Virus record (IMG/VR): IMGVR_UViG_3300035698_015192
Coordinates: 1-46,125 of that record
DNA length: 46,125 nucleotides
Origin: a virus
Strand: one strand, 5' to 3'
Shown piece after piece: positions 1 through 46,125 of this stretch. The position numbers and the translations under genes were made by a program. The notes beneath the pieces are model-generated. The model was given only the letters and a program-made list of their open reading frames with translations. It did not search any database and was not told the DNA's origin. How positions within the stretch are numbered: position 1 is the first letter of the stretch; each line of letters opens with the position of its first letter.

Positions 1-818
1 GCGGCATCGCGCGGATATGGGAGCGACCGGACGCTTTCGCGACTCGACCCCGATCGGGATATGAGGAGGATTTGAACCCCGCGCCCGATGCGCACCCGTC
101 TCGACTCGCCCTATCCATGGCCCCTCCATATCCACCGTTCCATGTTCTAAATATAATACCTCACCCTATCAATGTCCATTGCTAAATACGCATACCAGCA
201 TTGCAAAAAATGCATAGCCTATCGAGTCGCGATCCAAAAATGTCAAGAAGTACGTATTCCTAGCCTTGAGGACGTTATTCCTACCGAGAGAGGTTCCTAG
301 GTGTATAATCGTGGTATAGGAGGGCCTTAAAGGGAGATTCCAAATTTCCAAAAAAAGTGGAGAATTATTAAATCTATTCTTCCTCTTCTTTTTGCATCTT
401 CTTCATCTTCATGCTCTTCTTTTTGCACCACTTGCATCTTCTATTAGTTGTGCTAATGCTTAGTCATAATTCTAAATTCCGGTTTTTGCACCACCGGCCT
501 CAATTCTTTCAGTTAACCGGCCTTTCTTGCACAATTCTAAATTCCGGGTGGGATTGTGAAGATACATTGGACGTGGGGGCATCCGGGGCGGCACAGGGTC
601 CCGTCATGGGGCATTAGCTACGGTGCCGGTCACGGGCAACGGGTGGTCCGCGCGGCACGATTGGGGCATTATTGGACCAGATCACGGGCAATGAGAATTA
701 TTAAATAATCATTGGTACTACACAATAATCTTTACCTAAATCCTTTAGGCAATTAATCTTGACTTCTGCCCGGTAAGATCTGATTATGAAAATTAATTAG
801 TGATAATTGGATTTAGTT
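1..818. other. non-coding left leader region
   Basis: No convincing gene was found in these 818 bases. The first 130 or so are GC-rich, unlike most of the window, and on the minus strand contain a T-arm-like stretch (GGTTCAAATCC) between matching 7-bp arms at 57-63 and 127-133. Bases 370-560 are pyrimidine-rich with short direct repeats: CTTCTTTTTGCA twice and ATTCTAAATTCCGG twice. A perfect inverted repeat, CCTAAA-TCC-TTTAGG, lies at 735-749. The position just ahead of the terminase genes would suit a packaging or origin region, but that is inference only. The open frames at 169-351 (-) and 411-617 (+) look like chance. Confidence 0.6.
759..787 (+). promoter_or_regulatory. candidate sigma70-type promoter ahead of the packaging genes
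   Basis: TTGACT at 759-764 and GATTAT at 782-787 are separated by 17 bases. This is the best -35/-10 pair before the first plus-strand gene at 819. The -10 box is only moderately close to consensus. An inverted repeat (735-749) lies just upstream. Confidence 0.4.
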
Positions 819-977
819 ATGACAGAAGAATGGATTGATCGGATATTAAGATCGGACCTGGCGCGCCATAGTCCCGATGTTGCGCGCCAGATGATCGAAG
901 AAGCCCGTCCTCCCGCGGTAGTTTCTTCGATATTGGAGGGCGGTGATGAGTCAGCCAGTGACCAAAGCGCTGAGTAA
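819..977 (+). CDS. small hypothetical protein, 52 aa
   Basis: This short frame runs from ATG 819 to TAA 977 and overlaps the start of the small terminase gene by 32 bases in another frame. The product is charged, with a middle like DLARHSPDVARQMIEEAR that could form a helix. No family is recognised. The upstream ribosome binding site is weak, but the ribosome binding site of the next gene (GGAGG, 935-939) lies inside it, so the two could be translationally coupled. It is also possible that it is not a real gene. Confidence 0.4.
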   Translation: MTEEWIDRILRSDLARHSPDVARQMIEEARPPAVVSSILEGGDESASDQSAE

Positions 978-1470
978 CAGTGGTTACTTAGAGGCTAAGA
1001 CGACCATAGGCCGGGCCAAGGCTCTTCGTCGTCTAGGTCCTAGGCATAAAGCCATCATCGCCCTTCATCTTACAGGTTGGACAGGGACAAAGATTGCAGC
1101 AAAGATTGGATGTTCGACAAATGCAGTTTATGCGACTCTGAAAGATCCTAGTGCTAAGACAATTATGGATCATTTTGCCGAGGGAGCAGACTTCGACATT
1201 AGGGCTCTTCTTCCAAAGGCCATCAAAGCCATTGATGAAGCGCTTGACGATCCAGATCGGGCACTGCCTGCAGTTGATCGTTATCTCAAACTCGTCGGTG
1301 GTCGGAATAAGCCTGATGAAGATGGGATTAATATTACCATTAAGGGGAATGCAAGACTTAAACTTGTTGCTGAGCTTAAAGATGCACTTCCACTGATGCA
1401 AGCTGTTAATGTTATTGAGCATTCAGAAGATGATGAACCTATAGAAGATTTGGAAACAGTGGCAGAATAG
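946..1470 (+). CDS. terminase small subunit (probable)
   Basis: The 174-residue product has an N-terminal helix-turn-helix (about residues 28-65, with KIAAKIGCSTNAVYATL), a helical middle and an acidic C-terminus. This is the layout of small terminase subunits, which recognise the packaging site on phage DNA and load the large subunit. The position directly upstream of the terminase large subunit, with one small gene between, supports the call. ATG 946 was chosen over GTG 943 because GGAGG at 935-939 is better spaced from it. No single diagnostic residue was seen, so the assignment rests on the HTH, size and context. Confidence 0.65.
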   Translation: MSQPVTKALSNSGYLEAKTTIGRAKALRRLGPRHKAIIALHLTGWTGTKIAAKIGCSTNAVYATLKDPSAKTIMDHFAEGADFDIRALLPKAIKAIDEALDDPDRALPAVDRYLKLVGGRNKPDEDGINITIKGNARLKLVAELKDALPLMQAVNVIEHSEDDEPIEDLETVAE

Positions 1471-1480
1471 GATAGTTCTT

Positions 1481-1885
1481 ATGAAAATCTTAGCAACCTT
1501 AATTCTTACTCTTTTGATCTTTGCCGCAACGATGACAGTGAATCCTGCATCGGCTCAAACCACACCAGCAGTTCGATATCTGATTTATGGTACTACTGCG
1601 GATTTGATTGTAACTTATACACCTGATGTTGCTACATCTGAAGGACAAGGATCAGGTCCATTTAGAGTATATCGTTTTCCCTTTTACGGAGATGCTGCTG
1701 TAGTGCTTTGTCGCCTCAAGGGAACTGCAAATACTCCAGATCAGAATGCTACAATTGCTTGGATAACAGCAGGATTGCTGGATCTGTATCCGGGGGAAAC
1801 GGGAGAGTTCACCCTACAATGCAGCGGCCAGATAGCATTGCCTTTTGATGATCCAATATCGACTCCGGTTCCAGTCGGTCCTTGA
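1481..1885 (+). CDS. exported hypothetical protein
   Basis: The 134-residue product begins with a classical signal peptide: MK, a hydrophobic core rich in L, I and T, then a likely cut after PASAQ near residue 26. The mature part is beta-rich with two cysteines (LCRLK and LQCSG) that could form a disulfide in the periplasm. No family is recognised. The odd feature is the place: a secreted protein between the small and large terminase genes, where packaging operons normally have none. A role at the cell envelope, for example in superinfection exclusion, would be a guess. Confidence 0.7.
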   Translation: MKILATLILTLLIFAATMTVNPASAQTTPAVRYLIYGTTADLIVTYTPDVATSEGQGSGPFRVYRFPFYGDAAVVLCRLKGTANTPDQNATIAWITAGLLDLYPGETGEFTLQCSGQIALPFDDPISTPVPVGP

Positions 1886-1919
1886 TAGCACATTGTCGAG
1901 TCCAAGTGGAACTTGATTA

Positions 1920-4037
1920 ATGTTTACTATTGATTCAGAACTTCTGCCACCTCCTCACTTATCATGGAAGAAGGTATTAGCGGGCCTTCCAGAAGATAGA
2001 CAGAATCAAATACTTGATGCATTTCAAGATGATGAAATGGCCTCATTAGTTAGTGATTGGTTCTTCACCGCACGACGAGAACAATTCACACCACAAGGAA
2101 ATTGGTTCATTTGGCTTATTCTAGCGGGCCGAGGCTTTGGAAAAAATTGGGTTGGCAGTAATTGGATCAGTAATGAACACCAATTCGGAGGAGCACAGAA
2201 CTCAGCTGTAGTCGCACGGACTGCTAGTGATCTTCGAAGAACCTGCATTGAGGGACCCTCCGGCATCATGGCAGTTGCAAGTTCTGATTTCTATCCTGAA
2301 TATAAACCTTCCTTATCAAAATTAGTCTGGCCTAATGGAACGGAGACTCAACTCTATACTGCAGACAAACCAGAAAAGCTTCGTGGTCCGAACCACGATA
2401 GAGCCTGGTGTGATGAATTATCCTACTGGCGTTATATGGATGATGCTTGGGATAATCTTATGATGACACTCCGTTATGGGATTGATGTGCGATGCATTAT
2501 TACTATGACGCCACGGCCACTGAAGGCAATTAAGGAACTTCTCAAACGCGATGGGAAGGATGTTATTGTTACTCGTGGTTCAACTCTTGATAATCAAGAT
2601 AATCTTTCCCCAAAGTTCATTGAACAAATCAAAGAACAATATTATGGGACTCGTCTCTGGCAACAAGAGGTTGAAGGGGCTTTCCTCGAAGATATGGAGG
2701 GAGCTTTATGGAATCGCAGTATGCTTGACAAGAATCGTCGTCAAGAGGAACCTGAAAGCTACATCCGTAAGATAATTTCTGTTGATCCCTCGACAACAGG
2801 GGGAGAAGATGCAGATGAATGTGGAATTGTTGTTGCAGGCCTTGGACGAGATAAACATGCCTATATTCTTAATGATCTTACCCTTCGTGCAAGTCCCAGA
2901 CAATGGGCAACTGTAGCCGTTCGTGCATACTTTGATGAAGAAGCGGATCTCCTCGTCGCTGAGAAGAATCAGGGAGGTGAGATGATTAAGGAAACTATCC
3001 ACAGTATTGATGATACTGTGAATGTTAAGCTCGTTCATGCTTCCCGTGGCAAGGATATTAGAGCAGAGCCTGTAGCATCACTTGACGAACAAGGCCGCAT
3101 TCATCACGTTGGCATGTTTCCGGATATGGAGGATGAAATGTGTGTTGCTTGGAATACACACGTTTTAACGCCAAGGGGTAATAAGTTAATCTGTACACTT
3201 AAACCAGGCGATTACGTCATTACGCGAGAGGGTCCAAGAAAAATAATTTGGTCTGGACATACCGGAATAAATGTGGTACAATCGTTAAATGGATTGGAGT
3301 TAACTAATAATCACCCAGTCTTATGCAACAATACTTTTATTCCCGCAGATCAAGTAAAAGGAAATCTTCTTAAATGCAATGCCACAATCCCATCTTACGA
3401 TTTAAAAGACCTCATGTCGTTTATGATGGATATCGTTTTTTCCAAAGACAAACAGATCAATATTGGGAAACAAGTAGAAGTAAAGGATATTTACTCCTTC
3501 ATCGCTACATTTGGGAACATGCAAAGGGACCCATACCTGGAAACTGTATTATCCACCACAAAGATAGAGACCGAGCTAATAATGGAATCGAAAACTTGGA
3601 ATGCGTTACTTATAAACAACATAAAGCAATTCATGGACCCAGTGGATTTGCACTCCATACTAGAGAACAGCGTTCAGAAATATCAAAAGCTGGTTGGAAA
3701 AACAGAAGGCTTATTCAAAAAGAGTGCTATTGGTGTGGAGACTTCTATTTTGCCAGTCATGGAAGAAGTAGATATTGTAGCAAATCATGTGCTCACCTTG
3801 GATGTAGAGACGGCGGTAAGTTCTTTCCTAGACAAAGTAACGTTGACTTGGAATCTTAAAGTAGAAGATTGTCCTGAATTCTTTGCAAATAATATTCTGG
3901 TACACAATTGTAGTTTCATTCCAGGCGACCCTATCAATTTATCCCCCAATCGCATGGATGCGAGGGTTTGGGCCATTCATGAACTCATGCTTGTTCGTAG
4001 AAAGAGAGCAGGTACTTGGGGTAGGAGAGCAGCATGA
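1920..4037 (+). CDS. terL: terminase large subunit with in-frame intein
   Basis: This is the motor and nuclease that pumps DNA into the procapsid. The precursor is 705 residues; removing the intein (residues 408-663) leaves a 449-residue terminase, a usual size. The ATPase has a Walker A-like GRGFGKN (70-76, with N in place of the usual T or S), a Walker B AWCDE (D165, E166) and a TPRP coupling motif (197-200). The RNase H-like nuclease starts at SVDPSTTGG (D289) and ends with SPNRMDARVWA after the intein. The intein splits the nuclease domain between EDEM and CSFIPG. An HNH gene sits inside the intein in another frame. The stop overlaps the portal start (ATGA). Confidence 0.93.
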   Translation: MFTIDSELLPPPHLSWKKVLAGLPEDRQNQILDAFQDDEMASLVSDWFFTARREQFTPQGNWFIWLILAGRGFGKNWVGSNWISNEHQFGGAQNSAVVARTASDLRRTCIEGPSGIMAVASSDFYPEYKPSLSKLVWPNGTETQLYTADKPEKLRGPNHDRAWCDELSYWRYMDDAWDNLMMTLRYGIDVRCIITMTPRPLKAIKELLKRDGKDVIVTRGSTLDNQDNLSPKFIEQIKEQYYGTRLWQQEVEGAFLEDMEGALWNRSMLDKNRRQEEPESYIRKIISVDPSTTGGEDADECGIVVAGLGRDKHAYILNDLTLRASPRQWATVAVRAYFDEEADLLVAEKNQGGEMIKETIHSIDDTVNVKLVHASRGKDIRAEPVASLDEQGRIHHVGMFPDMEDEMCVAWNTHVLTPRGNKLICTLKPGDYVITREGPRKIIWSGHTGINVVQSLNGLELTNNHPVLCNNTFIPADQVKGNLLKCNATIPSYDLKDLMSFMMDIVFSKDKQINIGKQVEVKDIYSFIATFGNMQRDPYLETVLSTTKIETELIMESKTWNALLINNIKQFMDPVDLHSILENSVQKYQKLVGKTEGLFKKSAIGVETSILPVMEEVDIVANHVLTLDVETAVSSFLDKVTLTWNLKVEDCPEFFANNILVHNCSFIPGDPINLSPNRMDARVWAIHELMLVRRKRAGTWGRRAA
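3141..3908 (+). mobile_element. intein in terminase large subunit, splicing domains split by an out-of-frame HNH gene
   Basis: The intein is 256 residues. It begins with Cys408 (CVAWNTHVLTPRG), has a block B-like NNHPVL with the expected His, and ends with block F/G KVEDCPEFFANNILVHN followed by Cys+1. All nucleophiles and the penultimate His are present, so it should splice. The recognisable splicing parts are only about 78 N-terminal and 24 C-terminal residues. The roughly 155 residues between them resemble no endonuclease and are the alternate-frame reading of the HNH gene at 3374-3859. Self-splicing is family knowledge, not shown here. Confidence 0.93.
3374..3859 (+). CDS. HNH homing endonuclease nested out of frame inside the terminase intein
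   Basis: The 161-residue protein is a full HNH endonuclease of the phage type. LLHRYIWEHAKGPIPGN leads to the metal-binding CIIHHKD (H61, H62), NNGIENLECVT (N74) and KQHKAIH (H83, H87). A C-terminal zinc-finger-like part follows, with C118, C121, C135 and C139. It starts at ATG right after an in-frame TAA (3371-3373), with AAGGAA about 10 bases upstream, and its TAA falls inside the last intein block. Its codon position 1 is the terminase codon position 3 (-1 frame). Such enzymes cut intein-less alleles to spread their host element. Here it must be translated separately. Confidence 0.88.
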   Translation: MQCHNPILRFKRPHVVYDGYRFFQRQTDQYWETSRSKGYLLLHRYIWEHAKGPIPGNCIIHHKDRDRANNGIENLECVTYKQHKAIHGPSGFALHTREQRSEISKAGWKNRRLIQKECYWCGDFYFASHGRSRYCSKSCAHLGCRDGGKFFPRQSNVDLES

Positions 4038-5395
4038 GTAATACTGATGAGAAGGTAATAAGCATTCGTGCAGCGAGAAGTTTCATATCAACAATTCTGA
4101 AAAGAACACAGTTGGCTCAACAAGCGGGTAAGACTTATGATGGTAATAGAGACCTTTATAAGATACTCGGCTATAAAAGGCTTTTAGAATTCACAGATTA
4201 CCAGGATCGCTACGATAGAGGTGATATTGCTGCAAGAATTGTTGATGCCTTCCCTTTAGCAACGTGGAGAAATCCCCCAATTGTCAAAGCCGTTACAAAT
4301 CATCCAACTTTCGATAAGGCTTGGTTGAAACTTGAGAAGGATTTCTCAATCTTCCATTATCTTGAGCGCAGTGATCGCCTTTCAGGCATAGGTCAGTACG
4401 GCATTCTTCTTATGGGATTTTCTGGAGGGGTTTCTCTAGATAATACCATGAAAAAGTCCTCTAAGTTAATCTATTTATCACCTTATCACCAGGGACATGC
4501 ACCTATTTCTAGAATAGTTGAGGACCCTACAAATGCTCGTTTTGGTCTTCCTGAAGCGTATAAGATTACCTTAACTACTACTACTAATAACTTACAAAAC
4601 ACCTCAGTTTTAAGAGAGACTGAAGTTCATTGGAGTCGTATTCTCCACATAGCTGAAGGGCTTAACGAAGATGAGGTTTATGGTGCTCCTCGAATGAGTA
4701 AGGTTTGGAATCGCCTCGACGACTTGGAAAAAGTTATTGGTGGTTCTGCTGAGGCTTTTTGGAGAACCATGGATCGTGGAATTCAGTTCGATGTTGATAA
4801 GGATATGGATCTTGAGCCTGAAGAAGAAGATGCATTCACTGCTGAGATTGAGGAATACGTACATAATTATAAGCGTTATATTCGGACTAAGGGAATTACA
4901 GCAAATGTCCTTGGTTCTGATGTAGCCGATCCAAGTGGTATCTTCAGCGCCATTGTTAGTATGATTTCAGGTACTACAGGTATACCTCAAAGAATCCTTA
5001 TGGGTTCTGAAATGGGACAGCTTGCCAGTTCTCAAGATGAACGAAACTTTGTTGCAAGGATTAAGGAACGACAAGAGAACTATGCGGGTCCTCGAATCCT
5101 CCGTCCCTTTGTTGAACGGTTGATTTCCACAGGAGCTTTACCAGAACCTCGCGGAGGCATTGCCTTCGAGTGGCCCGACCTTAGCATTCAGAGTCATAAA
5201 GAAAAGGCGGATGTTGCAGCTCGTATGGCCCAGGCAATTGCTAATGTTGCAAAGCATACTGCGCAGGGGGGAATGCCCCTGATTACTGCAAAAGAGTTCC
5301 GTAAGTTATATCTTGGTATTGAAGATGAAATTGATATGAAGGATATACCTAAGGTAATAAAGGCTCCGGTAGTTAAACCTCCTGTAGTAGGATAA
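4034..5395 (+). CDS. portal protein, DUF1073-like
   Basis: This 453-residue protein follows the terminase with an ATGA overlap, the usual place for the portal, the dodecameric ring through which DNA enters the capsid. The N-terminal part (LLEFTDYQDRYDRGDIAARI, then VDAFPLATWRNPP) matches the DUF1073 family of phage portals as I remember it. A central GTTGIPQRILMGSEMGQLAS and a C-terminal helical part are also typical. No active site is expected. A few proteins of the wider family carry an extra cyclic-nucleotide hydrolase domain (Acb1), but none is apparent here. Confidence 0.82.
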   Translation: MSNTDEKVISIRAARSFISTILKRTQLAQQAGKTYDGNRDLYKILGYKRLLEFTDYQDRYDRGDIAARIVDAFPLATWRNPPIVKAVTNHPTFDKAWLKLEKDFSIFHYLERSDRLSGIGQYGILLMGFSGGVSLDNTMKKSSKLIYLSPYHQGHAPISRIVEDPTNARFGLPEAYKITLTTTTNNLQNTSVLRETEVHWSRILHIAEGLNEDEVYGAPRMSKVWNRLDDLEKVIGGSAEAFWRTMDRGIQFDVDKDMDLEPEEEDAFTAEIEEYVHNYKRYIRTKGITANVLGSDVADPSGIFSAIVSMISGTTGIPQRILMGSEMGQLASSQDERNFVARIKERQENYAGPRILRPFVERLISTGALPEPRGGIAFEWPDLSIQSHKEKADVAARMAQAIANVAKHTAQGGMPLITAKEFRKLYLGIEDEIDMKDIPKVIKAPVVKPPVVG

Positions 5396-5401
5396 ATAGA
5401 T

Positions 5402-5629
5402 ATGAAATATGTTGAAAGTACTTCTGACCTACGCACAGTTAATAATACTATGCGTCATCAATATAAAGTATTAACTGATGTTGAGAAAGGTAACATGACA
5501 GCTATTAAAGATATTGGTTTACACTTTCATGACCATGTAACGAGTCTTGGTAATAGTAGAGAACTTTCCTTAGCTAAAACTAAGATTGAAGAAGCTGTTA
5601 TGTGGACTGTAAAGCATATCACCGGATAA
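5402..5629 (+). CDS. Acb2/Tad1-type cyclic nucleotide sponge (anti-CBASS/anti-Thoeris)
   Basis: The 75-residue product matches the Acb2/Tad1 hairpin family as I know it: QYKVLTDVEKGNM, then AIKDIGLHFHDHV, then the signature SRELSLAKTKIEEAVMWTVK near the C-terminus (about residues 52-71). Family members bind and sequester the cyclic oligonucleotide signals of CBASS, and related proteins bind the gcADPR signal of Thoeris, so host effectors are not switched on. It lies between portal and protease genes in the late operon, and its TAA overlaps the start of the QueC homologue by one base, so the two are likely co-translated. Which signal it binds cannot be read from sequence. Confidence 0.8.
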   Translation: MKYVESTSDLRTVNNTMRHQYKVLTDVEKGNMTAIKDIGLHFHDHVTSLGNSRELSLAKTKIEEAVMWTVKHITG

Positions 5630-6273
5630 TGCCTAAAGATGCAACTCTAGTAATGTTGTCCGGAGGACTTGATAGTACAACTTTACTATACAAACTTCTC
5701 AGTGAATCTCAAACACCAATCCACGCTCATTATGTTCACTATCAGAATACTGAAGGCAGATCTGAATGTGAAGAAATGGCAGTTAATAGCATAGTAAATT
5801 GGTGTCAGAATAATATTCGTTCTTTTGAATTCTCACGAAGCACTATGGATTTTTCATCTTTCATTAATATTCCTTGGGACTATCAAGTACTTAGTTTTAT
5901 GGCAGCACAAGTTACACTGTTGCACGGAGGAATTAATCGAGTTGCGTTTGGTCTTGAGGCTAATGAAATTGATTATACTCTATGGGGATTGAACTGGACA
6001 CATGGGAGGAACATTTTCGATACTGTGCATCGCCTCACGGAAGATCGAGCAGATTGGATATTTCCCATTAGTGGTATGTCAAGGGAAGATGAGTTTAAAT
6101 ATCTTCCCCGTGAGTTGTATGATCGCACCTGGAGTTGTAGAGTACCTTATAAAACTGACTATGTATACCAACCTTGTAAGGAATGCCGTACCTGCCTGGA
6201 AACTGAAAAACAACATCTTCCTTTTCCCTTAGGTAGACCAATCAGCGGTTATACAGTTGGAATAGCAAGTTGA
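5629..6273 (+). CDS. queC: QueC-like 7-cyano-7-deazaguanine synthase
   Basis: The 214-residue protein has the PP-loop ATP pyrophosphatase motif SGGLDSTT at residues 11-18 and the QueC zinc site near the C-terminus (WSC, then CKECRTC). QueC turns 7-carboxy-7-deazaguanine into preQ0 with ATP and ammonia. Phages use this pathway to put 7-deazaguanine bases in their DNA. No QueD, QueE, FolE or DpdA-like transferase was found here, so the substrate must come from the host or the protein has a variant role. QueC-like proteins also occur in some defense systems. ATG 5629 overlaps the previous stop; an upstream in-frame start at 5602 would run through that gene. Confidence 0.82.
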   Translation: MPKDATLVMLSGGLDSTTLLYKLLSESQTPIHAHYVHYQNTEGRSECEEMAVNSIVNWCQNNIRSFEFSRSTMDFSSFINIPWDYQVLSFMAAQVTLLHGGINRVAFGLEANEIDYTLWGLNWTHGRNIFDTVHRLTEDRADWIFPISGMSREDEFKYLPRELYDRTWSCRVPYKTDYVYQPCKECRTCLETEKQHLPFPLGRPISGYTVGIAS

Positions 6274-6298
6274 CAACTTCAACCACACCCATTATATT
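6270..6298 (+). promoter_or_regulatory. sigma70-type promoter for head genes
   Basis: TTGACA at 6270-6275 and TATATT at 6293-6298 are separated by exactly 17 bases, a near-consensus promoter. The -35 box overlaps the stop of the QueC gene. The 11-base word TTGACAACTTC recurs at 16980, and TTGACAACTT at 42522. The likely target is the capsid operon starting at 6329. Confidence 0.75.
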
Positions 6299-6328
6299 TC
6301 ATTATGATCTTTGAAGAGGATATTAAAT

Positions 6329-7756
6329 ATGCCCCTTTCAAATCCAAATAAGGGTGAGTCTCACAGTGTAAGTACACTTGTCACCATTGTATGTGAAGTT
6401 GGCGATACTAGAAAAGAAACCTTCGATGGAGTTGAGCATACTGTCATTCCCGTAGTAGCAATGGTTGAGGGCGTTCGCCAAGCTGCAAATGCACCGACTC
6501 CAGAACTGGCACTTGCTTCTGAATTCGGACGTTTTCCTATTGCTTGGAATGGACGACCTGTAACCATCGATCATCCTCAAGTTCGTGGTGAAATGGTTAG
6601 TGCAAATACTCCGACGGTATTGGAAGATGTTCAAGTAGGACATATATTCAATCCGGTTGTTGAGGAAGGGAAATTGAAGATTGAAGCTTGGGTTGATGAG
6701 GCCAAGCTTAATGAGAAGGGAATTGAAATCCTACAGAAGATTAAGAATAAGGAAGTTACAGAAGTTTCGGTTGGTGTACTTGCTGAAATTGAACCTATTG
6801 AAGGTACTTTCTCTGGCCAGAAATTCAACGGAATTTGGCGGAACGTCATTCCGGATCATCTTGCCCTTTTATCTGAAGGTAAGATCGGAGCATGTTCTGT
6901 TAAAGATGGTTGTGGTACTGGACGTTTTGCTCAGTGCGTTTGTAATGAAACCACAACATTTACTACTATTGTTAATTCCATTAAGGATTTATTTAAACTA
7001 CGTGGCGCTAAGGACTTAAGCGATTTTGATACCCGTGCTGCGATCCAGGCTGCGTTAGAATCTCTAAGTGAATGGGGTTTTGTTGTTGCGGTCTTTGAAA
7101 ATAGCTTTATCATGGAAACATTGGACGGTACGGTTAAACGTTCCTTCAGCATTTCTGAGGATGGCACAATAATTATTGGTAATGAGTTCGTTACAGTGAG
7201 ACCCGAAACTGAATTTGTAGAAGTCAAAACGGAGATGGATATGACTAAGGATAAGAAGATTGAAGCTCTAATTTCTAATACTCGAACAAAGTTTACTGAT
7301 TCTCATAAGAAATGGTTGACAGGACTTGATGAAGAGCAGTTAGATCTGCTTGATGTTCCAGAGATTCCTAAGGTAGTTGGGGATGATTCTGCATCGACTC
7401 AAGCTGTTAAGGATGCGGAAATTGCTGCAGCAGCCTTAAAGGCTAAGGAAGTCAAACCTAAAACCCTTGAACAGTACATTAACGAAGCTCCAAAGGAAAT
7501 TGCTGAAGTGCTTCGTTCTAGCATGGTTGAAGCTGAAAGGGTTAGGCAAGATCATATTGCAACCATCAAGGCGAATGAAGCTAATGCATTCACCGATGAA
7601 CAGTTAGATTCTATGAACGCAACCTTTTTAGCCAATCTTGCTCAAATGTCTACTACAAATGATTTCTCTGGCAGGGGCGGTCCTCGTCCAAATGAGCGTA
7701 AGGTTTCAGACACCTATGCTGCAGAACCCCGTAAGCTATTTGCCAAGGCTGGCTAA
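6329..7756 (+). CDS. capsid maturation protease fused to scaffold, DUF2213-like
   Basis: The N-terminal half (to about residue 190) resembles DUF2213 phage proteins, thought to be head maturation proteases: FGRFPIAWNGRPVTIDHPQV, then a conserved VIPDHLALLSEGKIGACS with candidate catalytic His and Ser. The C-terminal half (about 300-475) is charged, helical and low in hydrophobics, as in a scaffold that is cut away during maturation. ATG 6329 was chosen because AGAGGA lies 9 bases upstream; a TTG at 6311 is less likely. It precedes the decoration and major capsid genes, the normal head order. Confidence 0.75.
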   Translation: MPLSNPNKGESHSVSTLVTIVCEVGDTRKETFDGVEHTVIPVVAMVEGVRQAANAPTPELALASEFGRFPIAWNGRPVTIDHPQVRGEMVSANTPTVLEDVQVGHIFNPVVEEGKLKIEAWVDEAKLNEKGIEILQKIKNKEVTEVSVGVLAEIEPIEGTFSGQKFNGIWRNVIPDHLALLSEGKIGACSVKDGCGTGRFAQCVCNETTTFTTIVNSIKDLFKLRGAKDLSDFDTRAAIQAALESLSEWGFVVAVFENSFIMETLDGTVKRSFSISEDGTIIIGNEFVTVRPETEFVEVKTEMDMTKDKKIEALISNTRTKFTDSHKKWLTGLDEEQLDLLDVPEIPKVVGDDSASTQAVKDAEIAAAALKAKEVKPKTLEQYINEAPKEIAEVLRSSMVEAERVRQDHIATIKANEANAFTDEQLDSMNATFLANLAQMSTTNDFSGRGGPRPNERKVSDTYAAEPRKLFAKAG

Positions 7757-7767
7757 GGAGATTAACA

Positions 7768-8223
7768 ATGGCCCTTTCTCAAAAAAGTGTCCCTGATACA
7801 ATTCTGTTGAAGGGATTCGACAATGCAATTTTCCACGAGGCTAATGCTGCAGTTGGCACAATCCTTCCTGGACATATTGTGGAACTTGATTCTAGTGGCA
7901 ATCTTATTCTAGGTGCGACTACCAATACACTTCTCATGATTGCTCGTGAAGATGATTTGCAAGGTAATGGTATTACAGATCTCTATCCCATCCTCAACAG
8001 AGTGCTTCTGTTCTGCCCCGCTCGTGGATCAGAAGTTTATCTAATTCTCACCGACGGTCAGAATATTTCCATTGGTGAAGATGTTGAATTTGGGGTTGCA
8101 GGTGAAGTTAAGACTGCTGATGGAACTCAAGCAGTTGTAGGTACTTGCGTTGAAGCGGTTGATGCATCTGATTCAGCAGTCACGCCTCTTGCAAGTCGTC
8201 GCATTAAAATTCGTGTTGCTTAA
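7768..8223 (+). CDS. head decoration-like protein
   Basis: The 151-residue, beta-rich product between protease and major capsid gene is in the place of capsid decoration or stabilisation proteins. Hallmarks such as LPGHIVELDSSGNL, AREDDLQGNG and the YPILNRVLLFCPARGSEVYL region fit the family that coats the outer face of HK97-type heads. An AAGGAGATT ribosome binding site overlaps the preceding stop. The call rests on position, size and these short similarities. Confidence 0.65.
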   Translation: MALSQKSVPDTILLKGFDNAIFHEANAAVGTILPGHIVELDSSGNLILGATTNTLLMIAREDDLQGNGITDLYPILNRVLLFCPARGSEVYLILTDGQNISIGEDVEFGVAGEVKTADGTQAVVGTCVEAVDASDSAVTPLASRRIKIRVA

Positions 8224-8236
8224 GGAGATTTAAAAA

Positions 8237-9223
8237 ATGCCCGATTTTCTCATTCCAAATGGTAATGGTGGCTATACTGCTCAAGGGCAGTTAGCAGACC
8301 GTTTTGCCGCAACTGGCTTTAACGTTAATGGATTACGTACACTCGACACACTTCGTAAAGAAGAATACTTACTTCTCGACGATGCAGTTATTAAGGTTGC
8401 TGAGGAGCGACTACGTGGTGTCGCAGATTTGATCGGTGCGGGTCTTACCATTGATATTCCCAATGGACTTGGAACTACAGTATTCCAATGGGAAACTCAG
8501 AGTGATATGACTCCCGCCAACGTGAATATGGATGGGGTGACTGCAGGTGATGCCGATCGTGTCAGCTTCAATCTGAATACTTTACCCCTTCCCATCATTC
8601 ATAAGGACTTCTATCTTACTCGCCGTGCACTTGAGGCTAGTCGTACTCGAGGCGAGTCTTTAGATACTAGCGGTGCAGAAGCTGCTGCACGGCAAGTTTC
8701 AGAACAAGCTGAGAGTATTTTGTTTAATGGATACACTTTGACCTTTGGAGGTGGATCCTTACTCGGTTATCGTACAGCCACTAATCGTAATACTGTAAGC
8801 ATCGTTCAGAATTGGGATGCTAGTGGTAAGACTGGTTCTGAAATTGTTTCCGACGTCATCTCGATGATTGCAGCGGCTCATGCTGACTTCATGTTTGGTC
8901 CTTATGTGTTGTATGTTACTGGAGCATATTGGACAACGCTTCAGAATGACTTTAAAACCAACTCGGATCGTACAATTCTAGAACGAATTCAGGCCATTGA
9001 TGGCATTTCTGCAGTTCGTCCAGCAGACGCTTTAACTGCTAATAATGTCCTACTCGTTCAGATGAGTTCTGACGTTGTTAAGGAAGTCATTGGCTTACAG
9101 CCCACAGTAGTCCAGTGGGAAACTCATGGTGGAATGCGTATTAACTTCAAGGTTATGGCTATTATGGTTCCTAGACTTGGATCAGATGCTAACGGTCGAA
9201 GTGGTATTGTTCATATGTCTTAA
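8237..9223 (+). CDS. major capsid protein
   Basis: The 328-residue protein has the expected size and place for an HK97-fold shell protein. The stretch LPLPIIHKDFYLTRRALEAS, followed by a helical segment with AAARQVSEQAESILFNG, resembles capsid proteins of the encapsulin-like branch, where it forms part of the E-loop and spine helix region. There is a strong ribosome binding site (AAGGAGATT) after the decoration gene stop. A short GC-rich hairpin follows the stop. High expression is expected. Confidence 0.85.
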   Translation: MPDFLIPNGNGGYTAQGQLADRFAATGFNVNGLRTLDTLRKEEYLLLDDAVIKVAEERLRGVADLIGAGLTIDIPNGLGTTVFQWETQSDMTPANVNMDGVTAGDADRVSFNLNTLPLPIIHKDFYLTRRALEASRTRGESLDTSGAEAAARQVSEQAESILFNGYTLTFGGGSLLGYRTATNRNTVSIVQNWDASGKTGSEIVSDVISMIAAAHADFMFGPYVLYVTGAYWTTLQNDFKTNSDRTILERIQAIDGISAVRPADALTANNVLLVQMSSDVVKEVIGLQPTVVQWETHGGMRINFKVMAIMVPRLGSDANGRSGIVHMS

Positions 9224-9231
9224 TAGTAAGA

Positions 9232-9247
9232 GGGGCTTAAAAGCCCC
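9232..9247 (+). terminator. short hairpin after the capsid gene
   Basis: GGGGCTT and AAGCCCC form a near-perfect inverted repeat nine bases after the major capsid gene stop. It is followed by AATTACTTTT and not by a clean T-run, so partial termination or mRNA stabilisation is more likely than full termination. Either would leave capsid mRNA in excess over downstream genes. Confidence 0.45.
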
Positions 9248-9270
9248 AATTACTTTTGAAAGGTTCTATA

Positions 9271-9585
9271 ATGGTTTCGAGAACTTATACATTAAAGCCT
9301 GGTGGAAAACACCATCGTAAAGAAAAAGGTGGTGTTAAGATTTATATGCCTGGAGACAGTATCAAGTTAACTGAAAGAGAAGCTGAAGCAATCAAAGATA
9401 GGCTTGTATTTGATTTAACGCCTGGACCGCTCGTTGAAGCTAAGGCTCCAAAAGAAACATTAGAAAGCCTTGTTATGAAGCAAATTGCAGGTGGTAAATT
9501 CAATGTTGTAAATCCTTCTACTGGCAAGAATGTAAATGAAAATCCATTGACTAAAGTTGAGGCCGAAGTCCTCATTGGAGACTAG
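9271..9585 (+). CDS. small hypothetical head-region protein
   Basis: The product is 104 residues and basic in its first half (KPGGKHHRKEKGGVKIYMPGD), with a middle SIKLTEREAEAIKDRL and a C-terminus of mixed charge. This N-terminal pattern is seen in small phage proteins found after the capsid gene, but I do not know a function. ATG 9271 was chosen over TTG 9256 because GAAAGG lies at a suitable distance. A role in head completion is possible from position only. Confidence 0.6.
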   Translation: MVSRTYTLKPGGKHHRKEKGGVKIYMPGDSIKLTEREAEAIKDRLVFDLTPGPLVEAKAPKETLESLVMKQIAGGKFNVVNPSTGKNVNENPLTKVEAEVLIGD

Positions 9586-9586
9586 G

Positions 9587-10183
9587 ATGGTAAAAAGTAA
9601 TATAGATGTTGGTATGGAGGTAGATGCTCAGCTGACAGCAAATAGTAACATTCTTAATACCTTAGGTATGGGCACTCTTTACGAAGTTGAATGTATTGAT
9701 AAGTTTGGCAAACTTAAATGGATAGAAAAAGTTCATAACCTAGTTGTTAATGAGGGCTTGAATGATGTACTTAATACGTTCTTTAAGGGCATTACTTATA
9801 CCGCTGAGTTCTATGTTGGACTGATTCTTGACGAGTCGGCTACAGTACTCGCTGCAGGTGACACAGCTGCACAGAATGGCGGTACTAATGGATGGACTGA
9901 AACAGCTGCTTATACAGAAGTTATTAGAGAAGTTCTTACACTAGGTACTGTAGCTGCTCAGAGTGTTAGTAACACTGCTAATAAGGCAAGTTTTTCCATA
10001 AACGCTACAATAACAATTCATGGAGCATTTCTTATTCGGGATGCCGGAGAAAGCGCTGGTGCAGAAACTAAAAGTGGAACCAATGGCAGTTTGTTTGGAG
10101 AAGCAGCATTTAGTTCCCCACGCGCAGCGGCAAGCGGAGATACTTTGAATGTTACTGTTACACTAACGGCAGCCAGTGTGTAG
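9587..10183 (+). CDS. probable virion structural protein
   Basis: The 198-residue product starts after GGAG at 9577-9580. The region ECIDKFGKLKWIEKVHNLVV followed by NEGLNDVLNTFF and a FYVGLI stretch recalls a family of phage structural proteins with unknown exact role. The C-terminal half is rich in A, T, S and G and beta-like. It sits between head and connector genes, so a head or neck component is likely. Function is unproven. Confidence 0.6.
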   Translation: MVKSNIDVGMEVDAQLTANSNILNTLGMGTLYEVECIDKFGKLKWIEKVHNLVVNEGLNDVLNTFFKGITYTAEFYVGLILDESATVLAAGDTAAQNGGTNGWTETAAYTEVIREVLTLGTVAAQSVSNTANKASFSINATITIHGAFLIRDAGESAGAETKSGTNGSLFGEAAFSSPRAAASGDTLNVTVTLTAASV

Positions 10184-10249
10184 ATGAAGTAAACCTACCT
10201 CTATAGAAGATGATCTTTCTATTCAAGACCAACTCCATAGGTGGAATAG

Positions 10250-10696
10250 ATGGCATTTCGTGCTTCAAACCAAATAGCTGAGAACGGTTACGCTCAGGCC
10301 AAAACGATTGCGCTAAATATCAAGGACCGCGCCTTTAGCGCGCGCACGCTCATGGCCGCCGACGTCTCATTCGATCTGGTATGGGACTTACGGAAACAGC
10401 TTTTCGTCGCGCATGATTCCTTGACGGCGATCCAGGCCATTCCGGGCATCGTGCAATATGCGAGGGATCAGGAAAATGATCAGGCCTACAGTGTCGTAGC
10501 GGAGTTTACCGCCCTAAAGGCCGCGATAGCCGCAGCCAGAGTGGAGATCGACACGGCCCTGCCCTCGAATGGCGGCGGGTATCTCTTGGCCCACAAAATT
10601 GGCATTGGCGCGACACTGGAACCCCGGACGTTCACGACAACTCAAACGGCAACAATCAGGACTACATTACTGGCGATTGAAGCCGCTGTAAGCTAA
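10250..10696 (+). CDS. hypothetical protein of a GC-rich foreign cassette
   Basis: The 148-residue protein is helical (EFTALKAAIAAARVEIDTAL) with no recognised family. From about base 10300 the DNA is clearly richer in G and C than its neighbours, with many codons ending in C or G, which points to recent arrival from a GC-rich phage or host. Its stop overlaps the start of the next gene (TAATG), so the two came as a unit or were joined cleanly. A structural role is likely from its place. Confidence 0.6.
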   Translation: MAFRASNQIAENGYAQAKTIALNIKDRAFSARTLMAADVSFDLVWDLRKQLFVAHDSLTAIQAIPGIVQYARDQENDQAYSVVAEFTALKAAIAAARVEIDTALPSNGGGYLLAHKIGIGATLEPRTFTTTQTATIRTTLLAIEAAVS

Positions 10697-12081
10697 TGGC
10701 CGTAACCTTTGCTGTCCTGGACCAAGGCAACTCGACCTCTGAAGGGTTCAGTACCGCCTCGATAACCTGGAGCGGCGGCATAGGTCTGATTCTCGTCGGC
10801 AGCGCCTATGGGACGTCCACCTCGGTCACTCACACAGCCACAAAGAGCGGCGACACCTGGACGACCCAAGTTAACCAGGACTATGGAGCCCGTCGTGGCG
10901 CCAGCGCGATTACCAACCTATCCCCAAGCAACGGGGTCATCACGATCACGCCTGACGACGGTGGGGGCGCAGCCCACCAGGATAGCGTGTACTTTGTTGT
11001 CGAGATCTCGGGTTCGGACGGAGTAATCCCGACCTTCGATAGCGCCGGGACGGCGACTAACGAGTCCGGCCCACAAACGATCACTTTGACCGACGTCATC
11101 CCGGCTGGTGGCGCGGCGATTTTCTTCGGCATGAACGAGAAAACCGCCGGTCACGCGGTCGATGGAGTTACCTTACTTGGAACGGTCGAGACGAGCACAA
11201 ATACTCGTTCGGGCTTGCTCGGAACCACGACCGCCGACCCGACGCCAGGCCACACATGGGACAGCACCAGTAAACACGCCGAGATTGCGAGTGTCTTCGC
11301 TCCGGCTGCGGGGGGCTCTATTTTTGAAGAAGCAATAACCCTAGCACATAGTCATTCTAAAAGCTTAACAAACCTTATGACTATGGAGAATAATTTAGCA
11401 TACAATCTTCAATTAAACAAATCTTTAAGTAATAATATAACTTTCGAACCAAGTATAACTTTTAACACTGTATTCGATAAAACTTTATTAGACACTATAT
11501 CCTTCGAAGAAGCAATAAGTATAGGTCTTTTACTTAGCAAAACCATTACTCCTCAAACAGTCTTTGAACCTTCAATTCAGTTTGGATTAAATTTAGATTA
11601 TATTCTTTCTGAAAACATGACTATAGAGGAATTAATTACACTATCTCAAAACTTGGACATTACCCTCGAACCAAATTTAATCATAGATGCTACAATAACC
11701 TTTAATGTTCTGTTCGAAGATACTGATGTTAATATTGTTACCAAAGAAGAAAATGTATCATATAATACTCAAATGGGTATTTCTATTCAAGGGAATACTA
11801 CATTTGAAGGAATTACTAATTACAATATTTCTTTTGGAATGACTGTTGTTGATACTGTTCCTGTTATAGATGAAAGTATAAGTTTTGGTATTAATTTTTC
11901 AATTGAAGCTAATTCTAATATGACAATTGAAGAAATATTAACGTTAGCTGGTCAATATGCTATGAATGCTTCTTTTGGATCCTCATTAGTTAAGATCAAT
12001 AAAATATCCACAGAAGCTGACTTGGATGGACTTATAACTACTGAATCTGATCAAACCAAGAGTAATAAAAGGATTCATTAA
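10696..12081 (+). CDS. chimeric virion-surface-like protein with 20-residue repeats
   Basis: The 461-residue product has two parts of different origin. Residues 1-209 are GC-rich in codon use and form a beta-rich domain (SITWSGGIGLILVGSAYG onward, ending APAAGGS). At about base 11322 the DNA turns abruptly AT-rich, and residues 210-430 are eleven degenerate tandem repeats of 20 residues. A short charged tail follows. The simplest reading is a head-fiber or decoration-type protein made by recombination between a foreign domain and a resident repeat domain. Function is inferred only. Confidence 0.7.
   Translation: MAVTFAVLDQGNSTSEGFSTASITWSGGIGLILVGSAYGTSTSVTHTATKSGDTWTTQVNQDYGARRGASAITNLSPSNGVITITPDDGGGAAHQDSVYFVVEISGSDGVIPTFDSAGTATNESGPQTITLTDVIPAGGAAIFFGMNEKTAGHAVDGVTLLGTVETSTNTRSGLLGTTTADPTPGHTWDSTSKHAEIASVFAPAAGGSIFEEAITLAHSHSKSLTNLMTMENNLAYNLQLNKSLSNNITFEPSITFNTVFDKTLLDTISFEEAISIGLLLSKTITPQTVFEPSIQFGLNLDYILSENMTIEELITLSQNLDITLEPNLIIDATITFNVLFEDTDVNIVTKEENVSYNTQMGISIQGNTTFEGITNYNISFGMTVVDTVPVIDESISFGINFSIEANSNMTIEEILTLAGQYAMNASFGSSLVKINKISTEADLDGLITTESDQTKSNKRIH
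11323..11985 (+). repeat. eleven tandem 60-bp (20-residue) coding repeats
   Basis: The encoded repeats begin with F/I/M-E-x-x-I or similar, for example FEEAITLAHSHSKSLTNLMT, FEPSITFNTVFDKTLLDTIS and IDESISFGINFSIEANSNMT. Ten are exactly 20 residues and one (starting FEGITNYN) is 21. The alternating hydrophobic pattern suggests a stacked beta structure. DNA identity between units is low, so the array is old. Confidence 0.8.
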
Positions 12082-12434
12082 TGACTGGGCAAACACTACA
12101 AAATCTTGGAACCTTTGCTAAGAGTGAGCTTCCAGAAACTCTATCAGTTACATTTAAAGACGGGGATGGTGTGATTATAAATTTAACAGGCTTTACAGCT
12201 AAGGTAGCATTTGCTGTAATAGAAGGAAATAACTCTACATTAGGGTCTGGTACTGTTGAAATTCCTTCTCCTGCAACGGATGGAATAGTAACTTATGCTT
12301 GGCATAGCAATGATTTTTCAGAAGTTGGTTTATTTCAAATTCAACTATGGGTGGATGATGGTACTAATACTCTTGCTTCTGAACTTTTTCAATATGCGGT
12401 TGAGGCAATTACTGTTGTACCTACATTCGCATAA
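12081..12434 (+). CDS. hypothetical structural protein, BppU-like fold possible
   Basis: The 117-residue beta-rich product has SVTFKDGDGVIINLTGFTAK near the N-terminus, a central GIVTYAWHSNDFSEVGLFQI and an ELFQYAVE end. This pattern of short strands is like the N-terminal domain of baseplate upper proteins and related phage Ig-like domains. It lies directly after the chimeric surface protein (ATG overlaps its TAA) and before the head-tail adaptor. A partner of the preceding protein is plausible. Confidence 0.6.
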   Translation: MTGQTLQNLGTFAKSELPETLSVTFKDGDGVIINLTGFTAKVAFAVIEGNNSTLGSGTVEIPSPATDGIVTYAWHSNDFSEVGLFQIQLWVDDGTNTLASELFQYAVEAITVVPTFA

Positions 12435-12448
12435 GTGAGGATAAACTT

Positions 12449-12835
12449 ATGGTTAATAGAGTTACTAATCTGGAAGTTAAAGAAATAATAACTACAGATA
12501 AAGTAGACATTCAACCTTATATAACTGCAGCTAATTTACTTGTTACTGACGTTCTCGGCTCTACTACTAATATCGTCGCCGCACAGTTGAAGGAAATTGA
12601 ACGGTGGCTTGCAGCTCACTTCGTTGCAATGGCGGGTAATGATACTGAAATTGGTGAAATACTTGAAGATGAAATTGGAGAAACTAGAGTTAAGTATGCT
12701 GCTAGTTCAACTTCACTTAATCTCAGCTCTTCTCGTTATGGTAAGCAAGCTATGCTTCTTGATACTACAGGAAAACTTGCCAGTCTCGGTAGGGGTCGTG
12801 CTGTTTTTCGAGCAGTAGGGATTACTTTAACGTGA
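12449..12835 (+). CDS. head-tail adaptor (gp6/HK97-like connector)
   Basis: The 128-residue product fits small connector proteins that dock below the portal: an N-terminal helical part, LKEIERWLAAHFVAMAGND, and a C-terminal YGKQAMLLDTTGKLASLG motif common in this family. It is the last structural gene before the glycan-modifying island. Its stop overlaps the GTG start of the next gene. Confidence 0.72.
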   Translation: MVNRVTNLEVKEIITTDKVDIQPYITAANLLVTDVLGSTTNIVAAQLKEIERWLAAHFVAMAGNDTEIGEILEDEIGETRVKYAASSTSLNLSSSRYGKQAMLLDTTGKLASLGRGRAVFRAVGITLT

Positions 12836-13467
12836 GCGACTATTGGAAAATTCCAAAAATTTGGGAAGGCGTTACCTGTTTCATTCTGGGTGGGGGACCT
12901 TCATTAAGTAAGGTCCCTTTTTCACGACTCTATCATCGTAGAGTGATTGCAATAAATGATGCTTACAAATTCCACCAATGGGATTGTATGTATTTTAAAG
13001 ATGAAGGTTGGTTCTATCGCATGGCCCATAAGTTTGGAGACGATACTAGAACCAATGAAGAGTGTTTGAAGAATTTTACTGGACTTAAAGTTACTAATTG
13101 TATGACTTTATTAAACAAACCGGGTTTAAAGGTCCTCCGTCGAGGTCAACCTATGGGTATTGAAATAAATGAAGATTCTATTAATCAAGGTTCTAATGCT
13201 GGACAAGAAGCAATAATTCTAGCGATAAGATTGGGGGTTGCAAAAATTATTTTATTAGGCTATGATATGCAGGTAGTAGACGGACGACATAACTATCACT
13301 CAGACCATACGAGAGTTATTCCAGAACACGTTTATGCAGATCAGTTCATTCCAAGGTTTAAGGAACTTAATAGACTTGCCCTCGAACGAAATGTTGAAAT
13401 TGTGAATTGTACTGAGGGGTCAGAACTTAAGGAATTTTCCTTTGGAAAGTTGGACGATTATCTTTAA
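12832..13467 (+). CDS. DUF115/MptE-like Rossmann protein, possible glycan enzyme
   Basis: The 211-residue protein starts at GTG 12832. It has a nucleotide-binding-like ILGGGPSL (about residues 18-25), AINDAYKFH, DCMYFKD and IILLGYDMQ, which match DUF115-like phage proteins. Bacterial relatives act in glycan or flagellin glycosylation, and others resemble hydroxymethylpterin pyrophosphokinase. It is the first gene of a six-gene island of transferase-like genes, so a sugar-related role is favoured. The exact reaction is unknown. Confidence 0.65.
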   Translation: MSDYWKIPKIWEGVTCFILGGGPSLSKVPFSRLYHRRVIAINDAYKFHQWDCMYFKDEGWFYRMAHKFGDDTRTNEECLKNFTGLKVTNCMTLLNKPGLKVLRRGQPMGIEINEDSINQGSNAGQEAIILAIRLGVAKIILLGYDMQVVDGRHNYHSDHTRVIPEHVYADQFIPRFKELNRLALERNVEIVNCTEGSELKEFSFGKLDDYL

Positions 13468-13497
13468 TTATGTTGTTAATGGAATGACAATTTAATA

Positions 13498-14388
13498 ATG
13501 CAAACTATACAAGGTCAAAGGTGGATAATATGTTGTCCTGTATGGAATGGGCCATATAGAGATATTTTTATAAATGGTTCATTACCCGCTACACTATATG
13601 CAATAAGGGAAGCTGGGGTAAGAGCCACTTTCTGTATATACACTGATCAAAAATTTCCTAGAAATATATTTGAAGAACATACTGTAGAACACTATGGGAT
13701 TCCTGTTGCTAACCGACACCACTACTCTTTAATAAAAGCTCATAGACATACTCTAGAACGAGCTAAGGATGGTAATAGAGTATTTCTATTAAATGCTGAT
13801 ATTGCATGTAGTAAAGAATCTGTAGTATTTGCTGAATCTGTATTTGCTCAAGGATATAAAGCTGTAATTTCGATAGGTATTAGAACTTTATGGGAAGGTG
13901 AAGCTCCTATCGGGTTGAATGCAAAGGATACGTTACAGTGGGCTTGGGATCATAAGCATCAACTAATAAAAGATTTAATATGGGGGAGTGGTAGAAGTGT
14001 GCATTCAACTATGTTATTCTTCGAATCTTCCAGTAACGTCGTATTACATGCATTCTATCCTTATCCAATAATGTTAGTAAAGGATCGCTCTTTCGACTTC
14101 AAGCGAACTATTGATGGAGACCTCGCTTACAATTACAAGCCGGAAGAATTGTATTGGACATTAAATAGAGAGTGTAGTTTTGCAGAACTTAGTTTATCTA
14201 CGAAATTTGTAGAATCTAATGTTCTAATGACAGTACCTAATATGAAGGCTCACGTTATACGTCGGAAATATAAGCAATGGCATTTAGATGCGCTGCGAAA
14301 ACAATTTAGAATCATTGGAGACGATCCTACACCCTTTGCAAATGAAACAGTGGAAGAAATTCTAGATGGCCTTAGTGGCGTATTATGA
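13498..14388 (+). CDS. glycosyltransferase-like protein
   Basis: The 296-residue protein has the look of a GT-A-type transferase: RWIICCPVWNGPYRDIFI at the start, FCIYTDQK, and a candidate metal and sugar-nucleotide site VFLLNADIACS (about residues 94-104). A C-terminal basic region (AHVIRRKYKQWH) follows. No specific family name is certain. The next gene overlaps its end by 23 bases. It probably acts in the host cytoplasm on a phage or host surface glycan. Confidence 0.55.
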   Translation: MQTIQGQRWIICCPVWNGPYRDIFINGSLPATLYAIREAGVRATFCIYTDQKFPRNIFEEHTVEHYGIPVANRHHYSLIKAHRHTLERAKDGNRVFLLNADIACSKESVVFAESVFAQGYKAVISIGIRTLWEGEAPIGLNAKDTLQWAWDHKHQLIKDLIWGSGRSVHSTMLFFESSSNVVLHAFYPYPIMLVKDRSFDFKRTIDGDLAYNYKPEELYWTLNRECSFAELSLSTKFVESNVLMTVPNMKAHVIRRKYKQWHLDALRKQFRIIGDDPTPFANETVEEILDGLSGVL

Positions 14389-15244
14389 TCTTAAGTTAAA
14401 TCCTCCCACATTCAGCTTCTTGGATTTCCTACTAGCGGCTGAAGTGGAAAGGATTGAACTTAAGGAAGATGAACTTGATGTTAAGATTCTTCTTGGTCCA
14501 GAAGAAGGATTCAGAAAAGATGATCGTCCACCGTTTGGGGCGAACGAACGCTTTCGCTGGCTTAGAAATATAGCTATGCCTATGCCTTTGTTGCTTAAGT
14601 CATGTCGAAAAGCTGCTGAGATAGTTAATAGAGTTTACGCTACTAACGAACCAGAATTTGGCAGAGACACATACACTGCACCATTCAATTTAGCTATGGA
14701 AGCAGCGAAGAAGGATATTTTCCCATTCGAGGCTGACGAAGGTTTAACCGAATCCTTTAAAGAAATATATGGACAGTATATAACAATAACACTTTGTGAA
14801 CGATCGTGGAGACATACCCGTAGATCAGACATTAACGAGTGGATTAAAGTATCTGAGGAGATAGAGAGTACCAGTGCGTTTAAAGTAGTATTCATACGTG
14901 ATGTTGGCGAAGATGATAAGGGTCAGCTCCGTAATTTCCACACAGATCATTTGTCCGCAAGGCATCTTACTGCCAGAGCAGCATTATATTCTGGTGCGGT
15001 TAGTAATATAGGTGTAGCTGGAGGACCACTTTGGTTTTGCCTATTCCTTGGAGTACCTGCTATCTTATTCCATTTAATACATGAACATAGAGCACAAACT
15101 CCAAGAGCTTGGACTTCTTATGGATTAGAGCCCTATTCTCAATTTCCAAATGCACGGCCTGGGCAGATCTTAGTGTGGAAGAAGGATAATGCAGATATTA
15201 TTCTTGATTCACTAAAACGAGCTGGAGTCTTACATCGTGGGTGA
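14366..15244 (+). CDS. glycosyltransferase-like protein, GT-B type
   Basis: The 292-residue protein resembles the C-terminal half of GT-B transferases of the ADP-heptose type: FIRDVGEDDK, then AALYSGAVSNIGVAGGPLWF and CLFLGVPAILFH, where such enzymes bind the donor nucleotide. An ITLCERSWRHTRRSDINEW stretch recalls the strand-helix before it. The assignment is by pattern only. It overlaps both neighbours, which fits tight operon translation. Confidence 0.5.
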   Translation: MALVAYYDLKLNPPTFSFLDFLLAAEVERIELKEDELDVKILLGPEEGFRKDDRPPFGANERFRWLRNIAMPMPLLLKSCRKAAEIVNRVYATNEPEFGRDTYTAPFNLAMEAAKKDIFPFEADEGLTESFKEIYGQYITITLCERSWRHTRRSDINEWIKVSEEIESTSAFKVVFIRDVGEDDKGQLRNFHTDHLSARHLTARAALYSGAVSNIGVAGGPLWFCLFLGVPAILFHLIHEHRAQTPRAWTSYGLEPYSQFPNARPGQILVWKKDNADIILDSLKRAGVLHRG

Positions 15245-15626
15245 CTTTTTTACAGATGATGAACTTACCATAACTTTAGAATTATCTCATGGACTCATAG
15301 TATTAGAACTGTGTAGTGGATCAGATACACTAACTACAGCAATATCACAATCTGCACTTTATATCACTGTAGTAGATAAGTCTTTATCAGCCTATATGCC
15401 TGGTATCGAGTTCATAGGAGATATACCAAATAAATACTTTCATATAGCTTTCGTTAATGTGAATACGTCTGACGAAACTTACTGGGCACTGTCGCGTATA
15501 AAAGCACCTACATTAGTTTTGTTCAATACAGAATGTGAAGAAGTACTTAATATGATAACTAGATTTAATCTGGTATTGGTTAAAGATTTTGCTACAGAAA
15601 ATGCAATGAAGTTATATAAAAGATGA
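15237..15626 (+). CDS. small Rossmann-like protein, possible degenerate methyltransferase
   Basis: The 129-residue product starts at GTG 15237. Its VLELCSGSDTLTTAI (about residues 22-36) followed by TVVDKS mimics the SAM-binding glycine loop and acidic strand of class I methyltransferases, but G-x-G is reduced to GSD and the protein is about half normal length. It may be a decayed methyltransferase or a short binding domain. Its stop overlaps the GT2 gene start. Confidence 0.5.
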   Translation: MGDFFTDDELTITLELSHGLIVLELCSGSDTLTTAISQSALYITVVDKSLSAYMPGIEFIGDIPNKYFHIAFVNVNTSDETYWALSRIKAPTLVLFNTECEEVLNMITRFNLVLVKDFATENAMKLYKR

Positions 15627-16309
15627 TTTCAATTATCATGCCTTATTGGGATAGACAAGACTTACTAGATGCTAATCTAGCAAGAATGAAAATTCTATAT
15701 CCACATTATGACTTGGAAATTCTTATTATCAATGATGGTTGGCAGGGGAAATATGTTGTAAAGGATACATATCCTTGGAGAATTCGTATCTACGATATGC
15801 CGGATAAGTTAATTGCTAAAAACTCATGCGTTCCTTTGAATATGGGAGTTGAACTTGCCAATGGGGATATCATTGTTTTAACTAATCCTGAAGTTATCCA
15901 ACGCCAACCAATCTTAGACGGTATGGAAGGTGAATTAAAAAAGCTTGGTAAACGGGGCTACGTTGCAGCTTCTGTTTGGGATGTTGAGGGTAGCAAATGG
16001 CTTTGTCATACAAGCCATCGTACGCATATTACAGTACCTGCTAATGCTGGCCTTCCTCTTTTCTCAATGATGTATAAAGAATTCTTCCAAAAAGTAAAGT
16101 TCAATGAATGTTATAGAGATGGTTTTGCATTTGAAGATAATGATTTTCTTTGGCGGCTTTGGGAAGTAGAAGCTAAATTCAAAATCTGTGATGATCTTAC
16201 TGTGAATCATTACGCTACTAAAACGGATTGGCCTTCAGGAAGTTGGGAAAGAAATAAAGAAATCTTCAGGAATAAGTGGCTACCAATAGGAGACTTGAAA
16301 AGTGAATGA
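15623..16309 (+). CDS. family 2 glycosyltransferase
   Basis: The 228-residue protein has the GT2 (GT-A fold) start ISIIMPYWDRQDLLDANLAR, IINDGW for the first aspartate, LANGDIIVLTNPEV in place of the DxD region, and a late FAFEDNDFLWRLWE, the usual acceptor-site ED motif. It would transfer a sugar from a nucleotide donor to a glycan or protein. It lies in the island with other transferases and overlaps both its neighbours. Confidence 0.75.
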   Translation: MISIIMPYWDRQDLLDANLARMKILYPHYDLEILIINDGWQGKYVVKDTYPWRIRIYDMPDKLIAKNSCVPLNMGVELANGDIIVLTNPEVIQRQPILDGMEGELKKLGKRGYVAASVWDVEGSKWLCHTSHRTHITVPANAGLPLFSMMYKEFFQKVKFNECYRDGFAFEDNDFLWRLWEVEAKFKICDDLTVNHYATKTDWPSGSWERNKEIFRNKWLPIGDLKSE

Positions 16310-16949
16310 TCCAATCTTAATAACGGGTTGCGCACGTTCTGGCACCAGTATGATTGCAGGCATATTCAACTTATGCGGTGCTTTTGGAGGAGATATGAGA
16401 GGAGCAACTTCCTACAATTCTAAAGGTATGTTTGAGAATAAGTATATTGTAGATGAAGTTGTTAAACCTTACTTGAGTCGTATGGGCTCAGATCCTATGG
16501 GGCAATATCCTTTACCGGATCAAAGTAGAATTAGTCTTATGCCCAATTTCCGCAGCATTATTATGAATGTGTTTATGGATCAAGGTTATAAAGAAGGTCC
16601 TTGGTTTTACAAAGGCGCAAAAATGTGCCTTGTGTGGAAATTGTGGAATGATGCCTTTCCTAATGCTAAGTGGATTATTGTTCGAAGGCCAGATGAGTCC
16701 ATCATTAAATCCTGCATGAATACTCCTTTCATGCGAGCTTATACAGATAATGACGGCTGGCAAGGTTGGGTAGATTATCATAAAGATAGATTTGAAGAAC
16801 TTGAATCTTTAGGTGCCCTGCCCATTTGGTCTGACCTTGTTATTAAGGGGCAATTCAATGAAATTAAATATGCTGTAGAGCAATGCGGTCTTGAATGGAA
16901 TGAAAATGCTGTTGAAGATTTTGTAGATAAAACTTTATGGAATTATTGA
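16302..16949 (+). CDS. sulfotransferase family protein
   Basis: The 215-residue protein starts at GTG 16302 with the PAPS-binding P-loop ITGCARSGTSMIAGIF (about residues 6-21), continues with MFENKYIVDEVV, and has KWIIVRRPDESIIKSC, the usual 3'-phosphate-binding strand (RRPDESIIKS). These are the marks of cytosolic sulfotransferases and glycan sulfotransferases. Together with the glycosyltransferases next door it suggests that a sulfated glycan is made. The acceptor is unknown. Confidence 0.72.
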   Translation: MNDPILITGCARSGTSMIAGIFNLCGAFGGDMRGATSYNSKGMFENKYIVDEVVKPYLSRMGSDPMGQYPLPDQSRISLMPNFRSIIMNVFMDQGYKEGPWFYKGAKMCLVWKLWNDAFPNAKWIIVRRPDESIIKSCMNTPFMRAYTDNDGWQGWVDYHKDRFEELESLGALPIWSDLVIKGQFNEIKYAVEQCGLEWNENAVEDFVDKTLWNY

Positions 16950-16979
16950 TATAACTTTTCTGATGAAGTACCTTTGTAC

Positions 16980-17011
16980 TTGACAACTTCGGCTAGTTAT
17001 ATAAACATACT
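16980..17011 (+). promoter_or_regulatory. candidate promoter downstream of the transferase island
   Basis: TTGACAACTTC at 16980-16990 repeats the start of the promoter at 6270. No -10 box sits at 17 bases; TATAAA at 17000-17005 (14 spacing) and CATACT at 17006-17011 (20 spacing) are the nearest. The gap of 95 bases between genes fits a regulatory site that restarts connector and tail expression after the island. Confidence 0.4.
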
Positions 17012-17044
17012 TATATAGTTTAATGTTATTAGTGGATTAAGAGA

Positions 17045-17377
17045 TTGACTTTTCTCACTAGACATTTAAAACAAACTGCTACATATTGGGCTGTATCTGG
17101 AGTAGATTCATTTGGTGATGCCAGTTTTACTTCTCCTACAGCATTATTAGTTCGATGGGAAGATAGAACTGAAATGTTCATTAATGCTGATGGGAAAGAA
17201 GAAAAGTCCAAAGCTGTAATTTTCTTATCCATTGATATTAAGCTTGGAGATTATATATATTTAGGAACATCTGTAGTTAGTGATCCTACCACAGTGGATG
17301 GAGCACACATTATTAAGAATTTCAGTAAAATTCCAGGTCTGGGCGGTGATAAATTTGAACGGCGAGCAATAGTTTGA
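17045..17377 (+). CDS. head closure (stopper)-like connector
   Basis: The 110-residue product has the size and order of a head-tail stopper: first after the adaptor module and before the tail-terminator genes. It opens with FLTRHLKQTATYWAV and holds LVRWEDRTEMFINADGKE and FLSIDIKLGDYIYLGT, a beta-barrel-like pattern typical of this group. TTG 17045 is the best start since a stop lies at 17030-17032 in frame. The weak start and ribosome binding site suggest modest expression. Confidence 0.65.
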   Translation: MTFLTRHLKQTATYWAVSGVDSFGDASFTSPTALLVRWEDRTEMFINADGKEEKSKAVIFLSIDIKLGDYIYLGTSVVSDPTTVDGAHIIKNFSKIPGLGGDKFERRAIV

Positions 17378-17778
17378 GTAAAAATACACCTCAAGATGTA
17401 GCTACTTTCCTTTCTGCTGCGGGTATTGGACTTACTCTAGGTACGAATTTATTCCTAGGTTCTCCAAAAGACAGTAGAGGAAATATTCCTAACAATTCAG
17501 TGTTCATTCTTGGAGGTTCTGGAGCAAGACCAGAAAGAACAATGGGGGAAGTTTCAGAAATTCGTAGACCTATAACTCATGTTAGGTTGAGATATAATAA
17601 GTTTCAAACAGGCGATACCATGGCTAGGTCTATTCAGGATACGCTGAGAGCTGCTTCCATATCTGGCTATCTCGATGTAGTTGCACTTCAATCAGAACCT
17701 CAAAACCTTGGAAGTGATATGGAAGGACGATATCTTTGGAATATAGGATATCAACTTTCATTTGAGGATTCAGCATGA
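17374..17778 (+). CDS. tail completion-like connector protein
   Basis: The 134-residue product starts at TTG 17374, overlapping the previous stop. It resembles the DUF3168-like or minor capsid-type proteins that close the tail top: DVATFLSAAGIGLTLGTNLF, then a VRLRYNKFQTGDTMARSIQD helix, and GRYLWNIGYQLSFED at the end. Position between stopper and HK97 gp10-like protein supports this. The exact fold was not verified. Confidence 0.6.
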   Translation: MSKNTPQDVATFLSAAGIGLTLGTNLFLGSPKDSRGNIPNNSVFILGGSGARPERTMGEVSEIRRPITHVRLRYNKFQTGDTMARSIQDTLRAASISGYLDVVALQSEPQNLGSDMEGRYLWNIGYQLSFEDSA

Positions 17779-18242
17779 CTTTTGAATCAGAATTTCTAAA
17801 GCCTATGGAAGCTGAGATTGAAGTTAAGATACGTCGCAGAACCAAAGCTGCTAAAATTGAAATTGCTAGACGAGCCTATGAATTTATAAATCTTCGATGG
17901 CCTAGGGATACGGGATGGTCTGTTTACAATAATCGAATTACAATTAATTCTGGAGATTTCATACTTGATCCTCCTGAACGACCTGGTAAGCGGGGAGCTT
18001 TAGTTAATGCAGCAACTAATGAAAATGCTCGGGAATTGGATAAGTTAGAGTTCTCCAAAGTTCGTTTTGATGATACAGTTCGTATTGGTAATGCTGTGCC
18101 TTATGCTGCAGATGTTGGTAATGAACCAGGCAATGGCATTAACATATATGCCGAGTCTCTTCGAGAAGCAGCATCTTCTGTACTGTCTGAAATAGCAAGT
18201 GGTGCTATTCCAAGTAAAGGACCCAGATTTAAGGGACGTTAA
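17775..18242 (+). CDS. neck/tail terminator-like protein (HK97 gp10-like)
   Basis: The 155-residue product has an N-terminal charged helix (EAEIEVKIRRRTKAAKIEIA), an RAYEFINLRWPRDTGWS motif typical of HK97 gp10-like proteins, where the protein becomes chemically fit for tail joining, and a late VPYAADVGNEPGN. It overlaps the previous gene by four bases. The role at the head-tail joint is inferred from family and order. Confidence 0.65.
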   Translation: MTFESEFLKPMEAEIEVKIRRRTKAAKIEIARRAYEFINLRWPRDTGWSVYNNRITINSGDFILDPPERPGKRGALVNAATNENARELDKLEFSKVRFDDTVRIGNAVPYAADVGNEPGNGINIYAESLREAASSVLSEIASGAIPSKGPRFKGR

Positions 18243-18244
18243 TT

Positions 18245-18958
18245 ATGGCTAAATTTATACTTAAGAATGCAAATGTTCGCTTCAATGAAATTGATCTGAC
18301 AGGTTTACTCAACAGCATAAATATGGATCATACTGTTGAAGCTAAAGATGCTGATACATTTGATATTAGCAGTAAACGTAGATTACCTGGTCTTGAATCT
18401 ATTAACGTATCTCACAATGGTTTTTGGGATAATGCTAATAGTGAAGATTTGGAAATGTTCAGTATGCTTGGCAACGGACCTTTAATATATTCCGTTACTC
18501 CAGAAGGTAATACTGTTGGAAATATTGCATATACATTAAAGGCACAAGAAGCGCAATATTCTCCCGGTGCTGCTATTGGAGAAGTATTCGGATTTAATTT
18601 AGATTTGCAAAGTACAGGAAATTTAATTCGAGGCAGACTCGGTGCAACCGGAGCAAAAGTAGCAACCGGTAATGGTAGTGCATTATCACTAGGTGCTGTT
18701 TCTTCTACACAGTCCTTATATGCATCGCTTCATGTTATTGGAGCTTCGGCAGATACTCTAGATGTTACAATTGAAAGTGATGATAATTCTGGTTTCACTA
18801 CCGCTGTAGTCAGGGGTACATTCACACAAGTTACCTCTATACCCACATCTCAGCAAATAATCGTAGCAGGTCCTTTTACAGATACTTTCTGGAGAGTTGT
18901 TTGGACTCTTGGTACTGCAGGACCTTATACAATTTTCGTAGTCGTCGGTATTCGTTAA
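18245..18958 (+). CDS. tail tube-like protein, longer paralogue
   Basis: The 237-residue protein begins AKFILKNANVRFNEIDL, which is close to the start of the next gene product (GKFVLKDARVEVNAINL). Tail tube proteins polymerise into the central tube. The extra 100 residues at the C-terminus (from about SLGAVSSTQSLYASLHV) look like an Ig-like surface domain. It ends with a strong TAAGGAG ribosome binding site for the paralogue. It may be a minor or decorated tube subunit. Confidence 0.65.
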   Translation: MAKFILKNANVRFNEIDLTGLLNSINMDHTVEAKDADTFDISSKRRLPGLESINVSHNGFWDNANSEDLEMFSMLGNGPLIYSVTPEGNTVGNIAYTLKAQEAQYSPGAAIGEVFGFNLDLQSTGNLIRGRLGATGAKVATGNGSALSLGAVSSTQSLYASLHVIGASADTLDVTIESDDNSGFTTAVVRGTFTQVTSIPTSQQIIVAGPFTDTFWRVVWTLGTAGPYTIFVVVGIR

Positions 18959-18970
18959 GGAGTTTTAATC

Positions 18971-19384
18971 ATGGGTAAGTTCGTTCTCAAAGACGCCAGA
19001 GTTGAAGTTAATGCTATTAATCTTAGTGCCTTTGTGCAAAGTGTCACTATGAATGTTAATCCTGAAATTCAAGATGCTTCAACTATGGGTACTACCAGTC
19101 GTATTAGACTTGCAGGTCTACTTGATTGGAGTGTTGATGTTACCTTTACTCAGAATTTCGATTCTGCCTCTGTAGACGCCACACTATTTGCTATTATTAA
19201 TGGGGGAGTTGCTGTTGATATCAAGGTTAGACCAACTACTGGAGTTGTCAGTCCAACTAATCCTGAATACAGTGGTAATGTTATGTTATCGACTTATCAA
19301 CCTGTGGGTAATGCCATTGGTGAGACTGCTACTATTAATGCATCTTTCCAATCTTCTGGAGATCTTACCCGTGCAACCGCTTAA
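18971..19384 (+). CDS. tail tube-like protein, short paralogue
   Basis: The 137-residue protein shares its first 40 residues in pattern with the upstream gene and includes SVTMNVNPEIQDAST, IRLAGLLDWSVDVTF and a C-terminal GETATINASFQSSGDLTRA, a tube-protein-like end. It directly precedes the tail chaperone pair, the usual place of the major tail protein, so it may be the main tube subunit and the longer one a variant. Confidence 0.65.
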   Translation: MGKFVLKDARVEVNAINLSAFVQSVTMNVNPEIQDASTMGTTSRIRLAGLLDWSVDVTFTQNFDSASVDATLFAIINGGVAVDIKVRPTTGVVSPTNPEYSGNVMLSTYQPVGNAIGETATINASFQSSGDLTRATA

Positions 19385-19395
19385 GGAGATTTAAA

Positions 19396-19791
19396 GTGGA
19401 TCTGAAAAAAGAGTTCTCTACTAATGAAAAACTTGAGTTAGATGGTGTTTGGGAAGAAATTGATGAAGGTGCAAGATTACTTATTGGTAGAGCCTTCAAT
19501 GAGAATTTCACTCGTACTTGGCGGGGATTACCTGCAGGTGTACGACGACGTATTGACAAGGGCACCATTTCTCAGAAAAAGGATACCGAACTCTTTTCAG
19601 AATTAATTGCTAATAGTATCCTTCTAGACTGGGAAGGATTAACTGATAATGGTGAGTTATTAGTTTATTCTAAAGAAGTTGCTAAGAAAATGCTAATACA
19701 GTATAAAGAATTTCGTTCACTAGTTTGGGAATTGGCTAATGATGCTCAGTTGTTTAAAGACGTTGAAATGGAGGATGACGTAAAAAACTAA
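19396..19791 (+). CDS. tail assembly chaperone, zero-frame product (gpG-like)
   Basis: The 131-residue, GTG-started product follows AAGGAG. It is acidic and helical (RLLIGRAFNENFTRTWRGLP, then LFSELIANSILLDWEGL), a pattern common in gpG-like chaperones that hold the tape measure protein. The frame ends at TAA 19789-19791 immediately after a slippery A AAA AAC, so a fraction of ribosomes is expected to continue in the -1 frame to make a longer gpGT-like form. Confidence 0.82.
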   Translation: MDLKKEFSTNEKLELDGVWEEIDEGARLLIGRAFNENFTRTWRGLPAGVRRRIDKGTISQKKDTELFSELIANSILLDWEGLTDNGELLVYSKEVAKKMLIQYKEFRSLVWELANDAQLFKDVEMEDDVKN

Positions 19792-19841
19792 CTGAGCTTC
19801 TCCGTTGGGAACTGAAACATAATGCTGATATTAGAGAAGCT
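19782..19841 (+). promoter_or_regulatory. programmed -1 ribosomal frameshift site
   Basis: The heptamer A AAA AAC (19782-19788) is in the right phase: GTA AAA AAC, followed at once by TAA in frame 0. Seven bases on, AGCTTCTC (19795-19802) can pair with GAGAAGCT (19834-19841), an 8-bp stem that may stimulate slippage. The layout matches the lambda G/GT type of tail-chaperone frameshift. Confidence 0.82.
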
Positions 19842-20114
19842 TCTCAAAAAAGATCAGAACTAACGGGGGAGCCTGATTATATTGAAGAACTTAAACCAAT
19901 TCTTGATATAGTTCAAGATGAGATATGGCAAGTTTATAAAACGTTGCATAGAGATCGACAAACTTCAATGGGGCCGATACCTATTACCTCTAAAGCAATC
20001 TATGGTTTATGCAATGCAATGGGGTATGTGGCAGAAGAATTTCTAAGACCAGTTACTGAATTAGATGACATTTGGCTTGAGTGGTATGCAGAAGAACAAA
20101 AGAATAAGAATTAA
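19788..20114 (+). CDS. tail assembly chaperone, frameshift extension (gpT-like)
   Basis: After the -1 slip the frame reads LTELLRWELKHNADIREASQ and stays open to TAA 20112-20114, adding 108 residues to the preceding protein for a fusion of about 238 residues. It has no start codon of its own near the front. The extension is helical and charged (EELKPILDIVQDEIWQVYKT), with a C-terminal LDDIWLEWYAEEQ. In lambda the equivalent fusion recruits tape measure and tube subunits. It lies just before the tape measure gene. Confidence 0.8.
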   Translation, partial: LTELLRWELKHNADIREASQKRSELTGEPDYIEELKPILDIVQDEIWQVYKTLHRDRQTSMGPIPITSKAIYGLCNAMGYVAEEFLRPVTELDDIWLEWYAEEQKNKN

Positions 20115-20133
20115 TAACTCTGTGAGACTATAA

Positions 20134-22788
20134 ATGGCTAATCCTACAATCACAGTTGAAGTTAAATCTATTGGTGCAAATCGAGTTAAGAAAGAACTTG
20201 ATGGTGTAACTGCATCTGCACTACAAACTTCTAAAGCTACTGAAACTATGGCTAATAAATCTGCAAGACAGAAACTTCAATTAGTTAGAGTTGGGGAAGC
20301 TTTAAAAACCTTAGATCAGCGCTTGCGTCAAGCTGGTGCAGGAAGTAAAGCCCCTCAATTACTTGGTACTGTAGCAATACATCTTAAATCTGTTGATAAA
20401 GCAGCTAAAACAGGATCTTTATCTGTACAGCAATTAACGCATATACTGGAATCTATAGCACGTACTACTGGTAAAGCTAATAGATCAATGAGAGAATGGG
20501 CTAAAGAAACTAGAGATGCTAATAAAGCTGCTTTTGTTCTTAGAACTAGAGTAGATAAAGTAGCTACATCTATGATTGGTGGAGCTAGAAGTACAGGAAA
20601 AGCTGCAGAAAAAACTAAAGACTTTAAACTCAGAATGTCTGAATTAGCGCGTTCTGCTAGTCTTGCTCTTGGTCCTCTGAATGGGGTTGCTGCTCGTATT
20701 AATGCATTTAGTGGTTTAGTTGGTCAAGCTAATCTACGAGTAGCGGGATTTATTGGGGCTCTTGTTGGTTTTGGAGGATTGTTGTTTGCAGCTAAGAAAA
20801 CCGCAGCCGCTCTTGACGAAACTAGAAAATCTGCAGAGACTATAGGACTTAGTATAAGCGCCTTCCAAGAATTAAGCTTTGTAGCCAGCCAAGCTGGGAT
20901 TCGTACAGATTCCTTTAAATCTGCTATGGAGTCATTTTCTCGTAGACTTGGAGATGTTAGAGAAAGAACTGGACAAGCTGCAAATGCTTTTAGAAACTTA
21001 TTTGGTGAACTTAGTGGTGTGGAAGAACTCGATGTTGAAAGTGCTTTTCTTGCTACTGCTGATGCAGTTAGTAAAATTGAAGATCCCGCATTACGTGCAT
21101 CTATAGCAGCAGATTTGTTCAATCGAAGAAATCTTCGTATGGTTAAAGTATTAGAGCAGAGTTCAACAGGAATTGAAACTGTAAGGAAAGAAGCACGAAA
21201 GTTAGGTATTATACTTGGAGATGAACTTTTTGCACAATCAACTCTTACAACTGACAGTCTTGACAAAATGGGACGAGTTATTGTAACAAATCTTCAAAGA
21301 GCCATTGTTCCGTTTATAACCTTCCTTGAAAAGTTATCAATAGTTGTAGTTAGGCTTTCCCCCCAAATTGAGAAATTGAATAAAGCACTTGTTCCTTTAG
21401 GTACAACTTTATTTGGCCTGCTAATTGGTGGTATAGCGGGTAAACGAGGCCGTATACTTGGTGCTGTATTGGGTCTTGGTGCAGGGGTAGCTATACAATT
21501 TGCTGAAACTATATCAAAAGGTATTGATATTTTTCTTAAAAAAATGGGAAGTGATGTGGCAGCTGGTAAATTACCCAATGATCCCTTAGCTAATTTATTT
21601 AGAGAAGGTTTATCTAATGTACTTCCTTTATTACAAGAATTCCTTAGTATTTTTATTGTTACTAATGAGGAAGTTACAACTCTCAGAAATAGTTTAGAGA
21701 AATTAGACGCTAATCAACTAGCAGGACCTAAAAAAACAATTGAAGATTTCAATAGAGGCTTACAAGATTCTATAAAAAATGTTGAACTATTAATATCTCA
21801 AGATTCGGTTTCCATAGCCATAGGACAAAGCGGAGATAAAGTTGATAAACTCCTCCGTGGTTTTACTTTGGCAGAGCAAAGAGAACTTGCAAAAGATCTA
21901 GGTTTTCTAAAAGATGACCAAACAGGTATTGGTGATGAAATTAAACTTAAAGAATTCTTGAATAATTTATCTTTGACTGAAAACTCTGTAAATCAATTAG
22001 GTACATCATTTACTAGCACTCGATCCGCTTTAGAGCAATTCAATCAAGAAACTGAACGATTAGAAGTATTAAAAGCCTTACTTGATCGTGGTACATTCGA
22101 AGATTTTAATGGTAACTTAGAAAAAACTACTACAGCACTTGAAAGGGATCTTGAAAAAGTACGCAGATCTTATTTAGAAACTACAGAAGACTTTAAATTT
22201 ATAGAACGTAGTTTTAGAGATTTTGGAGACACTTTAGGAGAAGTGTTTCGTGGCGCTAAAAAACCAATTGAAGGTTTTAGAGAATTCCTTAAAACCGTCG
22301 TTGATGATCTTATCGACACTATTATTCGGTTGAAAGTTATTAATCCTATTCTTAATGAAATTTTTGGATTTAGTTCTCAGCAATCCGGTGGTGGGGGTTT
22401 CGATACTAGCTTTCTTGGAACAGTGATAAAAGGTATTGCGGGAGGAGTGGCTTCTGGAGCTGGCGGTGCAGGCGCAGGCGCAGGCGGTACTGGACTTTCT
22501 TTTGCTGCAGATGGTGCATCAGCACGTGGAGGCCAGCCCTTCATCGTTGGGGAGAAAGGTCCAGAGTTATTTGTGCCAACAGGTTCGGGTTCAATAGTTC
22601 CAAATGGAGCCTTTGGTGGAAATAGACAAGTAACATTCGTACAAAATATCAATGTCAGTCCTGGCGTACCAGAAGCTGTTCGCAGAGAAATTCAAGTTCT
22701 CCGACCCATGTTACAGGCAGATGCAGTAAGAGCTGTAGCATCTGCTCGCAGTCGAGGTGGTCGTATAGGTAAAGCCTTAGGAAACTGA
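20134..22788 (+). CDS. tail tape measure protein
   Basis: The 884-residue product is the longest uninterrupted single-domain-type gene of the tail module. It has coiled-coil N-terminal and middle regions, hydrophobic helices (SGLVGQANLRVAGFIGALVG and FGLLIGGIAGK) and a C-terminus typical of lambda-family tape measures: glycine-rich linker, ARGGQPFIVGEKGPELFVPT and VRAVASARSRGGRIGKALG. Its length sets tail length and it enters the host envelope with DNA. Position after the chaperone pair is standard. Confidence 0.92.
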   Translation: MANPTITVEVKSIGANRVKKELDGVTASALQTSKATETMANKSARQKLQLVRVGEALKTLDQRLRQAGAGSKAPQLLGTVAIHLKSVDKAAKTGSLSVQQLTHILESIARTTGKANRSMREWAKETRDANKAAFVLRTRVDKVATSMIGGARSTGKAAEKTKDFKLRMSELARSASLALGPLNGVAARINAFSGLVGQANLRVAGFIGALVGFGGLLFAAKKTAAALDETRKSAETIGLSISAFQELSFVASQAGIRTDSFKSAMESFSRRLGDVRERTGQAANAFRNLFGELSGVEELDVESAFLATADAVSKIEDPALRASIAADLFNRRNLRMVKVLEQSSTGIETVRKEARKLGIILGDELFAQSTLTTDSLDKMGRVIVTNLQRAIVPFITFLEKLSIVVVRLSPQIEKLNKALVPLGTTLFGLLIGGIAGKRGRILGAVLGLGAGVAIQFAETISKGIDIFLKKMGSDVAAGKLPNDPLANLFREGLSNVLPLLQEFLSIFIVTNEEVTTLRNSLEKLDANQLAGPKKTIEDFNRGLQDSIKNVELLISQDSVSIAIGQSGDKVDKLLRGFTLAEQRELAKDLGFLKDDQTGIGDEIKLKEFLNNLSLTENSVNQLGTSFTSTRSALEQFNQETERLEVLKALLDRGTFEDFNGNLEKTTTALERDLEKVRRSYLETTEDFKFIERSFRDFGDTLGEVFRGAKKPIEGFREFLKTVVDDLIDTIIRLKVINPILNEIFGFSSQQSGGGGFDTSFLGTVIKGIAGGVASGAGGAGAGAGGTGLSFAADGASARGGQPFIVGEKGPELFVPTGSGSIVPNGAFGGNRQVTFVQNINVSPGVPEAVRREIQVLRPMLQADAVRAVASARSRGGRIGKALGN

Positions 22789-22789
22789 T

Positions 22790-23395
22790 ATGACTACACT
22801 TTCAATGCCAGTAACTCCAAAACTCTCACGTGCACGATGGGGATTGCAATCTAATACTAGAGTTTTCACGTCATCCTTTAATAGATTTGCACAGACACAA
22901 GAACTTGGTGGAGCACGTTGGACAGGAACCTTTACATTACCAGCTATGAAGGTTGCATCAGCAGATGCCTGGACCGCCTTCTTGTCACAATTGTTAGGAA
23001 GCTCTGGTAGGTTCTTCGGCTTTGATCCACAGAAGACTTCTCCTAGGGGTTCTGCTTTAGGCACACCATTAGTAAGTGGTGCATCACAAACTGGTAAGTC
23101 ACTCATAACAGATGGTTGGAACGCTGGAGAGTTAGGATTATTATTAGCTGGAGATTACTTTCAAGTTGGAACTGAACTGAAAATGGTCACTGCATCTGTA
23201 GATAGTGATAGTGCGGGAGTTGCAACAATAGCATTTACTCCTGCACTTCGAAATAGCCCAACTGATAGTGCTTCTATTATAACTACAGATCCTGTATGCA
23301 TAATGAGACTGATAGATGACGATCAGTCTATTTGGGATCAGGACCCCTTATTCTACGGCATTACATTCTCAGGTGTTGAGCATATAGGTACATGA
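22790..23395 (+). CDS. distal tail-type minor protein
   Basis: The 201-residue product follows the tape measure immediately and is of the size of tail tip proteins that link tube and hub. Hallmarks are QTQELGGARWTGTFTLPAMK, LGSSGRFFGFDPQKTSPRGS and DQDPLFYGITFSGVEHIG, a pattern I associate with distal tail-like proteins of siphoviruses. It overlaps the next gene by four bases. Confidence 0.65.
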   Translation: MTTLSMPVTPKLSRARWGLQSNTRVFTSSFNRFAQTQELGGARWTGTFTLPAMKVASADAWTAFLSQLLGSSGRFFGFDPQKTSPRGSALGTPLVSGASQTGKSLITDGWNAGELGLLLAGDYFQVGTELKMVTASVDSDSAGVATIAFTPALRNSPTDSASIITTDPVCIMRLIDDDQSIWDQDPLFYGITFSGVEHIGT

Positions 23396-24195
23396 GTAGA
23401 AACGCTACAGCACTTACACTTGCAGAGACTTCTGCAGATGTATCTAGACCAGTCGTATTTGTAGAATTGGATTTTGCAACGGGGACTTATGCTCGGTATA
23501 ATAGTACAGATCGAGATTTGTTATTTGATTCCGGAGGAGGTAATGTTAACTTCATAGGCGCTGGTGATTTAGGTAGTATGTCCAGTGTTGAGGAAACTAG
23601 AGATTTACAGGTAACTGCAATTACCTTAACTCTATCAGCTATAAATGCAGCTAATATATCTTTAGCCTTTCTTCCTTCTCACGGACGACCAGGAAAAGTT
23701 TGGTATGGATTTCTAAATGCTAATTATGCCATTATAGTTAATCCTACTCTTATATATTCGGGCTTTATAGATAATAACAGTATCATACTAGGTCAGAGTG
23801 GTAGTATATCAGTAAAACTGAACAATCGTTTTTCAGAATGGTCTAGAATAAAAGCTGTACGTTATACTAGTGAAGAACAACAAAATTTATTTCCTGGAGA
23901 CAAATTCTTCGATTTTATGCCTCAAATGGTTGAGAAGAATTTACTGTGGGGCGTTGCAACTAATATTCCGGTTGAGCCAGGTGAACCACACTTCAGGCCC
24001 GCGGGAGAAAATGGTCCCGGAGCAACTGCACCCTTTGGTTCAATGGGAGAACGTCCTGGTGGGGAGTTTGGACCTATTGATATTGCTACAGGTAGACCCG
24101 TTAGTGCAGGACCTGGACCTGATCCTCAAGGTGCTGACGCTGGAATCGGTGGAAATTCAGATCCAGGTCAACGCGGTGGTGGAGTAGATATTTAA
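23392..24195 (+). CDS. tail tip protein with glycine-proline-rich end
   Basis: The 267-residue product (DUF2163-like region possible) begins ATALTLAETSADVSRPVVFV, has LAFLPSHGRPGKVWYGFLNA and a SGSISVKLNNRFSEW block common to tail tip hub-side proteins. Its last 70 or so residues are low-complexity and rich in G, P and D (GERPGGEFGPIDIATGRPVS). The NlpC/P60-like gene follows with overlapping stop and start, which fits the lambda L-K order. Confidence 0.6.
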   Translation: MSRNATALTLAETSADVSRPVVFVELDFATGTYARYNSTDRDLLFDSGGGNVNFIGAGDLGSMSSVEETRDLQVTAITLTLSAINAANISLAFLPSHGRPGKVWYGFLNANYAIIVNPTLIYSGFIDNNSIILGQSGSISVKLNNRFSEWSRIKAVRYTSEEQQNLFPGDKFFDFMPQMVEKNLLWGVATNIPVEPGEPHFRPAGENGPGATAPFGSMGERPGGEFGPIDIATGRPVSAGPGPDPQGADAGIGGNSDPGQRGGGVDI

Positions 24196-24611
24196 TGATA
24201 GATAGACAAGTTACTTGGCTTAGGAATTTTGAAGAAACCTTATCTCTTTATAAAACCACTGATTTTGTTTGGGGAGAGTCAGATTGTGCTTTGTTCGTAT
24301 GTGATTGTTTGAAAGCTATCTACGGAAAAGATTTTGCAGCAAGTTTCCGAGGGCAATATAAAACTGAATTTAAAGCTCTCAAGTTATTAAAGCAATTTTC
24401 AAAAGCTGGACTTTTAGAAACTATAGATAAAATCGTAGTGGAGAATGGAGGAAGGATTGTACAAAATACTTATGCCGAAATAGGAGATGTAACTTATGGA
24501 CCTGCCTATAATATGGGAATAGTTGTGGGAAGTCAATTTGCTTTTATGTCTCCAAAAGGATTTGCAACTTTAGATATTAAAGAAGCAGATCAAATTTGGA
24601 CCCTTAAATAA
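24195..24611 (+). CDS. NlpC/P60-like (DUF6950) tail peptidase
   Basis: The 138-residue product starts with RNFEETLSLYKTTDFVWGES and carries the candidate catalytic Cys in ESDCALFVCDCL (about residues 30-41), as in DUF6950 and NlpC/P60-like tail proteins that cleave peptidoglycan peptides during DNA entry. The usual catalytic His is not placed clearly; GIVVG lacks it in the usual GHVGI form. The enzyme may be weak or structural. It sits directly before the J-like protein, the normal place. Confidence 0.65.
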   Translation: MIDRQVTWLRNFEETLSLYKTTDFVWGESDCALFVCDCLKAIYGKDFAASFRGQYKTEFKALKLLKQFSKAGLLETIDKIVVENGGRIVQNTYAEIGDVTYGPAYNMGIVVGSQFAFMSPKGFATLDIKEADQIWTLK

Positions 24612-27157
24612 TGCCTCAATTTGCAATATCAATAGCTATTAATATTGCCATAGCTATAGCTTTAGGCTTTATTTCAAGACTACTTGCACCTAAGTCAAAT
24701 GATAATAAAGATCGCTCTGGAAGGCAACGTATTGTAAGATCTTCCATTGCCCCTCGAACATTCATTTATGGAGAGCAAACAGTATCAGGAGTACTTACTT
24801 TTGCTGATACTACAGGAACTGATAATAATGTATTATTCTTAGCTATTACTCTAGCTGCGCATCAGTGTCAATCTATAACAGATATTTATTTCAATGATAC
24901 AGTTATTACTGTTGGAGAACGAGATGCCGGTGGAAATGTTTTTTCAGGACCTTATGCGGGAAAAGCTCAGATAATTATTCATCTTGGAACGACTACTCAA
25001 ACTGCAGATCCTACATTGGTAAGTTTATCTGAAGGTAGGTGGACCTCAGCACATCAAGGTAAAGGTATATGTTATATTGTTGTGAGACTTATTTGGGACA
25101 TTGATGTATATCCCACAGGCATACCTAATATTCGTGCCAGAATTAAAGGGAAGCAAGTTTGGGATCCTAGACTTACTCCTGGAATTCCAGCAGTCAAGTC
25201 ATACTCCACTAATCCAGCTCTATGTCAATTAGATTTTCTAATGGATGCTACGTCTTATGGGGTACCAGTTACAGAAATACATGAAACTAGTTGGAATCTA
25301 GCAGCTAATATTTGTGATCAAAGTGTAGCACTCCGTGTGGGAGGTACAGAACCCAGATATGTTTGCAATGGTGCTTTTCAATTAGACGATGCTTTAAACG
25401 ACTTGATGGAAGATATTTTAACATCAAGCATTGGTTCTATAGTATTCCAACAAGATAAATTTTATGGATATGCTGCGGCGGCAACGGTTGCAACTGACAC
25501 TATTACTGAATCTGATATAATAGGAGACATTGAGGTAACAACTCGTACATCTAGATCCAGTTTGTTCAATGCTGTACGAGGTGTTTACAGTGATGAAACT
25601 AATCAGTTCTTATCCAACGATTTTCCATCTATAACTAATGCATTATACCAATCGGAAGATAATGGAGAAAGACTGTGGCTTGACATAAAACTACCTTTCA
25701 CAATAGGATCTGAACGGGCGCAGAGAATAGCCAAACTGACTTTGGATGCAGCAAGGCAAGGCATAACTGTTAACTTAAACTTACGTCCGAATAAATTTAC
25801 TCTAGCTCCTATGGATACGGTTACAGTAACCATTACAGATCTTGGTTGGAGTGCTAAGAAATTTAGAGTACTTACATGGAACCTTAATCCAGATGCTACA
25901 ATTAGCATTACTATTCAAGAAGAAGCAGATTCTCTATACACACTTAATCTTAATGATATTGTCTTAGTCGATCCCGCACCTGATACTAATTTACCTAATC
26001 CAACTTTCATAAATCCTTCCAGTGCACCTACAATCAGTGAATCCTTATTTACAACCAGAACTGGAGGGGGTGTAAAGGCTAAAATTACTTTTTCTTGGGA
26101 AGCTTCAAGCGGACCTTTTTTGAGAGAATATCAACCAGAGTATAAATTAAGTTCAGGCACAGTGTGGACTTCCCTGCCAAGAACCAATGAACTTACAACT
26201 GAGATTTTTGACATAGTTCCTGGTTTATATGATTTCAGAATTAAAGCTATTAATACCTTAGGTGTGTCTAGTGCGTATGCCACAAGAAATAAAAAACAAA
26301 TCTCAGGTTTACTAGCTCCCCCTACAGCATTGCAAAATCTCACAATAGCTTCGATAGGAGGTTTTGCTATATTGCGATGGGACTCTTTAACAGAGTTAGA
26401 TGTAATTGAAGGGGGTTTTATAGAGTTTCGTCATTCGAAGAATGCTTCTACTGCAACGTGGTCAGCAAGTGTCGCTATAGGTCAAGCTGTTACTGCAAGA
26501 CAAACTTCTACAATTCTACCTATGAAACCTGGGAGTTATCTTGCTAAAGTTGTTGACTCATCTGGAATTAAATCTACGACAGCTGTTAGTGTTTCTACTA
26601 ATGCAGCAGAGCTTCTTACTTTTGCAAATCTTCATACATTCAATGAAGCCCCAACTTTCCCAGGTACGAAGACTGATGTTGCCGTATCGGGTTCTAATCT
26701 TCGACTTGACAATGCTGGTAAGTTCGATGACATTGCAGACTTAGATTTATTACTTGATGACATTGACGCTTCTAGTGGTATTTTAGTTAGTGGTACTTAT
26801 GACTTTAGTAATGTTCTTGATCGAGGAGTTGTTGATAGATTTAGACTCCGTACTGTACTGGACGTTGTTGTGACAAATCAACTAGATCAATTCGATGATC
26901 GAGATGCTTTGTTAGATGATTGGGAAGATTTTGATGGAGTTGATGTTGCAGTTGCAACAGTTGAGATTTGGGCTCGAGAAACTGATGATGATCCTGCAGT
27001 GTCCGGACCTTCGTGGTCTGATTGGTTTAGAATTGATTCTGCTGAAGTTGAAGCTAGAGGTGTTGAATTTCAAGCTAGATTGTCAACTACGGATACTGCT
27101 TATAATATTGAGATTAGTCAACTAACTGTAGAAGTTGACAATGTAACTGGAGTTTAA
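24611..27157 (+). CDS. lambda J-like tail hub and host specificity protein
   Basis: The 848-residue protein begins with a hydrophobic N-terminus (ISIAINIAIAIALGFISRLL) and has the J-type core: RTFIYGEQTVSGVLTFADTT, GIPNIRARIKGKQVWDPR and a long beta-rich middle. Fibronectin type III-like domains follow from about residue 480 (FSWEASSGPFLREYQPEYKL; LRWDSLTELDVIEGG). In lambda this protein forms the tail tip and contacts the receptor. The C-terminal 150 residues are the likely variable part. Confidence 0.85.
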   Translation: MPQFAISIAINIAIAIALGFISRLLAPKSNDNKDRSGRQRIVRSSIAPRTFIYGEQTVSGVLTFADTTGTDNNVLFLAITLAAHQCQSITDIYFNDTVITVGERDAGGNVFSGPYAGKAQIIIHLGTTTQTADPTLVSLSEGRWTSAHQGKGICYIVVRLIWDIDVYPTGIPNIRARIKGKQVWDPRLTPGIPAVKSYSTNPALCQLDFLMDATSYGVPVTEIHETSWNLAANICDQSVALRVGGTEPRYVCNGAFQLDDALNDLMEDILTSSIGSIVFQQDKFYGYAAAATVATDTITESDIIGDIEVTTRTSRSSLFNAVRGVYSDETNQFLSNDFPSITNALYQSEDNGERLWLDIKLPFTIGSERAQRIAKLTLDAARQGITVNLNLRPNKFTLAPMDTVTVTITDLGWSAKKFRVLTWNLNPDATISITIQEEADSLYTLNLNDIVLVDPAPDTNLPNPTFINPSSAPTISESLFTTRTGGGVKAKITFSWEASSGPFLREYQPEYKLSSGTVWTSLPRTNELTTEIFDIVPGLYDFRIKAINTLGVSSAYATRNKKQISGLLAPPTALQNLTIASIGGFAILRWDSLTELDVIEGGFIEFRHSKNASTATWSASVAIGQAVTARQTSTILPMKPGSYLAKVVDSSGIKSTTAVSVSTNAAELLTFANLHTFNEAPTFPGTKTDVAVSGSNLRLDNAGKFDDIADLDLLLDDIDASSGILVSGTYDFSNVLDRGVVDRFRLRTVLDVVVTNQLDQFDDRDALLDDWEDFDGVDVAVATVEIWARETDDDPAVSGPSWSDWFRIDSAEVEARGVEFQARLSTTDTAYNIEISQLTVEVDNVTGV

Positions 27158-27161
27158 ATCT

Positions 27162-28082
27162 ATGGCTATTCATGATTATGATATAGAAAATGCTAGTGGT
27201 GCTTCGGTAAGAGCAAATGTGAATTTAGTATTGGATGCTATAGTATCGCTCAACTCAAATGCACTAGAACCAACAACAAAGTTTGCGTATATGTTCTGGG
27301 CAGATACTACTAATGCATTGCTGAAACAACGTAATGCTGCAAATACTGCTTGGATTATTATTGGTGCACTTAGAACATCGAATATATCTTCTAAGAGTAC
27401 CGGATTTACCGCTGGACTGTCAGACTTTGGAGTTCTTTTCAACTGTACGAGTACTTTTACATTAGATGTAACTGCTGCTGCAACGTTAGGTGCCAATTTT
27501 TGGTTTATCGTTAGGAACTCAGGTACAGGTGTAATAACTATTGATCCTAACAGTACTGAAGCTATTAACGGTAGTACTACTTTACCCGTTTTTCCTGGAG
27601 AAGAAGTTACAGTCTATAGTGATGCGTCTAATCTTATTGCTACGGGTAAGGTAAATCCAGCTTTTCATGTCTGGCGGAATGGAGCCGTTGCTTTTGGTAC
27701 AGGATCTTTTGCTAAGGTATCTTTCAACACAGCAGAATTTGATATAGGAAGTTATTTTGATATTGTTACCAATAGCAGATACATACCTCTTATAGCTGGA
27801 AAGTATTTTCTTACTGGTCACGTTGCTTTTGATGCTAATGCGGGATTTAATGGAAATGTCGCTTTGGTTGATTTGTATAAGAATGGTGTTTCAGTAAAAC
27901 AAGGTTCACGATCTGCAAGTGGGGGTACGGATTCTCCTGCTCCAATAGTCTCAGCTGTTGTAGAAGCTAATGGTTCCACAGATTATTTTGAAATCTTTGC
28001 GTTTCAAAATTCAGGAACAACAGTGAATATGACAGGTACTAAAGTTTCAAACTATTTTTCTGGCTTTCGTATAGGAGCTTAA
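27162..28082 (+). CDS. tail fiber with C1q-like C-terminal domain
   Basis: The 306-residue product has an N-terminal beta region (DYDIENASGASVRANVNLVL; YMFWADTTNALLKQRN) found in siphovirus fibers, and a C-terminal domain from about residue 168 (FHVWRNGAVAFGTGSFAKVS ... FEIFAFQNSGTTVN) that resembles the C1q/TNF fold. Such trimers bind cell-surface ligands. It follows the J-like hub and is followed by a small gene that may help it fold. Confidence 0.8.
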   Translation: MAIHDYDIENASGASVRANVNLVLDAIVSLNSNALEPTTKFAYMFWADTTNALLKQRNAANTAWIIIGALRTSNISSKSTGFTAGLSDFGVLFNCTSTFTLDVTAAATLGANFWFIVRNSGTGVITIDPNSTEAINGSTTLPVFPGEEVTVYSDASNLIATGKVNPAFHVWRNGAVAFGTGSFAKVSFNTAEFDIGSYFDIVTNSRYIPLIAGKYFLTGHVAFDANAGFNGNVALVDLYKNGVSVKQGSRSASGGTDSPAPIVSAVVEANGSTDYFEIFAFQNSGTTVNMTGTKVSNYFSGFRIGA

Positions 28083-28085
28083 CTG

Positions 28086-28445
28086 ATGGATAATCTTGAC
28101 TTAAGAGTACGGGCATTAGTGCCTGAAGCAGAAAATCTCAAGGATTTTATCGTAATCGATCGTCGTGACGGTACTGGTGAGGTCCTCGAAAATTGGTCAC
28201 ATGCTTCGCCGCAACCGAGCAAAGTACAATTGTCAGCTGTCTCTCAAGTACAAATGGATCAGGTAGTCGATAATGATGTAGAAGTTCGCGCGGCAAAAGA
28301 AATTGATGAATCGAAGATGCAACGTATGTTATTTGAAGTCAACTTCGATCAAGAAAATCGTATCCGAGCTTTAGAGGGTAAAACTGTCATTACCAAAGCT
28401 ACATATAGAACGGCCCTCATAGCAAAGTATAAAGCATTTTCTTAA
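28086..28445 (+). CDS. small hypothetical protein after tail fiber
   Basis: The 119-residue product is charged, with a helical middle (NDVEVRAAKEIDESKMQRML) and an ALEGKTVITKATYRTALIAK end. Position after a fiber gene fits a fiber assembly chaperone, but nothing in the sequence proves this. It is the last plus-strand gene of the structural block and its end overlaps the convergent minus-strand gene by four bases, with no clear terminator between. Confidence 0.55.
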   Translation: MDNLDLRVRALVPEAENLKDFIVIDRRDGTGEVLENWSHASPQPSKVQLSAVSQVQMDQVVDNDVEVRAAKEIDESKMQRMLFEVNFDQENRIRALEGKTVITKATYRTALIAKYKAFS

Positions 28446-28759
28446 TAAAGTTTCCTATATTCAATAATTAACCCAATGTTATTTGCAGTATTTATTCCAC
28501 TTTTCATTCCCTCTGAAATGCCCAGATCTAGATAAACTGCAACAAGATCAGCTCGCTCCATCCAAGCCCATCCAGCTTTTATTCCTAAAGCTCGTTCTTC
28601 CATATCATTATCATTGAGCGCTCCAGTGTAAAGAAGATGTGACGCGAAGGGAGCTTCTCCATGATTTAAGGAATCCTTTATCGCAGCATGAGCATAGCGT
28701 AAATTTTTCTCTAAGTCTCCGCGAAAAGGAGATTCTATAATGACGAGTTTCATTCGCAT
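28442..28759 (-). CDS. DUF7768-like / nucleoside deoxyribosyltransferase-fold protein
   Basis: The 105-residue protein begins MKLVIIESPFRGD, has RYAHAAIKDSLNHGEAPFAS, GWAWMERADLVAVYLDLGIS and ends GINTANNIGLIIEYR. This fits DUF7768, a small fold related to nucleoside 2-deoxyribosyltransferases, common in phages. A role in nucleotide salvage is possible since the next upstream gene is ribonucleotide reductase; its start overlaps the reductase stop. ATG 28759 has AAGGAA upstream. It is the last gene of the leftward operon. Confidence 0.72.
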   Translation of the reverse strand: MRMKLVIIESPFRGDLEKNLRYAHAAIKDSLNHGEAPFASHLLYTGALNDNDMEERALGIKAGWAWMERADLVAVYLDLGISEGMKSGINTANNIGLIIEYRKLY

Positions 28760-31521
28760 GTTTTCCTTCCAGATTCAGGATCAAATACACAAGATTCTCC
28801 ATTTGTTTCTTTTTCTTTAACTGAAGTACTCTTCATAATTCCCTTTCTCTTACCGTCTACACTGAAGGTTGAACATCCCTTACATCCTGATTGCCAAGCA
28901 TCAAAATAGATGTTCTTAAAGTCTTCCCAAGATACACTTGAATCCACAGTACAAGTTTTACTAACTGCACTATCTACATACTTTGAAACAGTCTTAAGAA
29001 TTCCTAAGTGATCACTAACCGAACATTCAATTGAGCGTTTACCTCGAACTCCTAAGAATTCATAACCATAATCGGGTATACGGTAGTGCTTAGGTCCTTC
29101 AAAAGTCAATACATCTCTTTCATATTCATAATCAAAGACAGGCTCTATTCCTGAAGAAACATTATCAGCACTTAATGATATAGTACCAGTTGGGGCAATA
29201 GAAATTAGATGACTATTGCGTATGCCAAACTTCTTAATAATATTACGAGTTTCGGGTTCCAGAGTTTTTATAAACTTGCCCTTATTATAAAGATTAGGAT
29301 CATACATTGGAAATGATCCTTTTTCCTTAGCAATAAGAGCAGAAGCTTGATATATTGTGTTGGTGAATAGTTTCATTAATTTATCAGTAAAACGAACTGA
29401 AGCTTCAGATCCATATGGATAACCGAGAGCTTCTACCGTATTGGCCAGTCCAGTAATACCAAGTCCCATTCTACGCTTATTCTTTGCTTCTCGACGTTGT
29501 AATTCAAGAGGATAAATTGCAACATCAGTAACATTATCCATTGCACGGACTATGATTGGTAAGTCATCTACTAACTTGTCCCACTCGAAGGAGTAACCTT
29601 TAGTATTTAAATCATCTCCAATGTAGGTGTTAACATCATTAAGATATTTAACGAGATTGACTGATCCCAATAAACAAGCACCGTATGGAGGTAAGGGTTG
29701 CTCACTACAAGGGTTTGTTGCATCAATTCTTTCACAGTAATAAAGATTATTCATCTTATTAATTGTGTCTAGAAAAATAACACCGGGTTCTGCATAGTCC
29801 TTAGTGGAACGCATGATCTGCTCGAACAGAGTCCGTGCATCAATACTTTTATAAATGCGACCATTAAATCTTAAGTTAAATTTATTACCCAATGTTACGG
29901 CTTGCATGAATTCATCAGTAATTCCAACTGAAATGTTGAATTGAGTCAATTTATCGGAATTTTGTTTTTCCCTGATGAATTCTTCAATGTCCGGGTGATC
30001 TACCCGTAAAATACCCATTTGTGCGCCCCTACGATGCCCTGCGGACGCTATTGTACGACATGCCGCATCGAATATGTGCATGAATGAAACCGGCCCTGAC
30101 GCCAATGTATCCATTGACTCTATTAAATCTTTACGGGGACGCAGGCGGCTGAAGTCATAACCAACACCTCCTCCCATTCTCATAGTGTGAGTTGCTTCAC
30201 AAAGCCTCGCCATAATACTACCATTTTCAAGGAACTTGCCTGTTTCCAAACCTGCCAGGAGTGTATCTTCCACAGTTCCACTAACGAAACAGTTTCCACT
30301 ATGTATTCCTCCTGAAAGTGTAAAGCTTTTAGTAGTAGGAACTATTGCACAATATACTTTTTCCTTACCAACAGCTTTTATAGAAACGTGGCGAACACTC
30401 CAACATATTGAAGTATTTTTCTTTTTCTTGAATTTTTCCATATGCTTGCTTAATAGAAAATCTTCATCAACTAGAAATCTTAAATCTAATCTTACATTAT
30501 AAGTATTTCTAGTACGTTTACCATAGTTTGTAAAAGCTGTCAGTAATGAATTACCCACATAATTAAAACCTATGATGGAGCCATAAGTTTCAATGAAATC
30601 TTTTCCTGCATCATCGCAAGTTAATATAACTTCTGGCTGATCAGACACACAACCATCTGCAGCAAACCATCCTCGAAAAAATCCTAGAAGATATGTATGA
30701 GAACAATCTGCAGGTAAACTTTTTAGATCTGCATAAGCATTTTTCCCAAAGAAATAATATACATAATCTCCTCCAAAAGATGGGGGTCTACTAGAGGGTA
30801 TTTTAAGTTTTTCTAAGAAAATCATAGTTTCTACATGATCGCTGCATATTCTTATAGAAAATCCATTATCTTTAGATTGTCTCGTACCATCTCCATAAAC
30901 TATTCCATGAACTACACCTTTTAAATATGTATTATCATTAATGTTAACAGTTTTAGGTGGTGCAACAATACCTATTTTAGATTTGAATTTAAGTTTATCA
31001 GTTGTAATTTCTTTACCTTCAGGAGTTATCCATCTATGATCTTTAGTTGCCCTAATTCTTATTTTTTTACTCCAATTAACAAGTTCTATTTCATAAAGAT
31101 CCTGAATCCCGAAGCTTTTGAAATTTGAAAGTTCCCAATTTCCATTACCATCTAATATGTGAACACTTCTATTCTCCAAAGAAGCGATATCTACTAGACC
31201 TTCTTCTGCGGTTAGAACTTTAGTATCCCCAGAAAGACAGTTAAAGGGTGTGACCTGTCTTGTACTCCCAACGGCTGACTGAATTCTACCAGCTGGCAGG
31301 AATGCCATGCTAAGCAATAACTCACGAAACTCATGAAAATGTCTATCGGAGTCTTGTAATGCTCCTGCAATTCTAGTCATTGATTCACGAAAGGATTCTC
31401 CGTGTCCCCTATACTTCATCAAGTGAGTGTCTTTAGAAATTTCAAGGGTTGGTCCTCTTTCATCTGGACGATGAGGGGAACGGGCTTCTTTAAGTAAAGT
31501 ATCAATATCAATAAAACTCAT
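28750..31521 (-). CDS. nrdJ: adenosylcobalamin-dependent ribonucleotide reductase with LAGLIDADG intein
   Basis: Class II reductase makes deoxyribonucleotides using a B12 radical. The precursor is 923 residues; the spliced enzyme is about 607. The active-site set is present: first redox Cys just after the intein (N|CFVSGTVEDTL), radical region NPCSEQPLPPYGAC (thiyl Cys and second redox Cys), APTGTISLSADNVSSGIEP and a C-terminal cysteine pair (ESCVFDPESGRKTC). B12 type is favoured by NPCSEQPLPPYG and by the lack of a small subunit gene. The intein blocks the enzyme until spliced, as it stands in front of an essential Cys. Confidence 0.88.
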   Translation of the reverse strand: MSFIDIDTLLKEARSPHRPDERGPTLEISKDTHLMKYRGHGESFRESMTRIAGALQDSDRHFHEFRELLLSMAFLPAGRIQSAVGSTRQVTPFNCLSGDTKVLTAEEGLVDIASLENRSVHILDGNGNWELSNFKSFGIQDLYEIELVNWSKKIRIRATKDHRWITPEGKEITTDKLKFKSKIGIVAPPKTVNINDNTYLKGVVHGIVYGDGTRQSKDNGFSIRICSDHVETMIFLEKLKIPSSRPPSFGGDYVYYFFGKNAYADLKSLPADCSHTYLLGFFRGWFAADGCVSDQPEVILTCDDAGKDFIETYGSIIGFNYVGNSLLTAFTNYGKRTRNTYNVRLDLRFLVDEDFLLSKHMEKFKKKKNTSICWSVRHVSIKAVGKEKVYCAIVPTTKSFTLSGGIHSGNCFVSGTVEDTLLAGLETGKFLENGSIMARLCEATHTMRMGGGVGYDFSRLRPRKDLIESMDTLASGPVSFMHIFDAACRTIASAGHRRGAQMGILRVDHPDIEEFIREKQNSDKLTQFNISVGITDEFMQAVTLGNKFNLRFNGRIYKSIDARTLFEQIMRSTKDYAEPGVIFLDTINKMNNLYYCERIDATNPCSEQPLPPYGACLLGSVNLVKYLNDVNTYIGDDLNTKGYSFEWDKLVDDLPIIVRAMDNVTDVAIYPLELQRREAKNKRRMGLGITGLANTVEALGYPYGSEASVRFTDKLMKLFTNTIYQASALIAKEKGSFPMYDPNLYNKGKFIKTLEPETRNIIKKFGIRNSHLISIAPTGTISLSADNVSSGIEPVFDYEYERDVLTFEGPKHYRIPDYGYEFLGVRGKRSIECSVSDHLGILKTVSKYVDSAVSKTCTVDSSVSWEDFKNIYFDAWQSGCKGCSTFSVDGKRKGIMKSTSVKEKETNGESCVFDPESGRKTCE
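30292..31239 (-). mobile_element. LAGLIDADG intein in ribonucleotide reductase
   Basis: The 316-residue intein starts with Cys95 (CLSGDTKVLTAEEGLVDI), has a block B-like RATKDHRWIT, two LAGLIDADG motifs (LKGVVHGIVYGDG at 106-118 and LLGFFRGWFAADG at 184-196 of the intein) and ends FTLSGGIHSGN before Cys+1. The penultimate residue is Gly instead of the usual His. Both homing motifs keep their acidic residue, so the endonuclease may be active. Confidence 0.92.
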
Positions 31522-32717
31522 TTTAAATGCTCCTCTTGTAAAGATATGTAAAGTTGACCACCATCTTGATTATAACTTATCAATCCTGCACCGTTTAGAG
31601 AATCCATACATTTCTCAAAAGTTTCATAAGTTATTTTCCTCATGAATTCTCTATAAACTTTATCTTTAGTAATTTTAGCTTCAGTTCTAATGTAGTTTAA
31701 TATCTCATCCGTTATATAAGATTCTTTCTCCCTACCAGCGTTGCGATAAATTTGAGGCATATCTTTTTCTATCTTAAGCAATTCTTCATTTGCAAATATA
31801 ATGTCTTCTTTCTCTATGAATAATTCATTTCTGCGAGAAGCTGCTATTACTATTGCAAGCTTGTGCATATGAGTTTGCTTTCTCGCAAGATAGCCCTGAA
31901 ACTTTTCATCGGTTAGATGAGGACTTCCCTTTTCATATAATTCATTATACCAATTCTTACCCCATATGACTGCATCATTGGTCAGTTTATATTCTCCATG
32001 CAAGCTTGCAATTATACTAAGATCTTGAAGAAGTTTAGTTCTAGCTTCTTTAACATCATCTCCATATTCAAGAAAAGGATAAGCTACTAACCTATGCTTA
32101 GTTTCAGCATAAACGAAAATAGATCGACTTGCAAAGCCTCCACCAGAGAAGTATTCAGTAACATTTTCTGCTACCCAACTTGGAGTAGTGCATCCAATGA
32201 TGTTGATCCAAGGATTGATGATAGATTCCTCACCATCTTGTTTTGTTAATTTCTCCCACGCGCCAGTCTTACCATCCCATAAGGATACAAGTACATCAAT
32301 CATTTCCCTGTTACGAGGATCGAGAAAAGTTCCCAGTTCTGAAGCTACAATAGTTATAGCAGACATTGGTTCAAAACCACCTTCTCCATCTGGCATGTCC
32401 TCACGAATTTCACTGAGTCGTTTTACAAGAGCCTGCCAGGAAGTTGCAGCAGGACCCAGATTGATGCTAGCTATTTCTCCAAGTATGCTCATACCAATAT
32501 CTGCGGTTGTGGACTTTGCAACAATTCCAGGCGGAGCCACAAGGAATATAAAAAAGTTAGGATACCATTTAAAATAACCCATATTGATGTGTACTCGTCT
32601 GCGAAGCGCACCGGCAATAGTAGATATTCCTGCCCAATAATGGAAATGTGGTGGAGCTTCGCTGTGAGAAGTAAATTCAATGTAAGCTTCTAACCAGTCG
32701 TTGAACCTACGCTTCAT
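31518..32717 (-). CDS. DUF3987-like P-loop ATPase, possible replicative helicase
   Basis: The 399-residue protein has FIFLVAPPGIVAKSTTADIG, a Walker A variant (about residues 52-71), and TIVASELGTFLD as a Walker B-like strand, then IIGCTTPSWVAEN, the pattern of DUF3987 phage and plasmid proteins thought to be helicase or primase-helicase related. A C-terminal winged-helix-like part (ILNYIRTEAKITKDKVYREF) follows. It lies between polymerase and reductase genes and overlaps both by a few bases. Confidence 0.7.
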   Translation of the reverse strand: MKRRFNDWLEAYIEFTSHSEAPPHFHYWAGISTIAGALRRRVHINMGYFKWYPNFFIFLVAPPGIVAKSTTADIGMSILGEIASINLGPAATSWQALVKRLSEIREDMPDGEGGFEPMSAITIVASELGTFLDPRNREMIDVLVSLWDGKTGAWEKLTKQDGEESIINPWINIIGCTTPSWVAENVTEYFSGGGFASRSIFVYAETKHRLVAYPFLEYGDDVKEARTKLLQDLSIIASLHGEYKLTNDAVIWGKNWYNELYEKGSPHLTDEKFQGYLARKQTHMHKLAIVIAASRRNELFIEKEDIIFANEELLKIEKDMPQIYRNAGREKESYITDEILNYIRTEAKITKDKVYREFMRKITYETFEKCMDSLNGAGLISYNQDGGQLYISLQEEHLK

Positions 32718-34374
32718 ATTTTACATCTGTAAATGGATCACTGATATCTCCCCAACTTACTTTACTAGACTTTATATCAACTGGAATGATTAAAGGATCA
32801 TCATAAGGTACTGTAATTTCCATAAGCTTTTTAATGTCTTTGAATATTTCTGGACACTGTTCATTAGGAATTTGCATCAATATCGAGTCATGAATTTGTA
32901 GTAAAAGTTGAACTCCAGGATAGAATTTCCTAATAGCGAGCATACCTTTGAAGGTAATAATAGCAACTGTCGAATTTCCTGTTACTGATATTTCATTGCC
33001 ATTCTTTATCATAAAATAACCAGTAGAAACAGTAGGGCATCCAACTTTTACCAATTTATTAGATTTTTCAAATGAGGCTTTAGTAGCACTATGTTTCCCT
33101 TTATTTGGAGCTATCGTAATCCTATAAACAGGATTTTTTCCTCTATCATCAATACTAAGCCACCTTACTCTTTTATTTCTTAAAGCCGCTATAGTAGCAA
33201 TCCATTCACAATTACTTCTATGTTTAGAACTATACCATAATTCTCCTTGTGGAGAACGCCAACCATCCCAAAATTCTAATTCCTCTAAAATAGCATCTAA
33301 AGTTTCTCCCGACAACCGCAACAACCAACTTCCATATTTTTTATAAGTTAAACTTAATCCATGTTTACCTTTAGGAATGTAGAAAGTAGTTGCTCCTCGT
33401 CTTACTATATTTCGAGAATGTGGAACTTCGAGTTCATCTAATATATTTTGTAATCTTTCTATTTTTCTAGTTTTCTGAAATTCAAATTGAATAGCATCCC
33501 GCTTGATATCAAAACACCCATCAGCTTGTAATGCTACTATATAGTTAACTAAAGCTCTTGGAAAAGTTACAGTTCCATTATAATAACCTCCTCTAGGAAT
33601 TCTAGCGCCTTTAGGTAAATTTGCAGGATAAGCTCTTTTTAAATTTTTACGTCCTGCATTATAATATGGAATTACATGATTTTGTGTGCATTTGTAATTT
33701 AAATTCTCCATAGTATATAATTTATCAGTTTGCCCAAAATTCCATTGTAAAGGTACTTCAAAATTTATAATACCTTTATCATTCCACACAGCTATTTCAG
33801 TGAAAGATTCTATATCTTTTATTTTAACCCAACCCTGTTTTGTTAATACTTCATTATCAACTGGAACGCATTGAGGAATCCACGCAAGAGCCTGGGGAAG
33901 AAGTCCCTTTACTCGATTCATATAATAACGTTGGAAGCCGAATTGATTAGTTACTGTATTAGTCTTATATAATTCAGACTCTATTCGTTTGTGCCATTCT
34001 AAAATACCAGGATGTAATTCAAACCAACGTTTTATGAATTGATCTGCTTCATTAACAGTTATTCCCAACTCTATTGCAAGAGTTCTTGCTTTCACTCCGT
34101 AATCGACTGCATGAACTCCAACCTTTGCACGTTGACGTTCAGGTTTTGTTATGTGGGTTTTATTGAAGATGAGTTTGCCATTCTCAGTATGTAGATCCAA
34201 TTTTTCTCGAAAGATTTGTTTAAGTGTTTCATCATCAGCCTCCCACGCCACGACCTGCGCATCAGCTTGGGCAAGATCCCCTTCAACTATAGTGTATCCT
34301 TCATCAGGAATGAAGATCTTACGAATGTTTGGCAGTTCTATGGTTGTGGCGACTATGTTACATACTCCTCTAAA
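32707..34374 (-). CDS. polA: DNA polymerase A, C-terminal half (palm and fingers), with intein
   Basis: This frame opens after a TGA at 34375-34377 and holds FIPDEGYTIVEGDLAQAD (motif A Asp), RQRAKVGVHAVDYGVK (motif B, O helix) and LLLQIHDSILMQIP (motif C, HDS instead of the usual HDE). There is no ATG, GTG or TTG before motif A; GTG 34251 would lose the catalytic Asp. AGGAG at 34369-34365 sits 8 bases before an ATA (34356), a possible rare start. The intein (32974-33870) interrupts IPQ|STVAII. Together with the upstream gene it makes a normal UDG-PolA protein. Confidence 0.85.
   Translation of the reverse strand, partial: FRGVCNIVATTIELPNIRKIFIPDEGYTIVEGDLAQADAQVVAWEADDETLKQIFREKLDLHTENGKLIFNKTHITKPERQRAKVGVHAVDYGVKARTLAIELGITVNEADQFIKRWFELHPGILEWHKRIESELYKTNTVTNQFGFQRYYMNRVKGLLPQALAWIPQCVPVDNEVLTKQGWVKIKDIESFTEIAVWNDKGIINFEVPLQWNFGQTDKLYTMENLNYKCTQNHVIPYYNAGRKNLKRAYPANLPKGARIPRGGYYNGTVTFPRALVNYIVALQADGCFDIKRDAIQFEFQKTRKIERLQNILDELEVPHSRNIVRRGATTFYIPKGKHGLSLTYKKYGSWLLRLSGETLDAILEELEFWDGWRSPQGELWYSSKHRSNCEWIATIAALRNKRVRWLSIDDRGKNPVYRITIAPNKGKHSATKASFEKSNKLVKVGCPTVSTGYFMIKNGNEISVTGNSTVAIITFKGMLAIRKFYPGVQLLLQIHDSILMQIPNEQCPEIFKDIKKLMEITVPYDDPLIIPVDIKSSKVSWGDISDPFTDVKYEA
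32974..33870 (-). mobile_element. LAGLIDADG intein in DNA polymerase A
   Basis: The 299-residue intein starts CVPVDNEVLTKQGWVKIKDI, has a block B-like CTQNHVIPYY, one good LAGLIDADG motif (ALVNYIVALQADGCF, about 106-120) and a weaker second (ILEELEFWDGWR, about 194-205). It ends NEISVTGN before Ser+1, so the first extein residue is a Ser and the penultimate residue is Gly. The site is ahead of motif C in the most conserved part of the polymerase. Confidence 0.92.
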
Positions 34375-34415
34375 TCATAATTAGCATATTCATTATGAAC
34401 TTTATACATAGTCAT
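34353..34415 (-). CDS. 20-codon mini-ORF in the break of the polymerase gene
   Basis: ATG 34415 overlaps the TGA of the polymerase N-terminal gene (TGATG) and the frame reads MTMYKVHNEYANYDLEEYVT, then TAG. The last codons contain GAGGAG, a possible ribosome binding site for the C-terminal polymerase half. It may act as a translational bridge, be a relic of an inserted element, or be chance. It is in a third frame relative to both polymerase parts. Confidence 0.35.
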   Translation of the reverse strand: MTMYKVHNEYANYDLEEYVT

Positions 34416-36061
34416 CACTGATCCTCCAACTTATTCCCCGAAGGAATTGTCTGCATATTCGCTCCCGTTCCAAATATGGTTTTTGAACTACTAAGTCTAA
34501 AGGTCTCAACATTCGCAGGATTCAGTGAAGTTCTCATTCTATCATCTGGATCACGCTTTGCCATAATGAAGTTTGAACGAAAGACTCCAAGAGAACGAGA
34601 TTCAATAATAGCATCTAGTAAGGGAACTAACATTGGCTGGCGATATTTAAATACTTTCAATGCTTCATCATCACAGACTGGTCCCTTTCTACCTTTTCTA
34701 AATATCTTCCTCATGCTAAAATCATTATACATTAATTTATTCATTTGTGGATTCGAGCGAGGATTGAGAGGATGATTTAGAACTGTTTCAAACCATGAAG
34801 ATCTCTGCGACAAAGCTTTCATAAGTTCAGTGTCTAGTATATTTACTGACTTAGTATTTACTTTAATCCCCCTAAGCATCATTTCTAACAATGGTCCATG
34901 AAGATCTATGAGTAATTGGTACTGTTCCTTTAACCCCATTGCAGCAATTACATTAAGCAATGCATTATGAGCTTCGAACGTAAAGCAGCAGTCCTTGCAA
35001 TTATATGCCCATTGAACATTCTCGGTATCTTCATTTCGGATTATTACTTTTCCCTCTTCCTTCCAGAACGTGTAATAATCACAATAGAATGAAGCTACGA
35101 ATGCTAAGGACTTACCCTTTAAGTGTGTATCATTACTAATTCCAGAAAAACATGTATGTTGTTGAACCTGTGTATCTCCAAAGAGATTAGGAAGAAATCC
35201 CCACTGTCTTGCAATGTGTTGAATATCAAAAACACCGTTTGCGAAGATGCCTTTACTGTTCATCATGAACTTTCGCAGGCGTTGAGTTATTTCAATCTCC
35301 TCACTCCTAGACCAATAACCTTCTTTCCTACTACAACAGGTTATAGGAATGCACATAGCTTCAGTATTAGAAACACCAATACCAACACAGTCTATTTTTC
35401 CACTCCAAGTCTCAATATCTTCTGCTACTATTTTTCCTTCATGTTTATCTAAAAATGCAAATACCTGATCTAAGGTCGGGCGAATATGGAAGTTATACTT
35501 TGGCAGTTTGATTTCAGGATATTTTGCTTCTTCCCTGCACCGCCGCAAATCTTGAACCATAATCCAACGCCAAGGCCAATTACGGGTAATGGCTGCAGGA
35601 TTGAATGTAGGAATCATCTTACTTCCTACATCCATTATAGAACCGCGCCACTTTGTTATTCCGTACTCCCCAGAAAGTGCCCACATTGGAGTATTCCCCA
35701 TTGCTACAATGAGGTTAGGTTGCATTTCTGCAATAAGTTCTTTAAGTTGAGTTATACCGTCGAGTATGTCCTGAGAAGGATATCGTCCAAGATAAGCTGT
35801 TAGACCAAGTTTCTTAGCTTCTTTTTCTTCCGTGAAACAGGCCTCAATTGAGGGTCCTTCTTTATAATAAGGTGCTATTCCATGAAGTATATTAGTATAA
35901 AAGCAATCATTAGGAATGATGCCAGCTTCGAATAACATATTGTCTAGTTCTTGTCCTGACCATCCTACAAACGGCTTCTGTTGATCTAATTCATCTGGAC
36001 CTAAAGCCTCCCCCACTAGAAGTATTTTAGATTCCCGATCTCCCTTGGTTATTGGCTTCAT
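34415..36061 (-). CDS. polA: UDG-exonuclease-DNA polymerase A, N-terminal half
   Basis: The 548-residue product joins a family 4-like uracil-DNA glycosylase domain (VGEALGPDELDQQKPFVGW, about residues 16-34) to a 3'-5' exonuclease-like domain (IVAEDIETWSGKIDCVGIG, D215 and E217) and the thumb and motif 1 of PolA (VETFRLSSSKTIFGTGANMQ). Fusion of UDG and PolA is known in phage such as SPO1. The second UDG motif reads PTFNPAAITRN with Asn where His is expected. ATG 36061 follows GGAGA; an upstream ATG at 36139 would overlap the prior gene by 113 bases. Confidence 0.83.
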   Translation of the reverse strand: MKPITKGDRESKILLVGEALGPDELDQQKPFVGWSGQELDNMLFEAGIIPNDCFYTNILHGIAPYYKEGPSIEACFTEEKEAKKLGLTAYLGRYPSQDILDGITQLKELIAEMQPNLIVAMGNTPMWALSGEYGITKWRGSIMDVGSKMIPTFNPAAITRNWPWRWIMVQDLRRCREEAKYPEIKLPKYNFHIRPTLDQVFAFLDKHEGKIVAEDIETWSGKIDCVGIGVSNTEAMCIPITCCSRKEGYWSRSEEIEITQRLRKFMMNSKGIFANGVFDIQHIARQWGFLPNLFGDTQVQQHTCFSGISNDTHLKGKSLAFVASFYCDYYTFWKEEGKVIIRNEDTENVQWAYNCKDCCFTFEAHNALLNVIAAMGLKEQYQLLIDLHGPLLEMMLRGIKVNTKSVNILDTELMKALSQRSSWFETVLNHPLNPRSNPQMNKLMYNDFSMRKIFRKGRKGPVCDDEALKVFKYRQPMLVPLLDAIIESRSLGVFRSNFIMAKRDPDDRMRTSLNPANVETFRLSSSKTIFGTGANMQTIPSGNKLEDQ

Positions 36062-36410
36062 TCTTAATTCTCCAAAGTTCCTCTGCCTGACAACAATGCC
36101 CCTTTTGTCCGTATGTGTCGGATAGTCCTGATTGGGCACTTAGCACCACTAGCAATTGTTGATTTTCATCTATATACTCGTTCCATAAGGTGGAGTATAG
36201 TTTTCTGCAAGCTTCTACATTAATGGGCTTACGTCCCTTAGCTTGACGCCAAGTTAATTGTGTAGAACCATCTTTAAATATCTTAGAAGCTTGATATATT
36301 GTTTCTATGGATTTATTATCTCGCTGTTTTATTCTTGCAGCAAAGGCAGAGAATCTTCTATCTCCGCGCGATGAGCATTCATAGTAGGGTGCCTTCCCAA
36401 ATCTTAACAC
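36027..36410 (-). CDS. conserved phage hypothetical protein
   Basis: The 127-residue product has LRFGKAPYYECSSRGDRRFS, FAARIKQRDNKSIETIYQAS, LTWRQAKGRKPINVEACR and a C-terminal LSDTYGQKGHCCQAEELWRI. I recognise this as a recurring phage protein type with no known function. The highly patterned basic and aromatic residues suggest an enzyme or nucleic acid binder. It overlaps the polymerase gene in the same operon, so a DNA-related role is likely. Confidence 0.65.
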   Translation of the reverse strand: MLRFGKAPYYECSSRGDRRFSAFAARIKQRDNKSIETIYQASKIFKDGSTQLTWRQAKGRKPINVEACRKLYSTLWNEYIDENQQLLVVLSAQSGLSDTYGQKGHCCQAEELWRIKNEANNQGRSGI

Positions 36411-36673
36411 GATCCTAAAATTCCATTCTCAGTTAGAGCTAAGGGTTCTAACCAAATTTTTAAATTATTATCTTCTTTAAGATTTTCTGAATCTAATACT
36501 ACAGGAGTAAATACCATATCATTAAAATATGGAACTATTTCTCCACACTCAAGATCAATTGGAGATACTATTGTCTGATCGAAACGGTGAAGAATACCTA
36601 TTGAAAGATAACGTTCTTTTTCTCCATGTTGAAATACATATATGCATTGAGGTATTTGCAATTTACACTTCAT
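36404..36673 (-). CDS. small hypothetical protein
   Basis: The 89-residue product starts at ATG 36673, which overlaps the end of the ParB-methyltransferase gene; a longer frame from 36742 would lie within that gene. It begins KCKLQIPQCIYVFQHGEKER and has LSIGILHRFDQTIVSPIDLE. No family is recognised. It lies between two replication genes in a tightly packed operon. Confidence 0.55.
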   Translation of the reverse strand: MKCKLQIPQCIYVFQHGEKERYLSIGILHRFDQTIVSPIDLECGEIVPYFNDMVFTPVVLDSENLKEDNNLKIWLEPLALTENGILGSC

Positions 36674-38006
36674 CTTTTTCCGGTTCCAAGGATTCAATCT
36701 CTTTAATTCGAGCATATGAATATCCATAACCTTCGTCATCAAGTTCTATTCCGGTTGCCAGCGTGTTTGTTCTCTCCGCAGCTGGGAAAATTGGTCCTGT
36801 ACCACAACAAGGATCAATTACCAAATTACCTGCAAGACAACTTCTTGAAATTAAATCTTCATATAAGGCTGGAGGTTTTTGAGCACCGTACTGTAGTTCC
36901 CGTTTATGCGGTGAGTTAAGAATAACATCTATTGCACCAACTTTTTGAACTTTTCTATCATTCTTAATACCATACATAATAGCTTCATAAGTCCGTCGCG
37001 GACCATGATCTGGTCTGGGTAGAATGCCGGAATTTTCTCCTCTATACCAGATAAGTGGCCACTTCCATACATACCACTCATTGGCTTCGAATATACTCTT
37101 AACGATTTCAAACCGTGTGATATCACAGAATATATAGGCATGGGCTCTCAACTTCGTTATGCGATGACCTTCATTAGCAAGAGAAACCATAATTTCATTA
37201 GCATAATCTTCACTGTCTTTGTACTTATGCTTTACTGCAGATTGATTATTCCACATATTAGCATTGACGCCATAGGGAGGATCACAGATTATGCAATCAT
37301 ACTTACCTGCATCTAACTTCGGCATAATTTCCAGCATATTACCCTTTATCAAAGTATGCTGACTTTTAATTTCTGAAGTTTGAAATTCACGAGAAAGATG
37401 TTCTCTATGCTCTCTGTCCAACTTCTTTCGAAGCATTTTAATAGCATCATCTCTAGTTTTAGCTTTGGATATTTCTGGATCGTCTGCGTAAGTGTTAAGA
37501 AGTAGATCGTCTCGAACTCTAATAAGCTTACTACTCGGTATTGGAAAACCATCACCGTCGGAAAATACTTCTTCAGCAGTTCTAGTATAGGTAGATTTTT
37601 CCCCTCTTGCTATTGCACGATCATTGTAAATTGCATGAAGTTCAGCAACAGCGTATGCTTCCTCCTTCCACGTTAGTTTCTTCCGCTTGATGTTTTCTTC
37701 AAGTTCAGCTTCTTTTGCAAGATTGGCACTGAGTTCTGAAGTACAAATGACAGGAATATGATCTTTTTCAATCATTGTATCTTCGTAACGGAATGAAACT
37801 CCCCTGTCGTGGAGAGAAGTCATAGCGGCGATACGAGTTTCACCTGCGACTAGAATATGCTTACCATCTACGACTCTGCATAGAGGAGCGTGAATTAAAC
37901 CTACAGTCTCAATACTTTTTGCAAGATCCTTTACAAAAGCTTCTTTAAATTCTTTTCTCCACCGACCTTCGGAGATGATTATTTCAGAAGTTGGTAGGAT
38001 TTTCAT
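36663..38006 (-). CDS. ParB-like domain fused to DNA methyltransferase
   Basis: The 447-residue protein has a ParB/Srx-like N-terminal domain (IETVGLIHAPLCRVVDGKHI, LVAGETRIAA) and a helical linker, then an N4/N6-type DNA methyltransferase: CIICDPPYGVNANMW (catalytic DPPY near residue 240) and LVIDPCCGTGPIFPAAERTN, the SAM-binding loop. Order (DPPY before the glycine loop) is the beta class. Such fusions may protect phage DNA from restriction or mark replication origins. A promoter at 38035-38063 precedes it. Confidence 0.82.
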   Translation of the reverse strand: MKILPTSEIIISEGRWRKEFKEAFVKDLAKSIETVGLIHAPLCRVVDGKHILVAGETRIAAMTSLHDRGVSFRYEDTMIEKDHIPVICTSELSANLAKEAELEENIKRKKLTWKEEAYAVAELHAIYNDRAIARGEKSTYTRTAEEVFSDGDGFPIPSSKLIRVRDDLLLNTYADDPEISKAKTRDDAIKMLRKKLDREHREHLSREFQTSEIKSQHTLIKGNMLEIMPKLDAGKYDCIICDPPYGVNANMWNNQSAVKHKYKDSEDYANEIMVSLANEGHRITKLRAHAYIFCDITRFEIVKSIFEANEWYVWKWPLIWYRGENSGILPRPDHGPRRTYEAIMYGIKNDRKVQKVGAIDVILNSPHKRELQYGAQKPPALYEDLISRSCLAGNLVIDPCCGTGPIFPAAERTNTLATGIELDDEGYGYSYARIKEIESLEPEKDEV

Positions 38007-38034
38007 TATTAAATATTCCCGATGTTAATTTAAG

Positions 38035-38063
38035 ATTATTGCATGAAATGGATTAAGATTCAA
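38035..38063 (-). promoter_or_regulatory. candidate promoter for the second leftward operon
   Basis: Read on the minus strand, TTGAAT (38063-38058) and AATAAT (38040-38035) are separated by 17 bases. The site lies 29 bases before the ParB-methyltransferase ATG and after the terminator at 38177-38205, where a new start is needed. Confidence 0.5.
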
Positions 38064-38176
38064 GCTTTCATTTCAAGTTCTCTTTCCAAAGATACTATTT
38101 TTCTATTCACTTTTCAAATCATGAGAATAATGTGGAAGTCCTACTTCAACAATTTTCATGAACTTAAACTTTCTAG

Positions 38177-38205
38177 AAAAAAGGGAGAGGCTACTAACCT
38201 CTCCC
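38177..38205 (-). terminator. rho-independent terminator
   Basis: On the minus strand GGGAGAGG, a seven-base loop and CCTCTCCC are followed by six Ts, a textbook terminator right after the SSB-like gene (stop at 38221). It separates the upstream leftward operon (42447-38221) from the downstream one. Confidence 0.92.
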
Positions 38206-38220
38206 TCTTAGTGAAGTTAA

Positions 38221-38688
38221 TTACGCAGCTAGAACTTTCTTAACGTCATTGTAGATTAATTCTGGATCATCTGCGTCAGGTCGTTGCTTAGTGATGACTT
38301 GAGCTAACCGACCCATCATGTCACTGGGCTTCCAAGATTTACCAGCTTTATTCTGTCCAAGAGCCTCACGAATACGACCCAACTGAATGTTCTTACCCTT
38401 ACCAAAATCAAGAGCATTTTCTTTAGTAAAGTCGAGCCATACAGTTTGACGAACCGATGGCTTTTCCATACCTGTAGCAGTCTTTACTTTAACATCGAGA
38501 ACTACCCAAGTAATGTCAAGAACAAATTTCTCTTCTCCATCCTTGGTTTTGATTGCACGGGGCTTAAGTTCCTCAACCTGTGCATTCCATCCTTTTCCAT
38601 CTTCAGGATCAGGAATGGGTGTGAACTTAGTTTCATTAGCTTCCTTGTGGAAAGTATTCATGAACTCTTGTGGATTGAAGGTAGACAT
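38221..38688 (-). CDS. single-strand DNA-binding-like protein (DUF669-like)
   Basis: The 155-residue protein has MSTFNPQEFMNTFHKEANET, a beta-rich middle with EELKPRAIKTKDGEEKFVLD and a hydrophilic end. The layout is that of phage DUF669-type single-strand binding proteins, which coat DNA in replication and recombination. It precedes a strong terminator and follows the DnaQ-like exonuclease in the operon. No OB-fold residues are diagnostic by eye. Confidence 0.65.
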   Translation of the reverse strand: MSTFNPQEFMNTFHKEANETKFTPIPDPEDGKGWNAQVEELKPRAIKTKDGEEKFVLDITWVVLDVKVKTATGMEKPSVRQTVWLDFTKENALDFGKGKNIQLGRIREALGQNKAGKSWKPSDMMGRLAQVITKQRPDADDPELIYNDVKKVLAA

Positions 38689-38743
38689 ATTAGGACTCCA
38701 ATGTAGGACTATTTTAAGGTAAATGGTAGTTTAGGACTAGGAC

Positions 38744-39319
38744 TTATGTTGAAAGCATATTATTCTCCTTCAGTTTATAATACAGGTCTCTACAAGCCCG
38801 AACATCGTTAAGTGCATTATGAGCACCTGAAAATCCTTCAGAATTGACCAGAAATCTATATGCTTCTTCCAACTTCGGCCACTTGTAATTATTGTAACGG
38901 CCAGGAAGTTTAAGAATATTAGTTGTAGAATGCATTGTGCAAATGGTAGTTTTCTTTGGCAGTATGCTATAATCATTGCGAATTAGTTGGGAGTTAAGAA
39001 CTGCTTCATCAAAACTTATATTATGAGCAACTATTATGTCTGCTTCCTTATAATCTTTCATAAATGACTTAAGAACACCTTTAATATCAACTCCCTTTTC
39101 TCTAGCAATTTCTGTGGAAATGCCATGAATTGCTGTTACAACACTTGGAATAATCCAACCATCAGGAAAGATTATGTGGTCATTCCACTCAACCATATCT
39201 TCACCCTTATCAAATGCCCAAGCAAGCTGGACAATTCTAGGTTGTTTAGGATCGCTGGGAGCGGCCTTGAAGTTGTAGAAGCCGGTCGTTTCGGTATCAT
39301 AGAATAGTCGATTAGTCAT
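38744..39319 (-). CDS. DnaQ-like 3'-5' exonuclease
   Basis: The 191-residue protein carries the DEDDh exonuclease motifs: LFYDTETTG (D8, E10), IIVAHNISFDEAVL and GAHNALNDVRACRDLYY with the late His and Asp. These enzymes remove nucleotides from 3' ends for proofreading or turnover of DNA. It lies in the replication operon between two small genes and the SSB-like gene. Substrate choice is unknown. Confidence 0.85.
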   Translation of the reverse strand: MTNRLFYDTETTGFYNFKAAPSDPKQPRIVQLAWAFDKGEDMVEWNDHIIFPDGWIIPSVVTAIHGISTEIAREKGVDIKGVLKSFMKDYKEADIIVAHNISFDEAVLNSQLIRNDYSILPKKTTICTMHSTTNILKLPGRYNNYKWPKLEEAYRFLVNSEGFSGAHNALNDVRACRDLYYKLKENNMLST

Positions 39320-39519
39320 TATAAGTTACCTTTCCTCAAATGTCTAATAGTAAGTTCTATTTCTAAGCGTTGAGTTATTGCTTTCCTCGCCTCGTCCAGA
39401 GACATATCCTGAATATCATCAGTATCTATTATTTCAATACCATCAACAAGACAGTCCTTTATATCTTCATCTGTCATGTTGCGTAAGGGTATGCTGTTAA
39501 ATGTATATCCATCATACAT
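39319..39519 (-). CDS. small hypothetical protein
   Basis: The 66-residue product starts at ATG 39519, three bases after the previous stop, and reads MYDGYTFNSIPLRNMTDEDI, then an acidic middle and a basic C-terminal helix (ITQRLEIELTIRHLRKG). Its end overlaps the exonuclease start by one base. No family is recognised. The longer frame from 39555 would overlap the upstream gene. Confidence 0.55.
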   Translation of the reverse strand: MYDGYTFNSIPLRNMTDEDIKDCLVDGIEIIDTDDIQDMSLDEARKAITQRLEIELTIRHLRKGNL

Positions 39520-39521
39520 CT

Positions 39522-39713
39522 TTAGGTTTCCAATCCTTTTTCCTTTGCAAGCCACTTAGGCACAAGAATAGTATTTCTAGCAGTATCAATTTCAATCTGA
39601 CTCTTTGGAAGCCAAATGTTCTCTTCAAAACCTACATCAACAAGATAAGCTTTTGCAGTCTCTCGTTCAATGATTGCACTTATTTCAACTAAGTCGCTGC
39701 GTCCTGAAATCAT
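39522..39713 (-). CDS. small hypothetical protein
   Basis: The 63-residue product begins MISGRSDLVEISAIIERETA and contains NIWLPKSQIEIDTARNTILV, a pattern seen in small proteins next to phage Sak4-like ATPases. ATG 39713 directly follows the ATPase stop, with AAGGA upstream, so coupling is likely; the longer frame from 39761 would overlap the ATPase gene. Function is unknown. Confidence 0.58.
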   Translation of the reverse strand: MISGRSDLVEISAIIERETAKAYLVDVGFEENIWLPKSQIEIDTARNTILVPKWLAKEKGLET

Positions 39714-39714
39714 T

Positions 39715-40506
39715 TCAGTTATCCTTCGTGAAGAACTGCTTAAAGTCCGGTTCAATCTCATCTGAAAATTTCAACGAACGAGACTTGAGATCAACATCAC
39801 TTTCCGAAGTTGACCATAAGAACTTATCCCCCTCCCGTCGAGCGAGAATGACCTCATCCCAAGGCTTAAGAAGTTCCGGTGCAAGAGCCTGACCAAGAGT
39901 TGAAATAGTAATGTGAGTGCCACCTGTTATCTGATCTGTCTTTCTCTCTGCGTGGGAGATTAAAATGAAGGTACATTTAGTATCATCAGTTAACTTAAGA
40001 ATGAGTTGAAGAAGATTCTGTTGAGCTACCCCCCATTCCGGTTGAGTCATAATAGGCTTCGCACCTACTACAAGGGCTCTGGACATTCTCGACAGTCCCG
40101 ATAAACCATCAAGTGCCAATGCACGCTCTGGTCCAAATTCATCAACAGGTCCGAATTCCTCTCCATGCTGGTCGATGAAGTTTGCAAAGGAACTGACGAC
40201 TTGAAGGAATTGAATATAATCTCCCTTATTCGCTGGCGTCATTTTCTGTAAAGTTGCCATGTCGAATTGATTAGTATACTTAGCATTCTTTTCAAGTACG
40301 TCCCAAGCTGTAGTCGCAGGAGCAATGTAGTTGTAGTGAATTTTACTGATATCGACTCCGTGTTTTTCCCATTGACGGATGGTAGTAGTTATGCCAGGCT
40401 CGACGGACTGGATAAACAATTCTAATCCTGCATCGAGAACTGTTTTTAGTGAGTAAGACTTACCTGTTCCTATTTGACCTAATAACAGTATATTGTATTT
40501 GTTCAC
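39715..40506 (-). CDS. Sak4-like AAA/RecA-type ATPase
   Basis: The 263-residue protein has Walker A GQIGTGKS (residues 10-17), a Walker B-like ALALDGLSGLSRM and TFILISHAERK, the layout of phage nucleotide-binding proteins and Sak4-type single-strand annealing or recombination ATPases. Its C-terminal part (ILARREGDKFLWSTSESDVD) is typical of the group. Location with SSB-like and nuclease genes supports a recombination role. Confidence 0.8.
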   Translation of the reverse strand: MNKYNILLLGQIGTGKSYSLKTVLDAGLELFIQSVEPGITTTIRQWEKHGVDISKIHYNYIAPATTAWDVLEKNAKYTNQFDMATLQKMTPANKGDYIQFLQVVSSFANFIDQHGEEFGPVDEFGPERALALDGLSGLSRMSRALVVGAKPIMTQPEWGVAQQNLLQLILKLTDDTKCTFILISHAERKTDQITGGTHITISTLGQALAPELLKPWDEVILARREGDKFLWSTSESDVDLKSRSLKFSDEIEPDFKQFFTKDN

Positions 40507-40523
40507 TATTTGTCCCTTTCCCT

Positions 40524-40600
40524 TGGTGTCCCTAGTAAGATTCGAACTTACACTTTAAGGATTTTAAGTCCTTTGCCTCTACCAGTTGGGCTATAGGGAC
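40524..40600 (-). tRNA. tRNA-Leu(UAA) by anticodon, short variable arm, CCA encoded
   Basis: The minus strand folds with a 7-bp acceptor stem GTCCCTA/TAGGGAC, discriminator A and encoded CCA, a T-arm GTAAG-TTCGAAT-CTTAC and anticodon arm AAGGA-CTTAAAA-TCCTT, anticodon UAA, which reads UUA (Leu). The variable region is only five bases, while bacterial tRNA-Leu normally has a long variable arm. The D-arm is imperfect. It lies between the Sak4-like gene and a small gene. Confidence 0.88.
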
Positions 40601-40616
40601 TTATTATTTATCTCGT

Positions 40617-40859
40617 TCATTTTGCTTTACACTTTACCATTTGAAACTCAGGATTAGGTTGAATAGCTGGACGAATTTTCCAACCTTCAACTAAGTATAT
40701 TGTTGGACTGGAATTCGGATCCATACTGTACTGAATCCAAGTTGCACCTTCATTTCTCATTCTACTTGAACAATTTCTAAACCATTCATAAGTTTCAACT
40801 TTACTCATAGGCTCTGCAGTTTGTGAAATGAAATCTGGTTTTCTTTGTTGCGACGACAT
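40617..40859 (-). CDS. small hypothetical protein
   Basis: The 80-residue product reads SSQQRKPDFISQTAEPMSKV and has a middle EGATWIQYSMDPNSSPTIYL followed by VEGWKIRP. It is probably a compact fold. No family is recognised. It sits between the PD-(D/E)XK nuclease gene and the tRNA in the leftward operon. An internal ATG at about residue 18 (MSKVETYEW) is an alternative start. Confidence 0.55.
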   Translation of the reverse strand: MSSQQRKPDFISQTAEPMSKVETYEWFRNCSSRMRNEGATWIQYSMDPNSSPTIYLVEGWKIRPAIQPNPEFQMVKCKAK

Positions 40860-40864
40860 TTTTA

Positions 40865-41767
40865 CTATTCCTTCGCAAGTGGATCCCAGTGTCTAATCTC
40901 AAAATCTGCATCAAGAACCTTCTGAAAATTCTTCGACAGACAAACCTCCTTAAACTGACAACCATTATACATATTACAAGCATCGTCTAAATTCTTATCC
41001 CAGAAATTTTCTTCCCACATTCTTATGGCCCTTCTTACATCCCGCTGTAACTGACCTAACCATCGTTCAATGGCCCATTCAGTTCTGCGTTGGAAAGACA
41101 ATAGGAATTTGGTCTCACCCTTCAAAATGCCAATTCCTCGAACTATTGCACCATCGACTTTATAGCCGTATTTTGTAGCGGCCCAGCAATATCCCGTAAG
41201 TTGTGAATTCAACTCCCAACTATTCAACCATTGGTCGCCTAAGTAAGATGCAGTCTTCTCATCATTGACATAAGTTGAATTTTGAAAGACTCCAAGCATA
41301 TCAAAGCGACCAGTATAAAGTATCGGGTCTCCTGATACTGGATGATAAATTTCAGGAATTGGTATTGCAAAGGTAAATTCTACAGCCGGATGACCATCGA
41401 CCATGAGAGGCTGTATTGGATCAATATCTGGTGGGTATTTTATGAAGAAATCATTATAGGCGAGAAGACAAGCTGAAAGCGTTTTCTTATTTCCTGAACC
41501 ATATTCAGGTGCATCATTTTCAATTCCCCAAGTCTTTATAATTTCAAACATACCTTCTGATAAAGCTTCCTTTTGAGAAAACTTCTCACCATAGTAGGAT
41601 TTACGAAAAGTTTCTATGCCCTTCGCTAAGCATCCTCCGAAATGCAGATGAATATTAAATCCTTTCGACTTGTATCCTAGAACGTGATTTGTATAGAACT
41701 TATACCCACAAGATACCAAATCCTTACGCATGGTAGAGTCAATGAATTTAGGAAATGGAGCTATCAT
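40865..41767 (-). CDS. PD-(D/E)XK nuclease with Cys cluster (RecB/Cas4-like)
   Basis: The 300-residue protein has the nuclease core YTGRFDMLGVFQNS (Asp of motif II) and STYVNDEKTASYL (E-x-K), preceded by HLHFGGCLAKGIETF. C-terminal cysteines (SCGY early; CNMYNGCQFKEVC late) could hold an iron-sulfur cluster as in Cas4 and AddB-type nucleases. Such phage enzymes process DNA ends for recombination. It lies beside the Sak4-like ATPase gene, a common pairing. Confidence 0.82.
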   Translation of the reverse strand: MIAPFPKFIDSTMRKDLVSCGYKFYTNHVLGYKSKGFNIHLHFGGCLAKGIETFRKSYYGEKFSQKEALSEGMFEIIKTWGIENDAPEYGSGNKKTLSACLLAYNDFFIKYPPDIDPIQPLMVDGHPAVEFTFAIPIPEIYHPVSGDPILYTGRFDMLGVFQNSTYVNDEKTASYLGDQWLNSWELNSQLTGYCWAATKYGYKVDGAIVRGIGILKGETKFLLSFQRRTEWAIERWLGQLQRDVRRAIRMWEENFWDKNLDDACNMYNGCQFKEVCLSKNFQKVLDADFEIRHWDPLAKE

Positions 41768-41775
41768 GACGATCC

Positions 41776-41991
41776 TTACTTATCAAATAGATCATTAAGT
41801 TCTGCAGGGAATATAGCAAGAGCCTTAGCTTCTTTATCAGCCTTTGAAGTTGATTTCTTTGAGGCAGGTTTTGCACTGCGGTCTCTTCGAAGATTGTCAA
41901 CGACCTGTGCATATTCTTCAGGTGTAATTGGATCACCATCTACGACTCGCTTACGTAAATCCATAAGACTAGGAACTGACATATCATTCAT
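41776..41991 (-). CDS. small hypothetical protein
   Basis: The 71-residue product is charged and lysine-rich in its middle (KPASKKSTSKADKEAKALAI) with an N-terminal SLMDLRKRVVDGDPITPEEY. It may be a helical nucleic acid-related protein. No family is recognised. It overlaps the DUF3310 gene at its start by four bases, in one transcription unit. Confidence 0.58.
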   Translation of the reverse strand: MNDMSVPSLMDLRKRVVDGDPITPEEYAQVVDNLRRDRSAKPASKKSTSKADKEAKALAIFPAELNDLFDK

Positions 41992-42221
41992 TTTTTAAAT
42001 CCTTTTTTATCTTCTAAGATATCTACATAACGGTTTAAGTGAAATTGTGCTTTTTTCAAATCTTCTAATTTTGTCTTTTTGCTCTTACGTCCTGCACGGA
42101 AGATGTACTTAGCACAATTTCCAAGATGCATTGGTAATTCAAAAGCATCAATAACGTCGAGTATCTCAAAATCACCAGATATGTAATGATTTGGATGATT
42201 TACTGTATCATTCATTTTCAT
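41988..42221 (-). CDS. DUF3310 protein
   Basis: The 77-residue product has the family marks VNHPNHYISGDFEILDVIDA, NCAKYIFRAGRKSKKTKLED and a helix with KKAQFHLNRYVDIL. DUF3310 proteins are widespread in phages; some are linked to nucleotide kinase-type proteins, but no role is settled. Overlaps at both ends with its neighbours point to coupled translation. A second ATG six bases on (42215) is possible. Confidence 0.83.
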   Translation of the reverse strand: MKMNDTVNHPNHYISGDFEILDVIDAFELPMHLGNCAKYIFRAGRKSKKTKLEDLKKAQFHLNRYVDILEDKKGFKK

Positions 42222-42447
42222 AACCCGCGAATCTATCTATGGTAAGATCTGGATCAACAGCAGGTTTATTCTTCCTCTTATCCTCAACCCATCCAGCTAA
42301 CATCTGAGTTAGGAGATTACTCATTGCACCATAACGGACTCGGCTGGTTTTTGGATCAAGTAATAATAGCTTAACCTCAATGAAAAGAGATTCGGGAACC
42401 ATTACTGTTATGGCCTTCCTCTTTTCAGCAAATGGTAATTTGGGCAA
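42208..42447 (-). CDS. ribbon-helix-helix-like small protein
   Basis: The 79-residue product begins with a basic strand (KRKAITVMVPESLFIEVKLL) and a following helix (RYGAMSNLLTQMLAGWVEDK), as in ribbon-helix-helix DNA-binding folds. It is the first gene of the leftward operon, right after the leftward promoter, which would fit an early autoregulator. A non-DNA role cannot be excluded. Confidence 0.65.
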   Translation of the reverse strand: MPKLPFAEKRKAITVMVPESLFIEVKLLLLDPKTSRVRYGAMSNLLTQMLAGWVEDKRKNKPAVDPDLTIDRFAGYENE

Positions 42448-42484
42448 TTGCTTTCCTTAATATTGGGATAGATTTATTATTAAA

Positions 42485-42513
42485 ATAATACAATGTTAAT
42501 TATTGTTTGTCAA
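42485..42513 (-). promoter_or_regulatory. leftward early promoter
   Basis: Read on the minus strand, TTGACA (42513-42508) and TATTAT (42490-42485) are separated by 17 bases. It faces the replication operon. The -35 boxes of this and the rightward promoter form an inverted repeat (TGTCAA-8 bases-TTGACA, 42508-42527), which may also be an operator. Confidence 0.8.
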
Positions 42514-42521
42514 CACTGTAA

Positions 42522-42550
42522 TTGACAACTTTGAAAATAAATTCAATACT
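42522..42550 (+). promoter_or_regulatory. rightward promoter for lysis block
   Basis: TTGACA at 42522-42527 and AATACT at 42545-42550 are separated by 17 bases and lie 51 bases before ATG 42601. The word TTGACAACTT is shared with the promoters at 6270 and 16980. Confidence 0.68.
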
Positions 42551-42600
42551 ACTAGCAGGGATTTATAACATTCATAAACGTATTTGAGAATAATGATAAT

Positions 42601-42945
42601 ATGCAAGTTAATGATAGAAATAAATGGCTTGAACGAGCAATTCTCGGTGTTTTTGCAACAGGGATAATTTATTGGCAGCAGAATATTAATGAACTTACAA
42701 CTACTCTTATAGCTACCACTGCTACTTTAGAAGAACGTATAAATAATGATAAAATAAATCTTGTTAAGCATGAAAATATTGTTGGACATACATCTATAGT
42801 TGAAAGAGTTGCTGTCATGGATAAGGCAATTGTTTTAAGTATTGCTGAAAGACAGGCATTCCGTGACATCTTTTTAATCCTACACGCTAATCAAAAGAAA
42901 ATATTATCAGAATTACAATTATTAAGAAATGGAAATTTACAATGA
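42601..42945 (+). CDS. membrane-anchored coiled-coil protein
   Basis: The 114-residue product has one N-terminal membrane segment (AILGVFATGIIYW, about residues 13-25) and a long helical tail (LIATTATLEERIN and VERVAVMDKAIVLSIAER). It is the first gene of the lysis block and overlaps the SleB-like gene. Such anchors occur as holin partners or spanin-like proteins. The role is not clear. Confidence 0.65.
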   Translation: MQVNDRNKWLERAILGVFATGIIYWQQNINELTTTLIATTATLEERINNDKINLVKHENIVGHTSIVERVAVMDKAIVLSIAERQAFRDIFLILHANQKKILSELQLLRNGNLQ

Positions 42946-43352
42946 ATGTAACTGTTCGCGACGTTGACGTTGTTGCCCGGACAATTTTTGGCGAGGCTCG
43001 TGGTGAGACGGACTTAGGTAAACTTGCAGTTGCTTGGGTCATTGTTAATCGTGCGAAGAAATATAATCAAGGTCTAGCAGAAACTTGTCTTAAGTCCACT
43101 CATTTCTCTGCTTGGAATAACTCTCGTGATCACGATGATAATCAACTTAAAATGATGATGGCAGACGAATCAGACTCTATCTTCATCCGTTGTAAGATTG
43201 CTGCATTCAGTGCCATCTTTAGACTTAAGGGTGATCCAACGAAAGGAGCAACTCACTATATTGCTGACTATCTCGATCCTGTTCCTTCCTGGGCAGCAGG
43301 AAAACTCTACTTATCAATTGGCAGGCATAAGTTTTATTCTGGAATAGCTTAA
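42942..43352 (+). CDS. SleB-type cell wall hydrolase (endolysin)
   Basis: The 136-residue protein has VARTIFGEARGETDLGKLAV and AWVIVNRAK, the start of the SleB/Hydrolase_2 fold with the catalytic Glu (FGEAR), and ends with GATHYIADYLDPVPSWAAGK and a HKFYS motif. These enzymes cut the glycan strands of peptidoglycan. There is no signal peptide, so export needs the holin encoded next. Confidence 0.88.
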   Translation: MNVTVRDVDVVARTIFGEARGETDLGKLAVAWVIVNRAKKYNQGLAETCLKSTHFSAWNNSRDHDDNQLKMMMADESDSIFIRCKIAAFSAIFRLKGDPTKGATHYIADYLDPVPSWAAGKLYLSIGRHKFYSGIA

Positions 43353-43363
43353 GGATACTTAAA

Positions 43364-43558
43364 ATGGAAACGAAACCTTTTTGGGCTAGTAAGACTGTAT
43401 GGGTTAACGGTATTGCAGCAATTGGTTCCATCTTAGCAATAACTGGTTTTGATGCTTCACTAACTCCTGAAGTTCAGACTAGCATCGTTACTGGAATCAT
43501 GGCCATTGTTAATATCATTCTGCGCTTGATGACAAGGACTGGAGTAACAGTAAAATGA
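43364..43558 (+). CDS. small holin-like membrane protein
   Basis: The 64-residue protein has KPFWASKTVWVNGIAAIGSI and a second hydrophobic segment (VTGIMAIVNIILRL), a size and pattern common to phage holins placed after endolysin genes. Two membrane segments and a basic end support this. It would form holes in the inner membrane at lysis time. Confidence 0.78.
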   Translation: METKPFWASKTVWVNGIAAIGSILAITGFDASLTPEVQTSIVTGIMAIVNIILRLMTRTGVTVK

Positions 43559-43893
43559 AATTCTCAAGACAAGTGTTAGGTGTTGTATTCATCTTCTTCT
43601 TAGTAACGGGTGCATCATGTCCTGAGAATATTCAACCTCAGACTGCAAAGGAAAGTTTAATAGTTGTTGAGTATTCTTACCAAGCCGTACTTAAGGAAAT
43701 TCAACAGCTTGTCCTGATTGGTACTTTGAAAGGTGACAATGCAAGGAAGACTCTTGAGGCCCTGACGAAAACTAAGGATTTGCTTAAATTCTATCGTCTT
43801 GCTGTATTGTCTGATGAGCCAAGTGAGGACTTACTGACTAACTTCAACACAGCATTGGCAATTACAATTCGTGAGATGAGAGGAGAAAGTTAA
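43555..43893 (+). CDS. small exported protein, possible lipoprotein
   Basis: The 112-residue product starts with a signal sequence (MKFSRQVLGVVFIFFLVTGA) ending at SC, a weak lipobox-like site (Gly at -3 in place of Leu). The mature part is helical (YSYQAVLKEIQQLVLIGTLK). It may be an outer-membrane spanin-like lipoprotein or another lysis helper. It overlaps the holin gene end by four bases. Confidence 0.58.
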   Translation: MKFSRQVLGVVFIFFLVTGASCPENIQPQTAKESLIVVEYSYQAVLKEIQQLVLIGTLKGDNARKTLEALTKTKDLLKFYRLAVLSDEPSEDLLTNFNTALAITIREMRGES

Positions 43894-44111
43894 TGGGCAA
43901 TATTCTTATCGCACTTGAAGCAATCTACGCCATCAGTACTCTAATTCAAAATTCAAGTATTGCTCTTAATAGTGTTATGATTACTATACAGAAAGCTCGT
44001 TCTGAAGGGAGGGACCTTTCAAGTGAAGAACTCACTGAGGTCATGTCAGCTACTGACGCTCTTGAAACTGAGGTTTTAGCTTTGTTGAAGAAGGCTGCAG
44101 AGAATGACTAA
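43893..44111 (+). CDS. small helical protein
   Basis: The 72-residue product is helical with a hydrophobic N-terminal half (ILIALEAIYAISTLI) and a charged end (SATDALETEVLALLKKAAEN). It is in the lysis block and overlaps both neighbours. It is similar in look to small helper proteins found in phage lysis cassettes. No family is recognised. Confidence 0.58.
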   Translation: MGNILIALEAIYAISTLIQNSSIALNSVMITIQKARSEGRDLSSEELTEVMSATDALETEVLALLKKAAEND

Positions 44112-44400
44112 ACAGATGATGAGTATTTTAGGTATCATTGTCTTACTTGGTAGCGTAGGTGCGGTATTCGGAGTGCCGCACTTACGTTTCTGGGCATGGC
44201 AATCTGATTTTCAAGTGGTGGCTGGAGCTAGCTATTCAAGTCTTCTTTCCATCAAACTCGATCGTTTAGCTGATGCGGAAGATAGACTTGCATCATGCAT
44301 TAAGCAAAATAATGAATGTTCTAGAGAACGACGATCTGTTAAAAGATTACAACAAGAGACTAAAGACATTGAACGTGATAAGAAGAAGTATGGAAACTAA
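44104..44400 (+). CDS. i-spanin-like membrane coiled-coil protein
   Basis: The 98-residue product has an N-terminal membrane segment (MMSILGIIVLLGSVGAVFGV) and a periplasmic charged helix (RLADAEDRLASCIKQNNECS, then a Lys/Arg/Glu-rich tail), the layout of Rz-type inner-membrane spanins that bridge to the outer membrane in the last step of lysis. Whether the lipoprotein-like gene upstream is its partner is not known. Confidence 0.6.
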   Translation: MTKQMMSILGIIVLLGSVGAVFGVPHLRFWAWQSDFQVVAGASYSSLLSIKLDRLADAEDRLASCIKQNNECSRERRSVKRLQQETKDIERDKKKYGN

Positions 44401-44406
44401 AGGTAT

Positions 44407-44700
44407 ATGCCCCTTTTTATATCTCTAATCGTCGGATTTTTATGGACAGTTTCTGTAGAAGCTGTTCCAGTCATTTGTAATGAGCGTAAAATCGTACTTG
44501 AATATCTGTCGAAGACTTATGATGAAGTACCTGTAGCTTATGGTGTGACTAATTATGGTGCATTGATAGAAATTTTATCTACTCCAGAAGGTGATACCTG
44601 GACTATTATAGTCACAGGTAAGGATGGCATATCCTGTATCTCCTTTTCCGGTGAAGCGTGGCGTAAGTTAACTCCAGAGTTGGATGATCCGGATGCATAA
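44407..44700 (+). CDS. exported hypothetical protein
   Basis: The 97-residue product has a signal peptide (MPLFISLIVGFLWTVSVEA) and a mature part starting VPVICNERKIVLEYLSKTYD, with EVPVAYGVTNYGALIEILST and a GDTWTIIVTGKDGISCISFS end. I recall similar small exported proteins in phages of Gram-negative hosts, function unknown. Two cysteines may pair. It is the last gene before the winged-helix pair; its stop overlaps the next start. Confidence 0.68.
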   Translation: MPLFISLIVGFLWTVSVEAVPVICNERKIVLEYLSKTYDEVPVAYGVTNYGALIEILSTPEGDTWTIIVTGKDGISCISFSGEAWRKLTPELDDPDA

Positions 44701-45043
44701 GTGCCCAATTTGTAAAGGATCATTGAATGAACTTAATGGAGTAGTCTTATATCGAAATACTGTAACAACAGATAAGGGAAGTGTATCTCTTGGATTTGTA
44801 GGAATTGGTATTGTAGATGCACTTCTACAGCATCCTTTGGGTGCTACAATGTCTGAGCTAATTCAAATTGTCTATGGCGCTGGAGGTGGACCTCTTACAG
44901 TTAAGCATTCAATTGCAGTTGCATTAACCCGTCTGAGACGGCAGCTGTTAGAAATTGGATTAAATATTAGGAATGTAGGAAGTCAAGGTAAACCCGGAGG
45001 TTTCTACATTTTGGAACAAATTGAGTTGGAACAATTGCAATGA
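44693..45043 (+). CDS. zinc-ribbon winged-helix regulator, first copy
   Basis: The 116-residue protein opens with CPICKGSL, a half zinc ribbon, and continues with an OmpR/PhoB-like winged helix (VDALLQHPLGATMSELIQIV; SIAVALTRLRRQLLEIGLNI; then the GGFYIL wing). It is a tandem paralogue of the next gene. It likely binds DNA and controls phage genes, late in the lysis operon. ATG 44693 overlaps the previous TAA; a longer frame from 44684 is less likely. Confidence 0.75.
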   Translation: MHKCPICKGSLNELNGVVLYRNTVTTDKGSVSLGFVGIGIVDALLQHPLGATMSELIQIVYGAGGGPLTVKHSIAVALTRLRRQLLEIGLNIRNVGSQGKPGGFYILEQIELEQLQ

Positions 45044-45378
45044 AGTGTCCTATTTGTGATGGTACTTTAAGTAATCTTAATAATACTATTCTACATCATA
45101 ATGTACTAAGTACTTCTAAAGGTTTCATATACCTTGGACCTACGGAAATGGGAATTATTAATTGTTTGTTGTTCTGGCCAGCAGGAGCTACTAAAGAGAC
45201 ATTAATTCTAAGAACTTATGGAGAAGATGGAGGTCCTTTGTCAGCAAACAGTACAATAAAAGCTACTATATGTAAGCTTAGAAAAAAGCTTGATAAGATT
45301 GATCTTAAGATTGTCAATGTTGGGGGATTTGCACCTGGGGATCATTTGTATGTTCTTTCTGAGAAGAAGCAGTTATAA
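45040..45378 (+). CDS. zinc-ribbon winged-helix regulator, second copy
   Basis: The 112-residue protein has the same plan as its neighbour: CPICDGTLSNLNNTILHHNV at the start, IINCLLFWPAGATKETLILR, IKATICKLRKKLDKIDLKIV and GDHLYVLSE at the end. The pair has diverged strongly at the amino acid level, so the duplication is old. The two may form a heterodimer or bind different sites. No receiver domain is present. Confidence 0.75.
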   Translation: MKCPICDGTLSNLNNTILHHNVLSTSKGFIYLGPTEMGIINCLLFWPAGATKETLILRTYGEDGGPLSANSTIKATICKLRKKLDKIDLKIVNVGGFAPGDHLYVLSEKKQL

Positions 45379-45642
45379 ATGACTGATAGAGTTATTTATA
45401 AAAAGTCACCCTCTGGATTTAAAGGTCCTCCTGGATCATGGAGGCTACCAGAGTTGAAAGATGAGTTTGCTAGGCACGTTGGCGTGAAAGCTTATCTTGT
45501 CTGCCGCAACGGTCATGATAGTTCAATCAGGACACATAAGATTGCAGCGGATGGCATGGTAACTCCAAGCCTTGTTTGCCCTATGGCCAGCTATGGATGT
45601 ATCGAGCACACATTTGGAATACTTGAAGGATGGAACAGTTAA
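45379..45642 (+). CDS. small hypothetical protein with Cys/His cluster
   Basis: The 87-residue product starts directly after the winged-helix pair and contains AYLVCRNGHDSSIRTHKIAA and SLVCPMASYGCIEHTF. These cysteines and histidines could bind one zinc ion. No family is recognised. It may be a small accessory DNA- or RNA-binding protein of the same unit. Confidence 0.6.
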   Translation: MTDRVIYKKSPSGFKGPPGSWRLPELKDEFARHVGVKAYLVCRNGHDSSIRTHKIAADGMVTPSLVCPMASYGCIEHTFGILEGWNS

Positions 45643-45682
45643 TTAAAGGTGAGGTTTTTCTTTCCTTACTTTGAGTATATAT

Positions 45683-45904
45683 TTAATATCTCCTGATAAT
45701 CGTGCAGCTCCTGGCTTTTTCCACTGCAATGAAAGCCAATGCTTTTTCAATTCGCCCTCGCATATCTAAATTTTCATTACTTAACACTTTCAGTTTACAT
45801 TCCAACGCTTCGATCCTATCAGCTGCTCTATTTTCAAAGCTCACTCGTCGTGATTGATCCTGCGTATAAGGTTCTCGCAGCCGCTTAATTAAATCATCCA
45901 TCAT
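45683..45904 (-). CDS. small coiled-coil phage protein
   Basis: The 73-residue product begins MMDDLIKRLREPYTQDQSRR and has FENRAADRIEALECKLKVLS, a helical pattern common in small early phage proteins. GGAG lies 5-7 bases before the ATG pair. It faces left and converges with the 45379-45642 gene. The structured segment at 45966-46072 is in its upstream region, which may be its leader. Confidence 0.62.
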   Translation of the reverse strand: MMDDLIKRLREPYTQDQSRRVSFENRAADRIEALECKLKVLSNENLDMRGRIEKALAFIAVEKARSCTIIRRY

Positions 45905-45965
45905 TGTTCTCCAAATTAAGTTTCTAACCCTTAACGCGTATAACTTGTTTCAAGATGTGAACAAC

Positions 45966-46072
45966 AACTGGCGAGGCGGCTCAACCCTTCAGGTTGAAGC
46001 ATTAGCACGACTACGCTTAAGGTACTAATGCGATAAGTCATGGGGGGAGGACCCAGTTCTCATCACCGCCTC
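45966..46072. ncRNA. candidate structured, pseudoknotted RNA (strand unknown)
   Basis: Two long-range helices cross each other: AACTGG (45966-45971) with CCAGTT (46053-46058), and GAGGCGG (45973-45979) with CCGCCTC (46066-46072). Between them lie two hairpins: TCAACC/GGTTGA (45981-45997) and GCATTAG/CTAATGC (45999-46031). This arrangement is far from what an unstructured spacer would give. On the minus strand it would be the 5' leader of the gene at 45904. No known riboswitch or ribozyme family could be named. The rest of 45905-46125 holds no gene that I can see. Confidence 0.5.
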
Positions 46073-46125
46073 ATAAGTTTTATTTTATCTTCATTCCACA
46101 ATCTAGTCCGTTAGAGAACAGATCC

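Follow-up and report, generated by a model that had tools for sequence, protein, structure and literature searches.

A predicted HNH homing endonuclease gene nested out of frame in a phage terL intein recurs in a widespread class of elements

Background

Mobile inteins are usually described as a single polypeptide that performs both splicing and homing. The locus studied here raises the question of whether the two functions can be divided between separate proteins that share the same DNA. In the window, which is 46,125 bases long and constitutes an entire IMG/VR virus record, the large terminase gene terL contains an intein with no endonuclease in its own frame, and a complete HNH gene lies out of frame within it. 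We favor the reading, with a probability of about 0.86, that this is a mobile terL intein and that its proteins for splicing and for homing arise by separate translation of two overlapping frames; the splicing, the separate translation, the cutting and the activity of the window copy are what we infer.

Results and discussion

An intein without an endonuclease in its own frame

The window terL, intein included, is a single uninterrupted ORF of 705 codons (1920-4037, + strand) that matches the Pfam families Terminase_6N (5.9e-24) and Terminase_6C (1.6e-09). The N-extein (1920-3140, +) ends in ...FPDMEDEM, in agreement with uninterrupted relatives (..LEDQM|C), and the C-extein (3909-4037, +) starts with CSFIPGDPINLSPNRMDARVWAIHELM, as indicated by the ORF listing and by the uninterrupted relatives. 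The insertion point is exact, with ..LEDQM|C.F.. unbroken in 72 of 80 relatives of the window terL. Between the exteins lies an intein of 256 residues (3141-3908, +; residues 408-663 of the TerL ORF) that runs from C1 to N256 and is followed by C+1. It matches phrog_30251 (2.3e-11), a terL family with an intein, and bears the hallmarks of class 1 inteins, namely C1, TNNH in block B, the C-terminal FANNILVHN and C+1 at 3909.

AF2 folds both halves of the Hint splicing domain at high confidence and does not fold the linker between them. The N-terminal half (residues 1-82, 3141-3386, +), which includes block B T55NNH58, is modeled with a pLDDT of 94-98 over residues 1-70 and of 82 over residues 71-80, and matches Hint_2 (4.7e-06). 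The C-terminal half (residues 231-256, 3831-3908, +), ending in FFANNILVHN, reaches a pLDDT of 95-97 and is recognized by the C-block HMM (7e-19). The stop-free linker (3387-3830, +) has a pLDDT of about 50, no recognizable fold and no family match in the intein frame. When the intein model was searched with Foldseek, the top matches were solved inteins (probability 1.00), the gp41-1 intein among them. No endonuclease family was found in the intein's own frame, which sets the element apart from canonical bifunctional inteins; it also departs from the split-intein layout, in which the N and C halves occupy separate ORFs, as the window terL is one ORF from 1920 to 4037. The initial annotation had proposed a terL intein at 3141-3908 that has good splicing blocks at both ends but lacks an endonuclease in its reading frame, and this is borne out by the sequence, the profiles and the Hint fold model.

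A complete HNH gene in the -1 frame

The nested gene (3374-3859, +) encodes 161 amino acids in the -1 frame (offset 2) relative to terL. Its product matches Pfam HNH_3 (PF13392, E=1.5e-17) and phrog_15471 (2e-19), and is modeled by AF2 with a mean pLDDT of 86. The HNH_3 catalytic domain spans residues 41-84 (3494-3625, +) and comprises H61, H62, N70, N74 and H83, with H87 just beyond; a Cys4 zinc-finger-like motif follows (C118, C121, C135 and C139; 3725-3790, +). The start ATG at 3374 is immediately 3' of an in-frame TAA (3371-3373) and is preceded by a candidate ribosome binding site, AAGGA (3358-3362, +), whose distance of 11 nt from the ATG is long for a Shine-Dalgarno (SD) site. An HNH protein with H61, H62, N74, H83, H87, a Cys4 finger, an ATG of its own after a TAA and a ribosome binding site had been claimed from the letters alone; its coordinates and residues, as well as the ATG after a TAA, proved correct. 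The best structure match of the HNH model is I-HmuI (1u3e), although it is weak (Foldseek E=0.012, TM 0.32), and the PADLOC 'HEase' profile also matches. By its catalytic residues and family profile, the product is a predicted HNH_3 / I-HmuI-like homing endonuclease.

Two frames are open over the same bases, as first noted, and this is more than codon usage would give. Synonymous-codon shuffles of the window intein frame produced a mean of 8.7 stops in the HNH frame, where none is present, and none of the 5,000 shuffles was stop-free. When the HNH protein was recoded with the codon usage of the window genome, the intein frame was open in 0.5% of draws; when the HNH's own codons were shuffled, it stayed open in 5.7%.

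A recurrent class of terL inteins

A starting tblastn survey of phage genomes with the window HNH matched Tetrasphaera phage TJE1, Acinetobacter phage Highwayman, Rhodobacteraceae phage LS06-2018-MD07 and one unannotated fecal phage. The matched DNA of the three named phages carries no annotation beyond 'large terminase' or 'terminase large subunit'. Each of the four phages has its HNH out of frame within a terL intein, with the offset seen in the window. For the survey of the class we scanned viral and bacterial contigs with five HNHs and checked the loci with HMMs of the splicing blocks. Nested elements were initially defined by one ORF covering both blocks; to avoid circularity, the survey was then run again with stops disregarded. 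It returned 168 distinct elements with an HNH between the intein N- and C-blocks, where distinct means different HNH DNA only, so that counts are not independent origins; members are mostly metagenomic contigs. The intein frame is fully open in 150 of the 168, and each of these 150 has its HNH at offset 2. The other 18 have an interrupted or split intein, with the HNH at offsets 0, 1 and 2 in 4, 6 and 8 elements, respectively. The distribution of stops is bimodal: 150 elements have none, 9 have 2-14 and 9 have their N- and C-blocks in different frames.

A second survey started from the intein, with a 6-row alignment as query, and found 52 nested elements among 64, together with 7 mini-inteins, 2 split inteins and 1 in-frame HNH (L319). 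Alignments were needed here: the window intein or HNH, used as single proteins, had no match among the viral contigs. Across both approaches an in-frame HNH was met in two inteins only, L319 and L238, the latter in a portal protein and both outside the group of the window HNH. The host of L238 is apparently a T4-type portal protein, and the two inteins are possible outgroups for the question of origin.

The hosts of the class are TerL proteins throughout, from several TerL families, and the insertion sites are LEDQM|C, D(N)H|C, RGPQF..W|C..DELAAW and SPDRLDA|C..VW. We take D(N)H|C to be the RuvC site and RGPQF..W|C..DELAAW to be Walker B, the insertion sites presumably being catalytic motifs of terminases.

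The finding of the same overlapping frame in related terL inteins had been proposed as a check, and it is met with in 150 distinct elements; we consider this recurrence decisive evidence that the nested layout is beyond chance. Recurrence also rules out a sequencing or frameshift artifact, since the -1 layout is found in these 150 elements, in the isolates TJE1 and Highwayman and in the MD07 phage genome. Relatives with the HNH in frame, which would likewise have spoken for an artifact, are essentially missing, as only L238 and L319 have this arrangement and neither belongs to the group of the window HNH. The nested layout is a widespread and little-recognized kind of selfish gene, neither an artifact nor a one-off.

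Several members of the wider family deserve mention in their own right. In L036 and in L080, one terL carries two nested-HNH inteins at separate sites. Interrupted or split terL inteins with an HNH gene or remnant between the halves were seen in L055, L057, L072, L088, L089, L094, L095, L100 and L101, and further in L105, L212, L219, L225, L231, L244, L246, L247 and L253. Many of these are in Bacillota or their phages, their frame is unconstrained, and a remnant occurs for example in Brochothrix phage BL3. A 263-residue intein of the same family with no HNH match in any frame (L287:19-810) is possibly a decayed nested element.

Unequal constraint on the two frames

Over 70 distinct nested HNHs, the intein frame contains no stop in 12,235 codons, versus 138 expected from synonymous shuffles, and such shuffles would leave it open in only 11 of the 70. 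Split and free-standing HNH relatives have stops at the level of the shuffles (91 versus 87 and 118 versus 117, respectively). The third frame of the 70 nested HNHs holds 1146 stops. These counts suggest that the offset is fixed because only that partner frame can be emptied of stops by synonymous choice.

Substitutions between nested pairs are most frequent at the wobble base of the HNH, corresponding to the second codon position in the intein frame (for example 46/31/107 and 53/49/108), and HNH identities of 71, 66 and 65% go alongside linker identities of 32, 37 and 37%. Both observations indicate that the HNH is conserved and that the linker drifts provided it remains stop-free. The catalytic and zinc-binding residues (H61, H62, N70, N74, H83, H87 and the four Cys) are invariant in 50 relatives. 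As judged from these comparisons, the HNH frame is under purifying selection in the nested class, and the intein frame is kept free of stops by selection while its linker drifts. The initial annotation had named the lack of purifying selection as a sign of an artifact or relic; for the class this is contradicted. For the window copy the comparison is with its sole near relative, L007, which has the same HNH subtype at the same site and shows 60/52/72 changes by codon position, a weak test at a distance of 41% HNH identity. With one distant relative available, selection on the window copy rests mainly on residue conservation and on the open-frame statistics.

These data bear on whether the HNH frame is a relic, that is, a formerly active enzyme decaying within an intein that still splices. 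Loss does happen, as attested by the 7 mini-inteins among 64 and by the long HNH-less L287, and the window HNH has no close relative, its own selection being barely tested. Decay of the window copy is nevertheless unlikely, since all its catalytic and zinc residues are intact, its 161 codons contain no stop against an expectation of 8.7, and wobble-biased change is found throughout the class.

Mobility and origin

Indirect evidence of homing comes from the comparison of Highwayman, whose terL is filled, with Acba_21, whose terL is empty. The terL flanks are identical beyond 163 nt on the 5' side and 13 nt on the 3' side of the insertion; within these limits there are 8 changes in the 163 nt before and 7 in the 13 nt after. 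Both the intein and the HNH are absent from Acba_21 in the 4.1 kb examined. Flanks of this kind are expected after gene conversion by a divergent donor, and in this one pair, from a lineage other than that of the window, they indirectly point to homing. In phage records no DNA-level relatives of the window terL region were found.

Free-standing relatives of the HNH adjoin terL or terS in seven phages (BP10, PAE1, CL2, EauM-23, SN1, FBPa53 and Shemara), and that of BP10 is 50% identical to the Highwayman HNH. This neighborhood, and the description of HNH proteins as components of the packaging machine (Kala et al. 2014, as cited in PMC12613952), would fit a nested HNH that serves as a terminase packaging cofactor of the HK97 gp74 type, encoded beside terminases, rather than as a homing enzyme. 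We hold such a role to be quite improbable. Acba_21, with a flanking terL nearly identical to that of Highwayman, does without intein and HNH, as 72 of the 80 relatives of the window terL do without the intein; the HNH matches homing enzymes in profile and fold searches (PADLOC 'HEase' and I-HmuI 1u3e), and the co-converted flanks point to homing.

Distances between inteins correlate with those between HNHs (Spearman 0.25) more than HNH distances do with TerL distances (0.10), all of them being saturated. In the HNH tree, nested and split elements cluster, with 9 and 4 changes where shuffling gives 35 and 14, and the tree gives no direction. Two origins had been put forward, a frame change from a fused ancestor and the invasion of a mini-intein by an HNH gene. 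The second fits better and the first less well. It is plausible that a free-standing HNH gene beside terL invaded a mini-intein at its own target, after which the stops would have been cleared, or the intein split by breakage.

Making the HNH protein

SD motifs precede 44 of 115 HNH-frame ATGs, compared with 14 of 171 ATGs that lie in the same stretch but in other frames (p=1e-9), with a clear SD in fewer than half of the nested HNHs. Slippery heptamers in nested elements show no phase preference (26/24/23). The enrichment of SD motifs and the lack of phase bias at slippery sites favor separate initiation over frameshifting.

Programmed -1 ribosomal frameshifting would instead yield a TerL-intein-HNH fusion with no internal initiation, and it has in its favor that the offset is always the one reached by a -1 shift and that some members have no clear SD. 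We find it very improbable: besides the heptamers and the SD enrichment, in the window a TAA directly precedes ATG 3374, and stop-codon geometry accounts for the fixed offset, with split members using all three offsets. An RNA-level group I intron with an HNH ORF, for which the open terL frame would be incidental, can be practically dismissed: HNH_3 enzymes are often found in group I introns, but Rfam intron models matched neither 1900-4100, even with the threshold relaxed to E<=1, nor the whole window at gathering score, the intein N- and C-blocks, the Hint fold and C1/HN/C+1 are present, and intein-frame stops are selected against across the class.

A model for the nested intein

Separate translation of splicing and homing proteins from overlapping frames, as initially claimed, is therefore the best-supported reading, and three tests that could have overturned it did not. 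Translation in the terL frame would give a precursor in which the Hint halves (approximately residues 1-82 and 231-256) come together over an unstructured linker of some 150 residues, excise the intein and join the TerL exteins. A second ribosome would begin at ATG 3374, from its own SD site inside the intein, and produce a separate homing endonuclease with an HNH domain and a zinc finger. This enzyme would cut terL alleles that lack the intein in co-infecting phages, and the entire 768-bp element would be copied in during repair. The HNH takes the usual place of an endonuclease between the splicing halves, always at the one offset that gives a partner frame in which stops can be avoided without altering the enzyme.

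It seems somewhat probable, beyond this, that these elements form a previously unrecognized major class of mobile inteins, dominant in the sampled terL intein group and present in phages of very different hosts, with separate splicing and homing proteins. One offset would in practice be permitted, because synonymous change can rid its partner frame of stops, while the third frame is stop-rich and split inteins would be the only other escape.

Splicing and homing proteins that share DNA and yet are separate could be regulated, mutated and lost independently. Since wobble changes in the HNH always alter the linker, the class is a naturally occurring test case for overlapping genes whose constraints differ, in which the HNH protein is conserved and the linker has only to avoid stops. 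The class also suggests how split inteins could arise, by a stop in the linker frame, and how the nested elements themselves probably originated, by a free-standing HNH near terL landing in a mini-intein. Annotation shows a long terminase only and misses the HNH enzymes; TJE1, Highwayman and MD07 are deposited as 'terminase' at this place.

Other features of the window

An apparent second intein lies in a PolA ORF (32707-34251, - strand), between ..LAWIPQ and STVAIITFKG; it starts with CVPVDNEVLTKQGW and ends with ISVTGN, followed by S. It includes an in-frame LAGLIDADG-like stretch, VNYIVALQADGCF, and appears canonical, in contrast to the terL intein of the same genome; no Pfam intein family matched this candidate. 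DNA polymerase A extends over two ORFs (34415-36139 and 32707-34251, -), with a frame break (34251-34415, -) between ..NMQTIPSGN and ..LPNIRKIF and stops in between; an assembly error, a small insertion or a gene that is split could each account for the break. The polymerase exonuclease/PolA ORF at 34415-36139 (-) carries at its N-terminus a fused domain of the uracil-DNA glycosylase superfamily. Directly downstream of the portal gene is a QueC/PP-loop ATPase-like ORF (5602-6273, +), and a weak match to the sulfotransferase family is found within the structural gene region (16302-16949, +).

Comparison with known systems

The element shares with canonical bifunctional inteins of the PI-SceI type the host-gene logic, the Hint blocks, the location of the endonuclease between blocks B and F, and, as predicted here, homing. 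In those inteins the HNH or LAGLIDADG endonuclease is in frame and part of the intein polypeptide, whereas the window encodes it as a protein of its own, in the -1 frame. Split inteins accompanied by a free-standing endonuclease have been described for fractured genes (Dassa et al. 2009, as cited in PMC8228797). There too splicing and homing polypeptides are separate and the endonuclease gene lies between the intein halves, and our 18 interrupted or split relatives resemble these. However, fractured genes have the host gene and the intein broken in two, while the window terL and its intein are continuous and the endonuclease gene overlaps them.

The nuclease belongs to the family of I-HmuI-type HNH homing endonucleases (1u3e being the best structure match), and its free-standing relatives adjoin terL, as do free-standing homing endonuclease genes with collaborative homing (PMC10448857). 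Those enzymes are intron-encoded or free-standing, unlike the window HNH, which overlaps a spliced protein. HNH-encoding terL inteins have been noted in cluster J mycobacteriophages (PMC3706429), and an out-of-frame HNH insertion is annotated in phage Applejack (PMC12613952). No intein whose endonuclease lies in an overlapping frame is described in the searchable literature; outside that search is 'Non-Canonical Architecture' by Gosselin, Arsenault and Gogarten 2025 (bioRxiv 10.1101/2025.01.02.630785), which PMC11855218 cites for overlapping frames in actinobacteriophages. From that citation, this work on actinobacteriophage inteins may describe out-of-frame intein endonucleases that are part of the present class.

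The layout had first been thought to have no well-established equivalent, a view that has to be tempered, as it is a widespread class with a partial published precedent: the ShiLan domain and the Pacc40 gp60 insertion, which are out-of-frame HNHs in phage DNA methylases (Arsenault, Gosselin and Gogarten 2025, PMC11855218). As in the window, the HNH lies off the host frame in a phage gene that is open throughout the insertion, and the spotty distribution of ShiLan is taken as homing (PMC11855218). No splicing domain is detectable in these insertions, which therefore remain part of the protein, and no SD was found (PMC11855218). The window class, in contrast, has a complete Hint intein, an essential TerL host, an enrichment of SD motifs and one offset in 150 elements.
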